A model generated the notes under the pieces. It saw nothing but the letters and a program-made list of their open reading frames with translations. It was not told the origin of the DNA and did no database searches. The position numbers were made by a program, and so were the translations under genes. From contig NZ_CP007055.1 of the NCBI RefSeq assembly GCF_000517625.1, forward strand, positions 1,426,001-1,490,000: a stretch of DNA of 64,000 bases, given 5' to 3'. Source of the DNA: Halostagnicola larsenii XH-48 (GTDB lineage Archaea > Halobacteriota > Halobacteria > Halobacteriales > Natrialbaceae). How positions within the stretch are numbered: position 1 is the first letter of the stretch; each line of letters starts with the position of its first letter. Of the stretch, positions 1 to 64,000 are shown piece after piece.

Positions 1-2
1 AC

Positions 3-242
3 GCGCTGGTCGATGCCCTTCGCTCGAGTTTGATCCGCGGCGCGTCGCTGGACGTGACCGATCCCGAACCGCTTCCCGAGGAGCATCCGCTCTGGGGGCT
101 CGGAAACGTCCAGATCACGCCCCACAACGCCGGCCATACGCCGAAGTACTACGACCGACTCGCGGATATCGTCGCGACGAACGTCGAGCGGATCGAGCGA
201 TCCGACTGGGACGCGGAACTCGAGAACCGCGTTTCTCTGTAA
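3..242 (+). CDS. D-2-hydroxyacid dehydrogenase, C-terminal end (truncated by window edge)
   Basis: Only the last 79 codons are inside the window; the frame is open to the left edge. The fragment carries the end of the NAD-binding domain of the D-isomer-specific 2-hydroxyacid dehydrogenase family: the GASLDV segment, a PEPLPEEHPLW loop and the TPHNAG motif that holds the catalytic histidine. The family reduces 2-oxoacids to D-2-hydroxyacids, or the reverse, using NAD(P)H in the cytoplasm. The substrate cannot be told from the C-terminus. The next gene starts 118 bp downstream and seems separate, because an AT-rich stretch lies between them. Confidence 0.88.
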   Translation, partial: ALVDALRSSLIRGASLDVTDPEPLPEEHPLWGLGNVQITPHNAGHTPKYYDRLADIVATNVERIERSDWDAELENRVSL

Positions 243-360
243 TTGTGAATCGCGTTTCCCGATGAGTGTGAGCGGGGACGGCACCTAAAGCGCCAGCCAA
301 AATCTTCCAGCGACTGCTCCCCAATGTATTTACTTGCATAGGCGCAAACGTATAGTGGAT

Positions 361-615
361 ATGACGGTCCTCTCGACGGAAGACGAAGGAAAGTTTCTCA
401 TGGACATCCGCGGCGAACAGATCGGTATCGTCACCGAAGTCGACGCGATCGAGCAGGTCGCGTTCGTCGATCCCGAACCGAATCTCACGAATGCCTGGAT
501 TCAGAGCCTCGGCTTCGGCGAAGCCGGCGAAGACGACATCAAAGTTCCCGCGGACAATGTTGAAACGGTAACCGATTCGGAACTCCGCGTCGACGCCGAC
601 CTGAGTAGCGAGTAA
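361..615 (+). CDS. Small conserved acidic protein, PRC-barrel-like
   Basis: An 84-residue acidic soluble protein. The segment GKFLMDIRGEQIGIV followed by short beta-strand-like stretches and a closing KVPADNVETVTDSELRV resembles a PRC-barrel-like fold as found in many haloarchaeal small proteins, but this is a fold guess. I chose the ATG at 361 (MTVLSTED) over the in-frame ATG at 334, because the intervening residues are basic and unlike the rest. It has no signal peptide or membrane segment. It faces the convergent asd gene. Its function is unknown. Confidence 0.75.
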   Translation: MTVLSTEDEGKFLMDIRGEQIGIVTEVDAIEQVAFVDPEPNLTNAWIQSLGFGEAGEDDIKVPADNVETVTDSELRVDADLSSE

Positions 616-685
616 TCAACGGAGACGGACGACCGTTGTTCCGCCATCGGCCACTTCGGGCGGGTTTGGGCCACTTCGAGTGGGT

Positions 686-1720
686 TTACAGGTAGCCGTT
701 CTCGAGCAACAGTTCGCCGTTGAGCACGCTCGCGCCGGCGGCACCGCGGATGGTGTTGTGGGCGAGACAGTTGTACTGGAGTCCGAACGGCGACTCGCGG
801 ATACCGCCAGTGGCGATCGCCATGCCGCCGCCGAGCGTTCTGTCCATCCGCGGCTGGGGTCGATCCGGTTCCGAGAAGACGTGAATGAGCGGGTCCGGCG
901 AGGAGCGGAGGTCGAGCGACGGATACGACTCCATGGCCGCCGCAGCGTCGTCGGCCGAGATATCTTCTTCCGTTTCGACCCAGACGTTCTCGAGGTGACC
1001 GTCGATGGTCGGAATGCGGTTACACGAGGCTGCAACCTCGACGCTGTTTTGCGTGAGTTCAGCGCCATCGAAGTCGCCGAGCAGTTTTCGCGATTCGGTC
1101 TCGAGTTTGTCCTCCTCGCTGCCGATGTGGGGAATCGCGTTGTCGATGATCTCCATCGAGGTAACGCCGTCGTAGCCCGCTCCCGAGACGGCCTGCAGGG
1201 TCGAGACGTGAACCGATTCGAGGCCGAACTGCGTGAGCGCGGCAAGGGTCGGGACGAAGGTGATCGTCGAGCAGTTGGGATTCTTGACCATCGCACCGTC
1301 CCAGCCACGCTCGTCGCGCTGGACCTCGAGCAAGTCGAGGTGATCCGCGTTGACCTCCGGAATAACGAGCGGAACGTCTGCGTCCATCCGCGCGTTCGAG
1401 GAGTTCGAGGAAAGCACGTACCCAGCCTCGCAAAAGGCCGGTTCGACCTCGGCGCCGACGCTCGAGGGGAGCGACGAGAACAGGAGGTCGACGTCGTCCG
1501 GAACCGAATCCGGCTCGGTTGCCTGTACCGTCATGTCAGCAACGCCGGTCGGTATCGGCGAGTCGACGCGCCACTTCGCGGCGTCGCGATAGGATCGGCC
1601 GGCGCTCGAGTCGCTCGCGGTCAGTGTCGTTATCTCGAAGGACGGATGCGGGTCGAGAAGCTGGATCAATCGCTGGCCGACGGCGCCAGTTGCACCGAGA
1701 ACGCCTACACGTACAGTCAT
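686..1720 (-). CDS. asd: Aspartate-semialdehyde dehydrogenase
   Basis: A 344-residue enzyme that makes L-aspartate 4-semialdehyde from aspartyl phosphate with NADPH, the branch point to lysine, threonine and methionine. The N-terminus has the Rossmann motif GATGAVG (residues 9-15). The active-site cysteine is C150 in the KNPNCST motif, and the C-terminus has the family's dimerisation region with HVFSEPDRPQPR. The length is normal for the archaeal form. I start it at the ATG at 1720 (MTVRVGV) because a good Shine-Dalgarno sequence (GAGGTG) lies 8-13 nt upstream; the frame stays open further upstream only with unconvincing sequence. It is transcribed alone, convergent with the small gene ending at 615. 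Confidence 0.96.
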   Translation of the reverse strand: MTVRVGVLGATGAVGQRLIQLLDPHPSFEITTLTASDSSAGRSYRDAAKWRVDSPIPTGVADMTVQATEPDSVPDDVDLLFSSLPSSVGAEVEPAFCEAGYVLSSNSSNARMDADVPLVIPEVNADHLDLLEVQRDERGWDGAMVKNPNCSTITFVPTLAALTQFGLESVHVSTLQAVSGAGYDGVTSMEIIDNAIPHIGSEEDKLETESRKLLGDFDGAELTQNSVEVAASCNRIPTIDGHLENVWVETEEDISADDAAAAMESYPSLDLRSSPDPLIHVFSEPDRPQPRMDRTLGGGMAIATGGIRESPFGLQYNCLAHNTIRGAAGASVLNGELLLENGYL

Positions 1721-1727
1721 TTTCCGC

Positions 1728-1733
1728 ACCTCA
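1728..1733 (-). promoter_or_regulatory. Ribosome binding site of asd
   Basis: On the minus strand this reads GAGGTG, ending 7 nt before the ATG at 1720. It matches the haloarchaeal 16S anti-Shine-Dalgarno and decides the start codon against the longer in-frame possibilities. Confidence 0.7.
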
Positions 1734-1990
1734 GGTTTGGGGGCGCAAAACCGTTTGGATTTCACTCGCATACGGACGCCGAAACGAGCGAACATGATCG
1801 GTACACGGGTGGTCGAAATCGATCGGTCTCTGGAACGAGCATAGAAGAGATTAAGAAAACGGAGCCAAACAGTAGGCTAAATGGAACACGATTGTACCCA
1901 CACACGTTCGAGAACGTCATCCTTGGTCGCCAATCGTGGCGCTTCGCTCGAGACCGCACAGCCAACTGCTCGCGCGTCCGGGTGGTCCCG

Positions 1991-2269
1991 ATGAGTGAGT
2001 CGACCTCTGATTCGCCGGCCATCGGTCCGTTTGAGGGCGGTTTCGGTATCGGTGCTGCTGTCGTCGGTATCGTAAGCATCCTCTTTGGCGTATACGCAGC
2101 GTACGATGGATACATGGGGACAGGAATGGTCGTGCGAAGCGTGGAGCCGATGAGCGAACCAATCTTGCAGGGAATTATTCTTCTCGCGTTCGCCTCGGCG
2201 TTCGGAATCATCGCGCTGTACGTCGGCGCGTACATGGAACCTGGACTGGGCGGCGACCAGGGACACTGA
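1991..2269 (+). CDS. Small two-helix membrane protein
   Basis: A 92-residue protein with two clear hydrophobic segments, roughly residues 18-40 (GFGIGAAVVGIVSILFGVYA) and 58-80 (ILQGIILLAFASAFGIIALYV), so it should sit in the cytoplasmic membrane as a hairpin. The N-terminus is acidic and serine-rich. I chose the ATG at 1991 because it starts the acidic, hydrophobic-segment-containing part; upstream of it the same frame is the antisense of asd. I do not recognise a named family. It lies alone between asd and rps17e, both on the opposite strand. Confidence 0.7.
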   Translation: MSESTSDSPAIGPFEGGFGIGAAVVGIVSILFGVYAAYDGYMGTGMVVRSVEPMSEPILQGIILLAFASAFGIIALYVGAYMEPGLGGDQGH

Positions 2270-2409
2270 ACACGTAACTGGATCCGAAACGGCGATTTCC
2301 AGACTCGCGGCGTGATTACTAACGGAATCGTTCACCTTCGAGTAATACACCGAGGCTAGCGCTTTGGGGACTGTCCGATCTCGAGCGTCGCGAGTACGTG
2401 TCGTGAAAT

Positions 2410-2601
2410 TTAGGCCGCGACCTGTCCGCTTTTCTTGCGCGTGACGTAGCCGGCGATTCGGTTCCGAACGCCCTTTGATTCGATGTTCGTAAGCTTCTCG
2501 ACGCTGTCTTTGTTCTGTTCGAAATCGGTCGTGAACGCGTCCGGATACTGCTCCAGCAGGAGCGTCCCCGTCTTCTTGACGTAGGCCGGTTTGATTGCCA
2601 T
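2410..2601 (-). CDS. rps17e: 30S ribosomal protein S17e
   Basis: A 63-residue basic protein beginning MAIKPAYVKKTGTLLLEQYP, the unmistakable start of archaeal/eukaryotic S17e, followed by the conserved FTTDFEQNK and SKGVRNRIAGYVTR segments. It is part of the small ribosomal subunit and has no bacterial counterpart. The length is typical of the short archaeal form. A TATA-like sequence centred 29 nt upstream of the ATG indicates a leaderless transcript. The downstream convergent spacer (2270-2409) shows nothing else. Confidence 0.98.
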   Translation of the reverse strand: MAIKPAYVKKTGTLLLEQYPDAFTTDFEQNKDSVEKLTNIESKGVRNRIAGYVTRKKSGQVAA

Positions 2602-2624
2602 AGAGATTGGTTCCGTCTAGAGGG

Positions 2625-2635
2625 CCTTAATTGAC
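2625..2635 (-). promoter_or_regulatory. TATA box of rps17e
   Basis: Minus-strand sequence TCAATTAAGG is centred about 29 nt from the ATG at 2601, the spacing expected for an archaeal TATA box of a leaderless mRNA. Confidence 0.6.
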
Positions 2636-2670
2636 TCCCTTTGGATTCGATCGCTGGACAACCGCTGGAT

Positions 2671-3648
2671 TCAGTCGTTCGTGACGAGATTCGGGCTTGG
2701 TGCCTGCTGGCTGTCCTGATCCGTTCGTTCGGGCGTGTTGCCCACGAGTTCCCGGAACCGCTCGGATCGGCTCGCAACGCGATCCATCGTTTCGCTGTCT
2801 GGCTCGATGTCCCGTGACTCGAGGAGGAACGTGGTGATCACGACGGTCTTGACCCACGGTTTGAGGAAACCGGTGTAGATCGTGAGGGCCGTCCCGAGAG
2901 CGATCACCCAGCCGAGAACTTCGAACAGGCCACCGAGGTTTCCGAGACCGGTTGCGACCGGTATCAGGGCCAACACGAGCACGAACGCGAGGGCGTACAA
3001 TCCGACGACGATCGCAAGCGTCGACGCGAGCACCGATTTCCAGGTCTTCCCGTAGAGAACGATTCCATCTCTGGCAGACCGCCAGCGGTTCTGCTCGGGA
3101 TTGCAGAACATGTGTGCGATGATCGCTTCGTCGATGTACGAGGCGGCGATCGTGATGGCTTTTCCGAGAAGCTCCACGAGCTTCTGTAGGTTTGGAACGA
3201 TAGAGAGCAGTTCCGAGAACGAGACGACAGCGCCGTTGAACTGTTTGATGACCGCCTTGACCAGTTGATCGACGGCAAAGAGCGCGCTCGCTTCCGTGAA
3301 GTGTTCGGTTACCTGTGATTTGCCGTACCGGATCTGATTCGGTGGCACCTCACCCGTTTCGATGACGTGTGCGATGACCGCGATGTGGGCTACTTTAACG
3401 AGGTAAAGTACGTAGCGGCTGAACAGTCGCCACCCAGCGACGAACAGTCCGACCGCGAGAACCAAACCGACGAACGCGACGAGTTCGGAGATTGAACTGG
3501 ACTCGAGCAATCTGGTTCCGAACCACGCGATGGCTCCGAAGTAGACGACGGCGAGGAGTCCACAGAGCAGTCCGATACCGAGTCGTAGCACCACGAACGG
3601 CAGTGTCTTCCGATAGACGCTGGTTGCAGTTTTGAAATGAAGCCTCAT
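2671..3648 (-). CDS. Polytopic membrane protein, uncharacterised
   Basis: A 325-residue protein with about six hydrophobic segments: about residues 17-45, 53-75, 80-95, two around 200-250 (ASTLAIVVGLYALAFVLVLA and GLFEVLGWVIALGTALTIYT), and one near 265-275. A central soluble stretch (about 95-190) contains HVIETGEVPPNQIRYGKSQV and amphipathic helices. The C-terminal 50 residues are hydrophilic. It looks like a complete, conserved haloarchaeal inner-membrane protein, but I cannot assign a family or substrate. It lies 69 bp upstream of rps17e on the same strand; rps17e has its own promoter, so they need not be co-transcribed. Confidence 0.8.
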   Translation of the reverse strand: MRLHFKTATSVYRKTLPFVVLRLGIGLLCGLLAVVYFGAIAWFGTRLLESSSISELVAFVGLVLAVGLFVAGWRLFSRYVLYLVKVAHIAVIAHVIETGEVPPNQIRYGKSQVTEHFTEASALFAVDQLVKAVIKQFNGAVVSFSELLSIVPNLQKLVELLGKAITIAASYIDEAIIAHMFCNPEQNRWRSARDGIVLYGKTWKSVLASTLAIVVGLYALAFVLVLALIPVATGLGNLGGLFEVLGWVIALGTALTIYTGFLKPWVKTVVITTFLLESRDIEPDSETMDRVASRSERFRELVGNTPERTDQDSQQAPSPNLVTND

Positions 3649-3737
3649 CTACGGGTCGATCCCGCCCGATCGTATTTAACATCGAGCAGGAACTACCCTG
3701 CCATCGAGGCGGAATCGACCCACCACTCGCGATCGAC

Positions 3738-4391
3738 CTACCACTCGCTGTGCTCGCGCACGCGAGAGAGCGCCTCCTGTTCGCGGTCGCTTCCGGCGCG
3801 GTCGACCACTGACGCGTAGTACTCGAGTCGGTCCCGCAGCACGGGTTCGTCGTAGCCGTCGACCTCGAGTCTCGATGCGGCGACGGTCGCTTCGACGATG
3901 GCACCGAACCCTCGGTTTATCGTCGGCACAGTTTCCGTTTCGACCGCCGACTCGAGCGGCCGAAGCTGCCAGTCTTCCCACCGCGTCCCGTTCTCGCTGC
4001 CGGAATCGATTCGCTCGACCGAAACGCGGACCCACGCGTCGGCGGACTCGAGCACGGGCTCCTCGAGTTCGTAAATAGAAAGTGCGGCGTCGACGAAATC
4101 GACGGGGTTGCGCGTAAACTGCACGTATCCGGACCCCCGTCTGTGGAAATTCCGCCGCGTCCGCGTGTTCCCCCACGTGCGTGCGGAGGTTCGAGTTTCC
4201 GCATCGTTCGTCTTGGTCGTGCCCTGACCCTGCTCCGCCGGCTCGGCGAACAGCCCGAGTGCGGCCGCGTTCCAGCGACCGTTTGGGCCGAGCGTGGTCA
4301 CGACCGTTTCGGTTACGCCCTCGAGTGTGACCGGCCACGCGGCGTTGCCATCGAAGGTGTCCACCCCATCGCCGTCGTTCGCGCCGCTCAT
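3738..4391 (-). CDS. DUF447 family protein (flavin-reductase-like barrel)
   Basis: A 217-residue soluble protein that opens with the DUF447 hallmark WPVTLEGVTETVVTTLGPNG, continues through NAAALGL and GYVQFTRNP, and ends with a helical half containing NRGFGAIVEATVAASRL. From memory, a structural-genomics structure of a methanogen homologue contained FMN, so a flavin-linked role is possible but unproven. Residues 55-80 form a hydrophilic insert rich in Thr, Arg and Asn. Its ATG overlaps the stop codon of the upstream CitG-like gene (ATGA), so the two are translationally coupled and probably act in one pathway. Confidence 0.88.
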   Translation of the reverse strand: MSGANDGDGVDTFDGNAAWPVTLEGVTETVVTTLGPNGRWNAAALGLFAEPAEQGQGTTKTNDAETRTSARTWGNTRTRRNFHRRGSGYVQFTRNPVDFVDAALSIYELEEPVLESADAWVRVSVERIDSGSENGTRWEDWQLRPLESAVETETVPTINRGFGAIVEATVAASRLEVDGYDEPVLRDRLEYYASVVDRAGSDREQEALSRVREHSEW

Positions 4392-5239
4392 AGCTCGATC
4401 AGTTCGTTCTCGAGGGCGATGAACAAACCGGCGGCGATCAGATCCGCGGTGGTTCCCGGATTGATCCCCCGCGAGACCAGTTCGTCGGCGAACGATTCGA
4501 CCGCGTCCCGGTCCGTCGCTCGGCCGTCGGTTCGAAGTATGTCCGCGGCTCGTTCCGTCACTTCTGCAGCAGTTTCCCCGCCGCGGCGTTTTGCGACGAG
4601 GGTGTCGGGACGTTCTGCGAGGGTGGCGAGAAAGGCAGTTGCGGCTCTATCCGCAACCGGACCGCGCGCCGTAGCGATCCGATCGGCGACGTCGAACGAG
4701 CGCTCGAACCCGGCGATCCACTCGCGGGCCACGTCGTCACCGGGGACGCTCCGGTCCATCACGTCGAGAAGCGTCAACCCGCGCTCTTCGAGTGCCGGTG
4801 CGGCATCGCTCCCGCGTCGAACGTCGAGCGCCTCGAGTTCGGGGTCGGGTTCGGAAACGAAGACATCGACGTGCTCAAACGCCCGGTAAAAGGCTTTTGC
4901 ATCCGCGACGGTGGTGTCCGCGACGACCGATTCGGCGGTCGATCGCGAGATCCCGTCGTCCGCCGCCTTCACGAGCGGAACGAGCAACAACAGGGCCCCG
5001 AACTGGGTGTTTCCCCCGCCCTGTTCGGCCATTCCCGCAACGCTTTGCTCGAACGACGGGCCGACCGACTCGCCCGACTCGGCCATCCGGAGACCGCTCT
5101 GCGCACCAACCGCGCCAGCGAGGAAGTGTTCGAACAGCAGGTCCTCGAGGTCCCGGTGCCGATCGACGTTGCCCGGTTTCGGCGTTCCGCAGACCTCGAG
5201 CAACAGCGCGAGTTCCGCGTTCTGGGCAGCACTTCGCAT
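4388..5239 (-). CDS. Triphosphoribosyl-dephospho-CoA synthase-like protein (CitG/MdcB family)
   Basis: A 283-residue protein of the CitG/MdcB family. The N-terminus has AELALLLEVCGTPKPGNVDR, with the family's TPKPGLVD-type nucleotide loop, followed by GGGNTQFGALLLLVPLV and, near the C-terminus, GINPGTTADLIAAGLF, the conserved NPGTTADL box. Bacterial members make the prosthetic group of citrate or malonate lyase from ATP and dephospho-CoA. Nothing in this window encodes such a lyase, so the archaeal substrate is probably different. The ATG at 5239 is chosen; a GTG two codons earlier is possible. The gene overlaps the DUF447 gene by 4 nt. Confidence 0.88.
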   Translation of the reverse strand: MRSAAQNAELALLLEVCGTPKPGNVDRHRDLEDLLFEHFLAGAVGAQSGLRMAESGESVGPSFEQSVAGMAEQGGGNTQFGALLLLVPLVKAADDGISRSTAESVVADTTVADAKAFYRAFEHVDVFVSEPDPELEALDVRRGSDAAPALEERGLTLLDVMDRSVPGDDVAREWIAGFERSFDVADRIATARGPVADRAATAFLATLAERPDTLVAKRRGGETAAEVTERAADILRTDGRATDRDAVESFADELVSRGINPGTTADLIAAGLFIALENELIEL

Positions 5240-5390
5240 ATGCACTGTCGTCGAATCTGTCGGCCGACGGCTTAGGACTTGCTGGACAACAGCCCGGAGA
5301 CCATGCGGGACGAGAGACAGAAGCGCCTGGGCCGCTCGTCGACGGCCTCGCAAGCACCCCGATTTTTTCGGTTGGTGTCGAGCGTTCGCT

Positions 5391-6587
5391 ATGAGCGACA
5401 CCAACGGAGAGACGAGCACGGCCCGGCGGATGCGCGAGTTCGCGGGGACTGTGGTTCGCGGGATCAGCGACCGAAACGTGACGTTCATGGCCGGAAGCAT
5501 CGCCTATCAGGCGTTTATCTCCCTTATCCCGCTGCTCGTACTGGCGTTCTTTCTCGTCTCGGTCGTCGGTGACGAGGGCCTCGCGTCGCAAGTCACCCAA
5601 ACCACGCAGGGGTTCTTGCCTGCGGCCGGAAACGAACTCCTCGAGGGTGCGATTTCGGGATCCGTTGCGACAACCGGCGGGACCGTCATCGGTCTCGTCA
5701 CGCTGTTGTGGGGATCGCTGAAGATTTTCCGCGGCCTCGACACGGCGTTTTCGGAGATCTACGAGTCGACGGGCGAGGCGTCGTTCGTCGATCAACTCCG
5801 CGACGCCTTCGTCGTGTTCTTCGCGATCGGTCTCGCGCTCCTAGCCGCGGCCGTTGCGAGCGTCGTGTTCGCGATATTCCCCGAGAACACGCTCATCGGG
5901 GTTCTCAACCCGATCGTTCTCGTCGTCGGCCTCACGCTCGCGTTCGTTCCGATGTACTACTACTTTCCCGACGTAGAAACGACCGTTCGGGAGATACTGC
6001 CGGGTGCCGTGGCCGCGGCTATCGGCTGGGCGGTACTGCAGGGACTCTTCCAGGTGTACGTCTCCGTCGCCGCGGGTTCGGAGTCCGCCGGCCCGATCGG
6101 AGCGATCCTCCTGTTGTTGAGCTGGTTGTACTTCGGCGGGCTGGTGTTGTTGATCGGTGCCGTCGTGAACGCCGCACGGAGCGGGCACCTCCCCGCCGCC
6201 GACGGATCCGCCGAGCACGGTACGCCCGTCGACTCCCGCGACGATGATCGACCGCAGGAGTTCGATGGTATCCACGCGGCTTCCGGGCCGAGACCGGGGG
6301 CCGAACGAACGTTTGAGCGCAATATCGCCCGTCTCGAGCGGGAGGTCGCGGACCTCGAGGGCCAACTCGCGATGCTCGAGAACGACCTGGGTGCCCAACG
6401 CAGCCGACGATATCGACTCGAGGACCGAGCGGCGACGTTGGAAGCGGAAACAGAGCGCCTCCGCTCAGAGAATCGAGATCTCCGCCGCAGGGTCGAACGC
6501 CAGAGCCGTCCGGCCTGGCGGCGAACGCTCGAGCGACTCTTCGAGCGGGCAACGAGCGTGAACGTCGGCGTGGTCCGTCGATCGTGA
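5391..6587 (+). CDS. YihY/BrkB family membrane protein with C-terminal coiled coil
   Basis: A 398-residue integral membrane protein. The YihY/BrkB domain spans about residues 15-270, with six predicted membrane segments; family motifs include FMAGSIAYQAFISLIPLLVL at the first helix and ILLLLSWLYFGGLVLLIGA at the last. The family was once annotated ribonuclease BN, which is no longer believed; its role is unknown, perhaps export. Residues 270-305 are a hydrophilic linker, and about 305-375 form a heptad-rich coiled coil (ARLEREVADLEGQLAMLEND) that should lie in the cytoplasm. The ATG at 5391 starts just before the conserved domain. It is divergent from the CitG-like gene, about 150 bp away. 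Confidence 0.9.
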   Translation: MSDTNGETSTARRMREFAGTVVRGISDRNVTFMAGSIAYQAFISLIPLLVLAFFLVSVVGDEGLASQVTQTTQGFLPAAGNELLEGAISGSVATTGGTVIGLVTLLWGSLKIFRGLDTAFSEIYESTGEASFVDQLRDAFVVFFAIGLALLAAAVASVVFAIFPENTLIGVLNPIVLVVGLTLAFVPMYYYFPDVETTVREILPGAVAAAIGWAVLQGLFQVYVSVAAGSESAGPIGAILLLLSWLYFGGLVLLIGAVVNAARSGHLPAADGSAEHGTPVDSRDDDRPQEFDGIHAASGPRPGAERTFERNIARLEREVADLEGQLAMLENDLGAQRSRRYRLEDRAATLEAETERLRSENRDLRRRVERQSRPAWRRTLERLFERATSVNVGVVRRS

Positions 6588-6629
6588 GACGGAGGCTGTG
6601 AGAGCGCGAAAGACGGCGCAGTCGCCGAC

Positions 6630-7391
6630 TCAGTGCTCGATCGAATCCCGTTCGAGCCCGAGATGAGTATCGACGGCGTTTCGAACGCGCTCGAGCACGA
6701 CCGGGTTGTCGCTCGGACGGCCGACGCTGACCGCGTCCGCGCCGTAGTCGGCGTACTCGCGCACGGTTGGCTCGTCGCGAACGCCGTTGTTCGCGATCAC
6801 GTACAGCCCCGTCTCGTCGACGACATCTGCGATTACGCTCTCGGAATCCATCGCGTCGACGTGAACGAACGCCGCGCCGGCGTCCTCGAGTTCTTTGGCG
6901 AGCGTCGGCAGGTCGACGCCGGGGACCTCCGCACGCACTTTGACGCCGGTCGTCGCCCCCGTCTCGGTCGCCGTCTCGACGTACGATCGAAGGCGGTCAG
7001 TATCGGCGAGCAACTGTTCTCCACAGCCGACCGCGCACAACTCGTTCTGCCTGCAGTGGGCATTTATCTCCAGCAGCGCATTTCGATCGCGACAGACTCG
7101 AGCGGCGGGTACGATTGGTTCTGCCGTCGTCGTTCGAACGTTAACCCCAGGCCGTATCGGGGCCGCCTCGAGGGCCTCGAGCTGTCGGTCGATAAACTCG
7201 AACGGATCCGGCGGCAGGAACTCGTTACGGTCGCGGTCGACGAGTTCGCGGGCAGCTCCTCGAGATTGTTCGTCGATCGCGATTCCGCCGAGAAACGCAC
7301 AGCCGGCGAACGCCGTGCCGGCTCGAGCCCAGTCGGCGTCCGCCTCGCCGCTGAGACTCGCCAGTGCGAGCGGTGGGGAGAACATGCTCAC
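6630..7391 (-). CDS. TIM-barrel dihydrouridine-synthase-like protein
   Basis: A 253-residue protein related to the flavin-binding dihydrouridine synthase / dihydroorotate dehydrogenase TIM barrels. The AHCRQNELCAVGCGEQLL segment is typical of an archaeal branch of this superfamily; the later GVKVRAEVPGVD, FVHVDAMDS and GADAVSVGRPS strands form the phosphate-binding half of the barrel. Whether it modifies tRNA is unproven. It starts one base after the cofD stop codon, so the two are co-transcribed and probably translationally coupled. Archaea often keep this gene beside cofD, which hints at a link with coenzyme F420, but that is inference from neighbourhood. Confidence 0.82.
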   Translation of the reverse strand: MSMFSPPLALASLSGEADADWARAGTAFAGCAFLGGIAIDEQSRGAARELVDRDRNEFLPPDPFEFIDRQLEALEAAPIRPGVNVRTTTAEPIVPAARVCRDRNALLEINAHCRQNELCAVGCGEQLLADTDRLRSYVETATETGATTGVKVRAEVPGVDLPTLAKELEDAGAAFVHVDAMDSESVIADVVDETGLYVIANNGVRDEPTVREYADYGADAVSVGRPSDNPVVLERVRNAVDTHLGLERDSIEH

Positions 7392-8390
7392 TCACTCGAC
7401 CCGCTCGATGGCGTCGACGGTCGTTCGGACGACACGTTCGGCGTCGTCGCTCGAGTCGATCCTGATGTCGGTTCGAATCGTCGGTCGATCGAACTCGGTG
7501 TCGTCCGCATCGTCGACGACGAACGCATCGGCGAACGGGTAGGTCTCCGCAAGGCCGGCAGTCGACGGCTCCGCGCCCACCGCTTCCATCAGTTCCTCCG
7601 CGGGCCCGGAGAACGCCTCGTCTCCGAGAAACGGCGAGACGACTACCACGGGTGTCTGGCCCAGCGCGTCTGCGAACCCCGGAATCGAGAGCATCGGCCC
7701 GATGCTGGTCACCGGATTCGACGGGCCGATAACGACGGGATCAGCGAGCGCCTCGAGAACGCCCGGTGCCGGTTCTGCGTCGTCCGATCCCCGGAACTCG
7801 ACGTCCTCGACTTCGGGCTCTGCGTTCCATCCGACCCAGTACTCCTGAAAGTGCATCGTCCCCTCCTCGGTGTGGACGAGGCTGGCGATCGGGTCGTCGC
7901 TCATCGGAAGCAGGTCGAACGAGACGTCGAACGCCGACGCCAGACACGCGATCGTCTCGCTCAGGCCCTGCCCCTGATCGAGAAGACTGGTCCGCGTGAT
8001 GTGGACGGCGCGGTCGCGGTCGCCGATCGTCATGAACTCGCCGACGCCGGAAAAGCGCCGCCAGTTGGCGAGCGCTCGACCCGCGGTCTGTCGATCGTCG
8101 GGGAGGTACTGCGGACCGGTCGGGAGGTCCGCCGCGTCGGCGATCTCGAGCAGTTCGGCGTTCGTTCGGTGGGTGTCGCCCTCGATGCCCCACCAGGTTT
8201 CGCGGTCGAGCACGTCGCCGCCCTGAAAGAGCAACGTGTCGACGTCCGGGCAAACCAGCAGGCCGCCGAGTTCGATGTCATCGCCGGTGTTGGCGATGAC
8301 CGTCACGTCGTCGGGCGAGAACGCAGCGTCCACTCCGTCGACCAGTTTCGGTGTCCCGGTGCCACCGGAGAGGAACGTAACCATACGCAC
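7392..8390 (-). CDS. cofD: 2-phospho-L-lactate transferase (coenzyme F420 biosynthesis)
   Basis: A 332-residue enzyme that transfers the lactyl- or related phospho-group from its guanylyl-activated donor to the deazaflavin Fo, giving F420-0. Visible motifs are the nucleotide loop [15 protein letters not shown] at the N-terminus, [19 protein letters not shown] (metal/Fo site), and [13 protein letters not shown] in the C-terminal half. The length is normal. Two in-frame ATGs (8390 and 8384) are possible. A TATA-like CTAAAAGA about 27 nt upstream of 8390 suggests a leaderless transcript. It is the first gene of a two-gene unit with the TIM-barrel gene, and fits with the F420-type oxidoreductase at 39857. 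Confidence 0.96.
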
Positions 8391-8500
8391 ACACGCGTCC
8401 GACGGTACTTAGTCTCTTTTAGCCCGAGCTGATCAGTCCCTTTCAGCCGGACTCGAGCGGTCGCCCGCGGTCGAAAAGAAGCGACAGACCCGCTCGCGAC

Positions 8501-10078
8501 TCACTCGCTGACCCAATCGGCGAAACTCCCCTCAAGGAGCGTCTCCGATTGGCGCTCGACGTACCGGCGTTGCATCGATTCGATCGCCGTCTCGAGGTCC
8601 TCGCCCGACTCGAGCGCCCGACTCACTTCGTCGTGTTTCCACTGGGCTGGCGTGAGCCCCTGTCGGACGCGCCGCCTGAGCGGGTAGAGGTACTTCGCGG
8701 CTTCTTCCTCCGTGAGTCCGCGATTCGTCAGGCCGTCTTCGGCGTGGGCAAGCAGGTCGTCGTAGAGCTCGAACGAGTCGGTCGTCTCCTTGCCGTCGTT
8801 GGTGATCCACGTCATGTCCGCGTCGAGACCGTCGCGCATCGCGGCGTAGAAGTTCTCGTGGGCGTGCTCCCAGTCGAGTTCGTAGACCGGGTGCTCGAGG
8901 CGGACCAGACTCTCGAGCAGGCCTGCGAAGGCGGCCTGAAAGGCGACCGAATCCCGAACCGTCGGCTGGGCGGGGATGGGTCGGAACTCGATGCGGGCGT
9001 TGGCGGCCGAGCGCGTCGCGCCGTCGAAGACGGGCCGAACCCACCGCCAGTAGGTGCCGTGCTTGCGCCGGAAGTGCGGGAACTGGTCGTCGAACCGGTC
9101 GCCGGTTTCGACGGGCATCGGCACGAGCGTGTCGTCCTCGACGATCCGTTCGATCGCTTCTTCGATCTGCCCGAGGTCGCGCGGGAACCGCACCTTCCCC
9201 TCGGAGGTGTGGCGTTCGTTGAGGACGCTTTCGAAGACGCTGATCCGGTGTTCCATCCACGCGTCCGCGAGGATATCGTCCGGCGCCGCGCCCTCGTCGT
9301 AACAGTCCGCGGGGAAGAACGGGGAGTTGACGCCAAGCGCCAAAAGCGGCCCAGCGATGCGCAGCGCGTAGTTGAAATACAGCGGGAGGTCGATCGCGTG
9401 GGGAACCTGATAGTGCGGCTGGATCGACGTGATCAGGCTCTCTGGCATGACGGTGTCGGCCTCGAGGCTCACGTTCGGCGCGTCGATTTCCATCGCCGCC
9501 GACCGGGCACGGTCCGTGTTCGCCATCGCGTGGTAGCGCCCGGAGTCGCTCATGTTCGTCGCGATCCGGATCTGCGTGCCGTCGTCTCCCTGCCCGGCCG
9601 TTTCGCCGTCGTCACCATCCACGACCGTCCGTTCGACGCTGTCCGTGAGGTAGGTCGTCGCATCCTCTCCCTCCGGCGGTATCGTCCACATGGCGTCGCT
9701 GACGAGACGCATCCCTTCGGAGTTGGTCACGTCGAGCGCCGTCCGCAGGCGCGCTTTGACCTCCGACTCCTGGGCTCGGAGGCCGTCAGCGTTCAGCGGC
9801 TGGGGGCTCGTCGTCATCTCCGCGTTGTGGAGCCCGAGTTCCTTCTCGAATCCGATCAGTTCGAGGAGACGCCGCGGGACCCGCCGGAGCGAACACGCGT
9901 CGGATTCGATCGCGTAGAACTCGTACTCGAGGCCGACGATCGCCTGTGGGTTGTCGAACACGCCGTCGTCGAGCGCCTGAATAATCGTTTCGGCGTCAGC
10001 CTCGGCCCTAGAGCGAAACTCCTCGGCGTCGACCGTCAGTACGTCCGCAACCCGCGCAGCGAGTTCCTCCTCTGGCAT
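8501..10078 (-). CDS. Glutamate-cysteine-ligase-like protein (GCS2 superfamily)
   Basis: A 525-residue acidic soluble protein. Features of the carboxylate-amine ligase / GCS2 group are the early VGLEYEFYAIE strand (acidic metal site) and GLHNAEMTTSPQPLN, then SIQPHYQVPHAIDLPLYFNY and NARIEFRPIPAQPTVRD, matching the order of the ATP/Mg and substrate loops in these enzymes. It is markedly longer than the ~350-residue YbdK-type ligases, with a helical C-terminal extension. Haloarchaea make gamma-glutamylcysteine, but I cannot say that this is that enzyme. It is divergent from the DNA ligase gene across a 173-bp spacer. Confidence 0.75.
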   Translation of the reverse strand: MPEEELAARVADVLTVDAEEFRSRAEADAETIIQALDDGVFDNPQAIVGLEYEFYAIESDACSLRRVPRRLLELIGFEKELGLHNAEMTTSPQPLNADGLRAQESEVKARLRTALDVTNSEGMRLVSDAMWTIPPEGEDATTYLTDSVERTVVDGDDGETAGQGDDGTQIRIATNMSDSGRYHAMANTDRARSAAMEIDAPNVSLEADTVMPESLITSIQPHYQVPHAIDLPLYFNYALRIAGPLLALGVNSPFFPADCYDEGAAPDDILADAWMEHRISVFESVLNERHTSEGKVRFPRDLGQIEEAIERIVEDDTLVPMPVETGDRFDDQFPHFRRKHGTYWRWVRPVFDGATRSAANARIEFRPIPAQPTVRDSVAFQAAFAGLLESLVRLEHPVYELDWEHAHENFYAAMRDGLDADMTWITNDGKETTDSFELYDDLLAHAEDGLTNRGLTEEEAAKYLYPLRRRVRQGLTPAQWKHDEVSRALESGEDLETAIESMQRRYVERQSETLLEGSFADWVSE

Positions 10079-10218
10079 ACGTGCGAGTGAGTTCCCGATT
10101 GCCTTGAAGGCACGCCCATCGAGACGGTGCTGTGACCGCTTCGAACGACTCTCTCGATTGTGGCTGGGTCAAAACGGGATACCGCGCAAGTGCCGTCAAT
10201 CCGTGTCGCCAGTCAGTT

Positions 10219-10226
10219 CGTTTAAC
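10219..10226 (+). promoter_or_regulatory. TATA box of the DNA ligase gene
   Basis: CGTTTAAC is centred about 29 nt before the ATG at 10252, in the divergent spacer with the GCS2-like gene. Confidence 0.5.
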
Positions 10227-10251
10227 ACCGTCAGTTACGTAGCCACCGCCG

Positions 10252-12090
10252 ATGGAGTTCGCCACGTTCACGGAGCGGGTCGCCGCGATCGAAGCCGAGC
10301 CAGCGGATCTCGAAATCGTCGACCACGTGAGGGCCCTTCTCGAGGAGAGCACGGCGGATAGCTCGGGCGACGAACAGTGCGGTGGCGAACAGATTCCGGA
10401 CGAACAGGGGAGTGGCGAGCAGGCTGTGGACGACCGCGGCGGTGGCGACCGAACTGCAGCCGAACTCGAGATCCTCGCGCGGTTCGTGCAGGGCCGAGTC
10501 TTTCCGGCGTGGGATTCGACGACGCTCGATATCGGCCCGAGTTCGTGTTACGAGGCGATCGCTCGCGCTGCGGGAACGAACGTCAGCCCGGTCAACGTGG
10601 AGGATCGACTCGCGGAGCTGGGTGAAATCGGCGAGGTCGCCGCCAGTTACGAGTACGGCGGCCAGCAGGGTTTGGGGGCGTTCACCGACACTGCTGGTGA
10701 CGCGGGCGGGGACTCGCTTACCGTCCGCGAGGTCGACCGAACGCTCCGCGATCTCGCGGCGGCGGACGGCGACGGCAGCGCCGACCGGAAGATCGACATC
10801 CTCTTCGGCCTGTTCAACCGCTGCTCGAGCGAGGAAGCGAGATACCTCGCCAGGCTCGTCCTCTCGGAGATGCGAATCGGCGTCGGCGAAGGCACGGTAC
10901 GGGATGCGATCGCGGCCGCGTTCGACGTCCCGACCGACCGAGTCGAACGCGCGTTACAGGTGTCGAACGACTACGGCCGGGTCGCTCGCGTGGCTCGCGA
11001 GGACGGACGCGCTGGCCTCGACGCGATGGACCTCGAGGTTGGCCGGCCGGTGCAGGCGATGCTCGCCCAGACGGGCACGGTGACAGGCGTGCTCGAGGAG
11101 TGGTCTGAAGCCGCCGTCGAGTGGAAGTACGACGGCGCGCGAGTCCAACTTCACTACGACCCCGATCCCGAACGAACGGGAGAATCGAAGGCCGAGGTCC
11201 GCGTCTTCTCGAGGAACATGGAGGACGTGACCGACGCGCTTCCGGAGGTCGTTGAGTTCGCCGAGGAAACCCTCGAGCGACCGGCCATCCTCGACGGGGA
11301 AGTCGTTGCCGTCGACGAGGACGGCTCCCCGCTTCCCTTTCAGGAAGTGCTCAAACGCTTTCGGCGGAAACACGACATTGCAAAAGCGCGCGAGAACGTG
11401 ACCGTTCGCCCGGTGTTCTTCGACTGTCTCCACGCCGACGGTACTGATCTCCTCGAGTCGCCGCTTACGGCCCGACACGAGCAACTCGTCGAACTACTTG
11501 CGGAAGGCGACGGGGCTGCTGGCGATTCTCCCGACGAGATTCGAGGACTCTCCCTGCTCTGGCGAACGGACGACCCCGAGGAAATCGAGGCGATCGACGC
11601 CGAAGCCCTCGAGGCCGGCCACGAGGGAATCATGCTCAAAGATCCCGACTCGACGTACTCGCCGGGACGGCGCGGGAAGCACTGGCGAAAGCGCAAACCC
11701 GACGTGGAGACGTTAGATTGTGTGGTGACCGGTGCCGAGTGGGGCGAGGGTCGGCGCGCGACCTTCCTCGGCACCTTCGAACTTTCGGTGCGTGCTGACG
11801 ATTCCGACGGGGCCCTCGAGACGGTCGGCAAGGTCGCGACCGGTATCACCGACGAGACGCTAGCGGATCTGACAGACTTGCTCGAGCCACACATCATCGC
11901 TGAAACGGGACAGGAGGTGGATCTCGAGCCCGAAATCGTCTTCGAGGTCGGCTACGAGGAAATCCAATCGTCGCCGACCTATTCGTCGGGCTACGCGCTG
12001 CGCTTTCCGCGGTTTCAGGGCGTGCGCCACGACAAGAACCCGTCAGATGCGGACTCGATCGAGCGCCTCGAGCGACTACAGGGCCAATGA
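10252..12090 (+). CDS. lig: ATP-dependent DNA ligase
   Basis: A 612-residue replicative/repair DNA ligase. The N-terminal DNA-binding domain is helical (to about 270). The nucleotidyl-transferase domain holds the AMP-accepting lysine K292 in KYDGARVQ, with downstream motifs VRVFSRNMEDVT, ILDGEVVAV, FDCLHADGTDL, EGIMLKDPDS and KHWRKRKPD. An OB-fold domain ends with YALRFPRFQGVRHDK. Haloarchaeal orthologues that I remember are about 585 residues. The excess is explained by an acidic low-complexity insert (about residues 33-69) with repeated DEQ/GEQ units, which interrupts the first domain. It is transcribed alone. Confidence 0.97.
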   Translation: MEFATFTERVAAIEAEPADLEIVDHVRALLEESTADSSGDEQCGGEQIPDEQGSGEQAVDDRGGGDRTAAELEILARFVQGRVFPAWDSTTLDIGPSSCYEAIARAAGTNVSPVNVEDRLAELGEIGEVAASYEYGGQQGLGAFTDTAGDAGGDSLTVREVDRTLRDLAAADGDGSADRKIDILFGLFNRCSSEEARYLARLVLSEMRIGVGEGTVRDAIAAAFDVPTDRVERALQVSNDYGRVARVAREDGRAGLDAMDLEVGRPVQAMLAQTGTVTGVLEEWSEAAVEWKYDGARVQLHYDPDPERTGESKAEVRVFSRNMEDVTDALPEVVEFAEETLERPAILDGEVVAVDEDGSPLPFQEVLKRFRRKHDIAKARENVTVRPVFFDCLHADGTDLLESPLTARHEQLVELLAEGDGAAGDSPDEIRGLSLLWRTDDPEEIEAIDAEALEAGHEGIMLKDPDSTYSPGRRGKHWRKRKPDVETLDCVVTGAEWGEGRRATFLGTFELSVRADDSDGALETVGKVATGITDETLADLTDLLEPHIIAETGQEVDLEPEIVFEVGYEEIQSSPTYSSGYALRFPRFQGVRHDKNPSDADSIERLERLQGQ

Positions 12091-12229
12091 ACGACGGGGT
12101 ACGGGTTGCCCGATTCTCTCCCTGACGCGGGAGTCGTCGCTAACCGAACATGTCGTTCACTTCACGACCGAGGGTGATAGACGCACCATTTGATTTACAG
12201 GATCTATGGCCCTATATTCGCTCAATTAC

Positions 12230-12241
12230 AAAAATAATTAA
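12230..12241 (+). promoter_or_regulatory. TATA box of the SDR gene
   Basis: AAAATAATTAAG in an AT-rich patch puts the transcription start near 12260, which favours the ATG at 12270 over the one at 12252. Confidence 0.5.
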
Positions 12242-12269
12242 GAGCGCGTAGATGGGGATCAATTATGTC

Positions 12270-13049
12270 ATGGCTATCGAATCGGACACGCGAACGGTAA
12301 TCGTAACGGGCTCGACGAGGGGACTGGGGAAGCGTATCGCGGGACAATTCGCGGAAAACGGCGATAATGTCGTCATTTGTTCGCGATCGCTCGAGGACTG
12401 TGAACGGGTCGTCGAGGAATTCGAAGGGAACGACGGCACCGCTTACGCGGTCGAAGTCGACGTGAGCGAGAGATCATCCGTCGAAAACTTGATCGATGAA
12501 ACCGTCGACCGTTTCGGTCGTCTCGACGTTCTGGTAAACAACGCGGGTATTAACATCCGCGGTCCTGCGGAGGAGCTGACGCCCGAGGACTGGCAGCAGG
12601 TTATCGATGTGAACTTGACGGGAGCCTTCTTCTGTGCGCAGGCGGCCGGCGCCAGAATGATCGAACAGGGCGACGGCGGTGATATCGTTAACATTTCGAG
12701 CATGATGGGGAGCATGGGCCAACAGGATCGGACGCCGTACAACACGGCGAAGGGAGGCGTCAACAATCTCACCCGGTGTCTCGCCGTCGAGTGGGCGGAA
12801 CACGATATCCACGTAAACGCGCTCGCACCGGGGTACATCATGACGGAGATGGTCGAACAAGCACAGGACGATACGGGATTCGACGAACAGGATATTAGGG
12901 ATCGGACACCGCTCGATCGGTTCGGGACGCCGGAGGAAGTGGCGAACTGCGTCGAGTTCCTCGCTTCGAAAGACAACTTCGTCACGGGCGAGGTGCTCAC
13001 CGCCGATGGCGGCTGGACGGCGTTCGGCTGGGGCTGTAAAGATAACTGA
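12270..13049 (+). CDS. SDR-family NAD(P)-dependent oxidoreductase
   Basis: A 259-residue classical short-chain dehydrogenase. Motifs: cofactor loop TGSTRGLG near the N-terminus, NNAG, the catalytic serine in NISSMMGS, the YNTAKGG (YxxxK) dyad, and the C-terminal DGGWTAFGWG tail. The best match by eye is the gluconate 5-dehydrogenase / 2-deoxy-D-gluconate 3-dehydrogenase / 3-oxoacyl reductase-like group; the substrate is not decidable. I prefer the ATG at 12270 because GGGGATCA, close to the haloarchaeal ribosome site, lies 7 nt upstream and the TATA box places the transcript start after 12252. The gene is flanked by spacers of 179 and 209 bp, so it is probably monocistronic. Confidence 0.92.
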   Translation: MAIESDTRTVIVTGSTRGLGKRIAGQFAENGDNVVICSRSLEDCERVVEEFEGNDGTAYAVEVDVSERSSVENLIDETVDRFGRLDVLVNNAGINIRGPAEELTPEDWQQVIDVNLTGAFFCAQAAGARMIEQGDGGDIVNISSMMGSMGQQDRTPYNTAKGGVNNLTRCLAVEWAEHDIHVNALAPGYIMTEMVEQAQDDTGFDEQDIRDRTPLDRFGTPEEVANCVEFLASKDNFVTGEVLTADGGWTAFGWGCKDN

Positions 13050-13227
13050 CAGTACTCGATGTCGACGATTCGGCGATCGCGGTGTACATCGACCGCGTTC
13101 GAACGGTGTCTCCTCCCGATCGCTAACAATCCGTCGTACCGATTCGGCCCGCGGCCCGCTCTCTGCTCGCCGCCGCACAGCGCGGGTCGCCACGGTCCGC
13201 GATGTGCGACTGACCACATGTAAGCAC

Positions 13228-13236
13228 CCTTAAGAG
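13228..13236 (+). promoter_or_regulatory. TATA box of the hisC operon
   Basis: CCTTAAGAG is centred 27 nt before the hisC ATG at 13259, which implies a leaderless mRNA for the three-gene operon. Confidence 0.6.
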
Positions 13237-13258
13237 CCACGGGAAACAGGATTCGCGT

Positions 13259-14419
13259 ATGCAACCGCGCGACCTGTCCGACCACGTCGCATACCAGGCC
13301 GGTCGGGGGATCGAGGAGGTCGCCCGCGAACTCGGGCGTGATCCCGCCGAATTCATCAAACTCGCCTCCAACGAGAATCCCCACGGTCCCTCGCCCGCCG
13401 CCGTCGAGGCTATCCGCGAGACCGCCTCGAGCGTCAACGCCTACCCGAAAGCCGCCCACGCGGACCTCACCGCGGCTATCGCATCCGAGTGGGACGTCGA
13501 CGACTCGCAGGTGTGGCTCGCAAACGGCGGCGACGGCGCGCTCGATTACCTCCACCGGGCGATGCTCGAGCCGGATGACGCCGTGTTGGTTCCCGAACCC
13601 GGCTTCGCCTACTACGGCATGAGCGCTCGATTTCACCACGGCGCGGTCAAGACCTACGCCCTCGAGCGGACCGAGGATTTCGAACAGACCGCCGATCCCG
13701 TGCTCGAGGCCTACGCCGGCGAACGGGTCGTCTACCTGACGAGTCCGCACAACCCGACGGGCACGACGATCGGTCTCGAGGAAATCGAGCGCGTCGCCGA
13801 GGAAACAGCCGACGACACGCTCGTCGTCGTCGACGAGGCCTACGGCGAGTTCGCCGCGGTCGACAGCGCGCTCGCGCTGATCCAGGGTCGCGACGGATAC
13901 GACGCTCGAGACGATGTTGCGACCCTGCGGACGTTCTCGAAAGCCTACGGCCTCGCCGGGGTCAGGCTCGGGTACGCCGTCGTTCCCGAGCAGTGGGCCG
14001 ACGCCTACGCACGCGTGAACACCCCATTTGCGGCGAGCGAACTGGCCTGTCGCGCGGGGCTGGCGGCCTTCGACGACGACGAGCACGTTCGACACACCGT
14101 CGAAACGACCCGCGCCTCGCGCGAGTACATGCGCGAGAACGTCGACGCGCACGTCTGGCCGAGCGAGGGAAATTTCGTCCTCGTCGCAGTGGGTGACGCC
14201 TCGGCCGTCGCCGAAGCAATGCAAGCGCGGGGCGTCATCGTCCGCGACTGTACGAGTTTTGGCTTACCGGGGTGTATCCGGATCACCTGCGGGACCGACG
14301 CCGAAACCGAACGTGCGGTCGAGACGCTCAATGCGGTCCTCGCGGACCTTGGACTCCCCGATGGCGCGGCGAGCGACGACAGTGCGGACCCGAACGCGCC
14401 GGAGGTGTCCGACTCGTGA
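13259..14419 (+). CDS. hisC: Histidinol-phosphate aminotransferase
   Basis: A 386-residue fold-type I PLP aminotransferase of histidine biosynthesis, which converts imidazole-acetol phosphate to histidinol phosphate. Seen: KLASNENPHGPS and NAYPKA near the N-terminus, LANGGDGALDYL, TSPHNPTGT, VVDEAYGEF, the PLP lysine K228 in TFSKAYGLAGVRLGY, and the arginine-containing IRITCGT near the C-terminus. The last 25 residues are an acidic tail. It heads a tightly packed operon: the GTG of the adenylate-kinase-like gene overlaps its stop codon. Confidence 0.96.
   Translation: MQPRDLSDHVAYQAGRGIEEVARELGRDPAEFIKLASNENPHGPSPAAVEAIRETASSVNAYPKAAHADLTAAIASEWDVDDSQVWLANGGDGALDYLHRAMLEPDDAVLVPEPGFAYYGMSARFHHGAVKTYALERTEDFEQTADPVLEAYAGERVVYLTSPHNPTGTTIGLEEIERVAEETADDTLVVVDEAYGEFAAVDSALALIQGRDGYDARDDVATLRTFSKAYGLAGVRLGYAVVPEQWADAYARVNTPFAASELACRAGLAAFDDDEHVRHTVETTRASREYMRENVDAHVWPSEGNFVLVAVGDASAVAEAMQARGVIVRDCTSFGLPGCIRITCGTDAETERAVETLNAVLADLGLPDGAASDDSADPNAPEVSDS
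14401..14407 (+). promoter_or_regulatory. Ribosome binding site inside hisC for the kinase gene
   Basis: GGAGGTG, an almost perfect haloarchaeal Shine-Dalgarno, ends 8 nt before a GTG at 14416. It selects that GTG, which overlaps the hisC stop, as the start of the next gene. Confidence 0.8.
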
Positions 14420-14976
14420 GAGTCGCCGTCACGGGCACCCCCGGAACCGGAAAGACCACCGCGACGAACGCGCTCGCGACTCGAGTGGCCGAAGAAGATT
14501 CAGCAGCCGATAGTTTCTCTATCGGTGATTCGACGCTCGAGGTCGTCCACCTCAACGACGTGCTCGAAGACGAGGCGTTGTACACCGAGGTCGACGAGGA
14601 CCGCCAGAGCAAGGTCGCGGACATGGACGCGCTCGGGGAGTGGCTCGAGGGGACGGACGACGCGCTGATCGAATCCCATCTCGCACACCACTTCGACGCC
14701 GATCGGGTCGCCGTGTTGCGATGCGAGCCGGAAACGCTCGAAACGCGACTCACCGAACGCGGCGAGACGGCGGAAAAAGCGAGCGAAAACGCCGAGAGCG
14801 AAGCCCTCGACGTAATCCTCGGCGAAGCCGTCGACCGCCACGGCCTCGAGTCGGTGTACGAAATCGACACGACGAATCGGACGCCCGAGGCGGTCGCCGA
14901 CGCCCTCGAAGCGGTCGTGATAGGCGAGCGCGAACCGTCTGCCGGCGATGTCGACTTCATGGGGTATCTCGCATGA
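14416..14976 (+). CDS. Adenylate kinase family protein (AK6/Fap7 type)
   Basis: A 186-residue P-loop kinase. The nucleotide loop GTPGTGKT is at residues 7-14; then VVHLNDVL, the LIESHLAHHF helix and VLRCEPETLETRLTERG (lid region) follow, as in the archaeal AK6/Fap7/hCINAP group. That group has adenylate kinase activity and, in eukaryotes and archaea, a role in 18S/16S rRNA 3' processing with uS11. The GTG start is supported by the strong ribosome site and the 4-nt overlap with hisC. Its stop codon overlaps the ATG of the next gene (ATGA). Confidence 0.92.
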   Translation: MRVAVTGTPGTGKTTATNALATRVAEEDSAADSFSIGDSTLEVVHLNDVLEDEALYTEVDEDRQSKVADMDALGEWLEGTDDALIESHLAHHFDADRVAVLRCEPETLETRLTERGETAEKASENAESEALDVILGEAVDRHGLESVYEIDTTNRTPEAVADALEAVVIGEREPSAGDVDFMGYLA

Positions 14977-15587
14977 CGCTGGATCAGTTCAGGCCGTACA
15001 TCTCGAAATTCCTGGATCCCTTCGTCAAGGGATTCGACCGGATCGGGATGACGCCGAACGGGGTCAGCGTGCTGGCGTTCGGCATGGCCGTCGCGGCGGC
15101 CGTCGCCTTCGCGCTCGGCGGTCGAGGGGATCCGATCTGGTTCGTCGGTGCGGCGATCCTCGTCTTCGTCAACGGCTGGTTGGATATCATCGACGGCGCG
15201 CTCGCGCGCGAGCAGAACGTCGCCTCAGCCGGCGGCGACCTCCTCGATCACGTTCTGGATCGGTACGCTGACATCGTCGTCATCGCCGGACTGGCCGCTG
15301 GCATCGAGAATTACGTGCTCGGATTCCTCGCAGTTACCGGCGTCGTGATGACCTCCTACCTCGGAACGCAGGCGCAGGCGGTCGGTCTCGATCGAGTGTA
15401 CGGCGGCCTCGTCGGGAGAGCGGACCGACTCGCGATCATCGGGATCGTGGGCTTTCTCGCCTACCCGCTCGCGGACGCGACACCGGGCGGACTCACCGTC
15501 GTCGGTTGGCTCTTGGTGTTCCTCGGCGTCGTCGGCCACCTCACCGCGCTGCAGCGATTTTACTACTCCTGGTCGGCGCTCGAGTGA
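14973..15587 (+). CDS. CDP-alcohol phosphatidyltransferase family protein
   Basis: A 204-residue membrane enzyme that joins an alcohol phosphate to a CDP-activated lipid. The full signature D-x2-DG-x2-AR-x8-G-x3-D-x3-D is present (D71, D74, G75, A78, R79, G88, D92, D96), which gives the two-metal active site. Five to six hydrophobic helices are visible. In archaea the product could be archaetidylinositol phosphate or archaetidylglycerol phosphate; the residues seen do not choose. It is the third gene of the hisC operon, reading from an ATGA overlap. Confidence 0.92.
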   Translation: MTLDQFRPYISKFLDPFVKGFDRIGMTPNGVSVLAFGMAVAAAVAFALGGRGDPIWFVGAAILVFVNGWLDIIDGALAREQNVASAGGDLLDHVLDRYADIVVIAGLAAGIENYVLGFLAVTGVVMTSYLGTQAQAVGLDRVYGGLVGRADRLAIIGIVGFLAYPLADATPGGLTVVGWLLVFLGVVGHLTALQRFYYSWSALE

Positions 15588-15652
15588 GCGCTGCGCACAC
15601 GAACTGCTCCGGACCGACGCCCTCGCGTTGTGGACTCGATGCTCGCCGCATG

Positions 15653-15660
15653 GTTTATCA
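15653..15660 (+). promoter_or_regulatory. TATA box of the aMBF1 gene
   Basis: GTTTATCA is centred about 28 nt upstream of the ATG at 15684, suiting a leaderless transcript. Confidence 0.55.
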
Positions 15661-15683
15661 CGCACCGGAATATAGACTCTCCC

Positions 15684-16241
15684 ATGGTTCAGTGCGAAAT
15701 GTGTGGCGCCGAGACGTCGTCCCCGAAAACGATCAAAGTTGAGGGTGCCAAGCTGGACGTGTGTTCGGATTGCACAGATTTCGGCACCGAGGTGAACACG
15801 GGCGCCTCGAGTTCGAGTACGTCGACGAAGTATTCGACGGGCTCGAGCTCCGGCGGCTCTTCGGGGTCGGGTTCGGGTGGCAACACCTCGAGTACGTCTT
15901 CGAGCAGTTCCACGAGTTCCGGCGGGTCGACCCGCAGAACGGACATGTTCGACGACATGGACGAGATCGCGACCGACTACGACGACCGGATCAGACAGGC
16001 TCGCGAACAGAAGGGCCTCAGCCAGTCGGAACTCGCGAACGAACTCAACGAGAAGGCGAGTCTCATCACGAAACTCGAGCGGGGGGACACGCTCCCGACC
16101 GACAGCGTGCAGTCGAAACTCGAGAAGTTCCTCGACGTGAGCCTCACCGGGGAAGGCGGCTCGAGCGAGGACGCTGACTGGGACGGCGGCTCCGCCAGCG
16201 GGAGTTATACCCTCGGCGACGTGGTCAAGCGAAAGGACTGA
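15684..16241 (+). CDS. Archaeal multiprotein bridging factor aMBF1
   Basis: A 185-residue transcription or translation factor. The N-terminal zinc ribbon has CEMCG at residues 4-8 and CSDC near 27-30. A serine/glycine-rich linker of about 45 residues follows. The cro/C1-type HTH at about 100-155 (IRQAREQKGLSQSELANELN, then SLITKLERGDTLPT) is the conserved core, and the C-terminus ends LGDVVKRKD as in the family. In eukaryotes MBF1 bridges TBP and activators; archaeal aMBF1 has also been linked to ribosomes. The ATG at 15684 starts directly at the zinc ribbon and fits the TATA box. Confidence 0.95.
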   Translation: MVQCEMCGAETSSPKTIKVEGAKLDVCSDCTDFGTEVNTGASSSSTSTKYSTGSSSGGSSGSGSGGNTSSTSSSSSTSSGGSTRRTDMFDDMDEIATDYDDRIRQAREQKGLSQSELANELNEKASLITKLERGDTLPTDSVQSKLEKFLDVSLTGEGGSSEDADWDGGSASGSYTLGDVVKRKD

Positions 16242-16349
16242 TCGGATACGCTGGGAAGTTCTCGGCCCTCGATACCTGCCGTCGACTTCTTCCAATCGGC
16301 TCGCTCGGCTGTCGAAACCTCTTTCTGTGCTCGCGGGCCTCTCTCGGGT

Positions 16350-16994
16350 ATGTTGATCCTCGTCAATCTGAAGACGTATCCGTGCGATCCAGTCGCCGTC
16401 GCGGAAGCCGTCCGCGACGTCGACGAGGAAACCGATGCTCGAGTCGCCGTCGCACCTCAGGCCGCTCACATAGAGCGAGTTGCGGCGACCGGCGTCGAAA
16501 CGTGGGCCCAGCACGTCGATCCGATCGACTACGGTAGCAATACCGGACACACGCTGGCCGAGTCGGTCGCCGAGGCCGGTGCTGTGGGAACGCTCATCAA
16601 CCACTCCGAGCAGCGGCTGAAACTCGCGGATATCGACGGCTCGGTTCGGGCCGCCGAACGAGCCGGACTCGAGACCATCGTCTGTGCGAACAACCCCGCA
16701 CAGATCGGCGCGAGCGCGGCGCTCGGGCCGGACGCCGTTGCCGTCGAACCGCCCGAACTCATCGGAACCGGAACGCCGGTCAGTCAGGCAGACCCCGATG
16801 TCGTCGAGGACGCAGTCGACGCTGCGAGTCGCGTCGACGACGACGTCTCGGTTCTCTGTGGCGCGGGAATCAGCACGGGCGACGACGTGGTCTCTGCCGG
16901 CGACCTCGGGGCGGAGGGAGTGTTGCTCGCAAGCGGCGTCGCGAAAGCAGACGATCCGAAAGCCGCACTCGAGGACCTCGTCGATCCGCTGTAA
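16350..16994 (+). CDS. tpiA: Triosephosphate isomerase
   Basis: A 214-residue archaeal-type short triosephosphate isomerase. It interconverts dihydroxyacetone phosphate and glyceraldehyde 3-phosphate. The catalytic residues are visible as K8 (NLKTY), H85 (INHSEQR) and E133 (AVEPPELIG), followed by CGAGIS and [11 protein letters not shown], the phosphate-binding loops. The length is about 30-40 residues shorter than bacterial TIM, normal for archaea. It is preceded by a 108-bp spacer and followed by a small unrelated gene. Confidence 0.97.
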
Positions 16995-17056
16995 CTGACA
17001 CCGCTGTCGCTTTGAACACGCCCACCCTTTTCGTGCTCGCTCGCAAACGTCCGTTA

Positions 17057-17419
17057 ATGAGCGACGACCGGCCGGTAGCCGTCACCCTCGAGAACCGATT
17101 GATGAGCAACGGCTACTACGTCACCGACTACGAGGAAACCGACGGCGGGATCGACCTCACCTACGAGGCGGTTAGCGAATCTGAAACCGTGACCAGCCAC
17201 GAAGTCGGCGTCGTCGTCCGGACGGTCCTCACGATCGACGACGAGCGCGAGGACTGGAATCCCGGTCGCCTCGAGGTGACTTCGACGACGACCGACGGCT
17301 CGGTTCGCGGGCGCTGGCACGTCGAGGCGAGCTGGTTTCGGGAACTCGCCGGTGGGCTCTCGTCGCTCGAGTTTTCCGAGCGCGTCCTCGAGACGGTGCG
17401 GACCCCTCTCGAAGAGTAG
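17057..17419 (+). CDS. Conserved haloarchaeal protein of unknown function
   Basis: A 120-residue soluble acidic protein starting MSDDRPVAVTLENRLMSNGY. Alternating strands (GYYVTDYEETDGGIDLTYEA, VGVVVRTVLTIDDE, GRLEVTSTTTDG) suggest a beta-rich fold with one C-terminal helix (FSERVLETVRTPLEE). No catalytic motif, cysteine pair or membrane segment is seen. The ATG at 17057 is chosen over that at 17012 because the upstream residues are basic and atypical. I do not recognise it. It lies 62 bp after tpiA and could be read from the same message. Confidence 0.75.
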   Translation: MSDDRPVAVTLENRLMSNGYYVTDYEETDGGIDLTYEAVSESETVTSHEVGVVVRTVLTIDDEREDWNPGRLEVTSTTTDGSVRGRWHVEASWFRELAGGLSSLEFSERVLETVRTPLEE

Positions 17420-17804
17420 TCCGCTGTCGAGGAGCCGCTTCCGCGACGAACGGCATCGGGTTGCAGGTAGGCGGTTCCTACGTTCCCGTGTCCTGACCGA
17501 CCGAAACGACTCGAGCGTCGAAAGCGACCAGTAACAAAGCCGTATCGGTGGCAACTCACGTCCGTGCGAGGCCCGCCCTCGCACGTCGGCACTGTCCGTT
17601 GGACGACTCTCGGCCCCTCCGCCGAGACCCTCCTCCTGTCTTTTGCTCGAGGACGCACGTGTGTTTGAGCCGGCTGTTCACGTCGCTATATAGATTCACG
17701 CTGGGAACGGACCGCTCGTACTTCCCCCGAATTATCGGCGAGATCCGAACGCGTTCGCCACGGAAACCGTGGCACACAATAGGTACGGGGACCCTAGCAC
17801 GGCT
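17420..17804. other. Intergenic stretch, 385 bp
   Basis: I see no gene on either strand. It holds one 7-bp inverted repeat with an AAA loop (GCCACGG/CCGTGGC at 17757-17773), 31 bp upstream of the next start codon, and otherwise pyrimidine-rich sequence. A stem of this length can occur by chance a few times in 64 kb. Confidence 0.6.
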
Positions 17805-18224
17805 ATGAGCACCGAAACTCGGGGTCAGTCACTTCCTGCCGTCCTCACCCGCGAACGCCTCGGTCTCGCGGCGATCGATATCCTGGCCGTCGCCGGACTC
17901 GTCACGTACGGGTACGTCCATCACAGCGAGGATCCGCTGGCGAACCCGCTGGGTGTAGTCGAACCGATCACCCCGTTTCTCATCGGCTGGGCGCTGACGG
18001 CTGTGCTGGCCGGGTTGTACGCCAAAGATATATACGCCAACCCTGCTCGAGCGGCACGGTACACCGCGGTTGGCTGGATCGGCGCGGCAAACATCGGGCT
18101 GATCATCCGCTCGACGCCGGTATTCGAGGGTGGTTCCCCGTTCCCGTTTAACCTCGTGATCACCGGATTCGGACTCGTGGTCCTCCTTTTGTGGCGGACC
18201 GCATTCGCCGTCGCCGTGCGGTGA
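17805..18224 (+). CDS. DUF3054 family membrane protein
   Basis: A 139-residue membrane protein with four hydrophobic segments (about residues 21-39, 55-75, 88-105 and 115-135). It carries features of DUF3054: AIDILAVAGLVTYGYVHH in the first helix and FLIGWALTAVLAGLYA in the second. Its function is unknown; it is common in haloarchaea and actinobacteria. The ATG at 17805 is chosen because the charged N-terminus MSTETRG precedes the first helix; an upstream ATG at 17769 sits inside the hairpin-bearing spacer. Confidence 0.85.
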   Translation: MSTETRGQSLPAVLTRERLGLAAIDILAVAGLVTYGYVHHSEDPLANPLGVVEPITPFLIGWALTAVLAGLYAKDIYANPARAARYTAVGWIGAANIGLIIRSTPVFEGGSPFPFNLVITGFGLVVLLLWRTAFAVAVR

Positions 18225-18639
18225 TCTCCGCTGCAGACTGACGGCTGTATGTTGGTCCTGTTCGGTGTGTGAATCAGCGATCGTCGCACGCTGTGCCCTC
18301 GCTCAGTACACATATGAATACATACACATAGAGAATCGTATACATACGCGGATCGATGATCGAACTCGGCCCCTCGTTCGCTGATTACGATCGTCTCGCT
18401 CAACACACCGTTTTGAACCCGACTCCTTCGTGCGGTTCTGTGTGTGATTTTCGGCGTACCCGAGAACGATTGCCACGTTGTGGCATAGTATTATAACTAT
18501 ACAACAATGATATCCGGACGAATGATATCTTCATAACTTATAGAAAACACTCGAGTTAGATCGGTATTAGAATCTAATTCGGTATCAGGCGATTATGGGA
18601 AACACTTATATTACTATTCCACATAGGATAGTATACATT
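18225..18639. other. AT-rich intergenic stretch, 415 bp
   Basis: No gene is visible. From about 18310 on it is far more AT-rich than the rest of the window, with repeated ATAC/TATA steps (ACATATGAATACATACACAT at 18309-18328), a 6-bp hairpin TGCCAC-GTT-GTGGCA at 18471-18485, and GGTAT repeats near 18560-18590. The last part contains the promoter of the small gene at 18640. Confidence 0.6.
18604..18614 (+). promoter_or_regulatory. TATA box of the small membrane-protein gene
   Basis: ACTTATATTAC is centred about 30 nt upstream of the ATG at 18640. Confidence 0.5.
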
Positions 18640-18855
18640 ATGACTGGATATTACGACATTGTTCTCGCCCTCATCCCAGTCGCACTGCTCGGCATCACGG
18701 TCGCTCTCACCGTCGTCGGACTCTCGATAACGACAGCGATACCAGTCGGATCGGTAGCCGCGATGACGCTCATCGGTCACGCGATGTTCGTCAACGGACC
18801 GATCGACTCGAGAGACGAAACCGGAACGACGCGGCCACCGATCAACGCCGACTGA
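18640..18855 (+). CDS. Small haloarchaeal membrane protein
   Basis: A 71-residue protein, MTGYYDIVLALIPVALLGITV at the start, with two hydrophobic helices (about residues 6-28 and 32-52) and a short charged tail ending RPPINAD. I recall similar short MTGYYD proteins as widespread in haloarchaea; none has a known role. The ATG at 18640 fits the TATA box; an in-frame ATG at 18595 would add residues upstream of the promoter. It is transcribed alone. Confidence 0.72.
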   Translation: MTGYYDIVLALIPVALLGITVALTVVGLSITTAIPVGSVAAMTLIGHAMFVNGPIDSRDETGTTRPPINAD

Positions 18856-18906
18856 TCTCGGAGCTATCTCACTGTCTTTTTCTCTCCCTGTCCCGTTTGG
18901 GCGATT

Positions 18907-19917
18907 ATGACCGAAACGCTGTTTCTCTCGAGCGACGATGTCGCGGCACTCGCATCGCCGGAAGCGTACGTCGAGGCAGTCCGGGAAGGATACCGCGAGC
19001 GCGGTCAGGGCGCACCCGCAGATCCGCGCTCGGCGTATCTTCGAACCGATCCCGATGGGATGTTCACGGACTACGCCGCGTTGCTGCCCGAAACGGGTGC
19101 GATGGGTGGGTACATGTACAGCGCCGGATTCGACGCCGGCGACGCGTGGTTCGTGACGCCGCTTTTCGACGCGCAGTCGGGCGAACCGCTCGCGATCATC
19201 GACGGGGCGAGCATGAACCCGTTCAAAACCGGCGCTGCCGGGGCCGTTGCTGTCGATTCGCTCGCCCGGGAAGACGCAAAAACACTCGCCGTCATCGGAA
19301 CCGGTCCGCAAGCCCGCGGGCAGGTCCACACGACGGCCACCGTCCGGGACTTCTCCGAGGTTCGCGTCTACTCGCCGACCGCGGAAAGCCGAGAATCGTT
19401 CGCCAACGAGTTTGCCGACGAACTCGAGGCGTCGGTTCGGGCCGTCTCCTCGAGCGAGGCGGCCATCTCCGGTGCGGATGTCGTCATCACCGCTACGACG
19501 GCGACTGAGCCGGTGTTCGACGGGGATCATCTTGATCCAGGCACGCACGTGACTGCGATGGGCCAGTACCATCCCGACAAACGGGAACTCGACGCGACGA
19601 CCATCGAACGCTCGACGTACGTGCCTGATCTGCGAGCGCGAGTCTCGCAGGATGCGGGCTCGTTTATCGCCGCGCGCGAGGCCGGTCGCGTCTCGGACGA
19701 CCACGTCCACGCCGAACTGGGCGAGGTGGTCGCCGGCACCGAACCGGGTCGCACCGCCGACGACGAGATAACCGTCTTCGACAGCGGCGGTACCGGAATC
19801 GAAACGGTCGCCGCAGCGGCGTTGCTCTACGAGCGAGCGCTCGAGAACGATCTCGGCACGCAAATTCCGTTCGCTCCGGCGAGCGAAGCGTTAACGGGCC
19901 GACGACACGACCGCTAG
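18907..19917 (+). CDS. Ornithine cyclodeaminase / mu-crystallin family protein
   Basis: A 336-residue NAD(P)-binding enzyme of the OCD/mu-crystallin family. Visible parts are the N-terminal substrate domain with GGYMYSAGF, the SMNPFKTGAAGAVAVD segment, the Rossmann loop VIGTGPQARGQ (starting near residue 130), TATTATEPVFDG and VTAMGQYHPDKREL, and the terminal ITVFDSGGTGIETVAAA. Family members include ornithine cyclodeaminase, alanine dehydrogenase and ketimine reductase; the substrate here is open. It starts 51 bp after the small membrane gene. The 232-bp spacer after it is AT-rich. Confidence 0.92.
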   Translation: MTETLFLSSDDVAALASPEAYVEAVREGYRERGQGAPADPRSAYLRTDPDGMFTDYAALLPETGAMGGYMYSAGFDAGDAWFVTPLFDAQSGEPLAIIDGASMNPFKTGAAGAVAVDSLAREDAKTLAVIGTGPQARGQVHTTATVRDFSEVRVYSPTAESRESFANEFADELEASVRAVSSSEAAISGADVVITATTATEPVFDGDHLDPGTHVTAMGQYHPDKRELDATTIERSTYVPDLRARVSQDAGSFIAAREAGRVSDDHVHAELGEVVAGTEPGRTADDEITVFDSGGTGIETVAAAALLYERALENDLGTQIPFAPASEALTGRRHDR

Positions 19918-20149
19918 GGCTTACCGTCGCACGAACGGACGACCAATTACCCGAAACGGCGTTGCGACTCGAGCAGTTAGCAATCTAAAATTTGCCATAT
20001 TCATCTGTTTTATTGCTATTCTGATGCGGATCACTGGAACAGAGCGTATTGACTTATTGATCTGTTACGGCAGTTAATTCGCGGTTTCCAGTCGACACGC
20101 TCGACATCTCGCCGCGACTTACAAACCGCTCGTGTCCGTAGGATTAGGT

Positions 20150-21157
20150 ATGTCTCGAGCGGAAGATCTGGGAGAAACGCTCGCGGAGATGGATTCGCTC
20201 ACCATCGTCTGTCATGACAACCCGGATCCCGACTGCCTCGCCAGTGCCCTCGCGCTCAAACGGATCGCACAGCAACACGAGGTGGACGAGATTTCCATCG
20301 TCTACGGGGGTGAGATCTCCCACCAGCAAAACCGAGCGTTCGTCAACATGCTCAACGTGGGGATTCAACAGATCGAAACCGCTTCGATAACCGAGGACGA
20401 CCGTCTCGCCTTCGTCGACCACTCGGTGCCGGGCGGGAACACACAGCTTCCGGCGACGATCGAACCGGACATCGTGGTCGACCACCACCCCGACGGCGAT
20501 GTCGAGGCGGCGTTCGTCGACATTCGAATGGACTACGGTGCCACGGCGACGATATTCGTGGAATACCTCTTCGATCTGGAGATGACCATCGCGACTCGAC
20601 TGGCCTCCGCACTCCTCTTTGCTTTGCATCGCGAACGTCTCGATTTCGTCCGTGATCCGACAGAACGGGAGTACGAAGCTGCACTGGCCGTCTATCCGGA
20701 AGCTGACCTCGAGATGCTAGAGCAACTGTACGGCAGTGCCTTCTCCCCGGCGACCCTCGATGCGATCGGCCACGCTATCGCGTCGCGAACGCGCCGGGGA
20801 TCGTCACTGGCTGCGAGCGTCGGCCGAACCACCGAGACTGACGCCCTTCCGCAGGCGGCTGACTACCTGCTCAATCTCGAGGGCGTCGATACCGTGTTGG
20901 TCTACGGAATCGTCAACAGCGCGATCAGAATAAGCGCGCGCTCGATCGATCCGCGGGTTCAGGCTGGAGACACGTTGACCAGTGCGTTCGGCGAACTCGG
21001 AACCGTTGGTGGTCACCACGACATGGCCGGCGGCCGGATCGATCTCGGGCTGTTCGCCGACGTCGCTGGTGACGAAAACGAGTTGCTCGAGTTCGCCAGT
21101 ACTCGCCTCGAAAAGCGGTTTTTCGACGCCCTCAATCTCAACGACAAGGACGAGTAG
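20150..21157 (+). CDS. DHH-family phosphoesterase
   Basis: A 335-residue protein of the DHH superfamily (RecJ/NrnA/oligoribonuclease-like). Motif I is HDNPDPDCLAS, motif II DHSVPGGN, motif III the name-giving DHHPDGD, and the DHHA1 part shows ISARSIDP and the closing GGHHDMAGG. Enzymes of this kind cleave short oligonucleotides, pAp or cyclic dinucleotides with Mn2+. No S1 or TrkA domain is fused here. I start it at the ATG at 20150; a GTG at 20132 is in frame. TTACAA about 28 nt before the ATG is a possible TATA box. Its 3' end faces the Hsp20 gene. Confidence 0.9.
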   Translation: MSRAEDLGETLAEMDSLTIVCHDNPDPDCLASALALKRIAQQHEVDEISIVYGGEISHQQNRAFVNMLNVGIQQIETASITEDDRLAFVDHSVPGGNTQLPATIEPDIVVDHHPDGDVEAAFVDIRMDYGATATIFVEYLFDLEMTIATRLASALLFALHRERLDFVRDPTEREYEAALAVYPEADLEMLEQLYGSAFSPATLDAIGHAIASRTRRGSSLAASVGRTTETDALPQAADYLLNLEGVDTVLVYGIVNSAIRISARSIDPRVQAGDTLTSAFGELGTVGGHHDMAGGRIDLGLFADVAGDENELLEFASTRLEKRFFDALNLNDKDE

Positions 21158-21204
21158 CGCTCTCGACGAGGGTCGCACCCTATTCGAGGGGTGGAGCGAC
21201 GGAC

Positions 21205-21666
21205 TCACTCGATGTCGATCGAATGCGCCGCTTCGTCGGGCTCGAGTTTCGGGAGTCGGATCGTCAGAACGCCGTTGTTGAGGTGTGCATCGACCCCCTC
21301 GGCGTCGACGGGGTCGGGAATGCTGACCTGTCGGCTGAACGAGCGAGTGCGCCGCTCCCGCCGGAGGTAGGTATCGTCGCTGTCGTCGATCGCGTGTTCG
21401 CGCTCGCCGTCTATCATCAGGTGTTGATTTGTCAACGTGACCTCGATGTCGTCACGCTCGAACCCGGGAACGTCCACGACGACGACGAACTCGTCTCCCG
21501 CGTCGGTCATATCGAGTCCGGTTCCCTGCGAACCGACGCTCATGTCGAGGCGGCCAGCGTCCGCTCCGGTTTCACGGTCGTCGCCCCGTCGCGCCGACTG
21601 CAACTGCCGACTCAATCGATCGAACAGTTCTTCGAGTCCATCGAACGGATTCGGTCTCTCTGCCAT
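21205..21666 (-). CDS. Hsp20/alpha-crystallin small heat-shock protein
   Basis: A 153-residue small chaperone. The alpha-crystallin domain covers about residues 50-145: GDEFVVVVDVPGFERDDIEV, LMIDGERE and the closing NNGVLTIRLPKLE, with the GVLTI-type beta9 strand. The N-terminal arm (MAERPNPFDGLEELFDRLSR) is short and amphipathic. The C-terminus lacks an obvious IxI motif, apart from the weak IDIE end. It acts as an ATP-independent holdase. The ATG at 21666 is chosen because the region before it does not resemble the family. Confidence 0.93.
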   Translation of the reverse strand: MAERPNPFDGLEELFDRLSRQLQSARRGDDRETGADAGRLDMSVGSQGTGLDMTDAGDEFVVVVDVPGFERDDIEVTLTNQHLMIDGEREHAIDDSDDTYLRRERRTRSFSRQVSIPDPVDAEGVDAHLNNGVLTIRLPKLEPDEAAHSIDIE

Positions 21667-21809
21667 ACTCGAGGGTACGACACCTGCGGCGAAAAAGGCC
21701 ACTCTCACTGGTCGTGACCGTCCGCGATCGAAATAGGTTGCCGACGGCGATTGCGGCAGAACCGAGGGGTTGGACCGTCGTTAATGTGCTGGATCCCCTA
21801 CCGGCGTGT

Positions 21810-22493
21810 ATGACTCGAGCACTGTTCGTCGTCAGCGAAGAAGGCTACTGGGGAGAAGAATGCGTCGAGCCACTCGAGACGCTCACCGACGCCGGGGTCG
21901 ACATCACCGTGGCGACGCCGACGGGCGGACCGCCGCGGATCGACGAGCGGTCCGCCGATCCCGAACAGGTCGGCGAGGAAACCGCCGAACACGTCATGGA
22001 GGTCCACGAGACCGACGAGCGACTGAACGATCCCATCCCGCTCGCGAAGGCTCGAGCCGGCGAGTACGATGCCGTCGTTTTCCCTGGTGGTCACGGCACG
22101 GAGTGGGACATCAACCAGGACAAACACGCGCGCACGCTCCTCCGAAATACGATCGAAGGCGACGGGAAAGCCCTCGTCGTCTGTCACGCCATCGCCATCC
22201 TCGCGTTCACGCGGGACAGCCACGGCGCGTTCCTCGTCCACGACCGCGACGTCACCGGCTTCCCGAACGAGTGGGAGGAGGGAATCGTCGACGACGACGA
22301 CCTGATGCCCGACGGCCGAAAGCTCCCCTACTGGGTCGAAGACGAAGTGATCGCCGCGGGCGGCAACTGGGACGCCGAACTCGAGTCGGAGACGAGCGTC
22401 ACCGTCGACGGCGACCTGATTACCGCACGCGGCCCCGGTTCCTCGAGCGCCGCAGGACAGACTCTACTCGAGGAACTCGGGATCGAGGCCTAA
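21810..22493 (+). CDS. DJ-1/PfpI family (type 1 glutamine amidotransferase-like) protein
   Basis: A 227-residue protein of the DJ-1/PfpI superfamily. The nucleophile-elbow cysteine is in ALVVCHAIAIL, and the FPGGHGTEWD oxyanion segment and YDAVVFPGG strand are clear. Lid residues FPNEWEEGIVDD and WVEDEVIAAGGNW resemble Hsp31-like/glyoxalase III-type chaperone-deglycases. The exact activity (protease, deglycase, glyoxalase III) is uncertain. It lies divergently from hsp20, which would suit a stress role, but no shared regulator site is obvious. Confidence 0.9.
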   Translation: MTRALFVVSEEGYWGEECVEPLETLTDAGVDITVATPTGGPPRIDERSADPEQVGEETAEHVMEVHETDERLNDPIPLAKARAGEYDAVVFPGGHGTEWDINQDKHARTLLRNTIEGDGKALVVCHAIAILAFTRDSHGAFLVHDRDVTGFPNEWEEGIVDDDDLMPDGRKLPYWVEDEVIAAGGNWDAELESETSVTVDGDLITARGPGSSSAAGQTLLEELGIEA

Positions 22494-22597
22494 TCCGGTT
22501 GAGACCTAACCCGGTTGCAGTCGCGTTCGAGGCACCACTGTCGAACTGTCGGAATCGAATCAGTCCCTTTTTACGCAACGGCGGGGAAGAGCGACCT

Positions 22598-22807
22598 ATG
22601 AGCTTCGAGGAAGACGAACACGTCGTGCTCCACGACAAACACAGCGAATTCGACGGCGAAGTCGGGACGATCACCCAGACGATGGAATCTATGTTCGGCG
22701 ACGTCACCTACACGATCAGCTTCGAGGACGGCCAGGAGTCGGGCGTTCCCGAAGACGCCCTCGAGGCCGCTCCAGACGACGCCGAAACGGACGACGACGA
22801 CGAGTAA
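22598..22807 (+). CDS. Small acidic protein, DUF1918-like
   Basis: A 69-residue acidic protein, MSFEEDEHVVLHDKHSEFDG at the start, then GEVGTITQTMESMFGDVTYTI and a poly-acidic end. It looks like an SH3-like small barrel as in DUF1918-type proteins, which are abundant in haloarchaea. No function is known. The purine-rich GGCGGGGAAGAG just upstream can serve as ribosome site. It sits 39 bp before the RNA-binding protein gene, and both may be on one message. Confidence 0.8.
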   Translation: MSFEEDEHVVLHDKHSEFDGEVGTITQTMESMFGDVTYTISFEDGQESGVPEDALEAAPDDAETDDDDE

Positions 22808-22846
22808 TCGACCCATACGACGACCCATGCCGTTCTCTTAGGACCG

Positions 22847-23290
22847 ATGCCACAAATCCCGCTTCACTACGTCGATCTGCGAACGTTCTGTTACGCCACC
22901 GAGGACGAAAAACGCGTCGAGGAGGCGTTGCGAACGTTCCTCCCCGAAGAGTTCGAACTCGAGCGCGTCGAGAGCGAGGGCCACTATGGGGATCGGATCC
23001 TCGTTCTCTCGGCGCGCGCCGAAAACGCAGACGACGTTCGCCACGTCCTCTCGAGACTCGCTGATCTCGAGGAGTTCGACGGCCTGATCGCCGAACTCGA
23101 CCAGCGGGTCACCGAAAACACCGAACTCTACCTCACGCTCGACAAACAGGCCGCGTTCAACGGGGAGAGCCGCCTCGGCGACGGCATCACGTTCCGCGCG
23201 AAAGTCGAAGCCTACCCCGCGAAGAAGGAAGCCGCCGTCGAGAACGCTCAAGAGGTTCTCGAGCGCCTCGAGGACGAGGACGTCGACTGA
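22847..23290 (+). CDS. Archaeal RNA-binding protein (PF01877 type)
   Basis: A 147-residue protein with the architecture of the archaeal RNA_binding family PF01877: PLHYVDLRTFCYATEDEKRV at the N-terminus, GHYGDRILVLSARAEN in the middle, and LTLDKQAAFNGE followed by FRAKVEAYPAKKE. Relatives are ribosomal-protein-L5-like folds sometimes linked to the exosome or coaE operons; binding to RNA is inferred from the family. It has no membrane segment or signal. A charged helix (ENAQEVLERLEDEDVD) ends it. Confidence 0.88.
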   Translation: MPQIPLHYVDLRTFCYATEDEKRVEEALRTFLPEEFELERVESEGHYGDRILVLSARAENADDVRHVLSRLADLEEFDGLIAELDQRVTENTELYLTLDKQAAFNGESRLGDGITFRAKVEAYPAKKEAAVENAQEVLERLEDEDVD

Positions 23291-23332
23291 TCCAATCAGC
23301 CGGGGCTAACAAATAGCGTTGGCGGCGCTCTA

Positions 23333-23779
23333 CTACTCGCGCGATTCGACGTTCGTCTCGAGCGTTCGATTCTCGGTAACAACGGCGGTTACGCGCACAG
23401 ACTCGACCCCCCAGCCGGCGTCCTCGAGTTGGTCGATGATCTCCTCGTTCGAGAGTGCAACCGATTCGCCTAGAGCGGTAATTTCAAGCGAGTACGGTTC
23501 GTGCTGTTTGATCCACGGACCGGGAAGATGTTGCTCGTCCCTGTGCTCGTCGTCACCTGCTGGCTCGAGTTCGGCTGTCTGCTCGTAGGTGGGGTCTCCA
23601 TCCTCGAGAACCGTCACCGCAATGTCGGTCGCCTCGTCCGATCGATTCCTGCCGAGTATCCGCAGATCAAGGTAATTTCTCGTTTTGTACTGTCGCCAGC
23701 CATAGTTGGCCGCACCCGTTACGGTAATTCCCCCGAGGACGGTTACCGCGAGCGAACGACGACTAAGATTGGGGACCAT
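23333..23779 (-). CDS. Exported/anchored haloarchaeal protein of unknown function
   Basis: A 148-residue protein with a twin-arginine-like start (LSRRSLAVTVLGGITVTGAA) and no lipobox cysteine, so it is probably Tat-targeted and membrane-anchored by the N-terminal helix. The rest is an acidic beta-rich domain with DEATDIAVTVLEDGD and LEITALGESVALSNEEII. I do not recognise a family. A TATA-like TTTATGTAAA lies upstream on the minus strand. Its 3' end faces the RNA-binding gene with a 42-bp gap. Confidence 0.72.
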   Translation of the reverse strand: MVPNLSRRSLAVTVLGGITVTGAANYGWRQYKTRNYLDLRILGRNRSDEATDIAVTVLEDGDPTYEQTAELEPAGDDEHRDEQHLPGPWIKQHEPYSLEITALGESVALSNEEIIDQLEDAGWGVESVRVTAVVTENRTLETNVESRE

Positions 23780-23957
23780 ACCATCAGATAATAATACACT
23801 TTACATAAAGCTTGTACCAACTCACGGTTTGGACTCTCCATCGACCGTGCCCTAAGAGCGCCTATCAATCGGTTCTCTCACGCGCGAGAAGGCAATTGAT
23901 GTATTCGATCGACCGACGAGTATCAGAGCCTGCGGAGTGGGACCTCACTGGAGGCGA

Positions 23958-25079
23958 CTACCGCACCGCCTGCGTCGCCGCGTCGATGATCTCGAGGGCT
24001 TCTTTGAGTTCTTCCGTGCTGGTCGCATACGAGAGTCGCGCGTAGCCGTCGCCGTGCGCGCCGAAGGCGTCTCCGGGGACGACGACCACGTCGCGCTCGA
24101 GAACCTCGTCACACCAGCCGTCCGGAACCTTGGGCATGACGTAAAACGCGCCCGAGGGTGTTGGGACCTCGAGTCCGGCGTCTTCGAGGCCGTCAACGAC
24201 GAGGTCTCGCCGTTTCTCGAACGCGTCGACCATCTCATAGACGGGATCCTGTGGACCAGTCAGGGCTGCTTCGGCGGCGTACTGGGCCGGCGCGCTCGCA
24301 CAGGCCTGCCCGTACTGGTGGACCCGGAGCATACGTTCGATTCTCCGATTCGATCCCACGACCCAGCCGAGTCGCCAGCCGGTCATCGAGTACGTCTTCG
24401 AACACGCGCTGACGACCACCACGTTGTCCGTCTGAGCGAACTCGAGCGGCGAGCGGTGTTCGCCCTCGAAGACGATCCGCTCGTAGACTTCGTCGGAGAG
24501 ACAGAGGACGTCGTGTTCGTCCGCGATGCGTGCGAACTCGCGCATGTCCTCCTCGGACTGGACCGCACCCGTCGGATTCGAGGGGCTGTTGACCACAAAC
24601 ACGGCGGTGTCGTCGGTGATCGCCTCCTCGACGGTGGCCGGGTCGAGTGTGAGATCCTCCCGGAGCGGGACCGGCTTGGGGGTTCCATCGGCGATTTTCG
24701 TCAACGCATCGTAGGAGACGAATCCGGGGTCCGGAAAGATCACTTCCTGTCCCGGATCGACGTGCGCCTCTAACACCAGGTGGAGTGCCTCGCTTCCGCC
24801 GGAAGTCGCGATGATGTCCGTCGGATCGACGCCGATGCCGTACTCGCGGTCGTACGTTTCGGAGATGGCCTCTCGGAGCGACCGCGTCCCCTTGTTCGAG
24901 GTGTAGGCGTCGGTCTTCTTCGATTCGATAGCCTCGATCGCGCCCGCTCGAGCGTGTTCGGGCGTGGGAAAGTCAGGTTGCCCGAGACCGAGATTTATCG
25001 CGTCCTCGCCCGCGGCCTCGAACACTTCACGTATCCCGCTGATCGACACCTGCTCGACCCGATTTGCAAACTCCGTCAT
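23958..25079 (-). CDS. Aspartate/aromatic-type PLP aminotransferase
   Basis: A 373-residue class I aminotransferase. Seen: NLGLGQPDFPTP, DAYTSNKGTRSLREAI, TSGGSEALHLVL, the PLP-binding NSPSNPTGAV and CLSDEVYERIVF, the Schiff-base lysine K228 in SACSKTYSMTGWRLGW, and the substrate-carboxylate arginine in GYARLSYATS. The family transfers amino groups among aspartate, glutamate, aromatic amino acids and their keto acids; specificity is not readable. It is normal in length and has no co-directional close neighbour. Confidence 0.93.
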   Translation of the reverse strand: MTEFANRVEQVSISGIREVFEAAGEDAINLGLGQPDFPTPEHARAGAIEAIESKKTDAYTSNKGTRSLREAISETYDREYGIGVDPTDIIATSGGSEALHLVLEAHVDPGQEVIFPDPGFVSYDALTKIADGTPKPVPLREDLTLDPATVEEAITDDTAVFVVNSPSNPTGAVQSEEDMREFARIADEHDVLCLSDEVYERIVFEGEHRSPLEFAQTDNVVVVSACSKTYSMTGWRLGWVVGSNRRIERMLRVHQYGQACASAPAQYAAEAALTGPQDPVYEMVDAFEKRRDLVVDGLEDAGLEVPTPSGAFYVMPKVPDGWCDEVLERDVVVVPGDAFGAHGDGYARLSYATSTEELKEALEIIDAATQAVR

Positions 25080-25230
25080 GTCTCAAATGGCGGGGCCGAC
25101 CCCGATAACTCTTGATGTGTTCCGGCCTGACGTCCACGATGGAGCGGTCAGTTCCGTCCGTCTAAATCTCGTGTCTGTCAAACTAAATAAGCCACAACGA
25201 ATATGCCCATCCTGACGAATACACCCTACA

Positions 25231-25887
25231 ATGACTTCTTCACGCAGGGCCTTTCTTGCAGCTGGTGTGACAGGTTCGCTCGCACTCTCGGCCGGTTGTC
25301 TGGATTTCGTCACCGGCGACGGACCCCTCGAGTTCAGTTCCGACCGCGTCGCGCCGACCGACAGCGCGCTCGAGGAAACCGGATTCGACGAGATGAGCGT
25401 CGAGGAAGAAACGTTCGAAGAGACCGTCGAAGCCGGCGTCGAACGCGAGGTCAAAGCCAACTTCTGGCTCTCGAGTTACGCGAAAGCGCTCGAGATTCAG
25501 GGCCAATCCGAGGAGGCGACCGCGTTCGTTGCAGTCTCGACCCCCGACATGAGCGTCGCAGGTCGGTCGTTCAACCCTATCGACGGGATGGATAGCGAAG
25601 AGTTACTCGACGAATTCAGGGGCCAGATCGAAAACGGGGATACGGATATTCAGGACATCAAGCACGAGGAGACGTTTTCGGTCTCAATTCTGGACGAAAG
25701 TCGTGACATCGACCTGCTGCGCGGACAAACAGAATATCGGGGTGAAGCGATCGATATCGAGCTGGTAGTGGCCTCGTTCGCTCACGAGGGAGATTATCTG
25801 GTTCTCGCCGGCATGTATCCCGAGATGTTCCAGGACGAGGGCGTCAACGTCGAAATGCTGCTCGAGTCCGTCGAGCATCCTGCCTGA
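25231..25887 (+). CDS. Tat lipoprotein, DUF6517-type
   Basis: A 218-residue exported lipoprotein. The signal SRRAFLAAGVTGSLALSAGC has a twin-arginine pair and a lipobox whose cysteine is C23, so the mature protein should be lipid-anchored outside the membrane. The mature part has KANFWLSSYAKALEI, FVAVSTPDMSVAGRSFNPI and a C-terminal ASFAHEGDYLVLAG strand, as in the haloarchaeal DUF6517 lipoproteins. The role is unknown. An AAATAAG box about 45 nt upstream of the ATG is a possible promoter. Confidence 0.86.
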   Translation: MTSSRRAFLAAGVTGSLALSAGCLDFVTGDGPLEFSSDRVAPTDSALEETGFDEMSVEEETFEETVEAGVEREVKANFWLSSYAKALEIQGQSEEATAFVAVSTPDMSVAGRSFNPIDGMDSEELLDEFRGQIENGDTDIQDIKHEETFSVSILDESRDIDLLRGQTEYRGEAIDIELVVASFAHEGDYLVLAGMYPEMFQDEGVNVEMLLESVEHPA

Positions 25888-26095
25888 GCGGCGGTTTCGG
25901 GAGCCTCCGATTTTCACGTGGAAAACTCGAGACGCTGACCGTGACACGAGCGACAGCAGTACACGAGACAGTAACCCAGAGAGTGGTGCGGAATACATAG
26001 TAGCTGGCCCGCTCGTCGGGAGTTCCGGGCCAAGAGTGGCTGAGGTGTACGGAGAACGAAACCGGTGCTCGAGTCGCGTCGAAACTGAAACCGAC

Positions 26096-26962
26096 TCAGT
26101 AGAATTCGCGGACCAGATCCATGGCGTCTTCGGGTGCGCCGTCGGGAATTTCGGACATGTCCTCGGTGACGCCGTGTTGTTCGTGATACGGCAGCGCGTT
26201 CTCGTTTTGATACATCACGCCCTGGTACTCCTTTTCGCCGTCCGTGATGACTTCCTTGGCGTCCTCGTAGTTCGTCGGATCGTGGTCTTCGTCCTCTTTG
26301 AGGTCGACGAGCGTGTCGCGGAAGTAGTCGTACGTGTCGACGTCGTTGAAGGTGACACACGGACTGAAGACGTTGACGAATCCGAAGCCGTCGTGTTCGA
26401 TCGCCTTCTCGATGATTTCGGCGTGACGGAGCGCATCCGAGCTAAAGGACTGGGCGATGAATGTCGCACCCGATGCGAGCGCGAGCGCGAGCGGATTGAC
26501 CGGTGGCTGCTGTGGGCCCTCCGGCGTCGTCGACGTTTCGAAGTCCGATCGCGAGGTCGGCGAAGCCTGTCCCTTCGTCAGCCCGTAAATGCGGTTGTCC
26601 ATGACCACGTAGGTCATGTCCACGTTTCGGCGAACGGCGTGGACGAAGTGTCCGGCACCGATCGAGTAGCCGTCGCCGTCGCCGCCGGCGACCATCACTT
26701 CGATATCGGGGCGGGCCATCTTGACGCCGGTCCCGACTGGAAGGGCGCGTCCGTGGACCCCGTGCAGCGCGTAGCTGTGCATGTAGGTCCCGATTTTCCC
26801 CGAGCAACCGATTCCCGCCACGACGAACGTGTTGTCGGGATCGTTGCCGGTGTTCGCGAGGGCTTTCATCATACCGTTCATCGTGCCGAAGTCCCCGCAT
26901 CCGGGACACCACGTCGGCTGTTTGTCGGATTTGAAGTCGGTGAATCGTACGTCTGAGCTCAT
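26096..26962 (-). CDS. korB: 2-oxoacid:ferredoxin oxidoreductase, beta subunit (probably 2-oxoglutarate)
   Basis: A 288-residue thiamine-diphosphate-binding beta subunit. The TPP/Mg motif is GGDGDGYSIGAGH (about residues 93-105). Four cysteines suited to a [4Fe-4S] cluster are C19 and C22 (WCPGCGDFG), C53 (GIGCSGKIG) and C202 (FSPCVTF). With the alpha subunit it oxidatively decarboxylates a 2-oxoacid to acyl-CoA and reduces ferredoxin, in place of the NAD-linked dehydrogenase complex of bacteria. The subunit lengths (585 + 288) match my memory of the halobacterial 2-oxoglutarate enzyme better than the pyruvate enzyme. Its ATG overlaps the alpha stop by 4 nt. Confidence 0.92.
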   Translation of the reverse strand: MSSDVRFTDFKSDKQPTWCPGCGDFGTMNGMMKALANTGNDPDNTFVVAGIGCSGKIGTYMHSYALHGVHGRALPVGTGVKMARPDIEVMVAGGDGDGYSIGAGHFVHAVRRNVDMTYVVMDNRIYGLTKGQASPTSRSDFETSTTPEGPQQPPVNPLALALASGATFIAQSFSSDALRHAEIIEKAIEHDGFGFVNVFSPCVTFNDVDTYDYFRDTLVDLKEDEDHDPTNYEDAKEVITDGEKEYQGVMYQNENALPYHEQHGVTEDMSEIPDGAPEDAMDLVREFY

Positions 26963-28716
26963 TGTGCTGGAACCTCCTCTGCGAGTTTATCGGTGATCTC
27001 TGTCGCGAGTTCGTCCGCTTTGAAGCGCACGCCCGTGTACTTGTTTATCCGCTTGACGCGGGTAAGGGTATCGTGCTCGAGCACGTCCGCGAACTGCCCC
27101 GTCGCGTTACACTCGACGACGATCGTATCGTCGGCCGCCTCGATCTCCTCGGTCAGGTCGGGCCGCGGGAAGATGTACGGGACGGAGATGACCCGAACGC
27201 TCGTTCCCTCTTCCTCGAGGTACTCGAGCGCCTCGACGAGCGCACCTTCGTTCGAGCCCCACGAGATGATCAGGTTGTCCGAGTCCGAGTCGCCGAACTC
27301 CCGGTAGCTCCACTCCTCGCGTTCCTTCGCGGTCTCGACCTTGCGGTTTCGCTTGTCGACCTGCTCGACGCGTTCGCCTTCTTCTTCGGTTCGGCGACCG
27401 AGTTCGTCGTGCTCGAGGCCGGTGGACATGTGTGCGCCGTCGATCGTGCCGGGTTTGGCACGCGGGCTGACGCCGTCGTCGGTGACGGCGTGTGCGCGGA
27501 ACCGGCCCTCTTCGTCGAGCCATTCGTCGACCTCGTCTTGCTCGACGAGTTTGCCGCGGTCGATTTCGACGTCGTCCATGTCGAACGCTTCCGGCGGGAA
27601 CGTCTGCTCGGTCACCGACATCGCGAGGTCGGAGACGAGGAAGACGGGCGTCTGATACTTCTCCGCCAGGTTGAACGCCTCAACGGTCTTCCAGAAGCAC
27701 TCGGTGATCGTCGTCGGCGTGACGACGAACCGAGGGACCTCGCCGTGACCGGCGTACAGCGCCATGTTGAGGTCTCCCTGTTCTTGCTTCGTTGGCATCC
27801 CGGTCGAGGGACCCGAGCGCTGGACGTCACAGATGACCAGCGGCGTCTCGCTGGTGGCGACGAGTCCGAAGGTCTCGGTCATGAGGTCGATCCCTGCACC
27901 GGATGTCGCGGTCATCGCTCGAGCGCCGGCTCGTGCGCCCCCGAGTGCCATGTTGATCGCAGAGAGTTCGTCCTCGGCCTGCACGACGTGGCCGCCGTAG
28001 TCTTCGATCCGGCCCGTCAGGTACTCCATGATCGATGTCGCGGGCGTGATCGGATAGCCGGCGTAGAACCGACAGCCGGCGGCGATCGCACCCATGCCGA
28101 TCGCCTCGTTCCCGTTCAGCAGGACGTAGTCCTCGTCGGTCGTCTCAAGGTCGTACCCGAGCTCGTCGAAGTCGTAGTTCTCGCGAACGTACTCCTGCCC
28201 GAGTCGGGCGGCTTTCTTGTTGTTCTCGACGATCTTCGACCCCTTGCCGCCGAAGCGTTTCTCGAGGGATTCGTCGAGGTATTCGACGTCGAAGTTGGTT
28301 ATTTCACACGCCGCACCGAGCGCGACGATGTTGCGCATGATCGCTCCCCCGGCGTCTTCGGCGAGCGATTTCAGGGGAACGTCGACGGGCGTGGTGTTCT
28401 CGGGAATCTCGGCCTCCCAGGAACGTTCGCCGTCGTAAATGATCGCGCTCCCGTCGTGGAGCTCGTCAAGGTTTTCGTCGATCGTTCGCTGGGTCAGCGC
28501 GACCAGGATGTCGAGCCGATCGACGACGCTCTGTACCTGATCGACCGATGTTCGGATCTTGTAGGCGGTGTAGCCGCCGCGGATTCGCGACGCGAAGTCT
28601 TTGGATGTGAACACGTGCCGTCCTGCCCTTGAGAGTGCCTGAGCGAAGATCTTCCCGGTGGAGTCGATCCCGTCCCCGGCCTCACCTCCGATTGCCCAAT
28701 TAAGGTCCTCAGCCAT
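26959..28716 (-). CDS. korA: 2-oxoacid:ferredoxin oxidoreductase, alpha subunit (gamma-alpha fusion)
   Basis: A 585-residue subunit. The N-terminal gamma domain (about 1-180) begins AIGGEAGDGIDSTGKIFAQA and has SRIRGGYTAYKIR. The alpha pyrimidine-binding domain starts near 195 with LLNGNEAIGMGAIAAGCRFY and AGYPITPATSIMEYL, with VQAEDELSAINMALGGARAG. The C-terminal domain II holds LIISWGSNEGALVEALEYL. This is the gamma-alpha fusion typical of haloarchaeal enzymes. The ATG at 28716 (MAEDLNW) is supported by GGTGCGA upstream; longer in-frame sequence is not family-like. It is first in the korAB operon and divergent from an FAD reductase gene. Confidence 0.94.
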   Translation of the reverse strand: MAEDLNWAIGGEAGDGIDSTGKIFAQALSRAGRHVFTSKDFASRIRGGYTAYKIRTSVDQVQSVVDRLDILVALTQRTIDENLDELHDGSAIIYDGERSWEAEIPENTTPVDVPLKSLAEDAGGAIMRNIVALGAACEITNFDVEYLDESLEKRFGGKGSKIVENNKKAARLGQEYVRENYDFDELGYDLETTDEDYVLLNGNEAIGMGAIAAGCRFYAGYPITPATSIMEYLTGRIEDYGGHVVQAEDELSAINMALGGARAGARAMTATSGAGIDLMTETFGLVATSETPLVICDVQRSGPSTGMPTKQEQGDLNMALYAGHGEVPRFVVTPTTITECFWKTVEAFNLAEKYQTPVFLVSDLAMSVTEQTFPPEAFDMDDVEIDRGKLVEQDEVDEWLDEEGRFRAHAVTDDGVSPRAKPGTIDGAHMSTGLEHDELGRRTEEEGERVEQVDKRNRKVETAKEREEWSYREFGDSDSDNLIISWGSNEGALVEALEYLEEEGTSVRVISVPYIFPRPDLTEEIEAADDTIVVECNATGQFADVLEHDTLTRVKRINKYTGVRFKADELATEITDKLAEEVPAQ

Positions 28717-28907
28717 GTTATGTCGCACCTTGCCCCCACCAAATGAAAAGCCTTCTGAAACCCCAACCGCCAAACCAGAGGAGCGGCTGATATGTTGCCG
28801 GTAACCCGGTTTACGGGCCGATTCCATGCCAGGATTGTAGACGATCGTAGTGAAGGTTTTGGACGGAGAACGGAACGACTTTTCGACCGTCGCTCGAACA
28901 CGCCACC

Positions 28908-29546
28908 ATGGATGGAACTCCAGTCCGCGTCGAGTCGGTTCGTGACGTCGGACCCGGAACGGTCGCGATAGAACTCGAGGCACCCCCGTCGTTCGACCCC
29001 CGGCCCGGACAGTTCGTTCTCCTCCGGGCGGCACCCGACGGTGAGGAACTCGCACGCCACTACACGCTCTCGTCGCCGACGGCCGCCGACACGTTTGAAA
29101 TCACGGTCGGTATCGACCCCGACGGTGATCTCTCGCCGTGGCTCGCAGACCTCGAGGGCGGGGAGACGGTTCACATCGAAGGGCCGATGGGAGCTATCAC
29201 CTACGACGGGTCGACCGATGTCGTCGCGGTCGCGGGCGGTCCCGGCGTCGGCCCCGCGGTCGCAATCGCCGAAGCCGCACACGAAAACGGGAAGGACGCC
29301 GCCGTCGTCTACCAGGACGACCAGCCGGCTCATCGAGACCGACTCGAGGCGCTCGAGGCGGACGGTGCGCCGGTTAGCATCGTCGATGCGGACGCCACCG
29401 ATGCGCTCGAAAAAACGGTAGCGGACCACCTCGATGACGGGCAGTTCTACGTTTTCGGGTTTAGTGAGTTCGTAACGACCGTCGCCGACAGTATCGACGA
29501 CGCGGGCGGTGACTCGGACGATGCGTTGATCGAGAACTTCGGATAG
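28908..29546 (+). CDS. FAD-dependent ferredoxin-reductase-like protein
   Basis: A 212-residue flavoprotein of the ferredoxin-NADP reductase superfamily. The FAD site is ARHYTLSSP (RxYT/S motif), preceded by RPGQFVLLRA; the nucleotide-binding half has AVAGGPGVGPAVAIAEAA and ends with FYVFGFSEFV. It lacks the C-terminal cysteine cluster of PyrK and the plant-type ferredoxin fusion, so its electron partner must be another protein. It lies divergently from korAB across 191 bp, so a role in re-oxidising ferredoxin is an attractive but untested idea. Confidence 0.85.
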   Translation: MDGTPVRVESVRDVGPGTVAIELEAPPSFDPRPGQFVLLRAAPDGEELARHYTLSSPTAADTFEITVGIDPDGDLSPWLADLEGGETVHIEGPMGAITYDGSTDVVAVAGGPGVGPAVAIAEAAHENGKDAAVVYQDDQPAHRDRLEALEADGAPVSIVDADATDALEKTVADHLDDGQFYVFGFSEFVTTVADSIDDAGGDSDDALIENFG

Positions 29547-29622
29547 CGGGTTCGCCGGTCGCTTCTCGAGAAGCGACCGTGGAATCTCGTTTGCTCCAGC
29601 TCGGTCTTCGATCGGCGTCACC

Positions 29623-30006
29623 TCAGTGTTCGACGAGTTCGATCAAAATACCGCCCGTATCCGACGGATGGAGGAACGCGACCGAGTGGCCCCACGCGCC
29701 GGGCCGTGGCTCCTCGTCGATGAGTGTGACATCGTACTCGCGTGTGCGCTCGAGCGCTCGCTCGAGATCGTCAGTTGCCAATGCGAGGTGATGAATTCCG
29801 GACCCTTGGGTCTCGAGGTATCGGGCGATCGTTCCCTCCTCGATCGGTTCGAGGAGTTCGAAGTACCCCGACCCGCACTCGAGGAAGACGACGCGGAGTC
29901 CGTCGAACTCCTCTTCGTGTGCGATCTCGAGGCCGAAGCAATCGGCGTACAGCGCGGCGAGAGAGTCTGCATCGTCGGTCGCGATTCCTGCGTGGTCGAA
30001 GTGCAT
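29623..30006 (-). CDS. mce: Methylmalonyl-CoA epimerase
   Basis: A 127-residue vicinal-oxygen-chelate protein. It opens FDHAGIATDDADSLAALYAD and has GSGIHHLALATDD and VAFLHPSDTGGILIELVEH. Likely metal ligands are H5, E50, H73 and E123. The enzyme converts (2S)- to (2R)-methylmalonyl-CoA in propionate and odd-chain degradation; in haloarchaea it also belongs to the methylaspartate cycle. The length is typical. The mutase genes are not in this window. Confidence 0.93.
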   Translation of the reverse strand: MHFDHAGIATDDADSLAALYADCFGLEIAHEEEFDGLRVVFLECGSGYFELLEPIEEGTIARYLETQGSGIHHLALATDDLERALERTREYDVTLIDEEPRPGAWGHSVAFLHPSDTGGILIELVEH

Positions 30007-30091
30007 CGTTGTCCGATCACGCTGGAACGGCCTTATTCTTGCGTTCGGGCGGTCCGTCGGCGAGGGGTCTGTCTCTGTCTCGAGCCATCCT

Positions 30092-30141
30092 AAAAAATGT
30101 GCGTCAACTGCGACCGATACCGAACCGAACTGGCTTCGGTA
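30092..30141 (-). terminator. Hairpin plus T-tract after the halocyanin-like gene
   Basis: A 7-bp stem TACCGAA/TTCGGTA with a 10-nt loop (30118-30141) directly follows the stop codon on the minus strand. Some 20 nt further comes a run of six T (30092-30097, minus strand). Archaeal termination needs the U-run; the stem may protect the 3' end. Confidence 0.5.
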
Positions 30142-30834
30142 CTATTCGGATTCGTTTCCGTCGCTTTCGTTGCCCATTCCGTCTTCGGATTCGTTGTCGG
30201 TACCGCCATCCGATTCGTTGCCCGTTCCGCTCGCTGATTCGTTGCCCATTTCGCCGTCGGACTCGTTGCCGTCCTCGGATTCGTTACCGCTGCCGCCGCC
30301 ACCGCCTCCGCCGCCGTTCTCTTCGATCTGAATCTGTCCGTCCATCGTGCTCTCGTGGGGTTCGCAGATGTAGTTCGTCATCTCGTCGCTGGCCTGGACG
30401 CCCTCGAGCGTCGCGGTTTCGCCTTCGCTCGAAATGCTGTCGGTTTCGTAGTCGTCGACGACGTCGCCATCACCGTTGAGGATCTGCAGATTGTGTTCCT
30501 GCCCGTCAGTGTTCTCGAACGAAATCGTGTACTCCTGACCGTTGAAAAGCACCAACGTCGGGTTCTCTTCGTCGGCGATCGGATCGGGCGCGACGCCGAC
30601 CCAGCCCGAGGTCTGGCCCTCGAGTTCGATTTCTTCGACGTCTTCCCACGCTGAAACGTCAGTCTCGCCACCACCGTTCCCACTGCCGCCATCGCCGCCA
30701 CCACCACCACCATCGCCGCCACCCCCATCGTCACCGCCGCCACTACTGCCACAGCCAGCGACGAGCGCGGTCGCCGCGGCGGCACCTGTATACTGAATCA
30801 TCCGTCGTCGGGACAGTGTATCATCGGATGTCAT
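30142..30834 (-). CDS. Halocyanin-like blue copper lipoprotein with a glycosylation-rich tail
   Basis: A 230-residue exported cupredoxin. The Tat/lipoprotein signal has RRR at 9-11 and lipobox cysteine C28 (ALVAGC). A Gly/Asp spacer (about 30-58) leads to the cupredoxin domain (about 60-172). The type-1 copper ligands are visible: H114 (QEHNL), C157, H160 and M164 (CEPHESTM). It should carry electrons at the outer membrane face, as halocyanin does. After a nine-glycine stretch, residues 184-230 form an unusual tail with seven NES sequons. I chose the ATG at 30834 because it is followed by the Tat motif. Confidence 0.9.
   Translation of the reverse strand: MTSDDTLSRRRMIQYTGAAAATALVAGCGSSGGGDDGGGGDGGGGGGDGGSGNGGGETDVSAWEDVEEIELEGQTSGWVGVAPDPIADEENPTLVLFNGQEYTISFENTDGQEHNLQILNGDGDVVDDYETDSISSEGETATLEGVQASDEMTNYICEPHESTMDGQIQIEENGGGGGGGGSGNESEDGNESDGEMGNESASGTGNESDGGTDNESEDGMGNESDGNESE
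30145..30287 (-). repeat. Degenerate repeats encoding GNESDG-type units
   Basis: Seven imperfect units encode N-E-S at N184, N190, N198, N206, N214, N222 and N227. Four successive gaps are exactly 8 residues (24 nt); flanking units are 5-6. Each NES is a potential N-glycosylation sequon on the outside of the cell. Confidence 0.75.
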
Positions 30835-31059
30835 CACGTACGTATCGGGTTCGAAGTCGGATAGCCAGACGCCCGTCATTCGCTTGACGTTGATGTGGGC
30901 GCTTCTATCGGCAGTTTTCGGTAAAATTCACGAGATGCCGAACGTGTGTGATGGTACCGAACAACATAAACATCCGAATATCAGTCTGTAGATCCCTTCT
31001 AGGACGATGAGCAGTTCGGATCGCTCTTTCGACGCCGAAGCCGATAATGCCTCCTCGAG

Positions 31060-31482
31060 TCACTCGGTTGGTCGAACCGTTACGACGGGGATGGGCGAAT
31101 TACGAACGACCTCTTCGGCCACGCTGCCGAGCAACACGTGGTCGAGTCCCGTCCGCCCGACGGTCCCGATCACGATCATATCGGCGTCGATCTCCGTTGC
31201 GTACTCGAGAATCGCTTCCTGCGGAACGCCCTCGCGAACGCCGGTTGTCACGTCGATACCCGCACGTTCTGCGGCGGTTTCGACGAGTTGGTTAGATTCG
31301 CGGGCCTCCTCCTCTGGCTCGGCACGAAGTTCGTCTCGTTTCATCGCGCTGTGTGGGCCCTCGGGAACGATCGAGATCCCGTGAACGGACGCACCGAGCT
31401 GGTCCGCGAGCGCGATTCCGTGATCGATGGCCGCCCGGGACTCGTCGCTTCCGTCGGTCGGAATCAAGACGGTCTCGTACAT
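31060..31482 (-). CDS. Universal stress protein UspA family
   Basis: A 140-residue UspA-type protein. It starts MYETVLIPTDGSDESRAAID, has the middle strand SIVPEGPHS, and ends with the ATP-binding G-2x-G-9x-G(S/T) loop, GTVGRTGLDHVLLGSVAEEV, followed by PVVTVRP. ATP-binding Usps act as stress switches in the cytoplasm; the partner is unknown. The ATG at 31482 is the normal family start, although the frame stays open for another 68 codons upstream. Confidence 0.93.
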   Translation of the reverse strand: MYETVLIPTDGSDESRAAIDHGIALADQLGASVHGISIVPEGPHSAMKRDELRAEPEEEARESNQLVETAAERAGIDVTTGVREGVPQEAILEYATEIDADMIVIGTVGRTGLDHVLLGSVAEEVVRNSPIPVVTVRPTE

Positions 31483-31812
31483 CGTACCCGGATAGTCGGC
31501 AGGTTCGGCCAAATACGACGGGCTTGCCTGTGCGCGTGCGATCTGTTTTTTGCGTTTTCCGTGCGCGTGTTCGCGGTATTCAAAGTGTGCGATCATATCG
31601 CGGGCCGACTGCTGGTGGCCGATCCACCTTTCGTAACTGGCCGCTCTCGTCGGCTTAACGAACCTGACTCCTCCCGTCGATTGCACGAATCGTTTCGGTT
31701 GGGACTACTACCCGAAATTGACTCTCACAGGAACGGGACTGTCCGTCTGAAATGGTGGCGGGCAAGGCTACCGCTAACACAATTCGTCTATACGTGTTTG
31801 TGGTGGATATCG
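31483..31812. other. Divergent spacer between the Usp and HTH-10 genes, 330 bp
   Basis: No supported gene. The minus strand has GTATTTGG, about 28 nt before the Usp ATG, and the plus strand has GTCTATACG about 25 nt before the regulator ATG: both suit leaderless promoters. The open frame that extends the Usp gene upstream has basic, unrelated residues and is probably chance. Confidence 0.5.
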
Positions 31813-32475
31813 ATGATGACTACAGTCGTGGAACTCGGAGTGCCGGCCGAACGCCTCGGACTCGCTGAAACGTTCGATCGCGTCCCGACATTCGAGTTTC
31901 TGATAAACGGTCTCATCGGCGACGGACCGCCGCTCGTCTACGTTTCGGGACCCGACCGGGAGCGAGTTGAATCAGCGCTCGAGGCGGACCCATCCGTCGA
32001 CGTGATCGCGTCGATGGACGATGCGAGCGACGGCCAATGGTTGCTCCGACTCGAGTTCAATCAGGGGATACAGACGTTCCAGCGGATCGTCTCGGAGAAC
32101 GACGGCGCGATTCTCGAGGCGAGCGGGCAGGACGGGCGATGGTCCATCAAGTTGCTCTTTCACGAACGCGCGGACGTATCCGACTGTCACTCGTCGTTCG
32201 AACGACACGACTTCGGGGTCACAGTCACACGGGTCAGCCCGATGGACGACCCGGCGAACGGCCAGACGCCGCTGACGGAGACCCAGTACGAGACGATTCT
32301 GAAGGCACACGAACTCGGCTATTTCGACGTTCCACGGCAGGTCACGCTCGAGGAACTGGCATCGGAGCTAGGTATCTCACATCAGGCGCTCTCCGAACGG
32401 TTACGCCGGAGTCACTCGGCTCTGGTGAGCGCCGAACTGTCCAATCGAATGGCACCGGTTGGGCTCGACCCCTGA
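31813..32475 (+). CDS. HTH-10 (bacterio-opsin-activator type) transcription regulator
   Basis: A 220-residue regulator. About 150 N-terminal residues form the Bat-type sensory region seen in many haloarchaeal regulators (VVELGVPAERLGLAETFDRV, then VSENDGAILEASGQDGRWSI). The C-terminal HTH-10 domain starts LTETQYETILKAHELGYFDV and continues LEELASELGISHQALSERLR. It should bind DNA near target promoters. Two ATGs (31813, 31816) are equivalent; GGTGGATATC upstream resembles a ribosome site. No receiver or PAS domain is fused, unlike the large regulator at 42874. Confidence 0.92.
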   Translation: MMTTVVELGVPAERLGLAETFDRVPTFEFLINGLIGDGPPLVYVSGPDRERVESALEADPSVDVIASMDDASDGQWLLRLEFNQGIQTFQRIVSENDGAILEASGQDGRWSIKLLFHERADVSDCHSSFERHDFGVTVTRVSPMDDPANGQTPLTETQYETILKAHELGYFDVPRQVTLEELASELGISHQALSERLRRSHSALVSAELSNRMAPVGLDP

Positions 32476-33170
32476 TACTCCGTTCTGAGCGGGCTCACAT
32501 GCGGTCGACACGCAGTACCCTGATCATCTGTCCACCTTCTATCCATCTCCCTACTGTCTGCCCATCCGCTCACTATCTACCTATCTTCCCACCGTCTACT
32601 TTCGATGCGGATGAGGCCGACGTGTGCTTGCGCGCGACGAAACGCGCACATCGTCGCTGTTCCGGCCACTCGATTGGTGACTCGCTCGGACTCCCTTTCT
32701 GACTCGTCCAACTTCTACCTGTGGTTGAACGTAATTATGGCAGTGTTTGCTCATACACCAGATATAATTAACCATATGGCCACTTTCACCCAGATCTAGT
32801 TTGGTATTGCCCGCACAGTTAGCTTTAATATTGGACAGTACAACAGTAGTCATGTCGGTGCGAATCCGACGACCGAATGCAACGTATTGGCTACCAACTA
32901 TCCCTGTGAGTGCCGGTGGACCGCGGTACCCAGCCGCGGACGAAGGGTACATCCCCTGTGTGCCCTGTGGATCACTCATGCTCAATCAGCGTTTTATGGC
33001 CACTCGTGGCTGTGTGGCCCAACCCACTGTCAAGCCCTGTCGGATCCAGTAAAACGGGTCCGCTGGGTGTTTCACCTCAGACCGACCGAGCGGGTGCTCC
33101 GCAACTGACGGCTGAATTACGGTCCGACAAGTTGCAGTTTTATGTGATGTGCCTGCAAATACCAACAGCA
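32476..33170. other. Gene-poor stretch, 695 bp, with a pyrimidine-rich tract
   Basis: I find no recognisable gene. From 32526 to 32604 the plus strand is about three-quarters C/T, with CATC, CTAC and TATC units. From 32720 to 32850 it is AT-rich. A TATA-like TTTAATATT (32824-32832) lies 25 nt before an ATG at 32852 that opens a 66-codon frame (to 33052) with CVPCG and two further cysteines; its codons are less GC-ending than those of real neighbours, so I do not call it a gene. TTTTATG at 33137-33143 is the likely promoter of the next gene. Confidence 0.5.
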
Positions 33171-33770
33171 ATGGGTGTTGGTGGCGAAAACGAATTCCGA
33201 CGACGCGAATCGACCGAGACGGTTTCGCCGATCGAAGCGGACGGACGTCTCGAGGCTGTATCGAAAGACGACGCGTTCCACCTCTTACAGACCAGTCGAC
33301 GCCGCGACGTGGTTCGATATCTACAGGGTCGTAACGGCCCGATCGAACTGCGCGACCTCGCAGAACAGGTCGCCGCCTGGGAGCAGGGGACGACGATCGA
33401 CTCGCTTTCCTCCTCGGAGCGCCAGCGTGTCTACATTTCGTTGTACCAGACACACCTTCCGAAACTCGACGAACACGACATCGTCGACTACGACAAGAAT
33501 CGCGGAATCATCGAGCGATGTCAACGGGCGACGCAACTCGAGTCCTACCTCGAGGTCGACCCGCTCCGATCGAACCCGGATCCGTGGCCCCGTCGATACG
33601 GAGCGACTGTGATCCTCTGTATAATTCTTGCTGGTATTACTACGCGTGAGTTCGGATTTTCGCCGTCGACGTGGCTCACCCTGCTCGTGCTCGCTGCGGT
33701 CGGAGCCGTCACCGTCGGCCACTGGTGGTCGAAACGGGTTGATTTCGAGCAGCTATCGGCCCGATCGTGA
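33171..33770 (+). CDS. HTH protein with two C-terminal membrane helices (DUF7344-like)
   Basis: A 199-residue protein. Residues about 30-125 make a winged-helix-like domain: SKDDAFHLLQTSRRRDVVRY, ELRDLAEQVAAWEQGT, VYISLYQTHLPKLDEHDIVD and DKNRGIIE (wing). This is the pattern of haloarchaeal DUF7344-type regulators. Two hydrophobic helices follow (about 146-163 and 171-190), so the DNA-binding domain would be tethered to the membrane. The ATG at 33171 fits the TATA box 31 nt upstream. Its target is unknown. Confidence 0.83.
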   Translation: MGVGGENEFRRRESTETVSPIEADGRLEAVSKDDAFHLLQTSRRRDVVRYLQGRNGPIELRDLAEQVAAWEQGTTIDSLSSSERQRVYISLYQTHLPKLDEHDIVDYDKNRGIIERCQRATQLESYLEVDPLRSNPDPWPRRYGATVILCIILAGITTREFGFSPSTWLTLLVLAAVGAVTVGHWWSKRVDFEQLSARS

Positions 33771-33989
33771 TCGGCGCTCGAGATCCGGGCCCGTCGAGGA
33801 CGCGGACTCACCGTCATCCACCATCGAACAGCACGCGTTCACTCGACGGTTGACCCATCGGTGCGCGTAGAACGCTACGGAGAACTCCTGCAGACTCGCG
33901 TGTGCACACGCGAGTAGCCCGATTGCGAACGCGGCGACCAGTAGGGAGTTGGCCGAGGGGTTTTGCAGCCAAGGACTAAGTATTTTGGG

Positions 33990-34736
33990 ATGGAATACCA
34001 TACCATGGCCTTCAGCGAAGAACTCGAGTTCGGACACGAGGACCGCAAACGCATCTACGAGTACGTCGAGCGAAAGGGGGCCGTCGATCCCGAAGCCGTC
34101 TGTCAGGATCTTCGTATCGACCCTGGCGGGTTTCGCCACCACGTTGCCATCCTCAAGCGGGACGGTCGCCTCCAGTCAGAAGCGGGCAAACTCAGGGTAA
34201 CGATCGACGCGGGCGCTCGAGAGGAGTACGTTACCGAAGCATTCGAATTTCACATCCGGCCGGCGAGACAGGAAGACCTGTCCGGAATCGTCGGGGCGAT
34301 CCGACAGGTCGCCGAGGAGAAGACCTACATCGTCGCCGAGAGCGTCGCGGACGCAATCGACCACGAAAGCGCGTTGCTCCGCTACAACGAGATCGAATCG
34401 CGGATGTTCTTCGTCGCGACGGTCGAAAACGAAGTCGTCGGGTGGGTCCATCTCAACGCACCGGAACTGGACAAATTGAGCCACACCGCAGAGCTAACCG
34501 TCGGCGTCATCGAGGAGTACCGGAACAACGGACTCGGTGCACACCTGCTCTCGAGAGGACTCGAGTGGGCCGGAGCCAACGGCTACGAAAAAGTCTACCA
34601 GAGCGTTCCCTCGGTGAACGAGGAGGCGATCGACTTCCTCGAATCTCACGACTGGGAAACGGAGGCCGTCCGAGCGGACCATTACAAACTCAACGGCGAG
34701 TACGCCGACGAGGTCATGATGGCCATCGAACTGTAG
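33990..34736 (+). CDS. GNAT acetyltransferase with N-terminal HTH-like domain
   Basis: A 248-residue two-domain protein. Residues about 5-75 look like a winged helix (LEFGHEDRKRIYEYVERKGA, then CQDLRIDPGGFRHHVAILKR and GRL). From about 80 a GNAT N-acetyltransferase domain follows (FHIRPARQEDLSGIVGAIRQ), with the acetyl-CoA loop VIEEYRNNGLGAHLLSRGLE and VNEEAIDFLESHDWE. It might acetylate a small molecule or protein and also bind DNA. ATGs at 33990 and 34005 are both possible. Confidence 0.87.
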   Translation: MEYHTMAFSEELEFGHEDRKRIYEYVERKGAVDPEAVCQDLRIDPGGFRHHVAILKRDGRLQSEAGKLRVTIDAGAREEYVTEAFEFHIRPARQEDLSGIVGAIRQVAEEKTYIVAESVADAIDHESALLRYNEIESRMFFVATVENEVVGWVHLNAPELDKLSHTAELTVGVIEEYRNNGLGAHLLSRGLEWAGANGYEKVYQSVPSVNEEAIDFLESHDWETEAVRADHYKLNGEYADEVMMAIEL

Positions 34737-34872
34737 GCGCTCTCGGGCGGTTTTCAGCGAACGCCGGACTCGGTTGGTACCTCGAGTCGCATCCGACGGG
34801 CTGTTCGAGCGCTCGCGGCGGCGCTCGTGACCGAAACCCTGAATTATGGTCGAATCGTAGCGTTATCGTCCA

Positions 34873-35295
34873 ATGAGCGAGGAGATTCCAGACGACGGCC
34901 CGATCGTGCTCTTCGACGGCGTCTGTACTCTCTGCAACGAATTCGTTCAGTTTATCCTGCCTCGAGATTCCGAGGGGCGGTTTTACTTCGCGTCGCTGCA
35001 GTCGAACGTGGGCCAGCGTCTGCTCGCCGACCACGACCTGCCGACGGACGAACTCGAGTCCGTGGTGTTGATCGACGGCGAGGACGCCTACGTGAAATCG
35101 GGAGCCGTCATCCGAATCGCAACGCTTCTCGGTGGCTTCTACCGACTCCTGTGGCCGCTTTACTACCTGCCGCGACGGCTTCGGGATTTCGCGTACGATT
35201 TCGTCGCGGATCGGCGCTACCGCTGGTTCGGGAAAAAAGATCGATGCAAGATGCCGGAGACCGACGGAACCACGCAGGCTCGATTCCTCGAGTGA
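34873..35295 (+). CDS. DCC-family thiol-disulfide oxidoreductase (DUF393)
   Basis: A 140-residue protein. The motif GVCTLC (with the preceding D of VLFDG) is the DCC signature, a CxxC-like redox pair near residues 18-21. VVLIDGEDAYVKSGAVIRIA and the hydrophobic helix FYRLLWPLYYLPRRLRDFAY, followed by a basic WFGKKDRCKMP end, match the family. The substrate is unknown. It ends in a hairpin region shared with the convergent DUF2267 gene. Confidence 0.92.
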   Translation: MSEEIPDDGPIVLFDGVCTLCNEFVQFILPRDSEGRFYFASLQSNVGQRLLADHDLPTDELESVVLIDGEDAYVKSGAVIRIATLLGGFYRLLWPLYYLPRRLRDFAYDFVADRRYRWFGKKDRCKMPETDGTTQARFLE

Positions 35296-35343
35296 GCCTT
35301 CGAAAGGCTCCGCGAAAATGCCCGCTAGGCGGGACTCTTTTCG
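35294..35343 (+). terminator. Two hairpins and a T-rich run between convergent genes
   Basis: GAGCCTT-CGA-AAGGCTC (35294-35310) overlaps the DCC stop codon; CCCGC-TAG-GCGGG (35321-35333) overlaps the DUF2267 stop on the other strand, followed by CTCTTTTCGCTCT. The position between convergent genes suggests termination in both directions. Confidence 0.5.
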
Positions 35344-35735
35344 CTCTCTGCGATTTCGAAGAGCGCGTCGTATCCGTCGTCCGCCGGGAGTTGCGCGCGA
35401 ACGTCCTCGAGCGCTCCTTCCTCGACCGCCTCTGCGAGGACATCGACCACGACCTGCGCGTGAAACGCCGCTTCCGACGGATCGTCCTCGCCGAGCTCGT
35501 CGCGGTCGTCGACGCGGTCGACGAACTCGTCGAAGCCGAATCGTTCCACGTCGTCGACCCGCTCGAGGAATCGAGCGAGTTCGTCCGGAAGCTGTGCGGC
35601 TAGGTTCGATGCCTCGCCGGGTTGGATCCGCTCAGAGAGCGTCGTGAGCGTCGCTCTCGAAATACTCAGTGCAGCCTCTCGAGAGTCGAGTTGGGCGCGG
35701 TGTTGTACCTCCCCGGTGAATTCTTCGTACTGCAT
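35325..35735 (-). CDS. DUF2267 family protein
   Basis: A 136-residue helical acidic protein. MQYEEFTGEVQHRAQLDSRE, then AISRATLTTLSERIQPGEAS and NLAAQLPDELA, are the DUF2267 pattern. These proteins are two-repeat helical bundles of unknown function, often near stress genes. The ATG at 35735 is the family start; an upstream open frame is arginine-rich and not family-like. Confidence 0.9.
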   Translation of the reverse strand: MQYEEFTGEVQHRAQLDSREAALSISRATLTTLSERIQPGEASNLAAQLPDELARFLERVDDVERFGFDEFVDRVDDRDELGEDDPSEAAFHAQVVVDVLAEAVEEGALEDVRAQLPADDGYDALFEIAESEKSPA

Positions 35736-36013
35736 GCCTGGGTGTTCACGAGCAGCGGTGATGAGTCTCGAGCCTTCAGCTGAAAGGGTCGTCGGTGGAT
35801 GGATACCGCGACCCTGCCGCGCCCCGATCCGGCCACAACCGGTGAGCAAGGCACGGCGAGCACAGTCCGTCCGGCGAGCAAAGCGCGCCGAGCGCGGCCC
35901 GTCGAACAGAGCGACGAGTGCCGCTAGACCCGAACAGCGATGGTGCCCGCCGAACCGCGCCACCTGACTCCTCGAACCGAAAGACAGTTTTCCGGACCGA
36001 ACGACGGGTAGGT

Positions 36014-37195
36014 ATGCTCTCGATCGCGCTTGCCGGAAAGCCAAACGCCGGCAAGTCCACGTTCTACACCGCGGCGACCATGGCGGAGGTCGACGTCGCT
36101 AACTACCCCTTTACGACCATCGACGCGAACCGGGGCGTGAGCTACGTTCGTACTGACTGCCCGTGTCTCGAGCGCGAGGAACGCTGTACGAGCGATAACT
36201 GCGAGGACGGCAAGCGCTACGTCCCGATCGAACTGCTCGACGTCGCCGGGCTGGTTCCGGGTGCCCACGAGGGCAAGGGACTGGGCAACCAGTTCCTCGA
36301 CGAACTGACGAACGCGGATGTCATCGTCAACGTGGTCGACGCGTCGGGCGGCACCAGCGAAACGGGCGAACCCGTCGACATCGGCGAGCACGACCCGCTC
36401 GAGGACATCGACTTCGTCGAAGAGGAAATGGACCTCTGGCTGGCTGACATCGTCGACCGAAACTGGGAGTCCGTCGAGCGCAAATCGCGGTCTCCGGACT
36501 TCGACATCGACGACGCGCTCGCCGACATGCTCACGGGATTCGGCGCGACGCCGACTGACGTCGCCCGAACCCTCCGAGAGTTCGAGTACCCCGAAGACCC
36601 CATCCAGTGGACCGACGAACACCGGGAAGCCTTGGCTCGAGACGTTCGCCGGCGGACGAAACCGATCGTCGTCGCGGCCAACAAGATCGATGTCGCACCA
36701 GAAGAGAACGTCGAGCGCCTGCTCGACCTCGACAAGCCCGTCGTTCCGACGACCGCGGAGGGCGAACTCGCGCTCAGGCGGGCGGCCGACGCCGGACTCG
36801 CGGCGTACGACCCCGGCGACGAGACGGTCGAAATCGGCGACGACGTAAGCGATGCGCAGCGAGAGGCGCTCGAGGAACTTTCGGAGACGATGGCGGATTG
36901 GGACGGCACCGGCGTACAGAGCGCGCTGAACTACGCGGTTTACGACCTGCTCGAGTACTTCACGGCCTACCCCGTCGAGGACGCCTCGAAGTGGTCCGAC
37001 GGGAGCGGAAACGTGTTGCCCGACGCGTTCTTGTTGCCCGACGGCTCGACGCCGGTCGACCTCGCGTACGCGGTCCACTCCGATATCGGCGACGGTTACC
37101 TCCACGCCGTCGACGCGAAATCGAGCCGGGAGATCGCCGACACGCACGAACTCGAGGAGGGCGACGTCGTCAAAATCGTCTCGACTGCGTCCTAG
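36014..37195 (+). CDS. OBG-type GTPase (YchF-related)
   Basis: A 393-residue P-loop GTPase/ATPase of the OBG/YchF group. Walker A is AGKPNAGKST at 7-16; G2 YPFTTID; G3 DVAGLVPGAHEGKGLG; G4-like NKID near 235. The C-terminal TGS domain ends YLHAVDAKSSREIADTHELE. An Asp-Cys-Pro-Cys segment with two further cysteines (CLEREERCTSDNC) sits between G2 and G3, as in archaeal members. These proteins bind ribosomes. The ATG at 36014 has GGTAGGT just upstream. Confidence 0.95.
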   Translation: MLSIALAGKPNAGKSTFYTAATMAEVDVANYPFTTIDANRGVSYVRTDCPCLEREERCTSDNCEDGKRYVPIELLDVAGLVPGAHEGKGLGNQFLDELTNADVIVNVVDASGGTSETGEPVDIGEHDPLEDIDFVEEEMDLWLADIVDRNWESVERKSRSPDFDIDDALADMLTGFGATPTDVARTLREFEYPEDPIQWTDEHREALARDVRRRTKPIVVAANKIDVAPEENVERLLDLDKPVVPTTAEGELALRRAADAGLAAYDPGDETVEIGDDVSDAQREALEELSETMADWDGTGVQSALNYAVYDLLEYFTAYPVEDASKWSDGSGNVLPDAFLLPDGSTPVDLAYAVHSDIGDGYLHAVDAKSSREIADTHELEEGDVVKIVSTAS

Positions 37196-37295
37196 CGGAC
37201 TCGCCCGTTTATTCTGCTCCCTGTTCACCGTGTTCGGCCTCGCAAACGTTGCACTCTGGATCACGTATCATCTTCTAACCGGTCTGCTCGTCTCC

Positions 37296-38156
37296 TCAAC
37301 TGAGCGAGGCGAGGGGTTCGAACCAGACCGCGGCCACGAGGACGGCGAGGAAGACGTAGGAACCCCGAACGAGGAGCATGGTCGCGAGTTCCGGCCCGCT
37401 TCGGCGAGCGTAGAGCGCGACGACGCCGAACGCGAGCGAAGCCAGGACGGCGGTCGGCGGAAACACTCGAGCGACGGCGAAGCCGACGACGGCGAACAGG
37501 GCCGTCAGTATCAGCCCGTACGCGACGGCGGTCGCGCGTTTCGGACCGAGCACGACGGCGACGGTTCGCTTTCGAATCGAGCGATCGTAGTCGTAATCCT
37601 GCGAGTCGTCGATCACCTTGATTCCCGACAGAAGCGTGAGGAAGACGAGCGCGAACGCGACGACGACGGGAGTGAGCGTCGCGGTCTGGACGAAAAAGCC
37701 GCCGAGGATGGCGAGGGCGATACCCAGCGGGTAGCCGGTCGTCGCCGTCACGGGGTTCGTATCGAGTTGGGGCGCGTGGTGGTACGCGATCACCCACGTC
37801 GGTGCGGTGAGCGCGACGGCTATCGGGCCGACCAGCAGCCACAGGAGCACGCAACACCCGACGAACACCGCCGTGGAGGCGACGAGGCCGAGCCGACAGC
37901 CCCGATCCGTGAGCGGGTGATCGTCGTCCTCGCCACGCTTGTGGAAGTCGACGTAGCCGTCTTTAACGTGCGCGGTGTACACCGCCGAAAATATCGCGAG
38001 GACGTGGACCGCCGCAAGCGCCGGATGGATCTCCCGGGCGAGAATCGCACCGAACACGGAGGCGGCGAGGGGCGGCAACATGAACACGGGATGGACTTGC
38101 GAGAGGTACGCTCGAGCGGTCGCCTCGAAGCCGGACCCATGTCGTGACAGTGACAT
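37296..38156 (-). CDS. UbiA-family prenyltransferase
   Basis: A 286-residue membrane enzyme with seven to eight helices. The second Asp-rich motif of UbiA enzymes is clear: DDSQDYDYDRSIRKRTVAVV. The first motif is atypical: HVKDGYVDFHKRGEDDDHP instead of NDxxDxxxD. Family members attach prenyl chains to aromatic or glycerol-phosphate acceptors, such as menaquinone, haem or archaeal ether lipids. Which one this is cannot be told. The ATG at 38156 is chosen; another at 38183 adds nine residues. Confidence 0.88.
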   Translation of the reverse strand: MSLSRHGSGFEATARAYLSQVHPVFMLPPLAASVFGAILAREIHPALAAVHVLAIFSAVYTAHVKDGYVDFHKRGEDDDHPLTDRGCRLGLVASTAVFVGCCVLLWLLVGPIAVALTAPTWVIAYHHAPQLDTNPVTATTGYPLGIALAILGGFFVQTATLTPVVVAFALVFLTLLSGIKVIDDSQDYDYDRSIRKRTVAVVLGPKRATAVAYGLILTALFAVVGFAVARVFPPTAVLASLAFGVVALYARRSGPELATMLLVRGSYVFLAVLVAAVWFEPLASLS

Positions 38157-38212
38157 AGCACGAATAACGACGGAGAAACCCATAATACTGCAGCCAATTT
38201 CGGCGGTGATCG

Positions 38213-39628
38213 TCACCGGCTTCGTCCCTCGGTGCGGTCCGTGTGTTCCGGGAATATCTTTCCGGGGTTGAGAATCCCGTCCGGGTCGAACGTCCGCTTG
38301 ATCGCTTTCATCGCGTCCACGGCTTGGCTGCCGTGTTCGTCCTCGAGATAGTCGCGTTTGCCGAGTCCGATGCCGTGTTCGCCCGTCGCGGTTCCGCCGA
38401 GGGCGATCGCCCGATCGACGACCCGCGAGTAGACCTCCTTGCACCGCTCGAGGTGGGCCGGGTCGTCGTAATCGACAAGCGCGGTGTAGTGGAGGTTACC
38501 GTCGCCGGCGTGCCCGTAACACGGGACGAGCAGATCGTGTTCAGCGCCCAGACGTTTGGCCGTCCGGACGATTTCGGGGTATCGACTGATCGGAACCGTC
38601 ACGTCGCCGGGCTGAATCGGCTCGAGGTCGGGATCGTATGAGACGACGGCGTAGGCGAGTTCGCGGCGGGCTTGCCACAGGTCGGCCATCTCGTCGTCGC
38701 GACTCGTTTCGAACCGCAAAACGTCGTGCTCCTCGAAGATCGTCCGACAGAATTCGATCTCCTCGCCGACGCCGTGATCCGCGTGAAACTCGAGGAAGAC
38801 CATCGGCGCGTCGGGCAGGTCCATCCCGAAGTACTCGTTTGCCATCCTCGCGCTCAACCCGTCGACGACCTCGATTTTCGCGACGTCGACGCCCGCTCGA
38901 ACGGCGTCGGAAACCGCGCTGGTGGCGTCCTCGAGCGCCCCGAAGATCGCTCGACCGCCGCGGACCTGCGCCGGTCGGCCGGCGAGTTCGAGCGTCGCCT
39001 CGGTGATCACGCCGAGGGTCCCCTCGCTCCCGACCAGCAGGTCCGTCAGGTTGTAGCCGCTCGAGGTTTTGACCGCTCGCGAGCCGGTTTCGATGACGGT
39101 TCCGTCGGCGAGGACGGCCTCGAGACGGAGTATCCAGTCGGCTATCTCGCCGTACTTGACGGTCTGCATCCCGCTGGCGTCGGTGGCGATCATCCCGCCG
39201 ATCGTCGAAATGTCGCCGGAGGAAGGCAGCGGTGGGAAAAAGAGTCCGTCGTCGCCAGCGGCCTCGTTGACCGTCGATCCGAGGATTCCGGGTTCGACGT
39301 CGATCTGAAAGTCCTCGGGCCGGTACTCCACGACGCGGTCCATCTCCGTGAGATCGAGGCTGATTCCGGCCGCGGCGGGGACGGCACCGCCCTCGAGTCC
39401 CGTCCCGGCGGCGTAGGGCGTCACGGGAACGCCACGCTCGGTCGCCGCCGCGAGAACCGTCGAAACGTCGGCGGTTGAGTGCGGATAGACGACCGCATCG
39501 GGAACGACCGCGCGAGTCGAATCCTCGGTTCCCCAGTCGGCAGCGTGGGTTTCGCGGCGGCTCTTTGCGAACGAACGCTGATCGTCCTCGAGCGGCAGAT
39601 CCGCGAGAAACGAGCAATCGTACGTCAT
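38213..39628 (-). CDS. FAD-linked D-lactate/glycolate dehydrogenase (GlcD/DLD family)
   Basis: A 471-residue flavoprotein. The FAD_binding_4 domain shows PYAAGTGLEGGAVP, SSGDISTIGGMIATDASGMQ and YNLTDLLVGSEGTLGVITEA. The C-terminal FAD-linked oxidase domain has GHAGDGNLHYTALVDYD and the closing TGEHGIGLGKRDYL and FDPDGILNPGKIF. It oxidises a 2-hydroxyacid (D-lactate or glycolate) and passes electrons to a quinone or Fe-S partner. It lacks the cysteine-rich C-terminal domain of anaerobic GlpC-type fusions. It lies 56 bp upstream of the UbiA gene on the same strand. Confidence 0.93.
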   Translation of the reverse strand: MTYDCSFLADLPLEDDQRSFAKSRRETHAADWGTEDSTRAVVPDAVVYPHSTADVSTVLAAATERGVPVTPYAAGTGLEGGAVPAAAGISLDLTEMDRVVEYRPEDFQIDVEPGILGSTVNEAAGDDGLFFPPLPSSGDISTIGGMIATDASGMQTVKYGEIADWILRLEAVLADGTVIETGSRAVKTSSGYNLTDLLVGSEGTLGVITEATLELAGRPAQVRGGRAIFGALEDATSAVSDAVRAGVDVAKIEVVDGLSARMANEYFGMDLPDAPMVFLEFHADHGVGEEIEFCRTIFEEHDVLRFETSRDDEMADLWQARRELAYAVVSYDPDLEPIQPGDVTVPISRYPEIVRTAKRLGAEHDLLVPCYGHAGDGNLHYTALVDYDDPAHLERCKEVYSRVVDRAIALGGTATGEHGIGLGKRDYLEDEHGSQAVDAMKAIKRTFDPDGILNPGKIFPEHTDRTEGRSR

Positions 39629-39856
39629 AAGCTATCATTGACCACGACAGATATCAACGTTTCCACGTGGTTCAGAACGCCACGAGGCGATCGTCGCGAC
39701 GTTCGATCTCGAGGGCACTCGTACGGTGACCGGCGATCGCTCTCCGCGACGATCCGACGGGAGGACGGTGTCCCGACGCAGAAGTTTATAATGATTCAAC
39801 ACGCCGGTAGATGTAATGGCAATGACCGCTGCGGTCGCCGGCCGGAGGACAGCACT

Positions 39857-40864
39857 GTGAACGCCGACCTCGATCTTCTCGTGAGCCTCGACTCTCACGA
39901 CACACCCCAATCGGTCGCCGAGCGCGCACGACACGCGGAAGCGCTCGGATTCAGTCGCGTCACGATGGGTGAAACGACGGGGTGGAACATCGTTCCGGTG
40001 CTGACGCTCGTCGCCGACCGGACGAACGACATCGGCATCTCCAACGACGTCGTCTCCCCCTACGGGCGCTCGCCGGCGATGCTGGCCCAGACCGCCCTCA
40101 CGCTTCAGGAGGTTTCCGCCGGGCGCTACCGCATCGGACTCGGACCGAGTTCGCCGGCGATCACCGAACGCTGGCACGGACAGGCGTTCGATCGACCGCT
40201 GCGCCGGACGCGCGAAACGATCGAGATCATCCGGGCGGTCTACGAGAACGGAACGCCCGCCTACGAAGGCGAGATTTTCGACATCGCCGGGCTGAAGTAC
40301 GAACGCGATCTGCTCGAGAACCCGCCGCCGATAGACGTCGCCACGCTGGGCCCCAAAGCGACCGAGATGGCCGGTCGCTTCGGCGACGGCTGGGCACCGC
40401 AGCTATTTACGGCCGACGGGCTCGAGACACGACTCGAGGACCTAGGGCGCGGTGGCGACCTCGCCGGGAAGGACCGCTCGGAGCTCAGGGTGAGCCCGAT
40501 CGTTCGGGGAATCGCCGCCGAAGACCGCGAACGAGCACGTCGGCTCGCGCGCTCGACGCTCGCGTTCATGCTCGGCGCGTACGGGCCCTACTACGGCGAC
40601 TCCGTCGCCGAGCAGGGGTATCAGTCGGCGGTCTCGGCTATTCGAGACGCCTGGGCTGAACGGGACACGGAGGCGATGGCCGCGGCGCTGCCCGACGAAC
40701 TGCTCGACGAACTCGCCCCCGCAGGCACGCCCGACGAAGTGCGCGAGTGGGTCGAATCCTACGCCGCGATCGACGGGGTCGACGCCGTTCGAGTCGGTTC
40801 GGTCCGCGGGGCGACCGACGAGGACGTCGAGCGGACGATGGAGGCGCTGGGCGAACTGGTGTAG
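39857..40864 (+). CDS. F420-dependent LLM-class oxidoreductase
   Basis: A 335-residue luciferase-like TIM-barrel enzyme. ARHAEALGFSRVTMGETTGW, NDIGISNDVVSPYGRSPAML, VSAGRYRIGLGPSSPAITER and PIDVATLGPKATEMAGRFGD follow the F420-binding members closely. It is a homologue of methylene-tetrahydromethanopterin reductase (Mer); I recall a haloarchaeal subfamily of this length with unknown substrate. I use a GTG at 39857, where the conserved NADLDLLVSLDSHD begins. cofD in the same window provides the cofactor step. Confidence 0.88.
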   Translation: MNADLDLLVSLDSHDTPQSVAERARHAEALGFSRVTMGETTGWNIVPVLTLVADRTNDIGISNDVVSPYGRSPAMLAQTALTLQEVSAGRYRIGLGPSSPAITERWHGQAFDRPLRRTRETIEIIRAVYENGTPAYEGEIFDIAGLKYERDLLENPPPIDVATLGPKATEMAGRFGDGWAPQLFTADGLETRLEDLGRGGDLAGKDRSELRVSPIVRGIAAEDRERARRLARSTLAFMLGAYGPYYGDSVAEQGYQSAVSAIRDAWAERDTEAMAAALPDELLDELAPAGTPDEVREWVESYAAIDGVDAVRVGSVRGATDEDVERTMEALGELV

Positions 40865-41017
40865 CCGACTACGCGTCTCGATCAGCGCGAACCGGTGTCG
40901 GACGGCTCGTCTCGACCGCGGGAGAGAACGCCGCCTTCCGTTCCGGATCGACGATCGAGTCGACCGCATCGCGTACGTCGGCGAAGGAACTAACACGCAG
41001 CCGCCGATGGTCGTCGT

Positions 41018-41803
41018 ATGCACGACTTCCACCTCCACTCGAATTACTCCGACGGCAGCTTTCTCCTGCGAATGGTTCGCGCCGCGGAATCCGCCGGTCT
41101 CGAGGGGATCGGATTCGCCGACCACTGCACCGTTTCGGCCCGCGACGGTCCGCGGTCGGCCCGAGCAACTCACGGATTCAATCTCGACCTCACGTACGAA
41201 CGTCGCCGTCGTGCACTCGAGCGAGTGCGAGACGAGACCGAGATTTCCGTCTACGATGCGGTCGAGATGGACTACCACCCCGAGGACGAAACGGAGATTC
41301 GATCCTTTCTCGAGGAAGCGAACTTCGACTACGCGATCGGGAGCGTCCACGAACTGGCCGGGCGAAACGTTCAGGTTCCGACACACTTCAGCGACGAATC
41401 GGATGCGCAACTCGACGCTCTCGTCGAGCGGTACGTCCAGTCGCTCGTCGAATTATTCGAGTCGGAACTGTTCGACGTTGCGGCTCACATCGACCTGTTC
41501 GAGCGAACCGAACCGCTGGCAGAGCGCGCGACGGTCGATCAGTATCGCCGGATCGTGCGGGCGCTCGAAGCGTCTCGAACGGTTCCGGAGATCAACGCCG
41601 GCCGTGCGTTGGGCGAACGGGCGCTCGTCCATCCCCGACCGAGACTCCTCGAGATGATACGCGACCGGGGCGTGGAGTTCACCCTCGGAACGGATAGTCA
41701 CGCGCCGGCCGAAATCGAAAGCCGAGCGCCGTTCCTCCGGGAGTTCGTCGACGAAAACGGGATCGAACCGATCGCTCCGCCACGACTCGAGGGACTCGAG
41801 TAA
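41018..41803 (+). CDS. PHP-domain phosphoesterase (histidinol-phosphatase-like)
   Basis: A 261-residue PHP protein. The first metal motif is HDFHLHSNYSDGSF, then GIGFADHCTV, the conserved YDAVEMDYHPED glutamate, DYAIGSVHELAG, DVAAHIDLF and the last motif FTLGTDSHAPAEI. This is the complete metal set of HisK-type histidinol-phosphate phosphatases; other PHP phosphoesterases look alike. If it is HisK it would complement hisC at 13259, but the genes are 27 kb apart, so this is only plausible. Confidence 0.88.
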   Translation: MHDFHLHSNYSDGSFLLRMVRAAESAGLEGIGFADHCTVSARDGPRSARATHGFNLDLTYERRRRALERVRDETEISVYDAVEMDYHPEDETEIRSFLEEANFDYAIGSVHELAGRNVQVPTHFSDESDAQLDALVERYVQSLVELFESELFDVAAHIDLFERTEPLAERATVDQYRRIVRALEASRTVPEINAGRALGERALVHPRPRLLEMIRDRGVEFTLGTDSHAPAEIESRAPFLREFVDENGIEPIAPPRLEGLE

Positions 41804-41940
41804 AGCGCCTCGGGAGCAAGTCGCTCGAGAATGAGTGATCCTCGCGAACACGGAAACCAGGGGTTCAGAACACTCGTGGCATTCGCCTCGAACTGCCTGA
41901 AAAATACAACCGAGTCGACCGGGTCGTTCGAACCGCCGAT

Positions 41941-42165
41941 TCAGTTCGAATCCGCGGCCGAGGGCTCGTCCCGATCTTTGACCCGGTTGACGAGCGTGCT
42001 AGCCGCCACGCGCTTTTCGCCGGCGACCGCTCCGACGATGCCGCCGACAGCACCGCCGGTGCTCGCGCCGTTTCTGCTCACGAATCCACCGATCGCAGCG
42101 CCGATCGCCGCACCGATAGCCGCGTATCGTGCACGACTCAGCCGCCGTTTGATCTCTCCTTGCAT
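41941..42165 (-). CDS. Small glycine-zipper membrane protein
   Basis: A 74-residue protein: MQGEIKRRLSRARYAAIGAA at the start, then GxxxG-rich stretches AIGGFVSRNGASTGGAVGGI and VGAVAGEKR. This is the glycine-zipper pattern of two closely packed helices. I recall similar short proteins in other haloarchaea, with no known role. A TATA-like CAATATTTATC lies about 29 nt before the ATG at 42165. Confidence 0.78.
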   Translation of the reverse strand: MQGEIKRRLSRARYAAIGAAIGAAIGGFVSRNGASTGGAVGGIVGAVAGEKRVAASTLVNRVKDRDEPSAADSN

Positions 42166-42189
42166 ACGTCTGATTTGGTGATTGAACGG

Positions 42190-42200
42190 GATAAATATTG
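42190..42200 (-). promoter_or_regulatory. TATA box of the glycine-zipper gene
   Basis: Minus-strand CAATATTTATC is centred about 29 nt upstream of the ATG at 42165. Confidence 0.55.
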
Positions 42201-42257
42201 TTCGTTATTGTGAGACACGAAGGCACACAATGGCGATATCGGCGCGTCAGAGCCGGC

Positions 42258-42356
42258 CTACTCGCTTCGACCCCGTTTCCAGACGTCCGTAACCGGGTGC
42301 CCGTCGGGGGGTTTGTGGCTGATATCTTTCATCTTCCGTCCGCGTTCGCTTTCCAT
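42258..42356 (-). CDS. 32-residue microprotein
   Basis: A short frame ATG to TAG encodes 32 residues: it begins MESERGRKMKDISHKPPDGH and ends VTDVWKRGRSE. It is hydrophilic and rich in Lys/Arg, unlike the acidic proteome average, and the sequence is not low-complexity. The strongest support is a TATATA box (42382-42387) centred 28 nt upstream, exactly the spacing of a leaderless archaeal gene. No membrane segment or cysteine is present. The PPDGHPVTDVWKRG part looks conserved from memory, but I cannot search. It sits between two other small genes on the same strand. Confidence 0.6.
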   Translation of the reverse strand: MESERGRKMKDISHKPPDGHPVTDVWKRGRSE

Positions 42357-42379
42357 CACGTGCAATGATAACGTTTGAC

Positions 42380-42389
42380 ACTATATAGG
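42380..42389 (-). promoter_or_regulatory. TATA box of the microprotein gene
   Basis: Minus-strand CCTATATAGT, centred 28 nt from the ATG at 42356. Confidence 0.65.
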
Positions 42390-42454
42390 TGTTTTCCCGG
42401 TCAAACGAAATGCGGTAGCGACAGCAGAAATCGATCAAACGGCGATGTCCCGAC

Positions 42455-42763
42455 TTACTCGAGCGTGCCGGAGTCGACTGCGATTTCGCCCGCAGCGGTT
42501 ACCGTCACCAGACAATCGTTGTACTCGAAGGTGACAGATCCGCCGGACCGAAGTCCGTCGGATCGCGGCTCGAACAACCGCTCTAGAGCATCGGCATTGA
42601 TCGCGTAGTGCAGCGGTTCGAGTTCGGTGACGTCCTCACCACAGAACGCGGCGACGGCTTCGGCGACGGCGACGCTGATCGGTTCGGAGTCGAGTCTATC
42701 GTACTGTACGGAGTAGTGCTCATCAGTTGACGTGAGCGAAGATTGTGTAGTCATTTCGGTCAT
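42455..42763 (-). CDS. HalOD1 output-domain protein
   Basis: A 102-residue protein, a stand-alone HalOD1 domain: HYSVQYDRLDSEPISVAVAE, then ELEPLHYAINADALERLFEP and the final GSVTFEYNDCLVTVTAAGEI. In haloarchaea this domain is a putative output module of signalling systems. Starts at 42763 (MTEMTTQ) or 42754 are possible. It lies 110 bp downstream of the large Bat-type regulator. The spacer has an inverted repeat GCGTAT-CCCC-ATACGC (42771-42786), just upstream of the start, and GGTTAA-CTGA-TTAACC (42863-42878) at the end of the regulator gene; both are candidate operator or RNA structures. Confidence 0.88.
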   Translation of the reverse strand: MTEMTTQSSLTSTDEHYSVQYDRLDSEPISVAVAEAVAAFCGEDVTELEPLHYAINADALERLFEPRSDGLRSGGSVTFEYNDCLVTVTAAGEIAVDSGTLE

Positions 42764-42770
42764 GGTATAT

Positions 42771-42786
42771 GCGTATCCCCATACGC
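42771..42786. promoter_or_regulatory. Inverted repeat upstream of the HalOD1 gene
   Basis: GCGTAT-CCCC-ATACGC, perfect 6-bp arms, ends 8 nt before the start codon at 42763. A second smaller one, CTGTC-GGA-GACAG, follows at 42787-42799. Arms this short arise by chance in a window of this size; position is the only support. Confidence 0.3.
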
Positions 42787-42873
42787 TGTCGGAGACAGAG
42801 CCCTCTTTGACAGTCGCCGTAAAGAGTTTGACCGTTAACTGTGTAACGCCACATTCGAGGCGGGGTTAACTGA

Positions 42874-45800
42874 TTAACCGTCTCCAGTGGTTATTTCCGC
42901 ATCGAACAATGAGGAAAACACCGTTTGCTCGGTCGACCGCACGTGTTTGTGAAACGCAGGCGGTGAAATGTCGAGCGACGCCGCAACGTCCTCCCCGGTT
43001 GTCCGGCGAGGCCACTCGAAGAATCCGCTATGGAACGCGGTTTGGACCACTTCCCGTTGTCGGTCGGTGAACTCGTCGAGTAGCGGTTTTCGCGAGTTCG
43101 TTCCGATCGCGGGCCGTTCTTCCGACTGCCTGTCGTGTCTCGAGAGCATCGTCGAGGAGAAACCGCGTCGATTGATACCGGAGATGACCTCCCGGACGTC
43201 GACCGAGTTCGGGACGTCGATAGTCGCTCGCGTTCCCGAATCGTCGGTCCGGAACGCCCGTAACACCCCGCCGTTCGTCTCCACGACGGTTCCGAAAAAC
43301 TCGTCCTCGAGGTGTATCTGTACTGTCGCCGAATCGTCCGTTTCAGCAATTACCGACACGTCCCGCACCCCCTCGAGAGACGACCACTCGAGCTCGCCTG
43401 CCGTGTGGACCGTTCGTATGAAGACGATCGTCGAACCGTCGGCCTGTGGAATCGCTCCTTCGACGCGGACATCGACCGCGAACGCGTCGGCGATCGCGTT
43501 CAGCACCGAGCCGTCGTCGATCTCGAGTTCGATCTCGGTTCGGTCGGTTTTCGCCATCGGGCTCGTCCGCTTGACCGTATCGATCGCGTACGCGATCGTT
43601 TCTCCCAGTTCCGCCAGCGTCGATCTGACCGTCTCGTCGAACGCTTCGAACTGGGCGCCGTACAGCGTCAACACGCCGTACATGAACTCGTCGTACACGA
43701 GCGGAACGGCGTAAACCGACTGAAAGTTACGAGAAAGCGCCTCGGCCCGCCACTCTCCGTTTCGGAGTTCGCTCGCGACGTTTTCGACGTACGTCGGTAG
43801 CTGTGAACGCGCCGCGCGTCCCGCGGGTTCCGTCGCCGAATCGTCGACGGTCGTCGCGGAAACCGCCTCGAGGTAGTCGTTGCTGCGTCCGGCGTTCGTC
43901 CGTGGAACGATGTGATTTCCCCCCGGATCGGGTTCCCCGATCCAGGCGAACGAGCATTCGGCCATCGACGTCAGCCGCTCGCAGATTCCGGTTTCGATCT
44001 CGGTACGCGTGTTCGCGCGCAACAGGTGCTCTTCGATCTCTTCTCGCAACTGACTCGCACGGTTCAGCCGCTCGAGACGCCTGTTCTGTTGTTTGAGCTC
44101 CTGTTCTCGTTCGCGAAGTCGGTGGTTCCGACCGATGCGGTCGAGCGCCGCCTCCGCTGTCGCGCCGAACAGCTGTGCGAGTTCGAACGTCTCTTCGTCG
44201 TACCGGCCGTACTCAGTCGAGACTGCTGCCAGTACCCCGTGTTCTCCGAACGGGACGTAGAGACCGCTTCGAATGTTCGTCGATTCGTCGAACACCGCCG
44301 GGGACGCTCTGACGTCGTCGAAGCGCTGTGGCTCGCCGGTGACGAACGTTTCCCAGGCGATGCTATCGTCCGGCGTGAAGCGTTCCGGAATCCCGATCGA
44401 CTCCTCGATGTCCGGGACGTAGGCTGCGGGAACGAGTTCGTTCGCTCGTTCGTCGAAGCGAAAGACGACCGCGTCGAGATCGAGCACGTCGTCGGCAACG
44501 TCGACGATGTACTCGCAGGCCTCCTGTTTCGAACCGACCGAGAGCAAGTGCCGAGTCGCTTCGTGAAGCGTGCTCAGCGTGTCTTCGTACTGTGCGCGTT
44601 CGGTGACGTCGACCGAGGCGGTGATGACTCGATCGATCGTCTCGCCCTCGTATATCGGACGATACCAGGTTTCCAAAACGCTGCCGCCGACCGCTCGTCG
44701 AGAGTGAACGGGATTGCCCTCGAGCGCCTGTTCTGCGTCCGCACAGACGGCCTGATATCCCTCGAAGACATCGAAAAACGACTCGCCGACGACTTCGCCG
44801 GGTTCGTACCCGAGGCGCTCGAGCGCCTTCCCTCTCGAGAACGTAAACGTCCCGTCGTCGTCGATGACGGAGACGATCAGCGGGACGTTCTCGACGATCG
44901 TTTCGAGTCGTTCGGTCCGCTCGAGGAGGGTCTGTTCGCGGTCGATTCGATCCGACACGTCGCGGAAGTATACCGAGAGGCCGGATTCGGAGGGAAACAG
45001 TCGCGCCTCGACCCAGCGCTGATAGCGCTCGAGGCAGTCTTCGACGGTCCGCGGCTCCTGGCATTCGATCACGTCGAGGGCCTCGTCCTCGAATTCCGTT
45101 CCCTGGAGTTCCGGAAACACCTCGAGGAACGGTCGCCCGACGAGTTCGGAGCGATCGTATCCGAGGAACTCCTCTGCCCGGTCGTTGACGTACGTGAAGC
45201 GGTTGTCCGAGTCGAGTGCGAGAAACGCGTCCGTCACTCGTTCGAAGGATTCGCGCAATTCCCGCTCGATTTTCGTACTCTCCGTGACGTCGCGTATCGA
45301 AACGACGACGCCGTCGATGATGTCGTCCTCGAGTTTGTTCGTGAGGACGGCCTCGTGGACGTGCCAGGAGTCGTCGGCGTGACGGAACCGGTACTCGCAG
45401 GTCGTCGTCGCTCCCGGGCCATCGGAACGGACCGCTTCGAACGCGTCGACGAAGTCGTCGGCGTCGGCCGGGTGGATCACGTCGTCGACCACCTCGCCGC
45501 GACAGGCTTCAGGACCGGTCCCGGTGAATCGTTCGATCGTCGGGCTGACGAACCGCTGACGCCGGTCCTCGTCTAAAACCAGCAGGGGCTCGCGGGTGTG
45601 CGAGAGCAGCTCTCGGCACAATCTGTGGTCGTCATCGGCGTCCGTACTCGACGGCGAACACCTGATCGCCCGCTCGATCCGGTGGGCTAACAGCTCCGCG
45701 TTCCGTGTCTCGTCGGATCGAATCACTTCGTCCGCACCGGTCTCGAGCACTCGGCGGGTCAGGTCAGTCTCATCGTCGTCGAGCGAGATAACTACCGGAC

Positions 45801-46008
45801 ACTGGGAGTCGACATTCGAGAGCAGCGAACGGTCGTCGGTAACCAGACAATCGCACCCCTCGAGGTCGTCTTCGAGTCGATCGATCGGTCCGCCGACCGA
45901 GACGTCGCGCGACTCGAGCGACGACACGACCGACTGTGCCCACGGCGACGTACCCACGACGAGGACGTGGATCGACGATCGATCGGTTTCCGTGTGCACG
46001 CGGTTCAT
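42874..46008 (-). CDS. Multi-domain PAS/GAF bacterio-opsin-activator-type regulator
   Basis: A 1044-residue one-protein signalling regulator. Order by eye: a degenerate receiver-like domain (about 1-125; IHVLVVGTSPWAQSVVSSLE and VVISLDDDETDL); three PAS domains (about 140-255, 260-365 and 370-480; FVSPTIERFTGTGPEACRG, FTYVNDRAEEFLGYDRSELV, FTFSRGKALERLGYEPGEVV); a GAF (about 490-640); a coiled coil (about 640-675); a second GAF (about 680-800); a Bat-type region (about 810-975); and HTH-10 (about 985-1040; LTDRQREVVQTAFHSGFFEW and GEDVAASLDISPPAFHKHVR). No kinase domain is seen. The ligand is unknown; PAS/GAF suggest redox, light or small molecules. Confidence 0.95.
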   Translation of the reverse strand: MNRVHTETDRSSIHVLVVGTSPWAQSVVSSLESRDVSVGGPIDRLEDDLEGCDCLVTDDRSLLSNVDSQCPVVISLDDDETDLTRRVLETGADEVIRSDETRNAELLAHRIERAIRCSPSSTDADDDHRLCRELLSHTREPLLVLDEDRRQRFVSPTIERFTGTGPEACRGEVVDDVIHPADADDFVDAFEAVRSDGPGATTTCEYRFRHADDSWHVHEAVLTNKLEDDIIDGVVVSIRDVTESTKIERELRESFERVTDAFLALDSDNRFTYVNDRAEEFLGYDRSELVGRPFLEVFPELQGTEFEDEALDVIECQEPRTVEDCLERYQRWVEARLFPSESGLSVYFRDVSDRIDREQTLLERTERLETIVENVPLIVSVIDDDGTFTFSRGKALERLGYEPGEVVGESFFDVFEGYQAVCADAEQALEGNPVHSRRAVGGSVLETWYRPIYEGETIDRVITASVDVTERAQYEDTLSTLHEATRHLLSVGSKQEACEYIVDVADDVLDLDAVVFRFDERANELVPAAYVPDIEESIGIPERFTPDDSIAWETFVTGEPQRFDDVRASPAVFDESTNIRSGLYVPFGEHGVLAAVSTEYGRYDEETFELAQLFGATAEAALDRIGRNHRLREREQELKQQNRRLERLNRASQLREEIEEHLLRANTRTEIETGICERLTSMAECSFAWIGEPDPGGNHIVPRTNAGRSNDYLEAVSATTVDDSATEPAGRAARSQLPTYVENVASELRNGEWRAEALSRNFQSVYAVPLVYDEFMYGVLTLYGAQFEAFDETVRSTLAELGETIAYAIDTVKRTSPMAKTDRTEIELEIDDGSVLNAIADAFAVDVRVEGAIPQADGSTIVFIRTVHTAGELEWSSLEGVRDVSVIAETDDSATVQIHLEDEFFGTVVETNGGVLRAFRTDDSGTRATIDVPNSVDVREVISGINRRGFSSTMLSRHDRQSEERPAIGTNSRKPLLDEFTDRQREVVQTAFHSGFFEWPRRTTGEDVAASLDISPPAFHKHVRSTEQTVFSSLFDAEITTGDG

Positions 46009-46209
46009 ACAGGTAATGTGGGCTCTGGAAGGAAAAACTTCGCGCTGGTTTCGCAGCCGGTTTCTGCGGAGCGATTGGTTTCGCCGCCGGTTTCCGAGGA
46101 ACGATTGGTGACGATCGACGGCCCGCAGGCGCTAACGATCGCCTTCGCGGTCGAACCGGACTCGTGGCTACGATGATCCGAACGGCCGTAGTCTGGGGCG
46201 AAGTCGAAC

Positions 46210-47877
46210 TCAGTACCCGACGACTGCGCCGTCTTTTCTCGGTTCGGTTCCACCCTCGAGCGTTCCGCCTCGCGATCTGACGAGCTGGCCGCCGCCAAAG
46301 AGCGTGGGCGGAAGGACGCGAACGTCGTGGCCGATCCGCGCTAGTTTCGACGCGTTCGGCAATCGCTCTTCGACGCCGAGCGTTCCGTCTTCGCGGTATC
46401 GCCACCGCGGCGCGTCGAGGGCTTGCTGTGGCGTCATCCCGTAGTCGACGATGTTGGAGATGACTTGCACGTGTCCCTGGGGTTGCATGTATCCACCCAT
46501 CACGCCGAATGCCGCCCAGTCGTCTTCCTCGAACTTCGCGATGGCGGGAACGAGCGTGTGGAACGGGCGCTTGCCGGGCTCGAGGCTGTTCGGATCGGCG
46601 GGATCGAGCGAGAAGGACGCGCCGCGATTCTGGAGTGCGATTCCCGTCTCGCCGGCGACCAGCCCGCTTCCGAAGCCGGCGAACCGGGAGTTGATAAACG
46701 AAACCAGGTTCCCGTCCTCGTCGCCGACGGTCAACAGGACGGTGTCGGCGTCCTCTGCGGCTCGAGTCGGAACGCCGATCGGCGGCTCTCGAATCGGCGA
46801 CTCGGCGTCACGAATCGTCCGGGCTCGTTCGCGCGCGTACACTTTCGAAGCCAGCGGCGGGACCGACTCGAACGTCGGGTCCGCGATGTAGTGGTGGCCG
46901 TCGACGAACGCGAGTTTCGTCGCTTCGGCGAAGGCGTGGACGCGCTCGGGGGAGTCGTACGCGTACTCGCCCGCGCCGATCTCCTCGGCTATGTTCAGCG
47001 CCTCGAGGGCGATCAGTCCCTGATTGTTCGGCGGTAGCTCGAAGATTTCGGCCCCGTTGTAGCTGGTGCTCACGGGATCGACGAACTCGGGTTCGAAATC
47101 GGCGAGATCCTCGCGCGTCATGAACCCGCCCCGGCGCTGTATTTCGGCGACTATTTCGCCGGCGATCTCGCCCTCGTAGACCGCATCGGCCCCCTCCGAC
47201 GCGATCGTGCGCAGCGACTCGCCGAGGCGGGGGAGCGTCACGGTCTGGCCGGATTCGGGTGGGTTCCCGTCGAAGAGGTACGCCTCGCGTGCGTTCTCCG
47301 TCGTAAACAGGTCCTCAGCACCCGACCAGTAGTGCGAGATCACCTCCGAGACGGGATACCCCTCCATGGCGTAGTGGATCGCCGGCTCGAGCGTTCGCGC
47401 GAGCGACACCGTTCCGAATTCCTCGATCGTCGCCTCCCAGCCGCGGGCCGTGCCCGGAACGGTGACGGCGTGGGGGCCGAGAAACGGCATCTCGAGATCG
47501 TCGGTGTCGTCGCCGCTGTCGACAGCGTACCCCCGCGATTCCGGATAGTAGGCCGACCGATCGTCCGTCGTCTCGAGGGCGGCCCGAACGTTTTCGATGG
47601 TCGCGTCGGCTGGTGCCCCGCCGCAGGAACGCATGCCCTCGACCGTTCCCTCAGCAGTCCGGTAGAGTGCGAAGACGTCGCCGCCGAGGCCGGTCGAGGT
47701 CGGCTCGACCACGTTGAGCGCCGCGGCGGTCGCGACGGCGGCGTCGAACGCGTTTCCGCCGTCCTGCAGCATCGAAATGCCGGCCTGCGCGGCGAGCGGC
47801 TGGCTCGTCGCGACCATCCCGCGGTCGGCGTAGACCGTCGAGCGCCTCGAGTCGTACCGATCCAGATCGATATCCAT
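46210..47877 (-). CDS. ggt: Gamma-glutamyltransferase
   Basis: A 555-residue Ntn-hydrolase precursor. GMVATSQPLAAQAGISMLQDGG, DAAVATAAALNVVEPTSTGL and GGDVFALYR open the large subunit. The autocleavage threonine should be T379 (DADTVLLTVGDEDGN), followed by FAGFGSGLVAGETGIALQNR and PFHTLVPAI in the small subunit. No signal peptide is present at the chosen ATG (47877), so it is probably cytoplasmic, like YwrD/acylase-type members. It could hydrolyse gamma-glutamyl peptides such as gamma-glutamylcysteine. Confidence 0.93.
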   Translation of the reverse strand: MDIDLDRYDSRRSTVYADRGMVATSQPLAAQAGISMLQDGGNAFDAAVATAAALNVVEPTSTGLGGDVFALYRTAEGTVEGMRSCGGAPADATIENVRAALETTDDRSAYYPESRGYAVDSGDDTDDLEMPFLGPHAVTVPGTARGWEATIEEFGTVSLARTLEPAIHYAMEGYPVSEVISHYWSGAEDLFTTENAREAYLFDGNPPESGQTVTLPRLGESLRTIASEGADAVYEGEIAGEIVAEIQRRGGFMTREDLADFEPEFVDPVSTSYNGAEIFELPPNNQGLIALEALNIAEEIGAGEYAYDSPERVHAFAEATKLAFVDGHHYIADPTFESVPPLASKVYARERARTIRDAESPIREPPIGVPTRAAEDADTVLLTVGDEDGNLVSFINSRFAGFGSGLVAGETGIALQNRGASFSLDPADPNSLEPGKRPFHTLVPAIAKFEEDDWAAFGVMGGYMQPQGHVQVISNIVDYGMTPQQALDAPRWRYREDGTLGVEERLPNASKLARIGHDVRVLPPTLFGGGQLVRSRGGTLEGGTEPRKDGAVVGY

Positions 47878-47950
47878 GGATGCGATTCGGCCGAAATCGC
47901 CTAAAAAGCACGTGTCGCGGTAGCTTCCATCACGATGACGAAGAATTCGA

Positions 47951-49027
47951 CTACGCCGAGTCCGAGCGCGATTCCGGAACCTCCTCGAGCGGAACGTGTT
48001 CGACCGCATAGCCGGCGTCCGTCCGTTCGACGGCTTCGACCTCCCTAAATCGGATGTCCGATTCCATCTTCGTCATCACGGGGACGTCGTAGTGGGACGC
48101 CTCGTAGGACGGCTCTTCACCGTCCGCTCGACGACGCTCGACGAACTCGCGGTGGCGTTCGAGTCGGGTCCGGCCGACGCTTCTCGAGAGCGTATCGACG
48201 TCGCTGATCCGATCGGCAAAGACGTCGAGAAAGCCGTCTTCGAGTTCGTAACCGATCGAGTTCCGGCCGGCGCACATGGCGGCGAGCGAGGTCGTTCCGG
48301 TTCCCCAGAACGGATCGAGAACGGTGTCACCGTACGTCGAGTACATACACAGCAACCGGTAGGGAATCTCGAGCGGGTAGGCGCCGGACCGCTCTCGAAC
48401 GTCGTCGGGGACGTTCTCGAGGCCCTGTAATTCGCCTCTGACTTCCGTCCAGACGTCCGTGAACCAGCGGTTTCGCTCCTCCCAGAAGTAGGCGGCTTCG
48501 TAACGCCGGTCAGCGCCCGGTTCGAACGTCCGCCGATCGCCGCCGTTGCGAAAGATCAGCACGTACTCGTGTTCCAGCGTGACGTAGGCGTTCGGCGGGA
48601 TCATCCCGCTTCCCATGAACTTCGCGGCGCTGTTGGCCGGCTTGCGCCAGAGGATGTCTGGAAGCGGGTCGAAGCCGCGTTTCTCGAAGGCGTCGGTGAC
48701 GCGAGCGTGGTTCGGATAGACGCGAAAGCTGTCATCGAGCGTGCGAGTCGCGTCGCCGACGTTGATGCAGGCGATCCCGCCGTCGACCAGCACCCGCTCG
48801 AGTTCGTCCCAGACCCGATCGAGTTGGGCGTGCATCGCCTCGAACGCCGCCTGTCCGTTCCCCGATTCCAGCGCGCTCGAGATGGCCGGATCGAGTTCGG
48901 CAAAGAGGTCGTCCCACATCTCGATCATCGGATACGGCGGGGACGTGACGACGAGTTCCACAGAATCGTCGGCGACCGCAGTCAGCGTTCGCGAGTCGTC
49001 GACGAGCAACCGATGGGTCGTCTCCAT
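47951..49027 (-). CDS. DNA (cytosine-N4) methyltransferase, CTAG-type
   Basis: A 358-residue beta-class amino-methyltransferase. The catalytic motif TSPPYP (residues 28-33) precedes the AdoMet motif DPFWGTGTTS (238-247), the order of the beta class; TSPPY indicates m4C. YPNHARV, SAAKFMGSGMIPPNAYVTLE and RSGAYPLEIPYRLLCMYS complete it. It resembles the widespread haloarchaeal orphan methylase that modifies CTAG (zim type; HVO_0794 in Haloferax). No restriction endonuclease gene is near. The ATG at 49027 starts the conserved part. Confidence 0.88.
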   Translation of the reverse strand: METTHRLLVDDSRTLTAVADDSVELVVTSPPYPMIEMWDDLFAELDPAISSALESGNGQAAFEAMHAQLDRVWDELERVLVDGGIACINVGDATRTLDDSFRVYPNHARVTDAFEKRGFDPLPDILWRKPANSAAKFMGSGMIPPNAYVTLEHEYVLIFRNGGDRRTFEPGADRRYEAAYFWEERNRWFTDVWTEVRGELQGLENVPDDVRERSGAYPLEIPYRLLCMYSTYGDTVLDPFWGTGTTSLAAMCAGRNSIGYELEDGFLDVFADRISDVDTLSRSVGRTRLERHREFVERRRADGEEPSYEASHYDVPVMTKMESDIRFREVEAVERTDAGYAVEHVPLEEVPESRSDSA

Positions 49028-49131
49028 TGACTCACACTGTCGGCGTTCGCCCCTTAGATCCTTCGTCACCGGTCCTCTCGATGGCACCGATATGGTTTCG
49101 GACCCGCTCCGTGTCAAGTAATTACTGTGGT

Positions 49132-49157
49132 GTATTAATACGGATGGAAAATATTAA
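49132..49157 (+). promoter_or_regulatory. metE promoter with overlapping palindrome
   Basis: AAAATATTAA (49148-49157) is a TATA box about 34 to 30 nt before the ATG at 49187. Seven bases upstream lies the perfect 10-bp palindrome GTATTAATAC (49132-49141), where an activator or repressor could touch the TFB site. Confidence 0.5.
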
Positions 49158-49186
49158 GCGTCGGCATAGCCTAGTCGGGCCTACGC

Positions 49187-50191
49187 ATGACCGAATACGT
49201 TTCGACCACGGCGGGGCTCTTCGCGCTCCCCGACTGGGCGAAAGACGATCTCTCGGATCTCAAGGGACACCAGAAACACGACCTCATCGGCGGTGACGAA
49301 AGCGGCGAAATCGCCGCGGCTTACGAGAAGGCCCGCGGAGAAGTCGTCGAATTCCAGCAGGACGCCGGCCTCGACCGCATCGTCGACGGGCAGCTCCGCT
49401 GGGACGATATGCTCGCACATCCGCTCGCCGTCCACGACGCTGTCGAAACGCGCGGTATCGTCCGCTACTACGACAACAACAACTTCTATCGAGAGCCCGT
49501 CGTCTCCGGCGAGCTCGATTTCTCCGGCGACGTCGCGTCCGAACTCGAGGCGACCGCCGAACTCGCAGACGGCGACGATCTGCAGGCGGTGCTTCCCGGT
49601 CCCTACTCGCTCGCCGAACTCGCGACCGACGAACACTACGGCGACGACGCCGACTTCCTCGCCGCGATCGCCGACTTTCTCGCCGGCGAGGTCGAGGCCT
49701 TCCCCGAGGTCGAAACGCTGTACTTACTCGAGCCGTCGCTCGTCGAAGACGCTCCCGAAGACGGCCTCGACGAACGCGCGAGCGAGGCCATCGATACCGT
49801 CGCCGCCGCGACCGATGCGGACGTCGTCGCGCACCCGTACTGGGGCGCACTCGAGGAGAAGGTGTACGCGCACTTACTCGACGCCGACATCGACGCCGTC
49901 GGCTTCGACTTCGTCTCCGAACAGGAGGACAACCTCTACAACATTCAGGAGTACGGCGCGACCGACGACATCTCGCTCGGACTCGTCGACGGCCAGAACA
50001 CGCTCGTCGAGGATCCCGAAGCGGTTCGGGATCGAACCGACTGGGCGTTCGACCAGATCCCCGTCACCGACTTCGAGACCGTCTACCTGACGACGAACAC
50101 CGGGACCTTCCACCTACCGTACAACAAGCACGAAGCGAAACTCGAGATCCTTGCGGAAGCCGCGGATCTCGCCGAGGTGACAGCCGCATGA
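49187..50191 (+). CDS. metE1: Methionine synthase MetE-like protein, N-terminal-type subunit
   Basis: A 334-residue UROD/MetE-like barrel. It corresponds to the MetE N-terminal barrel: AAYEKARGEVVEFQQDAGLD, IVDGQLRWDDMLAHPL, VLPGPYSLAELATDEHY and the C-terminal NTGTFHLPYNKHEAKLEILA. The zinc ligands are missing: AHPYWG stands where the catalytic half has HxC, so this subunit is probably substrate-binding or structural. It overlaps the next gene by 4 nt (ATGA), and both halves should be made in equal amounts. Confidence 0.92.
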   Translation: MTEYVSTTAGLFALPDWAKDDLSDLKGHQKHDLIGGDESGEIAAAYEKARGEVVEFQQDAGLDRIVDGQLRWDDMLAHPLAVHDAVETRGIVRYYDNNNFYREPVVSGELDFSGDVASELEATAELADGDDLQAVLPGPYSLAELATDEHYGDDADFLAAIADFLAGEVEAFPEVETLYLLEPSLVEDAPEDGLDERASEAIDTVAAATDADVVAHPYWGALEEKVYAHLLDADIDAVGFDFVSEQEDNLYNIQEYGATDDISLGLVDGQNTLVEDPEAVRDRTDWAFDQIPVTDFETVYLTTNTGTFHLPYNKHEAKLEILAEAADLAEVTAA

Positions 50192-51264
50192 GCACGAACG
50201 AGAACAAAGACCAGTTCCGACCGAACGACCACGACAACGACCACTTCCTGCTGACGACGGTCGTCGGCAGTTACCCCAAACCGAAGTGGCTCAACCGCGC
50301 GAAAGAACTCTATCAGGACCCCGATCACGGCTTCGACGAGGACGACTACCAGGAAGCCAAAGACGACGCCGCCCGCCTCATCACCGACGAACACGAACGC
50401 GCGGGCCTCGATGTCGTCGTCGACGGCGAGATGCGGCGAAACGAGATGGTCGAGTTCTTCGCCCACCGCATCGACGGCTACGAGTTCAACGGCCCGGTCA
50501 AGGTCTGGGGACACAACTACTTCGACAAACCGAGCGTCGTCAGCGAGGTCGAGTACGACGAGAGCTGGCTCGTCGACGAGTACGAGTTCACCGCCGACGC
50601 GAGCGACCGCCCCGTCAAGGTCCCCATCACGGGTCCGTACACCCTCGCGAACTGGTCGTTCAACGAGGCCTACGACGACGACGACGAGCTCACGCTCGAG
50701 CTCGCGGACCTCGTCAACGAGGAGATCGAAAAACTCGTCGACGCGGGTGCGCGCTACATCCAGATCGACGAGCCCGCGCTCGCGACGACGCCGGACGATC
50801 ACGCCATCGTCGGCGAGGCGCTCGAGCACATCGTCGAAGACATCCCCGAAGAAGTCCGCATCGGCCTGCACGTCTGTTACGGCGACTACTCCCGCATCTA
50901 CCCCGAAATCCTCGAGTTCCCCGTCGACGAGTTCGATCTCGAACTCGCCAACGGCGACTACGACCAGCTCGAGGTCTTCAAAGACCCCGAGTTCACCGCG
51001 GACCTCGCACTCGGCGTCACCGACGTCCACGTCGCCGAGGTCGAATCGGTCGAACAGATCGAGCAGAACATCCAGAAGGGACTCGAGATCGTCCCGCCGG
51101 AACAGCTCGTCGTCTCGCCCGACTGCGGCGTGAAGTTGCTCCCTCGAGAGGTCGCCTACGGCAAGATGGCGAACATGGTCGAAGCCGCCCGGAACGTCGA
51201 GGTGAAACTCGATGCCGGCGAAATCGACATCGAACGCGAGACGCCCGCGCCGGCCGACGACTAG
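50188..51264 (+). CDS. metE2: Cobalamin-independent methionine synthase, catalytic zinc subunit
   Basis: A 358-residue catalytic barrel. VVGSYPKPKWL starts it; GPYTLANWSF and QIDEPALAT form the active site, and zinc ligands are H228 and C230 (GLHVCYGDY), E252 (LELANGD) and C313 (SPDCGVKLL). It transfers a methyl group to homocysteine to make methionine. The methyl donor of the archaeal core enzyme is debated; in haloarchaea a pterin is likely. An inverted repeat directly follows the stop. Confidence 0.94.
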   Translation: MSTNENKDQFRPNDHDNDHFLLTTVVGSYPKPKWLNRAKELYQDPDHGFDEDDYQEAKDDAARLITDEHERAGLDVVVDGEMRRNEMVEFFAHRIDGYEFNGPVKVWGHNYFDKPSVVSEVEYDESWLVDEYEFTADASDRPVKVPITGPYTLANWSFNEAYDDDDELTLELADLVNEEIEKLVDAGARYIQIDEPALATTPDDHAIVGEALEHIVEDIPEEVRIGLHVCYGDYSRIYPEILEFPVDEFDLELANGDYDQLEVFKDPEFTADLALGVTDVHVAEVESVEQIEQNIQKGLEIVPPEQLVVSPDCGVKLLPREVAYGKMANMVEAARNVEVKLDAGEIDIERETPAPADD

Positions 51265-51744
51265 CCTGAGTACCGACTCAGATCGACCGGTTTTCGGCGT
51301 TCGGTTCCAACGCGGCTTCGCAGTATCCGTTTTCGCGGCGATTTCAGGCAGTCTCCTCGACTGACCAGTATCAGAAGTCCGGGTTCGGTAGTCGGGACCG
51401 GTCGTGGGATTCGCGGTACGTACAGATCAAGTAGGTATCAGACCGATGGTCGTTTTCTCCGGTAACTGTCAAGAACCGCCTACTGAGTACAGAGGGGATC
51501 TTTCTCACGGCATCTTCTTGCTTTTCTACCTGCTACGCTACCGTCAACTGTCGTGCAGAGATACGAGCTGAATTGAGCCTATTCATAAACCAACAGACAC
51601 ATTAAATAATAAATAAGAGCCTGCTGAAGCCGCGTGTGACACACGAACGTATTTCGATCTGAAACAGTTGCATGGGGAGAAATTTCACTGTTGCTACAGC
51701 TACTGATTCAATAATAATGGTGCTTAGTTTTGTTGCTGACTCGT
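51265..51744. other. AT-richer intergenic stretch, 480 bp
   Basis: After the metE2 hairpin I see no gene. From 51580 it is AT-rich (TTAAATAATAAATAAG at 51602-51617), with the 13-bp palindrome CGTGTG-A-CACACG at 51633-51645; this is the probable promoter and control region of the beta-propeller gene. Confidence 0.55.
51266..51281 (+). terminator. Inverted repeat after metE2
   Basis: CTGAGT-ACCG-ACTCAG begins 2 nt after the stop codon of metE2, followed by a weak T-run (TTTTCGG at 51291-51297). The location suggests 3'-end formation. Confidence 0.4.
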
Positions 51745-53527
51745 ATGACAACACGGAATCGACGATCCATGCTTGCAACCTGTGCGGCGCTTTCGTCGGC
51801 CGGTGTGCTCGCGTCGATTGGTTCGCCGGCCGCGAAAGGGTCGACGGGTTCGACGAATGTGACGTCGCGATCGGACGTGATCGGTGATTCAGAGGGATGG
51901 TCCTCCGCCCGCGGCAACGCCGCGAACTCGCGTTACCTCCCGTTTGAGGGCGAGTTCCCGAAACCGGACACCGAAGCGTGGCAGTACGAACTTCCGGATT
52001 CGGAGGACGTTGAGGCCGCCGTCAAGGCCGGTTGGGTGGCTGTCGTCGATGGCGCAGTCTACATCCGAACGGACGGCGAAATCCACGCGCTCGACGCCGT
52101 CGACGGCGAACTCGAGTGGAAGACCGATGTCGGTGCGACCGGCACCCCTGCGGTGTTCGACGGGACGGTCTACGTTACGGGTGACCGTCACCTCGCGGCG
52201 CTCGACGCCACAGACGGGTCGCTCAGATGGGAGAGAGTTCGAAACCGACGAGTCGCTCGCGGATCTGAATATCGCACACGAGACGATTTATCTCGTCGTC
52301 GACAGCGTGCTCTACGCGCTTGAGCCCGCGGACGGGTCGACTCGATGGACGGTCGAGACCGTAGACGTGCGAGCCGAGGATCCGCACTACGAGTCCGAGG
52401 AGCTGGTGCCATCTCCGTTCCGCCCGGAGACGGTCGCCGTCGCGAACGGAACTGTCTACGCCGCACTCGAGGGTGCGACGTTCATCGACGAGCGCGACGG
52501 AGAACAGTACGAGTCCACGTTCACTTGCGGGTTCGGCGCGGTCGACGCTGAGACCGGCGACAGAGAGTGGGGAGTTGCGTTCACACCCGATCACGCAGGC
52601 GGCGATACCACAGCTCCGATCACCGCAAATGAAGCGTTCGTAAACGTAAATCTGACCGGAGGGGATGGCAATTTCAGACTCAGTACAGCAGCTGGGAGCG
52701 GCGACTATCGCGAGCGCTCGGTGAGAGCTGGAACGGAAACGACATTCGTCCAGAACCATTGGGACATGGACGGCCTGCTCACCGTTCGCGATCACGAAAA
52801 CGGTAATCACTGGAGCGTCAGGAGCGGTGTTCACGCGTGGATGGCGCCGATCGTCATCGGCAACACACTGATCACTGATCACTTCGATACGGTTCCGGAT
52901 CACGTAGAAGCCGACTATCCGGAGAGGTCGTTCGTCGCGTTCGACATCGCCGACGGCAGCGAACGGTGGGTCCTCGACTTCGACGAGGAATTTCCCAACA
53001 GTGAGTACGGTCGCCCAATCGCCGCCGACAAAACCACGCTCTACATCCCGAGCGCCGAAGGGCTCGTCGCGCTTCGAGCCTCCGACAGCGGACCACGCGA
53101 GGATGAGTCGGACAACGAAGACGACGAGGAAAATACCGAGGATAACAACGAGAACGACGATGAGGGCGAGCTGGACAACGAGGACGGCGGCGAAGACGGA
53201 AAAGATGACGACGACAGATCCGATTGCGAATGTGAAGCGAAAGACGGCGATAGCGAAGACGCCGGTTCCGACGGTCTCAGCGCTGACGAGAAAGACGCTG
53301 GAAACGAGAGCAATAGAGAAGACAGGGACGACGGTAGCGGTGACGGCTCGAACGCCGTGGACGATGAGAGCAACTCGAATAACGTCTCGAGCGAAGTGAG
53401 CGAGGACGACGAGATGCCTGGCTTCACAGGCGGCGCTGGTCTCCTCGGCGGTGCGGCAACCCTCGAGTGGCTGCGCCGGAAAGCCGGGACCGATAACTCA
53501 ATCGGCGTGGACGAATCAGCCGAATAA
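51745..53527 (+). pseudogene. Exported beta-propeller protein with PGF-CTERM-like tail, frameshifted
   Basis: The first frame (51745-52323) encodes a Tat-type signal (RNRRSMLATCAALSSAGVLA) and PQQ-type propeller blades (GAVYIRTDGEIHALDAVDGE, GTVYVTGDRHLAALDATDGS). Around 52231-52237 (GAGAGAG) the match shifts by +1: the second frame carries on with FETDESLADLNIAHETIYLV, VLYALEPADGSTRW and more blades to 53527. A 2-bp loss in the GA run (or one extra A) explains it. After the blades comes an Asp/Glu/Asn linker of about 120 residues, then MPGFTGGAGLLGGAATLEWL and RRK, like a PGF-CTERM sorting signal, but with 14 extra residues. Intact, it would have about 593 residues. Either a pseudogene, a phase-variable gene or a sequencing error. 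Confidence 0.8.
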
Positions 53528-53810
53528 TACTATCGTTTGACTTGCCCACCGGCTCGTACTACATTTGCGCCCTGTATTCAGTACTCCGTGAATATCACTC
53601 GTGTCTGATAGAACGAATCGGGATGGAACGCAGAGATTCAGGACGAAAAGGAGAGATCGTATTTTCGACGCCTCCTTTCGCTAACTCTTCCTGTGATGGG
53701 TTGTCTCCAGTTCCCGCGGCATTCGGTACCGCTATCCGACGACACGACCGTTACCTGGTAACCGGGCCGTCCAAAAACACCCACATACGTGGGGTTCGAA
53801 CACCGATGCG

Positions 53811-54425
53811 ATGCAAGAAACAGCCGTTACGCAACGCGAACTGGAAGAGGAAGTTGCCAAGCACCGCGACCCCGACTACGATATCGACCCGCTTTTCGTC
53901 AACCGCTGGTCGCCGCGTGCGATGACCGGCGAGGCGCTCGAGGAAGAGGAGTTCCTCCCGCTTTTCGAGGCCGCCCGGTGGGCCCCTTCCGCGTTTAACA
54001 ACCAGCACTGGCGGTTTATCTACGCGACGCGAGAGGACGACGAGTGGGACCAGTTCGTCGACCTCCTCAACGAGGGCAACTCCTGGGCCGAAGACGCCGG
54101 CGTGCTCGCGGTCGTCGCCTCGAAGACGACGTTCGACCACAACGGCGAACCCGCGCCGGTCCACTCGTTCGACACCGGCGCGGCCTGGCAGAACCTCGCG
54201 CTCGAGGGCGCTCGCCGCGGTCTCGCCGTCCACGGGATGGCCGGCTTCGATTACGAACGAGCGGCCGACGAACTCGAGATTCCCGACGAGTTCGCGGTCG
54301 AGGCGATGTTCGCGGTCGGCGAGCGCGCACCCCCCGAGTCGCTGCCGGACGAACTCGAGGAGCGAGAAGCGCCAAGCGGCCGGAAACCGCTCTCGGAGAT
54401 CGTCCACCGCGGCGGATTCGAGTAA
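53811..54425 (+). CDS. Nitroreductase family protein
   Basis: A 204-residue FMN enzyme. VNRWSPRAMTGEALEEEEF and FEAARWAPSAFNNQHWRFIY are the FMN-phosphate-binding start; GAAWQNLALEGARRGLAVHG and EAMFAVGERAPPE complete the fold. Members reduce nitro-compounds, quinones or flavins with NAD(P)H, usually as homodimers. The 283-bp spacer before it has a 13-bp palindrome GTTACC-T-GGTAAC (53750-53762), 48 nt upstream of the ATG, but this may be chance. Confidence 0.92.
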   Translation: MQETAVTQRELEEEVAKHRDPDYDIDPLFVNRWSPRAMTGEALEEEEFLPLFEAARWAPSAFNNQHWRFIYATREDDEWDQFVDLLNEGNSWAEDAGVLAVVASKTTFDHNGEPAPVHSFDTGAAWQNLALEGARRGLAVHGMAGFDYERAADELEIPDEFAVEAMFAVGERAPPESLPDELEEREAPSGRKPLSEIVHRGGFE

Positions 54426-54572
54426 CGGATTTAGGGCAAACGGACAGGCCTCGGGGTCGACATAACGGGCGGATTTTCGATTTCTATCGGCGTGCTGTGT
54501 ACGCTGATCGTACGGGATTCTATTTTCCCCTTACAGCCGACATTCGGGTTGTTCGTACTCCCTACCTCCGGA

Positions 54573-54582
54573 AAATTATTTA
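54573..54582 (+). promoter_or_regulatory. TATA box of the GH3 gene
   Basis: AAATTATTTA is centred about 34 nt before the ATG at 54612, leaving room for a short leader. Confidence 0.5.
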
Positions 54583-54611
54583 CCCAGGATATAGTTGTGT
54601 CTCCCTGCATC

Positions 54612-57152
54612 ATGACAAATAATGACACACTCGAGTCCGATGAAACGGACGCGTCCCGGCGCACCTTCATGAAAGCGGCCGGGACTGCGACGGCAACCTC
54701 GGGCGTCGCCATCGGCTCGAACACCGTTGCAGCCGGCGAGAAGGGAGATCAGATGAACGCACGAGGGATCGATCAGTTGCTCGAGGAGTTGACCATAGAG
54801 CAGAAGGTCGGACAGATGACCCAGGTCGCGATCGACAATCTCGGCGAGGGGTTCGGTCCCGACACGGCGTTCAACGACCACGACGACGTCGACACGCTGG
54901 GAGAACTCTTTACCGAACTCCACGTGGGCTCGATCCTCAACGGCGGCGCGACGGGGCCGACGTTCGACGGCGAGGAGTTCGTCGCGGGGCTCAACCGGTT
55001 ACAGGAGTTTACCATGGACCACACCGATCCCGCGATCCCCTTCATCTGGGGCTGTGACGCCCTTCACGGGAACACCTTGCTCGAGGGCTGTACGAGCTTT
55101 CCACAGCGGCTGAACATGGGCGTCACCCGCGACATCGATCTGGTCGAGCGGGCGGCGACCCACACCGGCGGCGAGATCGCGGCGATGGGGGGCCACTGGA
55201 TCTTCGGACCGACGCTCGACATCCTCCGTGATATGCGCTGGGGGCGGTACTTCGAAGGTCACAGCGAAGATTCGATGCTGCTCGGCGAGATGGGGAAGGC
55301 ACGCGCCCGCGGCTTCCAGCGCACGGGTCGGGTCACCGCGACCGTCAAACACTTCGCCGGCTACGGTACCCCGAACACCGGCTCGGACCGGACCCACGCC
55401 CGGACGTCGATGCGGGACCTTCGAACCAGACAGTTCGACCCCTATCGGCGCGGACTCGAGGAGGCCAAGACGGTGATGGTAAACAGCGGCGCGGTCAACG
55501 GCAAGCCGGCCCACGTCTCGCGTTGGCTCCTGACGACCGTGCTGCGGGACCGATTCGGCTTCGAGGGCGTGGTACTGACCGACTGGGACGACTTCGAGCG
55601 GCTGATCAGCAACCACGAGTACCTGCCGGACACCGACGACGGCTGGCGAGAGGCCGTCCGACAGGGTATCGAGGCCGGCGTCGACATGCACATGTGCGGC
55701 GGCGAGACCGCGCCGACCGACTTCATCGACACCGCCGTCGACCTCGTCGAGAGCGGCGACCTCTCCGAAGCCCGCATCGACGAGTCGGTCCGGCGTATCC
55801 TCGCGCTCAAAGCCGACCTCGGACTGTTTAAGGAGCCGCTCGTGCCGGAAGACGAGATCGCCGACCTCGTCGGTGGCGCGCAGGACGTCTCCGAGCGCCT
55901 CGCCAAGGAGTCGCTGGTGCTCCTGCAAAACGAGGAAGAAACACTGCCGCTCGAGGGCGTCGAGGACCTGCTGCTGACCGGCCCCGGCGTCTACGAGGGA
56001 ACGGAAAACCGATTCCTGATGCAACACGGCGGCTGGACGCTCGGCTGGCAGGGGATCGAGGACGGCAACCTGACCGAGGACGGCCCTCGCCCGCGCCAGA
56101 ACACGATCGAGGATGAACTGCAAGCCCGACTCGGCGATGGCCTCACGCACGTACCGACGGAGTACGAGCCGGCCGCCTACGAAAGCCTCTACGAGAACTT
56201 CGACAACGGCTTCTTCGACGTCACCGACGAGCAGGAGTCGGCGATCCGATCGGCTGCTCCCGGTTCCGACGCCGTCGTCATCGTCCTCGGCGAGGGAACG
56301 CACAACGAGGGCTTCGGCGACCGGGACAAGATGCGATTCCCGGCCGCCCAGCGCGAGCTCGTCGAGATCGTCGACGCCGAAACCGACGACGACACCCCGC
56401 TCGTCGGGGTGATCCTCGCCGGAAGTCCGCGCGGCACGGCGAAGACGTTCGAGCACCTAGACGCCGTGATATTTGCCGGCCAGCCGGGCAGCGACGCCGG
56501 CGTCGCGGTCGTCGACACGCTCTTTGGCGACTACAACCCCTCGGGGAAACTCCCGTTCACCTGGGAGTCCCACGTCGGACACGTCCCGCAGATTTACGAC
56601 GAGTACCCGCCGCGCCACCCCGACGGTGCCGGCGCTCAGATGGTTCAATTCGAGTTCGGGCACGGCCTCTCCTACACCGACTGGGAGTATTCCGACCTGT
56701 CGCTGTCGACCGACTCCGTCAAAAACCCCGCGTCGATGCCGACGATCACGGCGCAGGTAACCGTCCACAACGCCGGCGACGCTGACGGCGAACACGTCGT
56801 CGAGGTGTACAACACCGAATCCTACGGCTCCGTGCTCCAGCCCCACCGACGGCTGATGGGCTTCGAGCGGGTGTCCGTAGCAGCCGGCGACAGCGAGACC
56901 GTCTCTATCGACCTCGACCTGTCGACGCTCGAGGTCGTCCCCGGCGACATGCCCGGCTGGCGCTCGAGGGTCGTCGAAGCCGGCGAGTACGAACTCTCGG
57001 TCGGCGAGGAGTCGACGACGCTGACCGTCGGGAAAACGGCCTCGATCACCGACCCCGAGCCGACGCCGGGCCGCTACGACATCGACAACGATGGCGACGA
57101 GGACTTCACGGACGTGATAGAACTCTATCGACAACTCAAGCGCCGAGACTAA
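54612..57152 (+). CDS. Secreted GH3 beta-glucosidase-like enzyme with a dockerin-like end
   Basis: An 846-residue Tat-exported glycosidase (RR at 16-17 in ASRRTFMKAAG). The GH3 N-terminal barrel shows VGQMTQVAIDNLG, WGCDALHGN, TVKHFAGYGTPNTGSDR and the nucleophile D324 in GVVLTDWDDF. The GH3 C-terminal domain has LAKESLVLLQNEEETLPLEG and GQPGSDAGVAVVDTLFGDYN; a fibronectin-like domain (VTVHNAGDADGEHVVEVYN) follows. The last 25 residues, DIDNDGDEDFTDVIELYRQL and a few more, form one dockerin/EF-like Ca-loop unit. It should cut beta-linked glucosides outside the cell. Confidence 0.95.
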   Translation: MTNNDTLESDETDASRRTFMKAAGTATATSGVAIGSNTVAAGEKGDQMNARGIDQLLEELTIEQKVGQMTQVAIDNLGEGFGPDTAFNDHDDVDTLGELFTELHVGSILNGGATGPTFDGEEFVAGLNRLQEFTMDHTDPAIPFIWGCDALHGNTLLEGCTSFPQRLNMGVTRDIDLVERAATHTGGEIAAMGGHWIFGPTLDILRDMRWGRYFEGHSEDSMLLGEMGKARARGFQRTGRVTATVKHFAGYGTPNTGSDRTHARTSMRDLRTRQFDPYRRGLEEAKTVMVNSGAVNGKPAHVSRWLLTTVLRDRFGFEGVVLTDWDDFERLISNHEYLPDTDDGWREAVRQGIEAGVDMHMCGGETAPTDFIDTAVDLVESGDLSEARIDESVRRILALKADLGLFKEPLVPEDEIADLVGGAQDVSERLAKESLVLLQNEEETLPLEGVEDLLLTGPGVYEGTENRFLMQHGGWTLGWQGIEDGNLTEDGPRPRQNTIEDELQARLGDGLTHVPTEYEPAAYESLYENFDNGFFDVTDEQESAIRSAAPGSDAVVIVLGEGTHNEGFGDRDKMRFPAAQRELVEIVDAETDDDTPLVGVILAGSPRGTAKTFEHLDAVIFAGQPGSDAGVAVVDTLFGDYNPSGKLPFTWESHVGHVPQIYDEYPPRHPDGAGAQMVQFEFGHGLSYTDWEYSDLSLSTDSVKNPASMPTITAQVTVHNAGDADGEHVVEVYNTESYGSVLQPHRRLMGFERVSVAAGDSETVSIDLDLSTLEVVPGDMPGWRSRVVEAGEYELSVGEESTTLTVGKTASITDPEPTPGRYDIDNDGDEDFTDVIELYRQLKRRD

Positions 57153-57315
57153 CTGCCGACTCGGCACCGGCCGCGTTTTGGTGTTCGTCTCGTGTTTGTC
57201 TCGCGTTCGTGTCCCTCGTCTTGCCTTCGCATTTCTCATCCTGCGGACATGTACCCTTTTTCGACGCGCACCCGGATCGATATTTCTTATGGGCCGTCTC
57301 GAGTATCGACCGTCG

Positions 57316-58005
57316 ATGCAACTCGAGACGAGTTCCTGGACCGACGTGGAAGACGCAGCGCCGACGACAGCACTCTTGCCCGTCGGCAGCACGGAACAAC
57401 ACGGCCCGCACGCGCCGGTCGGCACCGATACGATCATCGCGCGGGCGATTGCCGAGACGGCCGACGGTGAGTCGACGGCCGACTCGGTCGTTCTACCGGC
57501 GCTTCCCGTCGGCGTCGCACCGTACCACGGACACTTTCCCGGGACGCTTTCGGTTTCGTCCGAGACGCTTCGCAGCTACGTCCGCGACGTCCTCGAGTCG
57601 TTGTCCGCCTCGAGCGTCGAGACGGTTGTCTTCGTCAACGGCCACGGCGGCAACGGCGGGACGCTCGGGAACTTGGCCCGCGAGGTCGCCGACTCGTCGG
57701 AGTTCGACCTCGAGGCGTTCCTCTGGGAGTGGATGCGCGCCGTCGACGACCACGTCGGCCACGCGGGCGAACTCGAGACGGCCGTCTTACTCCACCTGTG
57801 TCCGGAGGAGGTCGGCGACCCCGTCGCCGGCGACGCGCTCGAGTGGGACGATACGGTAGACGGCGGCGTCGTCCACCGGTTCACCGAGGGGTTCAGCGAG
57901 AACGGCGCGGTCGGGGACGCGACCGGAGCCACGGCGGAGCAGGGGGAAGCGGTATTCGAGACGGCTGTCGACGCGCTTTGTTCGTTTCTGGATCGGATCG
58001 AATAA
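57316..58005 (+). CDS. Creatininase-family amidohydrolase
   Basis: A 229-residue enzyme of the creatininase fold. Metal-binding LLPVGSTEQHGPHAPVGTDT (E, H, D ligands), GVAPYHGHFPGTLS and VVFVNGHGGNGGTLGNLA are complete, with HAGELETAVLLHL later. Archaeal relatives include the ArfB deformylase of riboflavin/F420 synthesis and mycofactocin-linked MftE; the reaction here is open. The ATG at 57316 starts the conserved part. It is followed by the quinone reductase gene after 84 bp. Confidence 0.9.
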   Translation: MQLETSSWTDVEDAAPTTALLPVGSTEQHGPHAPVGTDTIIARAIAETADGESTADSVVLPALPVGVAPYHGHFPGTLSVSSETLRSYVRDVLESLSASSVETVVFVNGHGGNGGTLGNLAREVADSSEFDLEAFLWEWMRAVDDHVGHAGELETAVLLHLCPEEVGDPVAGDALEWDDTVDGGVVHRFTEGFSENGAVGDATGATAEQGEAVFETAVDALCSFLDRIE

Positions 58006-58089
58006 CCACCCACCAGCGCCCACACCGTTCCCCGCTCGATCGCCGCAACCGCCGCATATTCCCCGCCGGCGACCGAACGTCGAAGCGAC

Positions 58090-59088
58090 ATGCCTTCCGA
58101 GATGACCGCACACGTGATCGAAGAGTACGGCGACCCGGATGTCTTCGAAAAAACCACGCGCGACGTTCCGGAGCCCGGCCCCGAGGAGATCCGCGTCGAG
58201 GTCGTCGCCTCGAGCGTCAACCCCGTCGATTACAAGATCCGGCAGGGTGCGATTCCCGACTTCGCGCCCGAACTCCCCGCGACGCTGCACTGTGACGTGT
58301 CGGGCGTCGTCGACGACGTCGGCGCGGACGTCACGCGGTTCGAGGAGGGGGACGAGGTGTACGGAATGCCGGGCGGCGCGGGACGACAGGGCTCGCTCGC
58401 CGACTACGTCGTCGGCCACGCGGGAACGTTCGCCCGCGCTCCGGAGTCGATCCCGCTCGAACAGAGCGCGGCGTTGCCGGTCGTCGCGCTCACCGCCTGG
58501 GAGATGCTCGTCGAGAAGGCGACGGTCTCGCTCGGCGACGACGTGCTCGTCTACGGCGCAACGGGCGGCGTCGGCCACGTCGGCGTGCAGTTGGCGGACT
58601 GGCTCGGCGCGCACGTTGTCGCGACGGCCTCGAGCGACGAGAAACGCGAACTCGCGAGCGCTCTCGGAGCCGATGCGACCGTCGATTACACCGCGACCGA
58701 TGTCGAGACCTACGTCGCAGAACACGCGGGCGACGGCGGTTTCGACGTCGTCTTCGATCCGGTCGGCGACGATCACATCCAGACGGCCTTCGACGCCGTC
58801 CGGCCGTACGGTACCGTCGTGACGACCGAGTCGAGTTCGACACAGGATCTCTCGGCGATGCACCAGCGCTCGCTCGAGCTCGGCGTCGTGCTCGTTATCC
58901 TTCCCGTCTTGCTCGGCGAGCAACAGGAACGGATCGGCCGCGAACTCGATGATATCGCGACGCTGGTCGATGATACAGTCATCGAACCGCATATCGACGA
59001 CCGGTTCGCCTTCGAGAACGTCGCCGAGGCGCATCGCCGCGCCGAAGAAGGCGATTTCAGCGGAAAGCTCCTGCTCGTCAACGAGTGA
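58090..59088 (+). CDS. NADPH:quinone reductase-like MDR oxidoreductase
   Basis: A 332-residue zinc-free medium-chain reductase. It has the N-terminal GroES-like domain (AHVIEEYGDPDVF, VASSVNPVDYKIRQG), the Rossmann loop YGATGGVGHVGVQLADWLGA, and FDVVFDPVGDDHIQTAF. No zinc-ligand cysteine cluster occurs. Members reduce quinones or enones with NADPH. Start 58090 or 58102 is possible. Confidence 0.93.
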   Translation: MPSEMTAHVIEEYGDPDVFEKTTRDVPEPGPEEIRVEVVASSVNPVDYKIRQGAIPDFAPELPATLHCDVSGVVDDVGADVTRFEEGDEVYGMPGGAGRQGSLADYVVGHAGTFARAPESIPLEQSAALPVVALTAWEMLVEKATVSLGDDVLVYGATGGVGHVGVQLADWLGAHVVATASSDEKRELASALGADATVDYTATDVETYVAEHAGDGGFDVVFDPVGDDHIQTAFDAVRPYGTVVTTESSSTQDLSAMHQRSLELGVVLVILPVLLGEQQERIGRELDDIATLVDDTVIEPHIDDRFAFENVAEAHRRAEEGDFSGKLLLVNE

Positions 59089-59156
59089 CCGACTCGCCGT
59101 TCGCCGCGCTGGAGTGATCGATCCGGCGTTCGTTACGCGAGCATCCGTTCGCGGTT

Positions 59157-60704
59157 TTACTCGTCGTCGACGGTGATCGACTCGAGGCCGTACCGCGATT
59201 CGATCGGGTGCGGTTCGTAGCCGCTCACGTCGCCAGCGGTTGCGATGACGTTCGTGTAGTTCGTGAGGAACGCGACCGGCGACTCCTCGAGGACGATCGA
59301 CTGGACCTCGTAATAGCGCTCTTTTCGCTCCGTCCGGTCGTCCAGTTCGCGCGCCTCCTCGAGTAACGCATCGACTTCCTCGTTTTCGTAGCCGTGGTGG
59401 AGCGTCGCCTCCTCGGAGTGGAACAGTTCGGCGAGTCGATCGGGGTCCGGATAGTAGAGCGTCCCCCACGACGTGAGGTAGGCGTCGAACGAGCCCTGAC
59501 TGACCTGCTCGAGCATGGCGTTGTACTCGATCGTCCGTACGTCGACGTCGAAGCCGACCGCCGAGAGGTCCGATTGCAACACCTCGGCGATCAGCGGGAG
59601 GCTTCTGGCGTCGAACGTGGGGATCTCGATCTCGAGCGTCTCTCCATCGCGCGTTCGAACGTCGTTTCCGCCAGCCGAGGCCCAACCGGCGTCCGAGAGG
59701 AGGCGACGGGCCCGCGATGGGTCGTGGCCGTATCCCTCGAGGTCGGGGTTCGCCCACTCCGTAATGTCCTGCGAAAACGGTCCCACGGCCGGGTCGTCGA
59801 TGCCTTCGAGGATCGATTCAGTCAGTTCCTTGAGGTCTATCGCGTAGTTGACCGCCCGCCGAACGCGCTCGTCGTCGAACGGTTCCGAGGTCGTATCGAA
59901 CGTGAGGAACCTGATTCGCGGGATTTCGGGCGTGTGGACGTCGATTCCATCGGCCGATTCGAGCGCATCGACCGTCCCGAGCGGGAGGATTCTGGCCATC
60001 TCGAGTTCGCCGCTCTCGAGTTTCATGCGCCGAACCTGGTCGTCCTCGACGCGTTCGTAGCGGACGGATTCGATCTCTGGGCGCTCGCCGTGGTACTCGT
60101 CGTGTCTAACGCACGAGACCGCTCCGCCGGACCCGAACGAGTCGACGGCGAACGGTCCGGTGCTGACCGGCTCCGAGATCGATCCGTCCTCGTCGAACGT
60201 GCTCGGATTCAGGATCACCGCTTCGTTTCGCGAGAAGTGAGCCGGGAGGGGCGAAAACGGCGTTTCGGTTTCGACGACGACAGTCGACTCGTCGTCGGCC
60301 GAAACGGTCTCGATCGGGAGGTCCGCGAACGCCGCCGACTCGAGGGTTCGCTCGAGTGATTCGACTGCCGCCGTCGCGTCGAACGAATCGCCTCCGTGGA
60401 ACGTGACGTCTTCGCGAAGCGAAAACTGCCAGCTTCGGTCGTCGAGACGCTCCCAATCGGTCGCGAGTTCGGGCGCGGGGTTCGCGTCGTAATCGACGCC
60501 AAGCAGCGCTTCCGTAATTCCCAGACGACGGAGCGTGCTCCCGCCGTCGAGCGGATCGACGTTCGGTTCCCACGGCGCGCCGATGCGCATCTCGGCCGCG
60601 GTGGGGTCGCTCGAGAGGCAGCCGGCGAGGGCGAGCGCCCCGGTCGAGGCGGCCATTTTCAGGGCGGTACGTCGGTGTATCGGAGATCGTAATCGGTGGC
60701 TCAT
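59157..60704 (-). CDS. ABC transporter substrate-binding lipoprotein (dipeptide/nickel type)
   Basis: A 515-residue SBP_bac_5 protein. HRRTALKMAASTGALALAGC is a Tat signal with lipobox cysteine C29. WQFSLREDVTFHGGDSFDAT, VSTGPFAVDSFGSGGAV, DDERVRRAVNYAIDLKELTE and AYLTSWGTLYYPDPDRLAEL are typical of oligopeptide/nickel binders. It captures its ligand outside and delivers it to the permeases. The gene is last in its operon; usually it is first. Its ATG overlaps the TGA of a 17-codon ORF. Confidence 0.93.
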   Translation of the reverse strand: MSHRLRSPIHRRTALKMAASTGALALAGCLSSDPTAAEMRIGAPWEPNVDPLDGGSTLRRLGITEALLGVDYDANPAPELATDWERLDDRSWQFSLREDVTFHGGDSFDATAAVESLERTLESAAFADLPIETVSADDESTVVVETETPFSPLPAHFSRNEAVILNPSTFDEDGSISEPVSTGPFAVDSFGSGGAVSCVRHDEYHGERPEIESVRYERVEDDQVRRMKLESGELEMARILPLGTVDALESADGIDVHTPEIPRIRFLTFDTTSEPFDDERVRRAVNYAIDLKELTESILEGIDDPAVGPFSQDITEWANPDLEGYGHDPSRARRLLSDAGWASAGGNDVRTRDGETLEIEIPTFDARSLPLIAEVLQSDLSAVGFDVDVRTIEYNAMLEQVSQGSFDAYLTSWGTLYYPDPDRLAELFHSEEATLHHGYENEEVDALLEEARELDDRTERKERYYEVQSIVLEESPVAFLTNYTNVIATAGDVSGYEPHPIESRYGLESITVDDE

Positions 60705-60754
60705 CGGTGGTAGATCAGCGGTCGTTGGTTTCTCATCGGTCGTTGGTTTCTCAT
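60701..60754 (-). CDS. 17-codon coupling ORF made of tandem repeats
   Basis: ATG at 60754 to TGA at 60701 encodes MRNQRPMRNQRPLIYHR. Its ATG overlaps the stop of the ATPase gene (ATGA), and its TGA overlaps the ATG of the substrate-binding gene (ATGA). Two full 18-bp repeat units form its first 12 codons. It could carry terminating ribosomes across the 46-nt gap, as translational coupling. The peptide itself may have no function. Confidence 0.45.
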   Translation of the reverse strand: MRNQRPMRNQRPLIYHR

Positions 60755-60768
60755 CGGTCGTTGGTTTC
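60719..60768. repeat. 18-bp tandem repeat, 2.8 copies
   Basis: The plus-strand unit CGGTCGTTGGTTTCTCAT starts at 60719, 60737 and 60755; the third copy is cut after 14 bases. The copies are identical. One unit end includes the stop codon of the ATPase gene. Confidence 0.95.
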
Positions 60769-63075
60769 CGCGTGGTTCGTCCGTTGGCGACGCTGCTCGT
60801 GCTCGTATTCGTCGTCCGTCCAATCGGGCGCGTACAGACATCGGGACCGCGACGCTCCCGCATCCTCGAGGCTCGGATCGATATTGGCACACTCCTCGGT
60901 CGCGGCCGGACAGCGGGGATGGAACGCACAGCCCTCCGGCGGTGCTTTCGGGCTCGGCGGCTCGCCGACGAGTCGAACAGCGTCCGAATCGTCCGCGGCC
61001 GATCGACGCGGACTGGCGTCCAGTAGCGCCTGCGTGTAGGGATGTGCCGGATCGGACAGCGTACTGGTCGCCGGGCCGACCTCGACGAACCGGCCGAGGT
61101 ACATCGTCGCGACGCGATCGGCGACGGTCCGCACGACATCGAGGTCGTGAGAGACGAACAGGTAGGAGAGTCCAAGTTCATCCTGAAGGTCAGCGAGGAG
61201 ATTGAGAACTGTCGCCTGGGTCGACGCATCGAGAGCAGCCGTGGGCTCGTCGAGGACGAGCACCGACGGCTCCAGTGCGAGCGCGCGAGCGATCGCGACG
61301 CGCTGGCGCTGTCCGCCCGACAGTCGATGTGGATACCGATCGGCGAACGCGGGTGACAGATCCACGAGCGAAAGCAACTCCTCGACTCGCTCGTCCCGTC
61401 TCGAGTCGGCCCACCCCGCCTCGGATAGGGGCTCTGCGACGGACTCGCCGACCGTTCGCTTCGGGTTGAGACTCGCCCCCGGGTTCTGGAAGCCGGTACC
61501 GATCTCGGCGAGTTGGTCGGTCGTCCGTGTGTCGACGCCGCCGACGGCGTCGCCGCGAAGCCGAACGGTGCCCTCGGTCGGCTCCTCGAGTCCCGTGATG
61601 AGCCGCGCGAGCGTCGACTTTCCACAGCCGCTCTCGCCGACGAGTCCGAGGGTTTCGCCCGCCGATAGCTCGAGCGAAACGCCCCTGACGGCGCGTATTT
61701 GCCCGTCCGATCCGAACCAGGGGAGCCGATCGACGAGTCCGTCGGAACGTCGGAACGACTTGGTCACGGCCTCGAGTTCGATCACCGGCTGATCCGATTG
61801 CATCGGTTGCGCTGGTCGATCCAACCGTTCAGGTTGGTCGATCCACCCCTCGGATCCGGTTGGCGGGGCCGTCGGGGCCTCGTTTCCGTCCGCCGTCCGT
61901 TGCGTAAGCGCTCCGCCGTCGGCAGCTGGGGTTCGTGTCTGCCGACGATCCGCGGACGATCGTTCATCCGAACGCCAATCGCCTGCAGCCGGGTCGGCTG
62001 CGCTCGTCGGCATCGACTCGAGCGAGGCGTCACGCGCCTCCTCAACGCCACAGCGTACGCCGTGTTCGTCACCTACAGGGACGACGGGTTGGTTCGTCTT
62101 CCGGCAGTCCGCCGTCGCGGACGGACAGCGGTCGGCGAAGACGCAGCCGGCGGGGGGTACGGACCGGTCAGATGGCTCTCCCTCGAGCGTCGGGAGTCGA
62201 GTCCCGGGCTCGGACCGGCCGGGGAGGGATCCCAGCAACGCCTTCGTGTAGGGGTGGGTGGGATTCGAGCGAACCGAATCGACCGATCCTCGCTCGACGA
62301 CGACACCGTCGTACATGACGAGGACTCGATCGCAGCGTTCCGCGACGACCCCGAAGTCGTGGCTGATCAACAGAATACCCATCTCGGTAGAGTCGGTGAG
62401 CGCGTCGAGGCGATCCAAAATCGCGCTCTGGGTCGTCGTATCCAGTCCCGTCGTCGGCTCGTCGGCGATCAGTACCGACGGCTCGCGGGCGAGCGCGACG
62501 GCCAGCAGCACTCGTTGGCACATCCCACCGCTCAACTGGTGGGGGTAGGCGTCGATCCGTTCTTCGGGCTGGGGGATGCCGACCGTCTCCAGCAACTCGA
62601 GGACCCTGGTTCTCGTCTTTCGAGACCGGAGGCGCGAACTCGCTCCGACCGCGAGTTCCCTGAGCAGTGACTGGGCGTCCGGTCGCCGGCTGACGCGGAG
62701 CGCCTCGGCGATCTGCTCGCCGATCGTGTAGACCGGATTGAGCGCCGTCGAGGGGTCCTGCGAGACCAGCGCGAGTTCTCGAGCCCGAAGGTGTTGCAGC
62801 GTTCGGTCGTCGGCCGTCGTGAGCTCTGTCCCGTCGAATCGGATGTTTCCACCGACGATTTCGCCGGGCTCCTCGAGGCCGACGATCGATCGCGCCGTGA
62901 CCGACTTTCCGCAACCACTCTCGCCGACGAGACCGACGATTTCGCCGGACGCGACCTCGAACGACGCGCCGTTGACGGCGTGGACCGGATCGCCCCCGGT
63001 CCGGAACCGGACGTGCAGGTCGTCGACTGAGAGACTCGGGCTCACGTCAGGGTCGCCCCCGTTTCCCATCCTCAA
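60751..63075 (-). CDS. Fused dipeptide/nickel ABC ATPase (DppD-DppF)
   Basis: A 774-residue protein with two ATPase modules. First: Walker A GESGCGKS (51-58), signature LSGGM (181-185), Walker B VLIADEP (201-207). Second: Walker A at 480-487, LSGGQ (585-589), Walker B VLVLDEP (605-611). Each ends in an oligopeptide-transporter tail with a cysteine cluster (C311, C317, C324, C342; and GCAFHPRCPAATEEC). A hydrophilic linker (about 345-425) joins them. In bacteria these are two proteins. Starts at 63075 or 63069 overlap the permease gene by up to 29 nt. Confidence 0.95.
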   Translation of the reverse strand: MRMGNGGDPDVSPSLSVDDLHVRFRTGGDPVHAVNGASFEVASGEIVGLVGESGCGKSVTARSIVGLEEPGEIVGGNIRFDGTELTTADDRTLQHLRARELALVSQDPSTALNPVYTIGEQIAEALRVSRRPDAQSLLRELAVGASSRLRSRKTRTRVLELLETVGIPQPEERIDAYPHQLSGGMCQRVLLAVALAREPSVLIADEPTTGLDTTTQSAILDRLDALTDSTEMGILLISHDFGVVAERCDRVLVMYDGVVVERGSVDSVRSNPTHPYTKALLGSLPGRSEPGTRLPTLEGEPSDRSVPPAGCVFADRCPSATADCRKTNQPVVPVGDEHGVRCGVEEARDASLESMPTSAADPAAGDWRSDERSSADRRQTRTPAADGGALTQRTADGNEAPTAPPTGSEGWIDQPERLDRPAQPMQSDQPVIELEAVTKSFRRSDGLVDRLPWFGSDGQIRAVRGVSLELSAGETLGLVGESGCGKSTLARLITGLEEPTEGTVRLRGDAVGGVDTRTTDQLAEIGTGFQNPGASLNPKRTVGESVAEPLSEAGWADSRRDERVEELLSLVDLSPAFADRYPHRLSGGQRQRVAIARALALEPSVLVLDEPTAALDASTQATVLNLLADLQDELGLSYLFVSHDLDVVRTVADRVATMYLGRFVEVGPATSTLSDPAHPYTQALLDASPRRSAADDSDAVRLVGEPPSPKAPPEGCAFHPRCPAATEECANIDPSLEDAGASRSRCLYAPDWTDDEYEHEQRRQRTNHAETNDR

Positions 63076-63976
63076 GGTGATTCGGATCCAGTACGTCTCG
63101 CAGTCCGTCCCCGAGCAGGTTACAGCCGATCACGGTGAGCGCGATCGCGACGCCCGGCACGGTGATGAGCCACGGTGCGGACCGGAGATACTGCCGGCCG
63201 TCGGCGATCATCGTCCCCCATTCGGCCGTAGGCGGTTGCGCGCCGAGGCCGAGAAAGGAGAGGCCGGCGGCGGCGAGGACGACGGTTCCGAGGTTGAGCG
63301 TCGCGAGAACGACGACCGGACTGACGACGCTCGGTAGCAGGTGGCGTCTGGCGATCCGCCGTTTGGGCGTCCCGTAGAGGCGAGCACACTCCACGAACGG
63401 TCGTTCTTTGACGGCAAGGACGGTTCCGCGCACGACGCGAGCGTAGGTGGCCCACCCGACTACCGAGAGTGCGATCACGACGTTGTGCAGGCTTGGACCG
63501 AGCGTCCCCGCGATCACGAGCGCCAGAACGAGTCCGGGAAACGCCAGTTGAACGTCGACCAGCCGCATCAGGACGGTGTCGACGATTCCGCCGTTGACGG
63601 CCGCGACGAGGCCGATAGCCGTTCCGAGGACCATCCGGACCCCCGTCGCGCCGACCGCGAGAGCGAGCGAAACGCGCGCTCCGTAGACGAGGCGGGTCGC
63701 CACGTCGCGACCGAGCGCGTCGGTCCCGAGCGGGTGGGCGAGCGACGGCCCCTGAAGACGGGCCTCGAGCGCCTGTGCCGTCGGGTCGTACGGGGCGAGC
63801 ACCGGTCCGACGATAGCGACGAGGGCAAGCGTGCACACAATTGCGCCGCCGAGGCGAACCTGTCCGTTCGTTCGAAGCGCCGTCCCGAAACGGGTCCGTG
63901 GGAGTCCACGAATCGTTTCGAGGACCCGTGTCGCGGCCAGACGTAACCGCTCTCGACCAGCGACGTGTTCGCTCAT
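63047..63976 (-). CDS. Dipeptide/nickel ABC transporter permease (DppC type)
   Basis: A 309-residue inner-membrane permease. The OppC N-terminal region has VLAPYDPTAQALEARLQGPS and HPLGTDALGRDVATRLVYGA; the BPD_transp_1 domain has six helices and the EAA-like loop ECARLYGTPKRRIARRHLLP. The C-terminus includes FLGLGAQPPTAEWGTMIADG. The ATG at 63976 has GGAGGTGA just upstream. A DppB-type partner should be the upstream gene. Confidence 0.95.
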   Translation of the reverse strand: MSEHVAGRERLRLAATRVLETIRGLPRTRFGTALRTNGQVRLGGAIVCTLALVAIVGPVLAPYDPTAQALEARLQGPSLAHPLGTDALGRDVATRLVYGARVSLALAVGATGVRMVLGTAIGLVAAVNGGIVDTVLMRLVDVQLAFPGLVLALVIAGTLGPSLHNVVIALSVVGWATYARVVRGTVLAVKERPFVECARLYGTPKRRIARRHLLPSVVSPVVVLATLNLGTVVLAAAGLSFLGLGAQPPTAEWGTMIADGRQYLRSAPWLITVPGVAIALTVIGCNLLGDGLRDVLDPNHLEDGKRGRP

Positions 63977-63982
63977 CGGCGT

Positions 63983-64000
63983 TCACCTCCGCTCGAGGTC
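63983..64000 (-). CDS. Possible end of the upstream DppB-type permease
   Basis: On the minus strand the last 18 bases read Asp-Leu-Glu-Arg-Arg-stop, with the TGA inside the GGAGGTGA ribosome site of dppC. The position suits the C-terminus of a DppB-type permease, but five codons cannot prove it. Confidence 0.3.
   Translation of the reverse strand, partial: DLERR

Follow-up and report, generated by a model that had tools for sequence, protein, structure and literature searches.

Introduction

Antonov et al. (2013, PMC3711429) assign clusters of frameshifted genes to phase variation only when they combine several frameshifted relatives with a tandem repeat, and attribute singletons to a recent indel or an error in sequencing. 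Gene cassettes of the integron type, with attC sites, have been reported in archaeal MAGs (PMC9668308). Here, we compare with these and other described systems a frameshifted beta-propeller gene and its surroundings in a 64,000-nucleotide stretch of the Halostagnicola larsenii XH-48 genome, hereafter called the window. The frameshift had been noticed in a first-pass annotation made from the sequence alone. We find that it is the inverted-repeat context of the gene, more than the frameshift itself, that matters at this locus and is its most interesting lead.

Results

One propeller gene is split between two frames

The gene lies on the + strand in two parts. The 5' part (51745..52323), in frame 1, starts with an ATG at 51745 and encodes a Tat-type signal, the first ~2 blades and, past the join, ~28 out-of-frame residues that end at a TGA (52321-52323). 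The 3' part (52238..53527, +), in frame 2, encodes the remaining blades, an Asp/Glu-rich linker and a conserved tail, with a TAA ending at 53527. The frame changes in the run GAGAGAG (52231..52237, +), which is 2 nt below the 9-nt spacer of homologues. The closest homologue found in a genome search, L049 from genome G131, is an intact protein of 571 residues with 63% identity over its full length; the 5' part is 74% identical to it across residues 1-164 and the 3' part 66% identical over 288 aa. Scans of genome contigs for a close orthologue of the propeller gene returned nothing useful, and the neighbourhood of L049 has no clear common gene order beyond the propeller gene itself. Accordingly, L049 is handled here as the closest homologue and not as a syntenic orthologue.

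The first-pass annotation had described two halves of one propeller in different frames, joined at GAGAGAG, and both the open reading frames and the homologue alignments agree: the two parts align consecutively and in order to single intact homologues. The Tat signal is also there, as a twin-arginine start (MTTRNRRSMLATCAALSS...) visible at the frame 1 N-terminus. Past the join, 1.29 kb of frame 2 contains no second stop and no indel. The frameshift in the given sequence is confirmed as real and ordinary. That the 3' part could be an independent gene with an internal translation start is compatible with the in-frame GTG and ATG codons present downstream. However, such a gene would have neither the Tat signal nor the first blades, and the close full-length homologues are all single genes, and we hold this reading to be extremely improbable.

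PF13360 (PQQ_2) recognises both parts, the 5' part with 54.6 bits and the 3' part with 31.8 bits, each exceeding the Pfam cut-off of 27.6 bits. Members of this family in haloarchaea are annotated as 'PQQ-binding-like beta-propeller repeat protein'. An AlphaFold model of intact L049 (mean pLDDT 85.5, pTM 0.88) has BamB structures as its best matches (E 2.6e-18, TM 0.62-0.71), and the join maps behind approximately residue 112 of 398 in this model. The family match, the fold of the intact homologue and the signal together show that this accessory gene encodes a surface protein, a beta-propeller of the BamB/PQQ-like kind that is exported by the Tat route.

The join is two nucleotides short

The join in L049 reads TGG-GAG-CGG-GAG-TTC (W-E-R-E-F). 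In 41 of 44 aligned homologues three residues (9 nt) separate the Trp from a Phe, Leu, Val or Ile. The window has 7 nt at this position and is therefore a net 2 nt short, as the earlier annotation had deduced. Its suggestion of a fresh mutation or read error likewise draws support from the spacer comparison, in the form of a 2-nt loss or a misread of that size.

The run itself may be a product of the loss rather than its cause, since an ancestral GAG-CGA-GAG minus two bases reads GAGAGAG, and the Arg codon at the join is CGN in the closest relatives. An AGA ancestor followed by a slip is a possible alternative route, because AGA or AGG serves at 9 of the 30 Arg codons of the gene compared to 6.5% in neighbouring genes. 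This codon usage across 51745-53527 would also fit an acquired or weakly selected gene. In the window as a whole GAGAGAG occurs 5 times, compared to 16.8 expected from shuffles, and dinucleotide runs of 7-8 nt number 31 in the 64 kb.

The first-pass annotation had further proposed that a slip-prone run in a surface protein can cause phase variation, in this case slipped-strand mispairing in the GA run that would toggle the protein on and off across cells. The gene does encode a surface protein, and its frame changes inside a dinucleotide run whose unit size equals the 2-nt deficit. However, the run comprises merely 3.5 units (7 nt), and none of the 44 homologues has a GA run of at least 7 nt at the join. 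Furthermore, Tandem Repeats Finder detected no other tandem repeat within 600 nt of the join. Some homologues are broken as well, one in several frames (L050), one in the acidic linker (L127) and one by two frame changes (L131), and all of these lesions lie at other places than the window join and outside GA runs. With a run of 7 nt, no tandem repeat nearby and relatives that are broken elsewhere, phase variation by slippage is unsupported, and we judge it very improbable. In the classification by Antonov et al. (PMC3711429), the window gene falls among the singletons that have no tandem repeat. L124 and L126 are further damaged or residual members of the propeller family, and their lesions, too, differ in position.

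Programmed ribosomal frameshifting (-2 or +1) at GAG-AGA-GTT would offer another way to a full protein: neighbouring genes seldom use AGA for Arg (2.6%), and tRNAs could re-pair on the repeat. But the site is not conserved and, as the homologues are uninterrupted and have no need for a frameshift, this explanation is without support; we give it almost no credence.

Either a recent break or an assembly error

Relative to L049, dN/dS is 0.28 before the join and 0.49 after it, a 3' excess that may reflect a property of the family and not decay. In relative-rate counts with several outgroups, the window branch was approximately even with L049 in both parts, and on the basis of this symmetry we rejected relaxed selection after the frameshift. 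Because there is no further lesion and no detectable relaxed evolution, the break is either recent or an assembly error, and the lack of relaxed evolution is equally expected from the latter.

An assembly or base-calling error would mean that the true gene is intact and encodes one protein of ~590 residues. Consistent with this possibility, the remainder of the gene is unbroken and evolving as if constrained, and apparent frameshifts in two relatives turned out to be assembly gaps: L129 (near 2399) and L130 (near 832 and 1911) show, at the positions of the shifts, a single N whose flanks are duplicated, and both were dropped as frameshifted relatives. By contrast, the window contains no N, and among ~45 homologues common to the window and the same-genus genome G001 there was no genuine frameshift, the one pair flagged in this comparison being an antisense ORF. 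Errors of exactly 2 nt that do not fall in a homopolymer are also less usual than 1-nt errors, which counts against this explanation. Weighing both sides, we regard an assembly error as unlikely, although it is an alternative to be taken seriously.

If the 2-nt loss at 52231-52237 instead occurred recently in the window genome, translation would yield ~164 native residues, comprising the Tat signal and roughly two of eight blades, followed by ~28 foreign residues. The later blades, the linker and the tail would be left untranslated in frame. Such a truncated product is most likely non-functional and the gene a young pseudogene in a fast-turnover family.

A conserved tail outside the PGF-CTERM model

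The 3' part ends in a conserved C-terminal motif, MPGFTGGAGLLGGAATLEWLRRKA (53414..53485, +), of the PGFTxGxG...LEWLRR family. The pattern PGFTxGxGxxGGxxxLEWLRR occurs in 91 of 125 family genomes, with up to 11 copies per genome, and nearly all tail-bearing frames examined belonged to these propellers; one was a short relic (L126/L121). The first-pass annotation had called the tail PGF-CTERM-like, with a PGF, a helix and RRK. The PGF and RRK are present, but RRK is not terminal, being followed by 14 residues, and the tail has no match to TIGR04126 at E <= 10. The helix is weakly hydrophobic: the stretch has a mean hydrophobicity of 0.80, compared to 1.2-2.35 in TIGR04126 matches, and holds Glu and Trp. 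TIGR04126 finds 7 tails above its cut-off elsewhere in the window genome, which also encodes archaeosortase A (TIGR04125, 317.7 bits against a cut-off of 75). The PGFT...LEWLRR tail goes unrecognised by both Pfam and TIGR04126. Judged from its sequence, it is a PGF-CTERM-like candidate and lies outside the PGF-CTERM family as that model defines it.

The gene is accessory and bracketed by inverted repeats

The stretch between metE and a nitroreductase gene (51265..53719) has no blastn homology to the same-genus genomes G001, G003 and G004. In these three genomes metE and the nitroreductase gene are spaced 226-640 bp apart and the propeller gene is absent, indicating that it is accessory in the lineage. 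By eye, the same gap in G001 and G004 (L089 and L090) contains a remnant that resembles an antitoxin of the AbrB type together with a degraded partner, and for this reason the spot appears variable within the genus.

Two blocks around the gene are common to other propeller loci. The upstream block (51472..51572, +) is 75% identical to the corresponding region of intact L049 and, being common to both, appears to travel with the gene. The second block (53507..53581, +), which spans the gene end and downstream sequence, is 75-77% identical to the propeller loci L053 and L124. Outside the coding region, these shared blocks contain an inverted repeat. Its left site, of A type, lies at 51457..51517 (+; nhmmer E 5e-4 in 271 kb) and its right site, of B type and in opposite orientation, at 53553..53597 (-; nhmmer E 9e-6). 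The sequence CTGARTACAG has exactly two copies in the 64 kb, at 51483-51492 and 53572-53581 in opposite orientations, compared to 0.03 expected. Neither the window pair nor the other pairs read contained a transposase, and the same-genus comparison gave no precise empty site. The bracketing repeats and the same-genus genomes without the gene suggest that it probably came to the metE-nitroreductase interval inside a cassette with inverted-repeat ends.

The repeat is widespread and ordered in haloarchaea

A profile of the repeat, built from 25 sites, was used to search 271 kb of selected haloarchaeal stretches. It identified 55 sites there and no site once the sequences were reversed. Because these stretches had been picked for containing sites, their site density should not be read as a genome-wide mean; the order of orientations is independent of that choice. 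There were 20 +/- pairs spaced 449-3780 bp apart, and the 12 -/+ pairs included nine with sites no more than 28 bp apart. Exactly one CDS lay within 9 of the 12 annotated +/- pairs, encoding an ArsR protein, a PAS protein, hypothetical proteins and others. In five stretches (L176, L177, L178, L183 and L185) the sites bracket unrelated single genes, often in back-to-back arrays.

Across the class, sites were present in 129 of 145 sampled haloarchaeal genomes, with up to 45 per genome. In two Natronococcus genomes there were 20-24 sites, compared to 0-1 per genome for the control pattern read backwards. Sites were found on 71-82 plasmid records from many haloarchaeal genera, and on chromosomes also. 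The repeat could be drawn as a hairpin in which 82% of cells pair, a proportion no higher than in shuffles. Covariation of the hairpin was rejected on these grounds, and the palindrome may be conserved merely as sequence.

Of 11 plasmid stretches, 4 have tyrosine recombinase genes close to sites. These small recombinase/integrase genes (L177 27909-28583, L178 14045-14632, L179 28634-29191 and L182 4390-4758) lie within ~3 kb of sites, one of them ~70 bp away, and may be cargo themselves. Among 11 junctions inspected for attC boxes, GTTRRRY and RYYYAAC each turned up once, in isolation, and never as a pair. Lacking these boxes at nearly all inspected junctions, the sites were rejected as integron attC. 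Freely searchable papers contained no account of the repeat or of such haloarchaeal cassettes, which may carry another name in ISfinder or in subscription papers, both outside that search.

The repeat sites resemble the boundaries of mobile cassettes. We tentatively propose, as a possibility to which we give somewhat less than even weight, a haloarchaea-wide cassette system in which single unrelated genes lie within inverted ~30-nt sites (core GTGCTGAATACAGRGNRYGNATNCAGCAC), often arrayed, and are moved or inverted by some enzyme, possibly a tyrosine recombinase.

Discussion

Our preferred reading, which we consider probable, is that an accessory propeller gene, likely brought in as an inverted-repeat cassette, was recently inactivated by a 2-nt loss. 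The frameshift would then be one more young pseudogene or, failing that, an assembly error, and should not be taken as a case of archaeal phase variation. More broadly, a large family of Tat-exported propellers in the Natrialbaceae, with a tail that the sorting-signal model misses, appears to have spread at least in part as inverted-repeat cassettes. The cassette system, if true, would explain the spread, multiplication and decay of the propeller genes, including the frameshifted copy. If the repeats are true ends of mobile cassettes, most haloarchaea have a gene-capture system that is directly testable.

The locus shares features with several known systems. Like surface genes that vary in phase through simple sequence repeats (SSRs), it encodes a surface protein whose reading frame is broken at a short repeat; unlike in those genes, the repeat is short and not conserved among homologues. 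The protein belongs to the same sequence family as the BamB-like propellers, and the model of its homologue L049 has the same fold. BamB, however, is a bacterial outer-membrane lipoprotein, whereas the window protein has a Tat-type signal, an acidic linker and an LEWLRR tail, and is frameshifted. PGF-CTERM substrates likewise carry a C-terminal PGF, a short non-polar stretch and basic residues, and ArtA is encoded in the window genome, but the window tail differs in its missing TIGR04126 match, its low hydrophobicity and the 14 residues past RRK. As in non-autonomous transposons with terminal inverted repeats, the window gene sits inside inverted ends without a transposase; the repeat-bounded cassettes differ from such elements in that each contains another single cargo gene. 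Finally, the haloarchaeal sites differ from those of integron cassettes in being without box pairs and in having genes in both directions, and yet the arrays have the same overall layout, with diverse single genes divided by palindromic intergenic sites.
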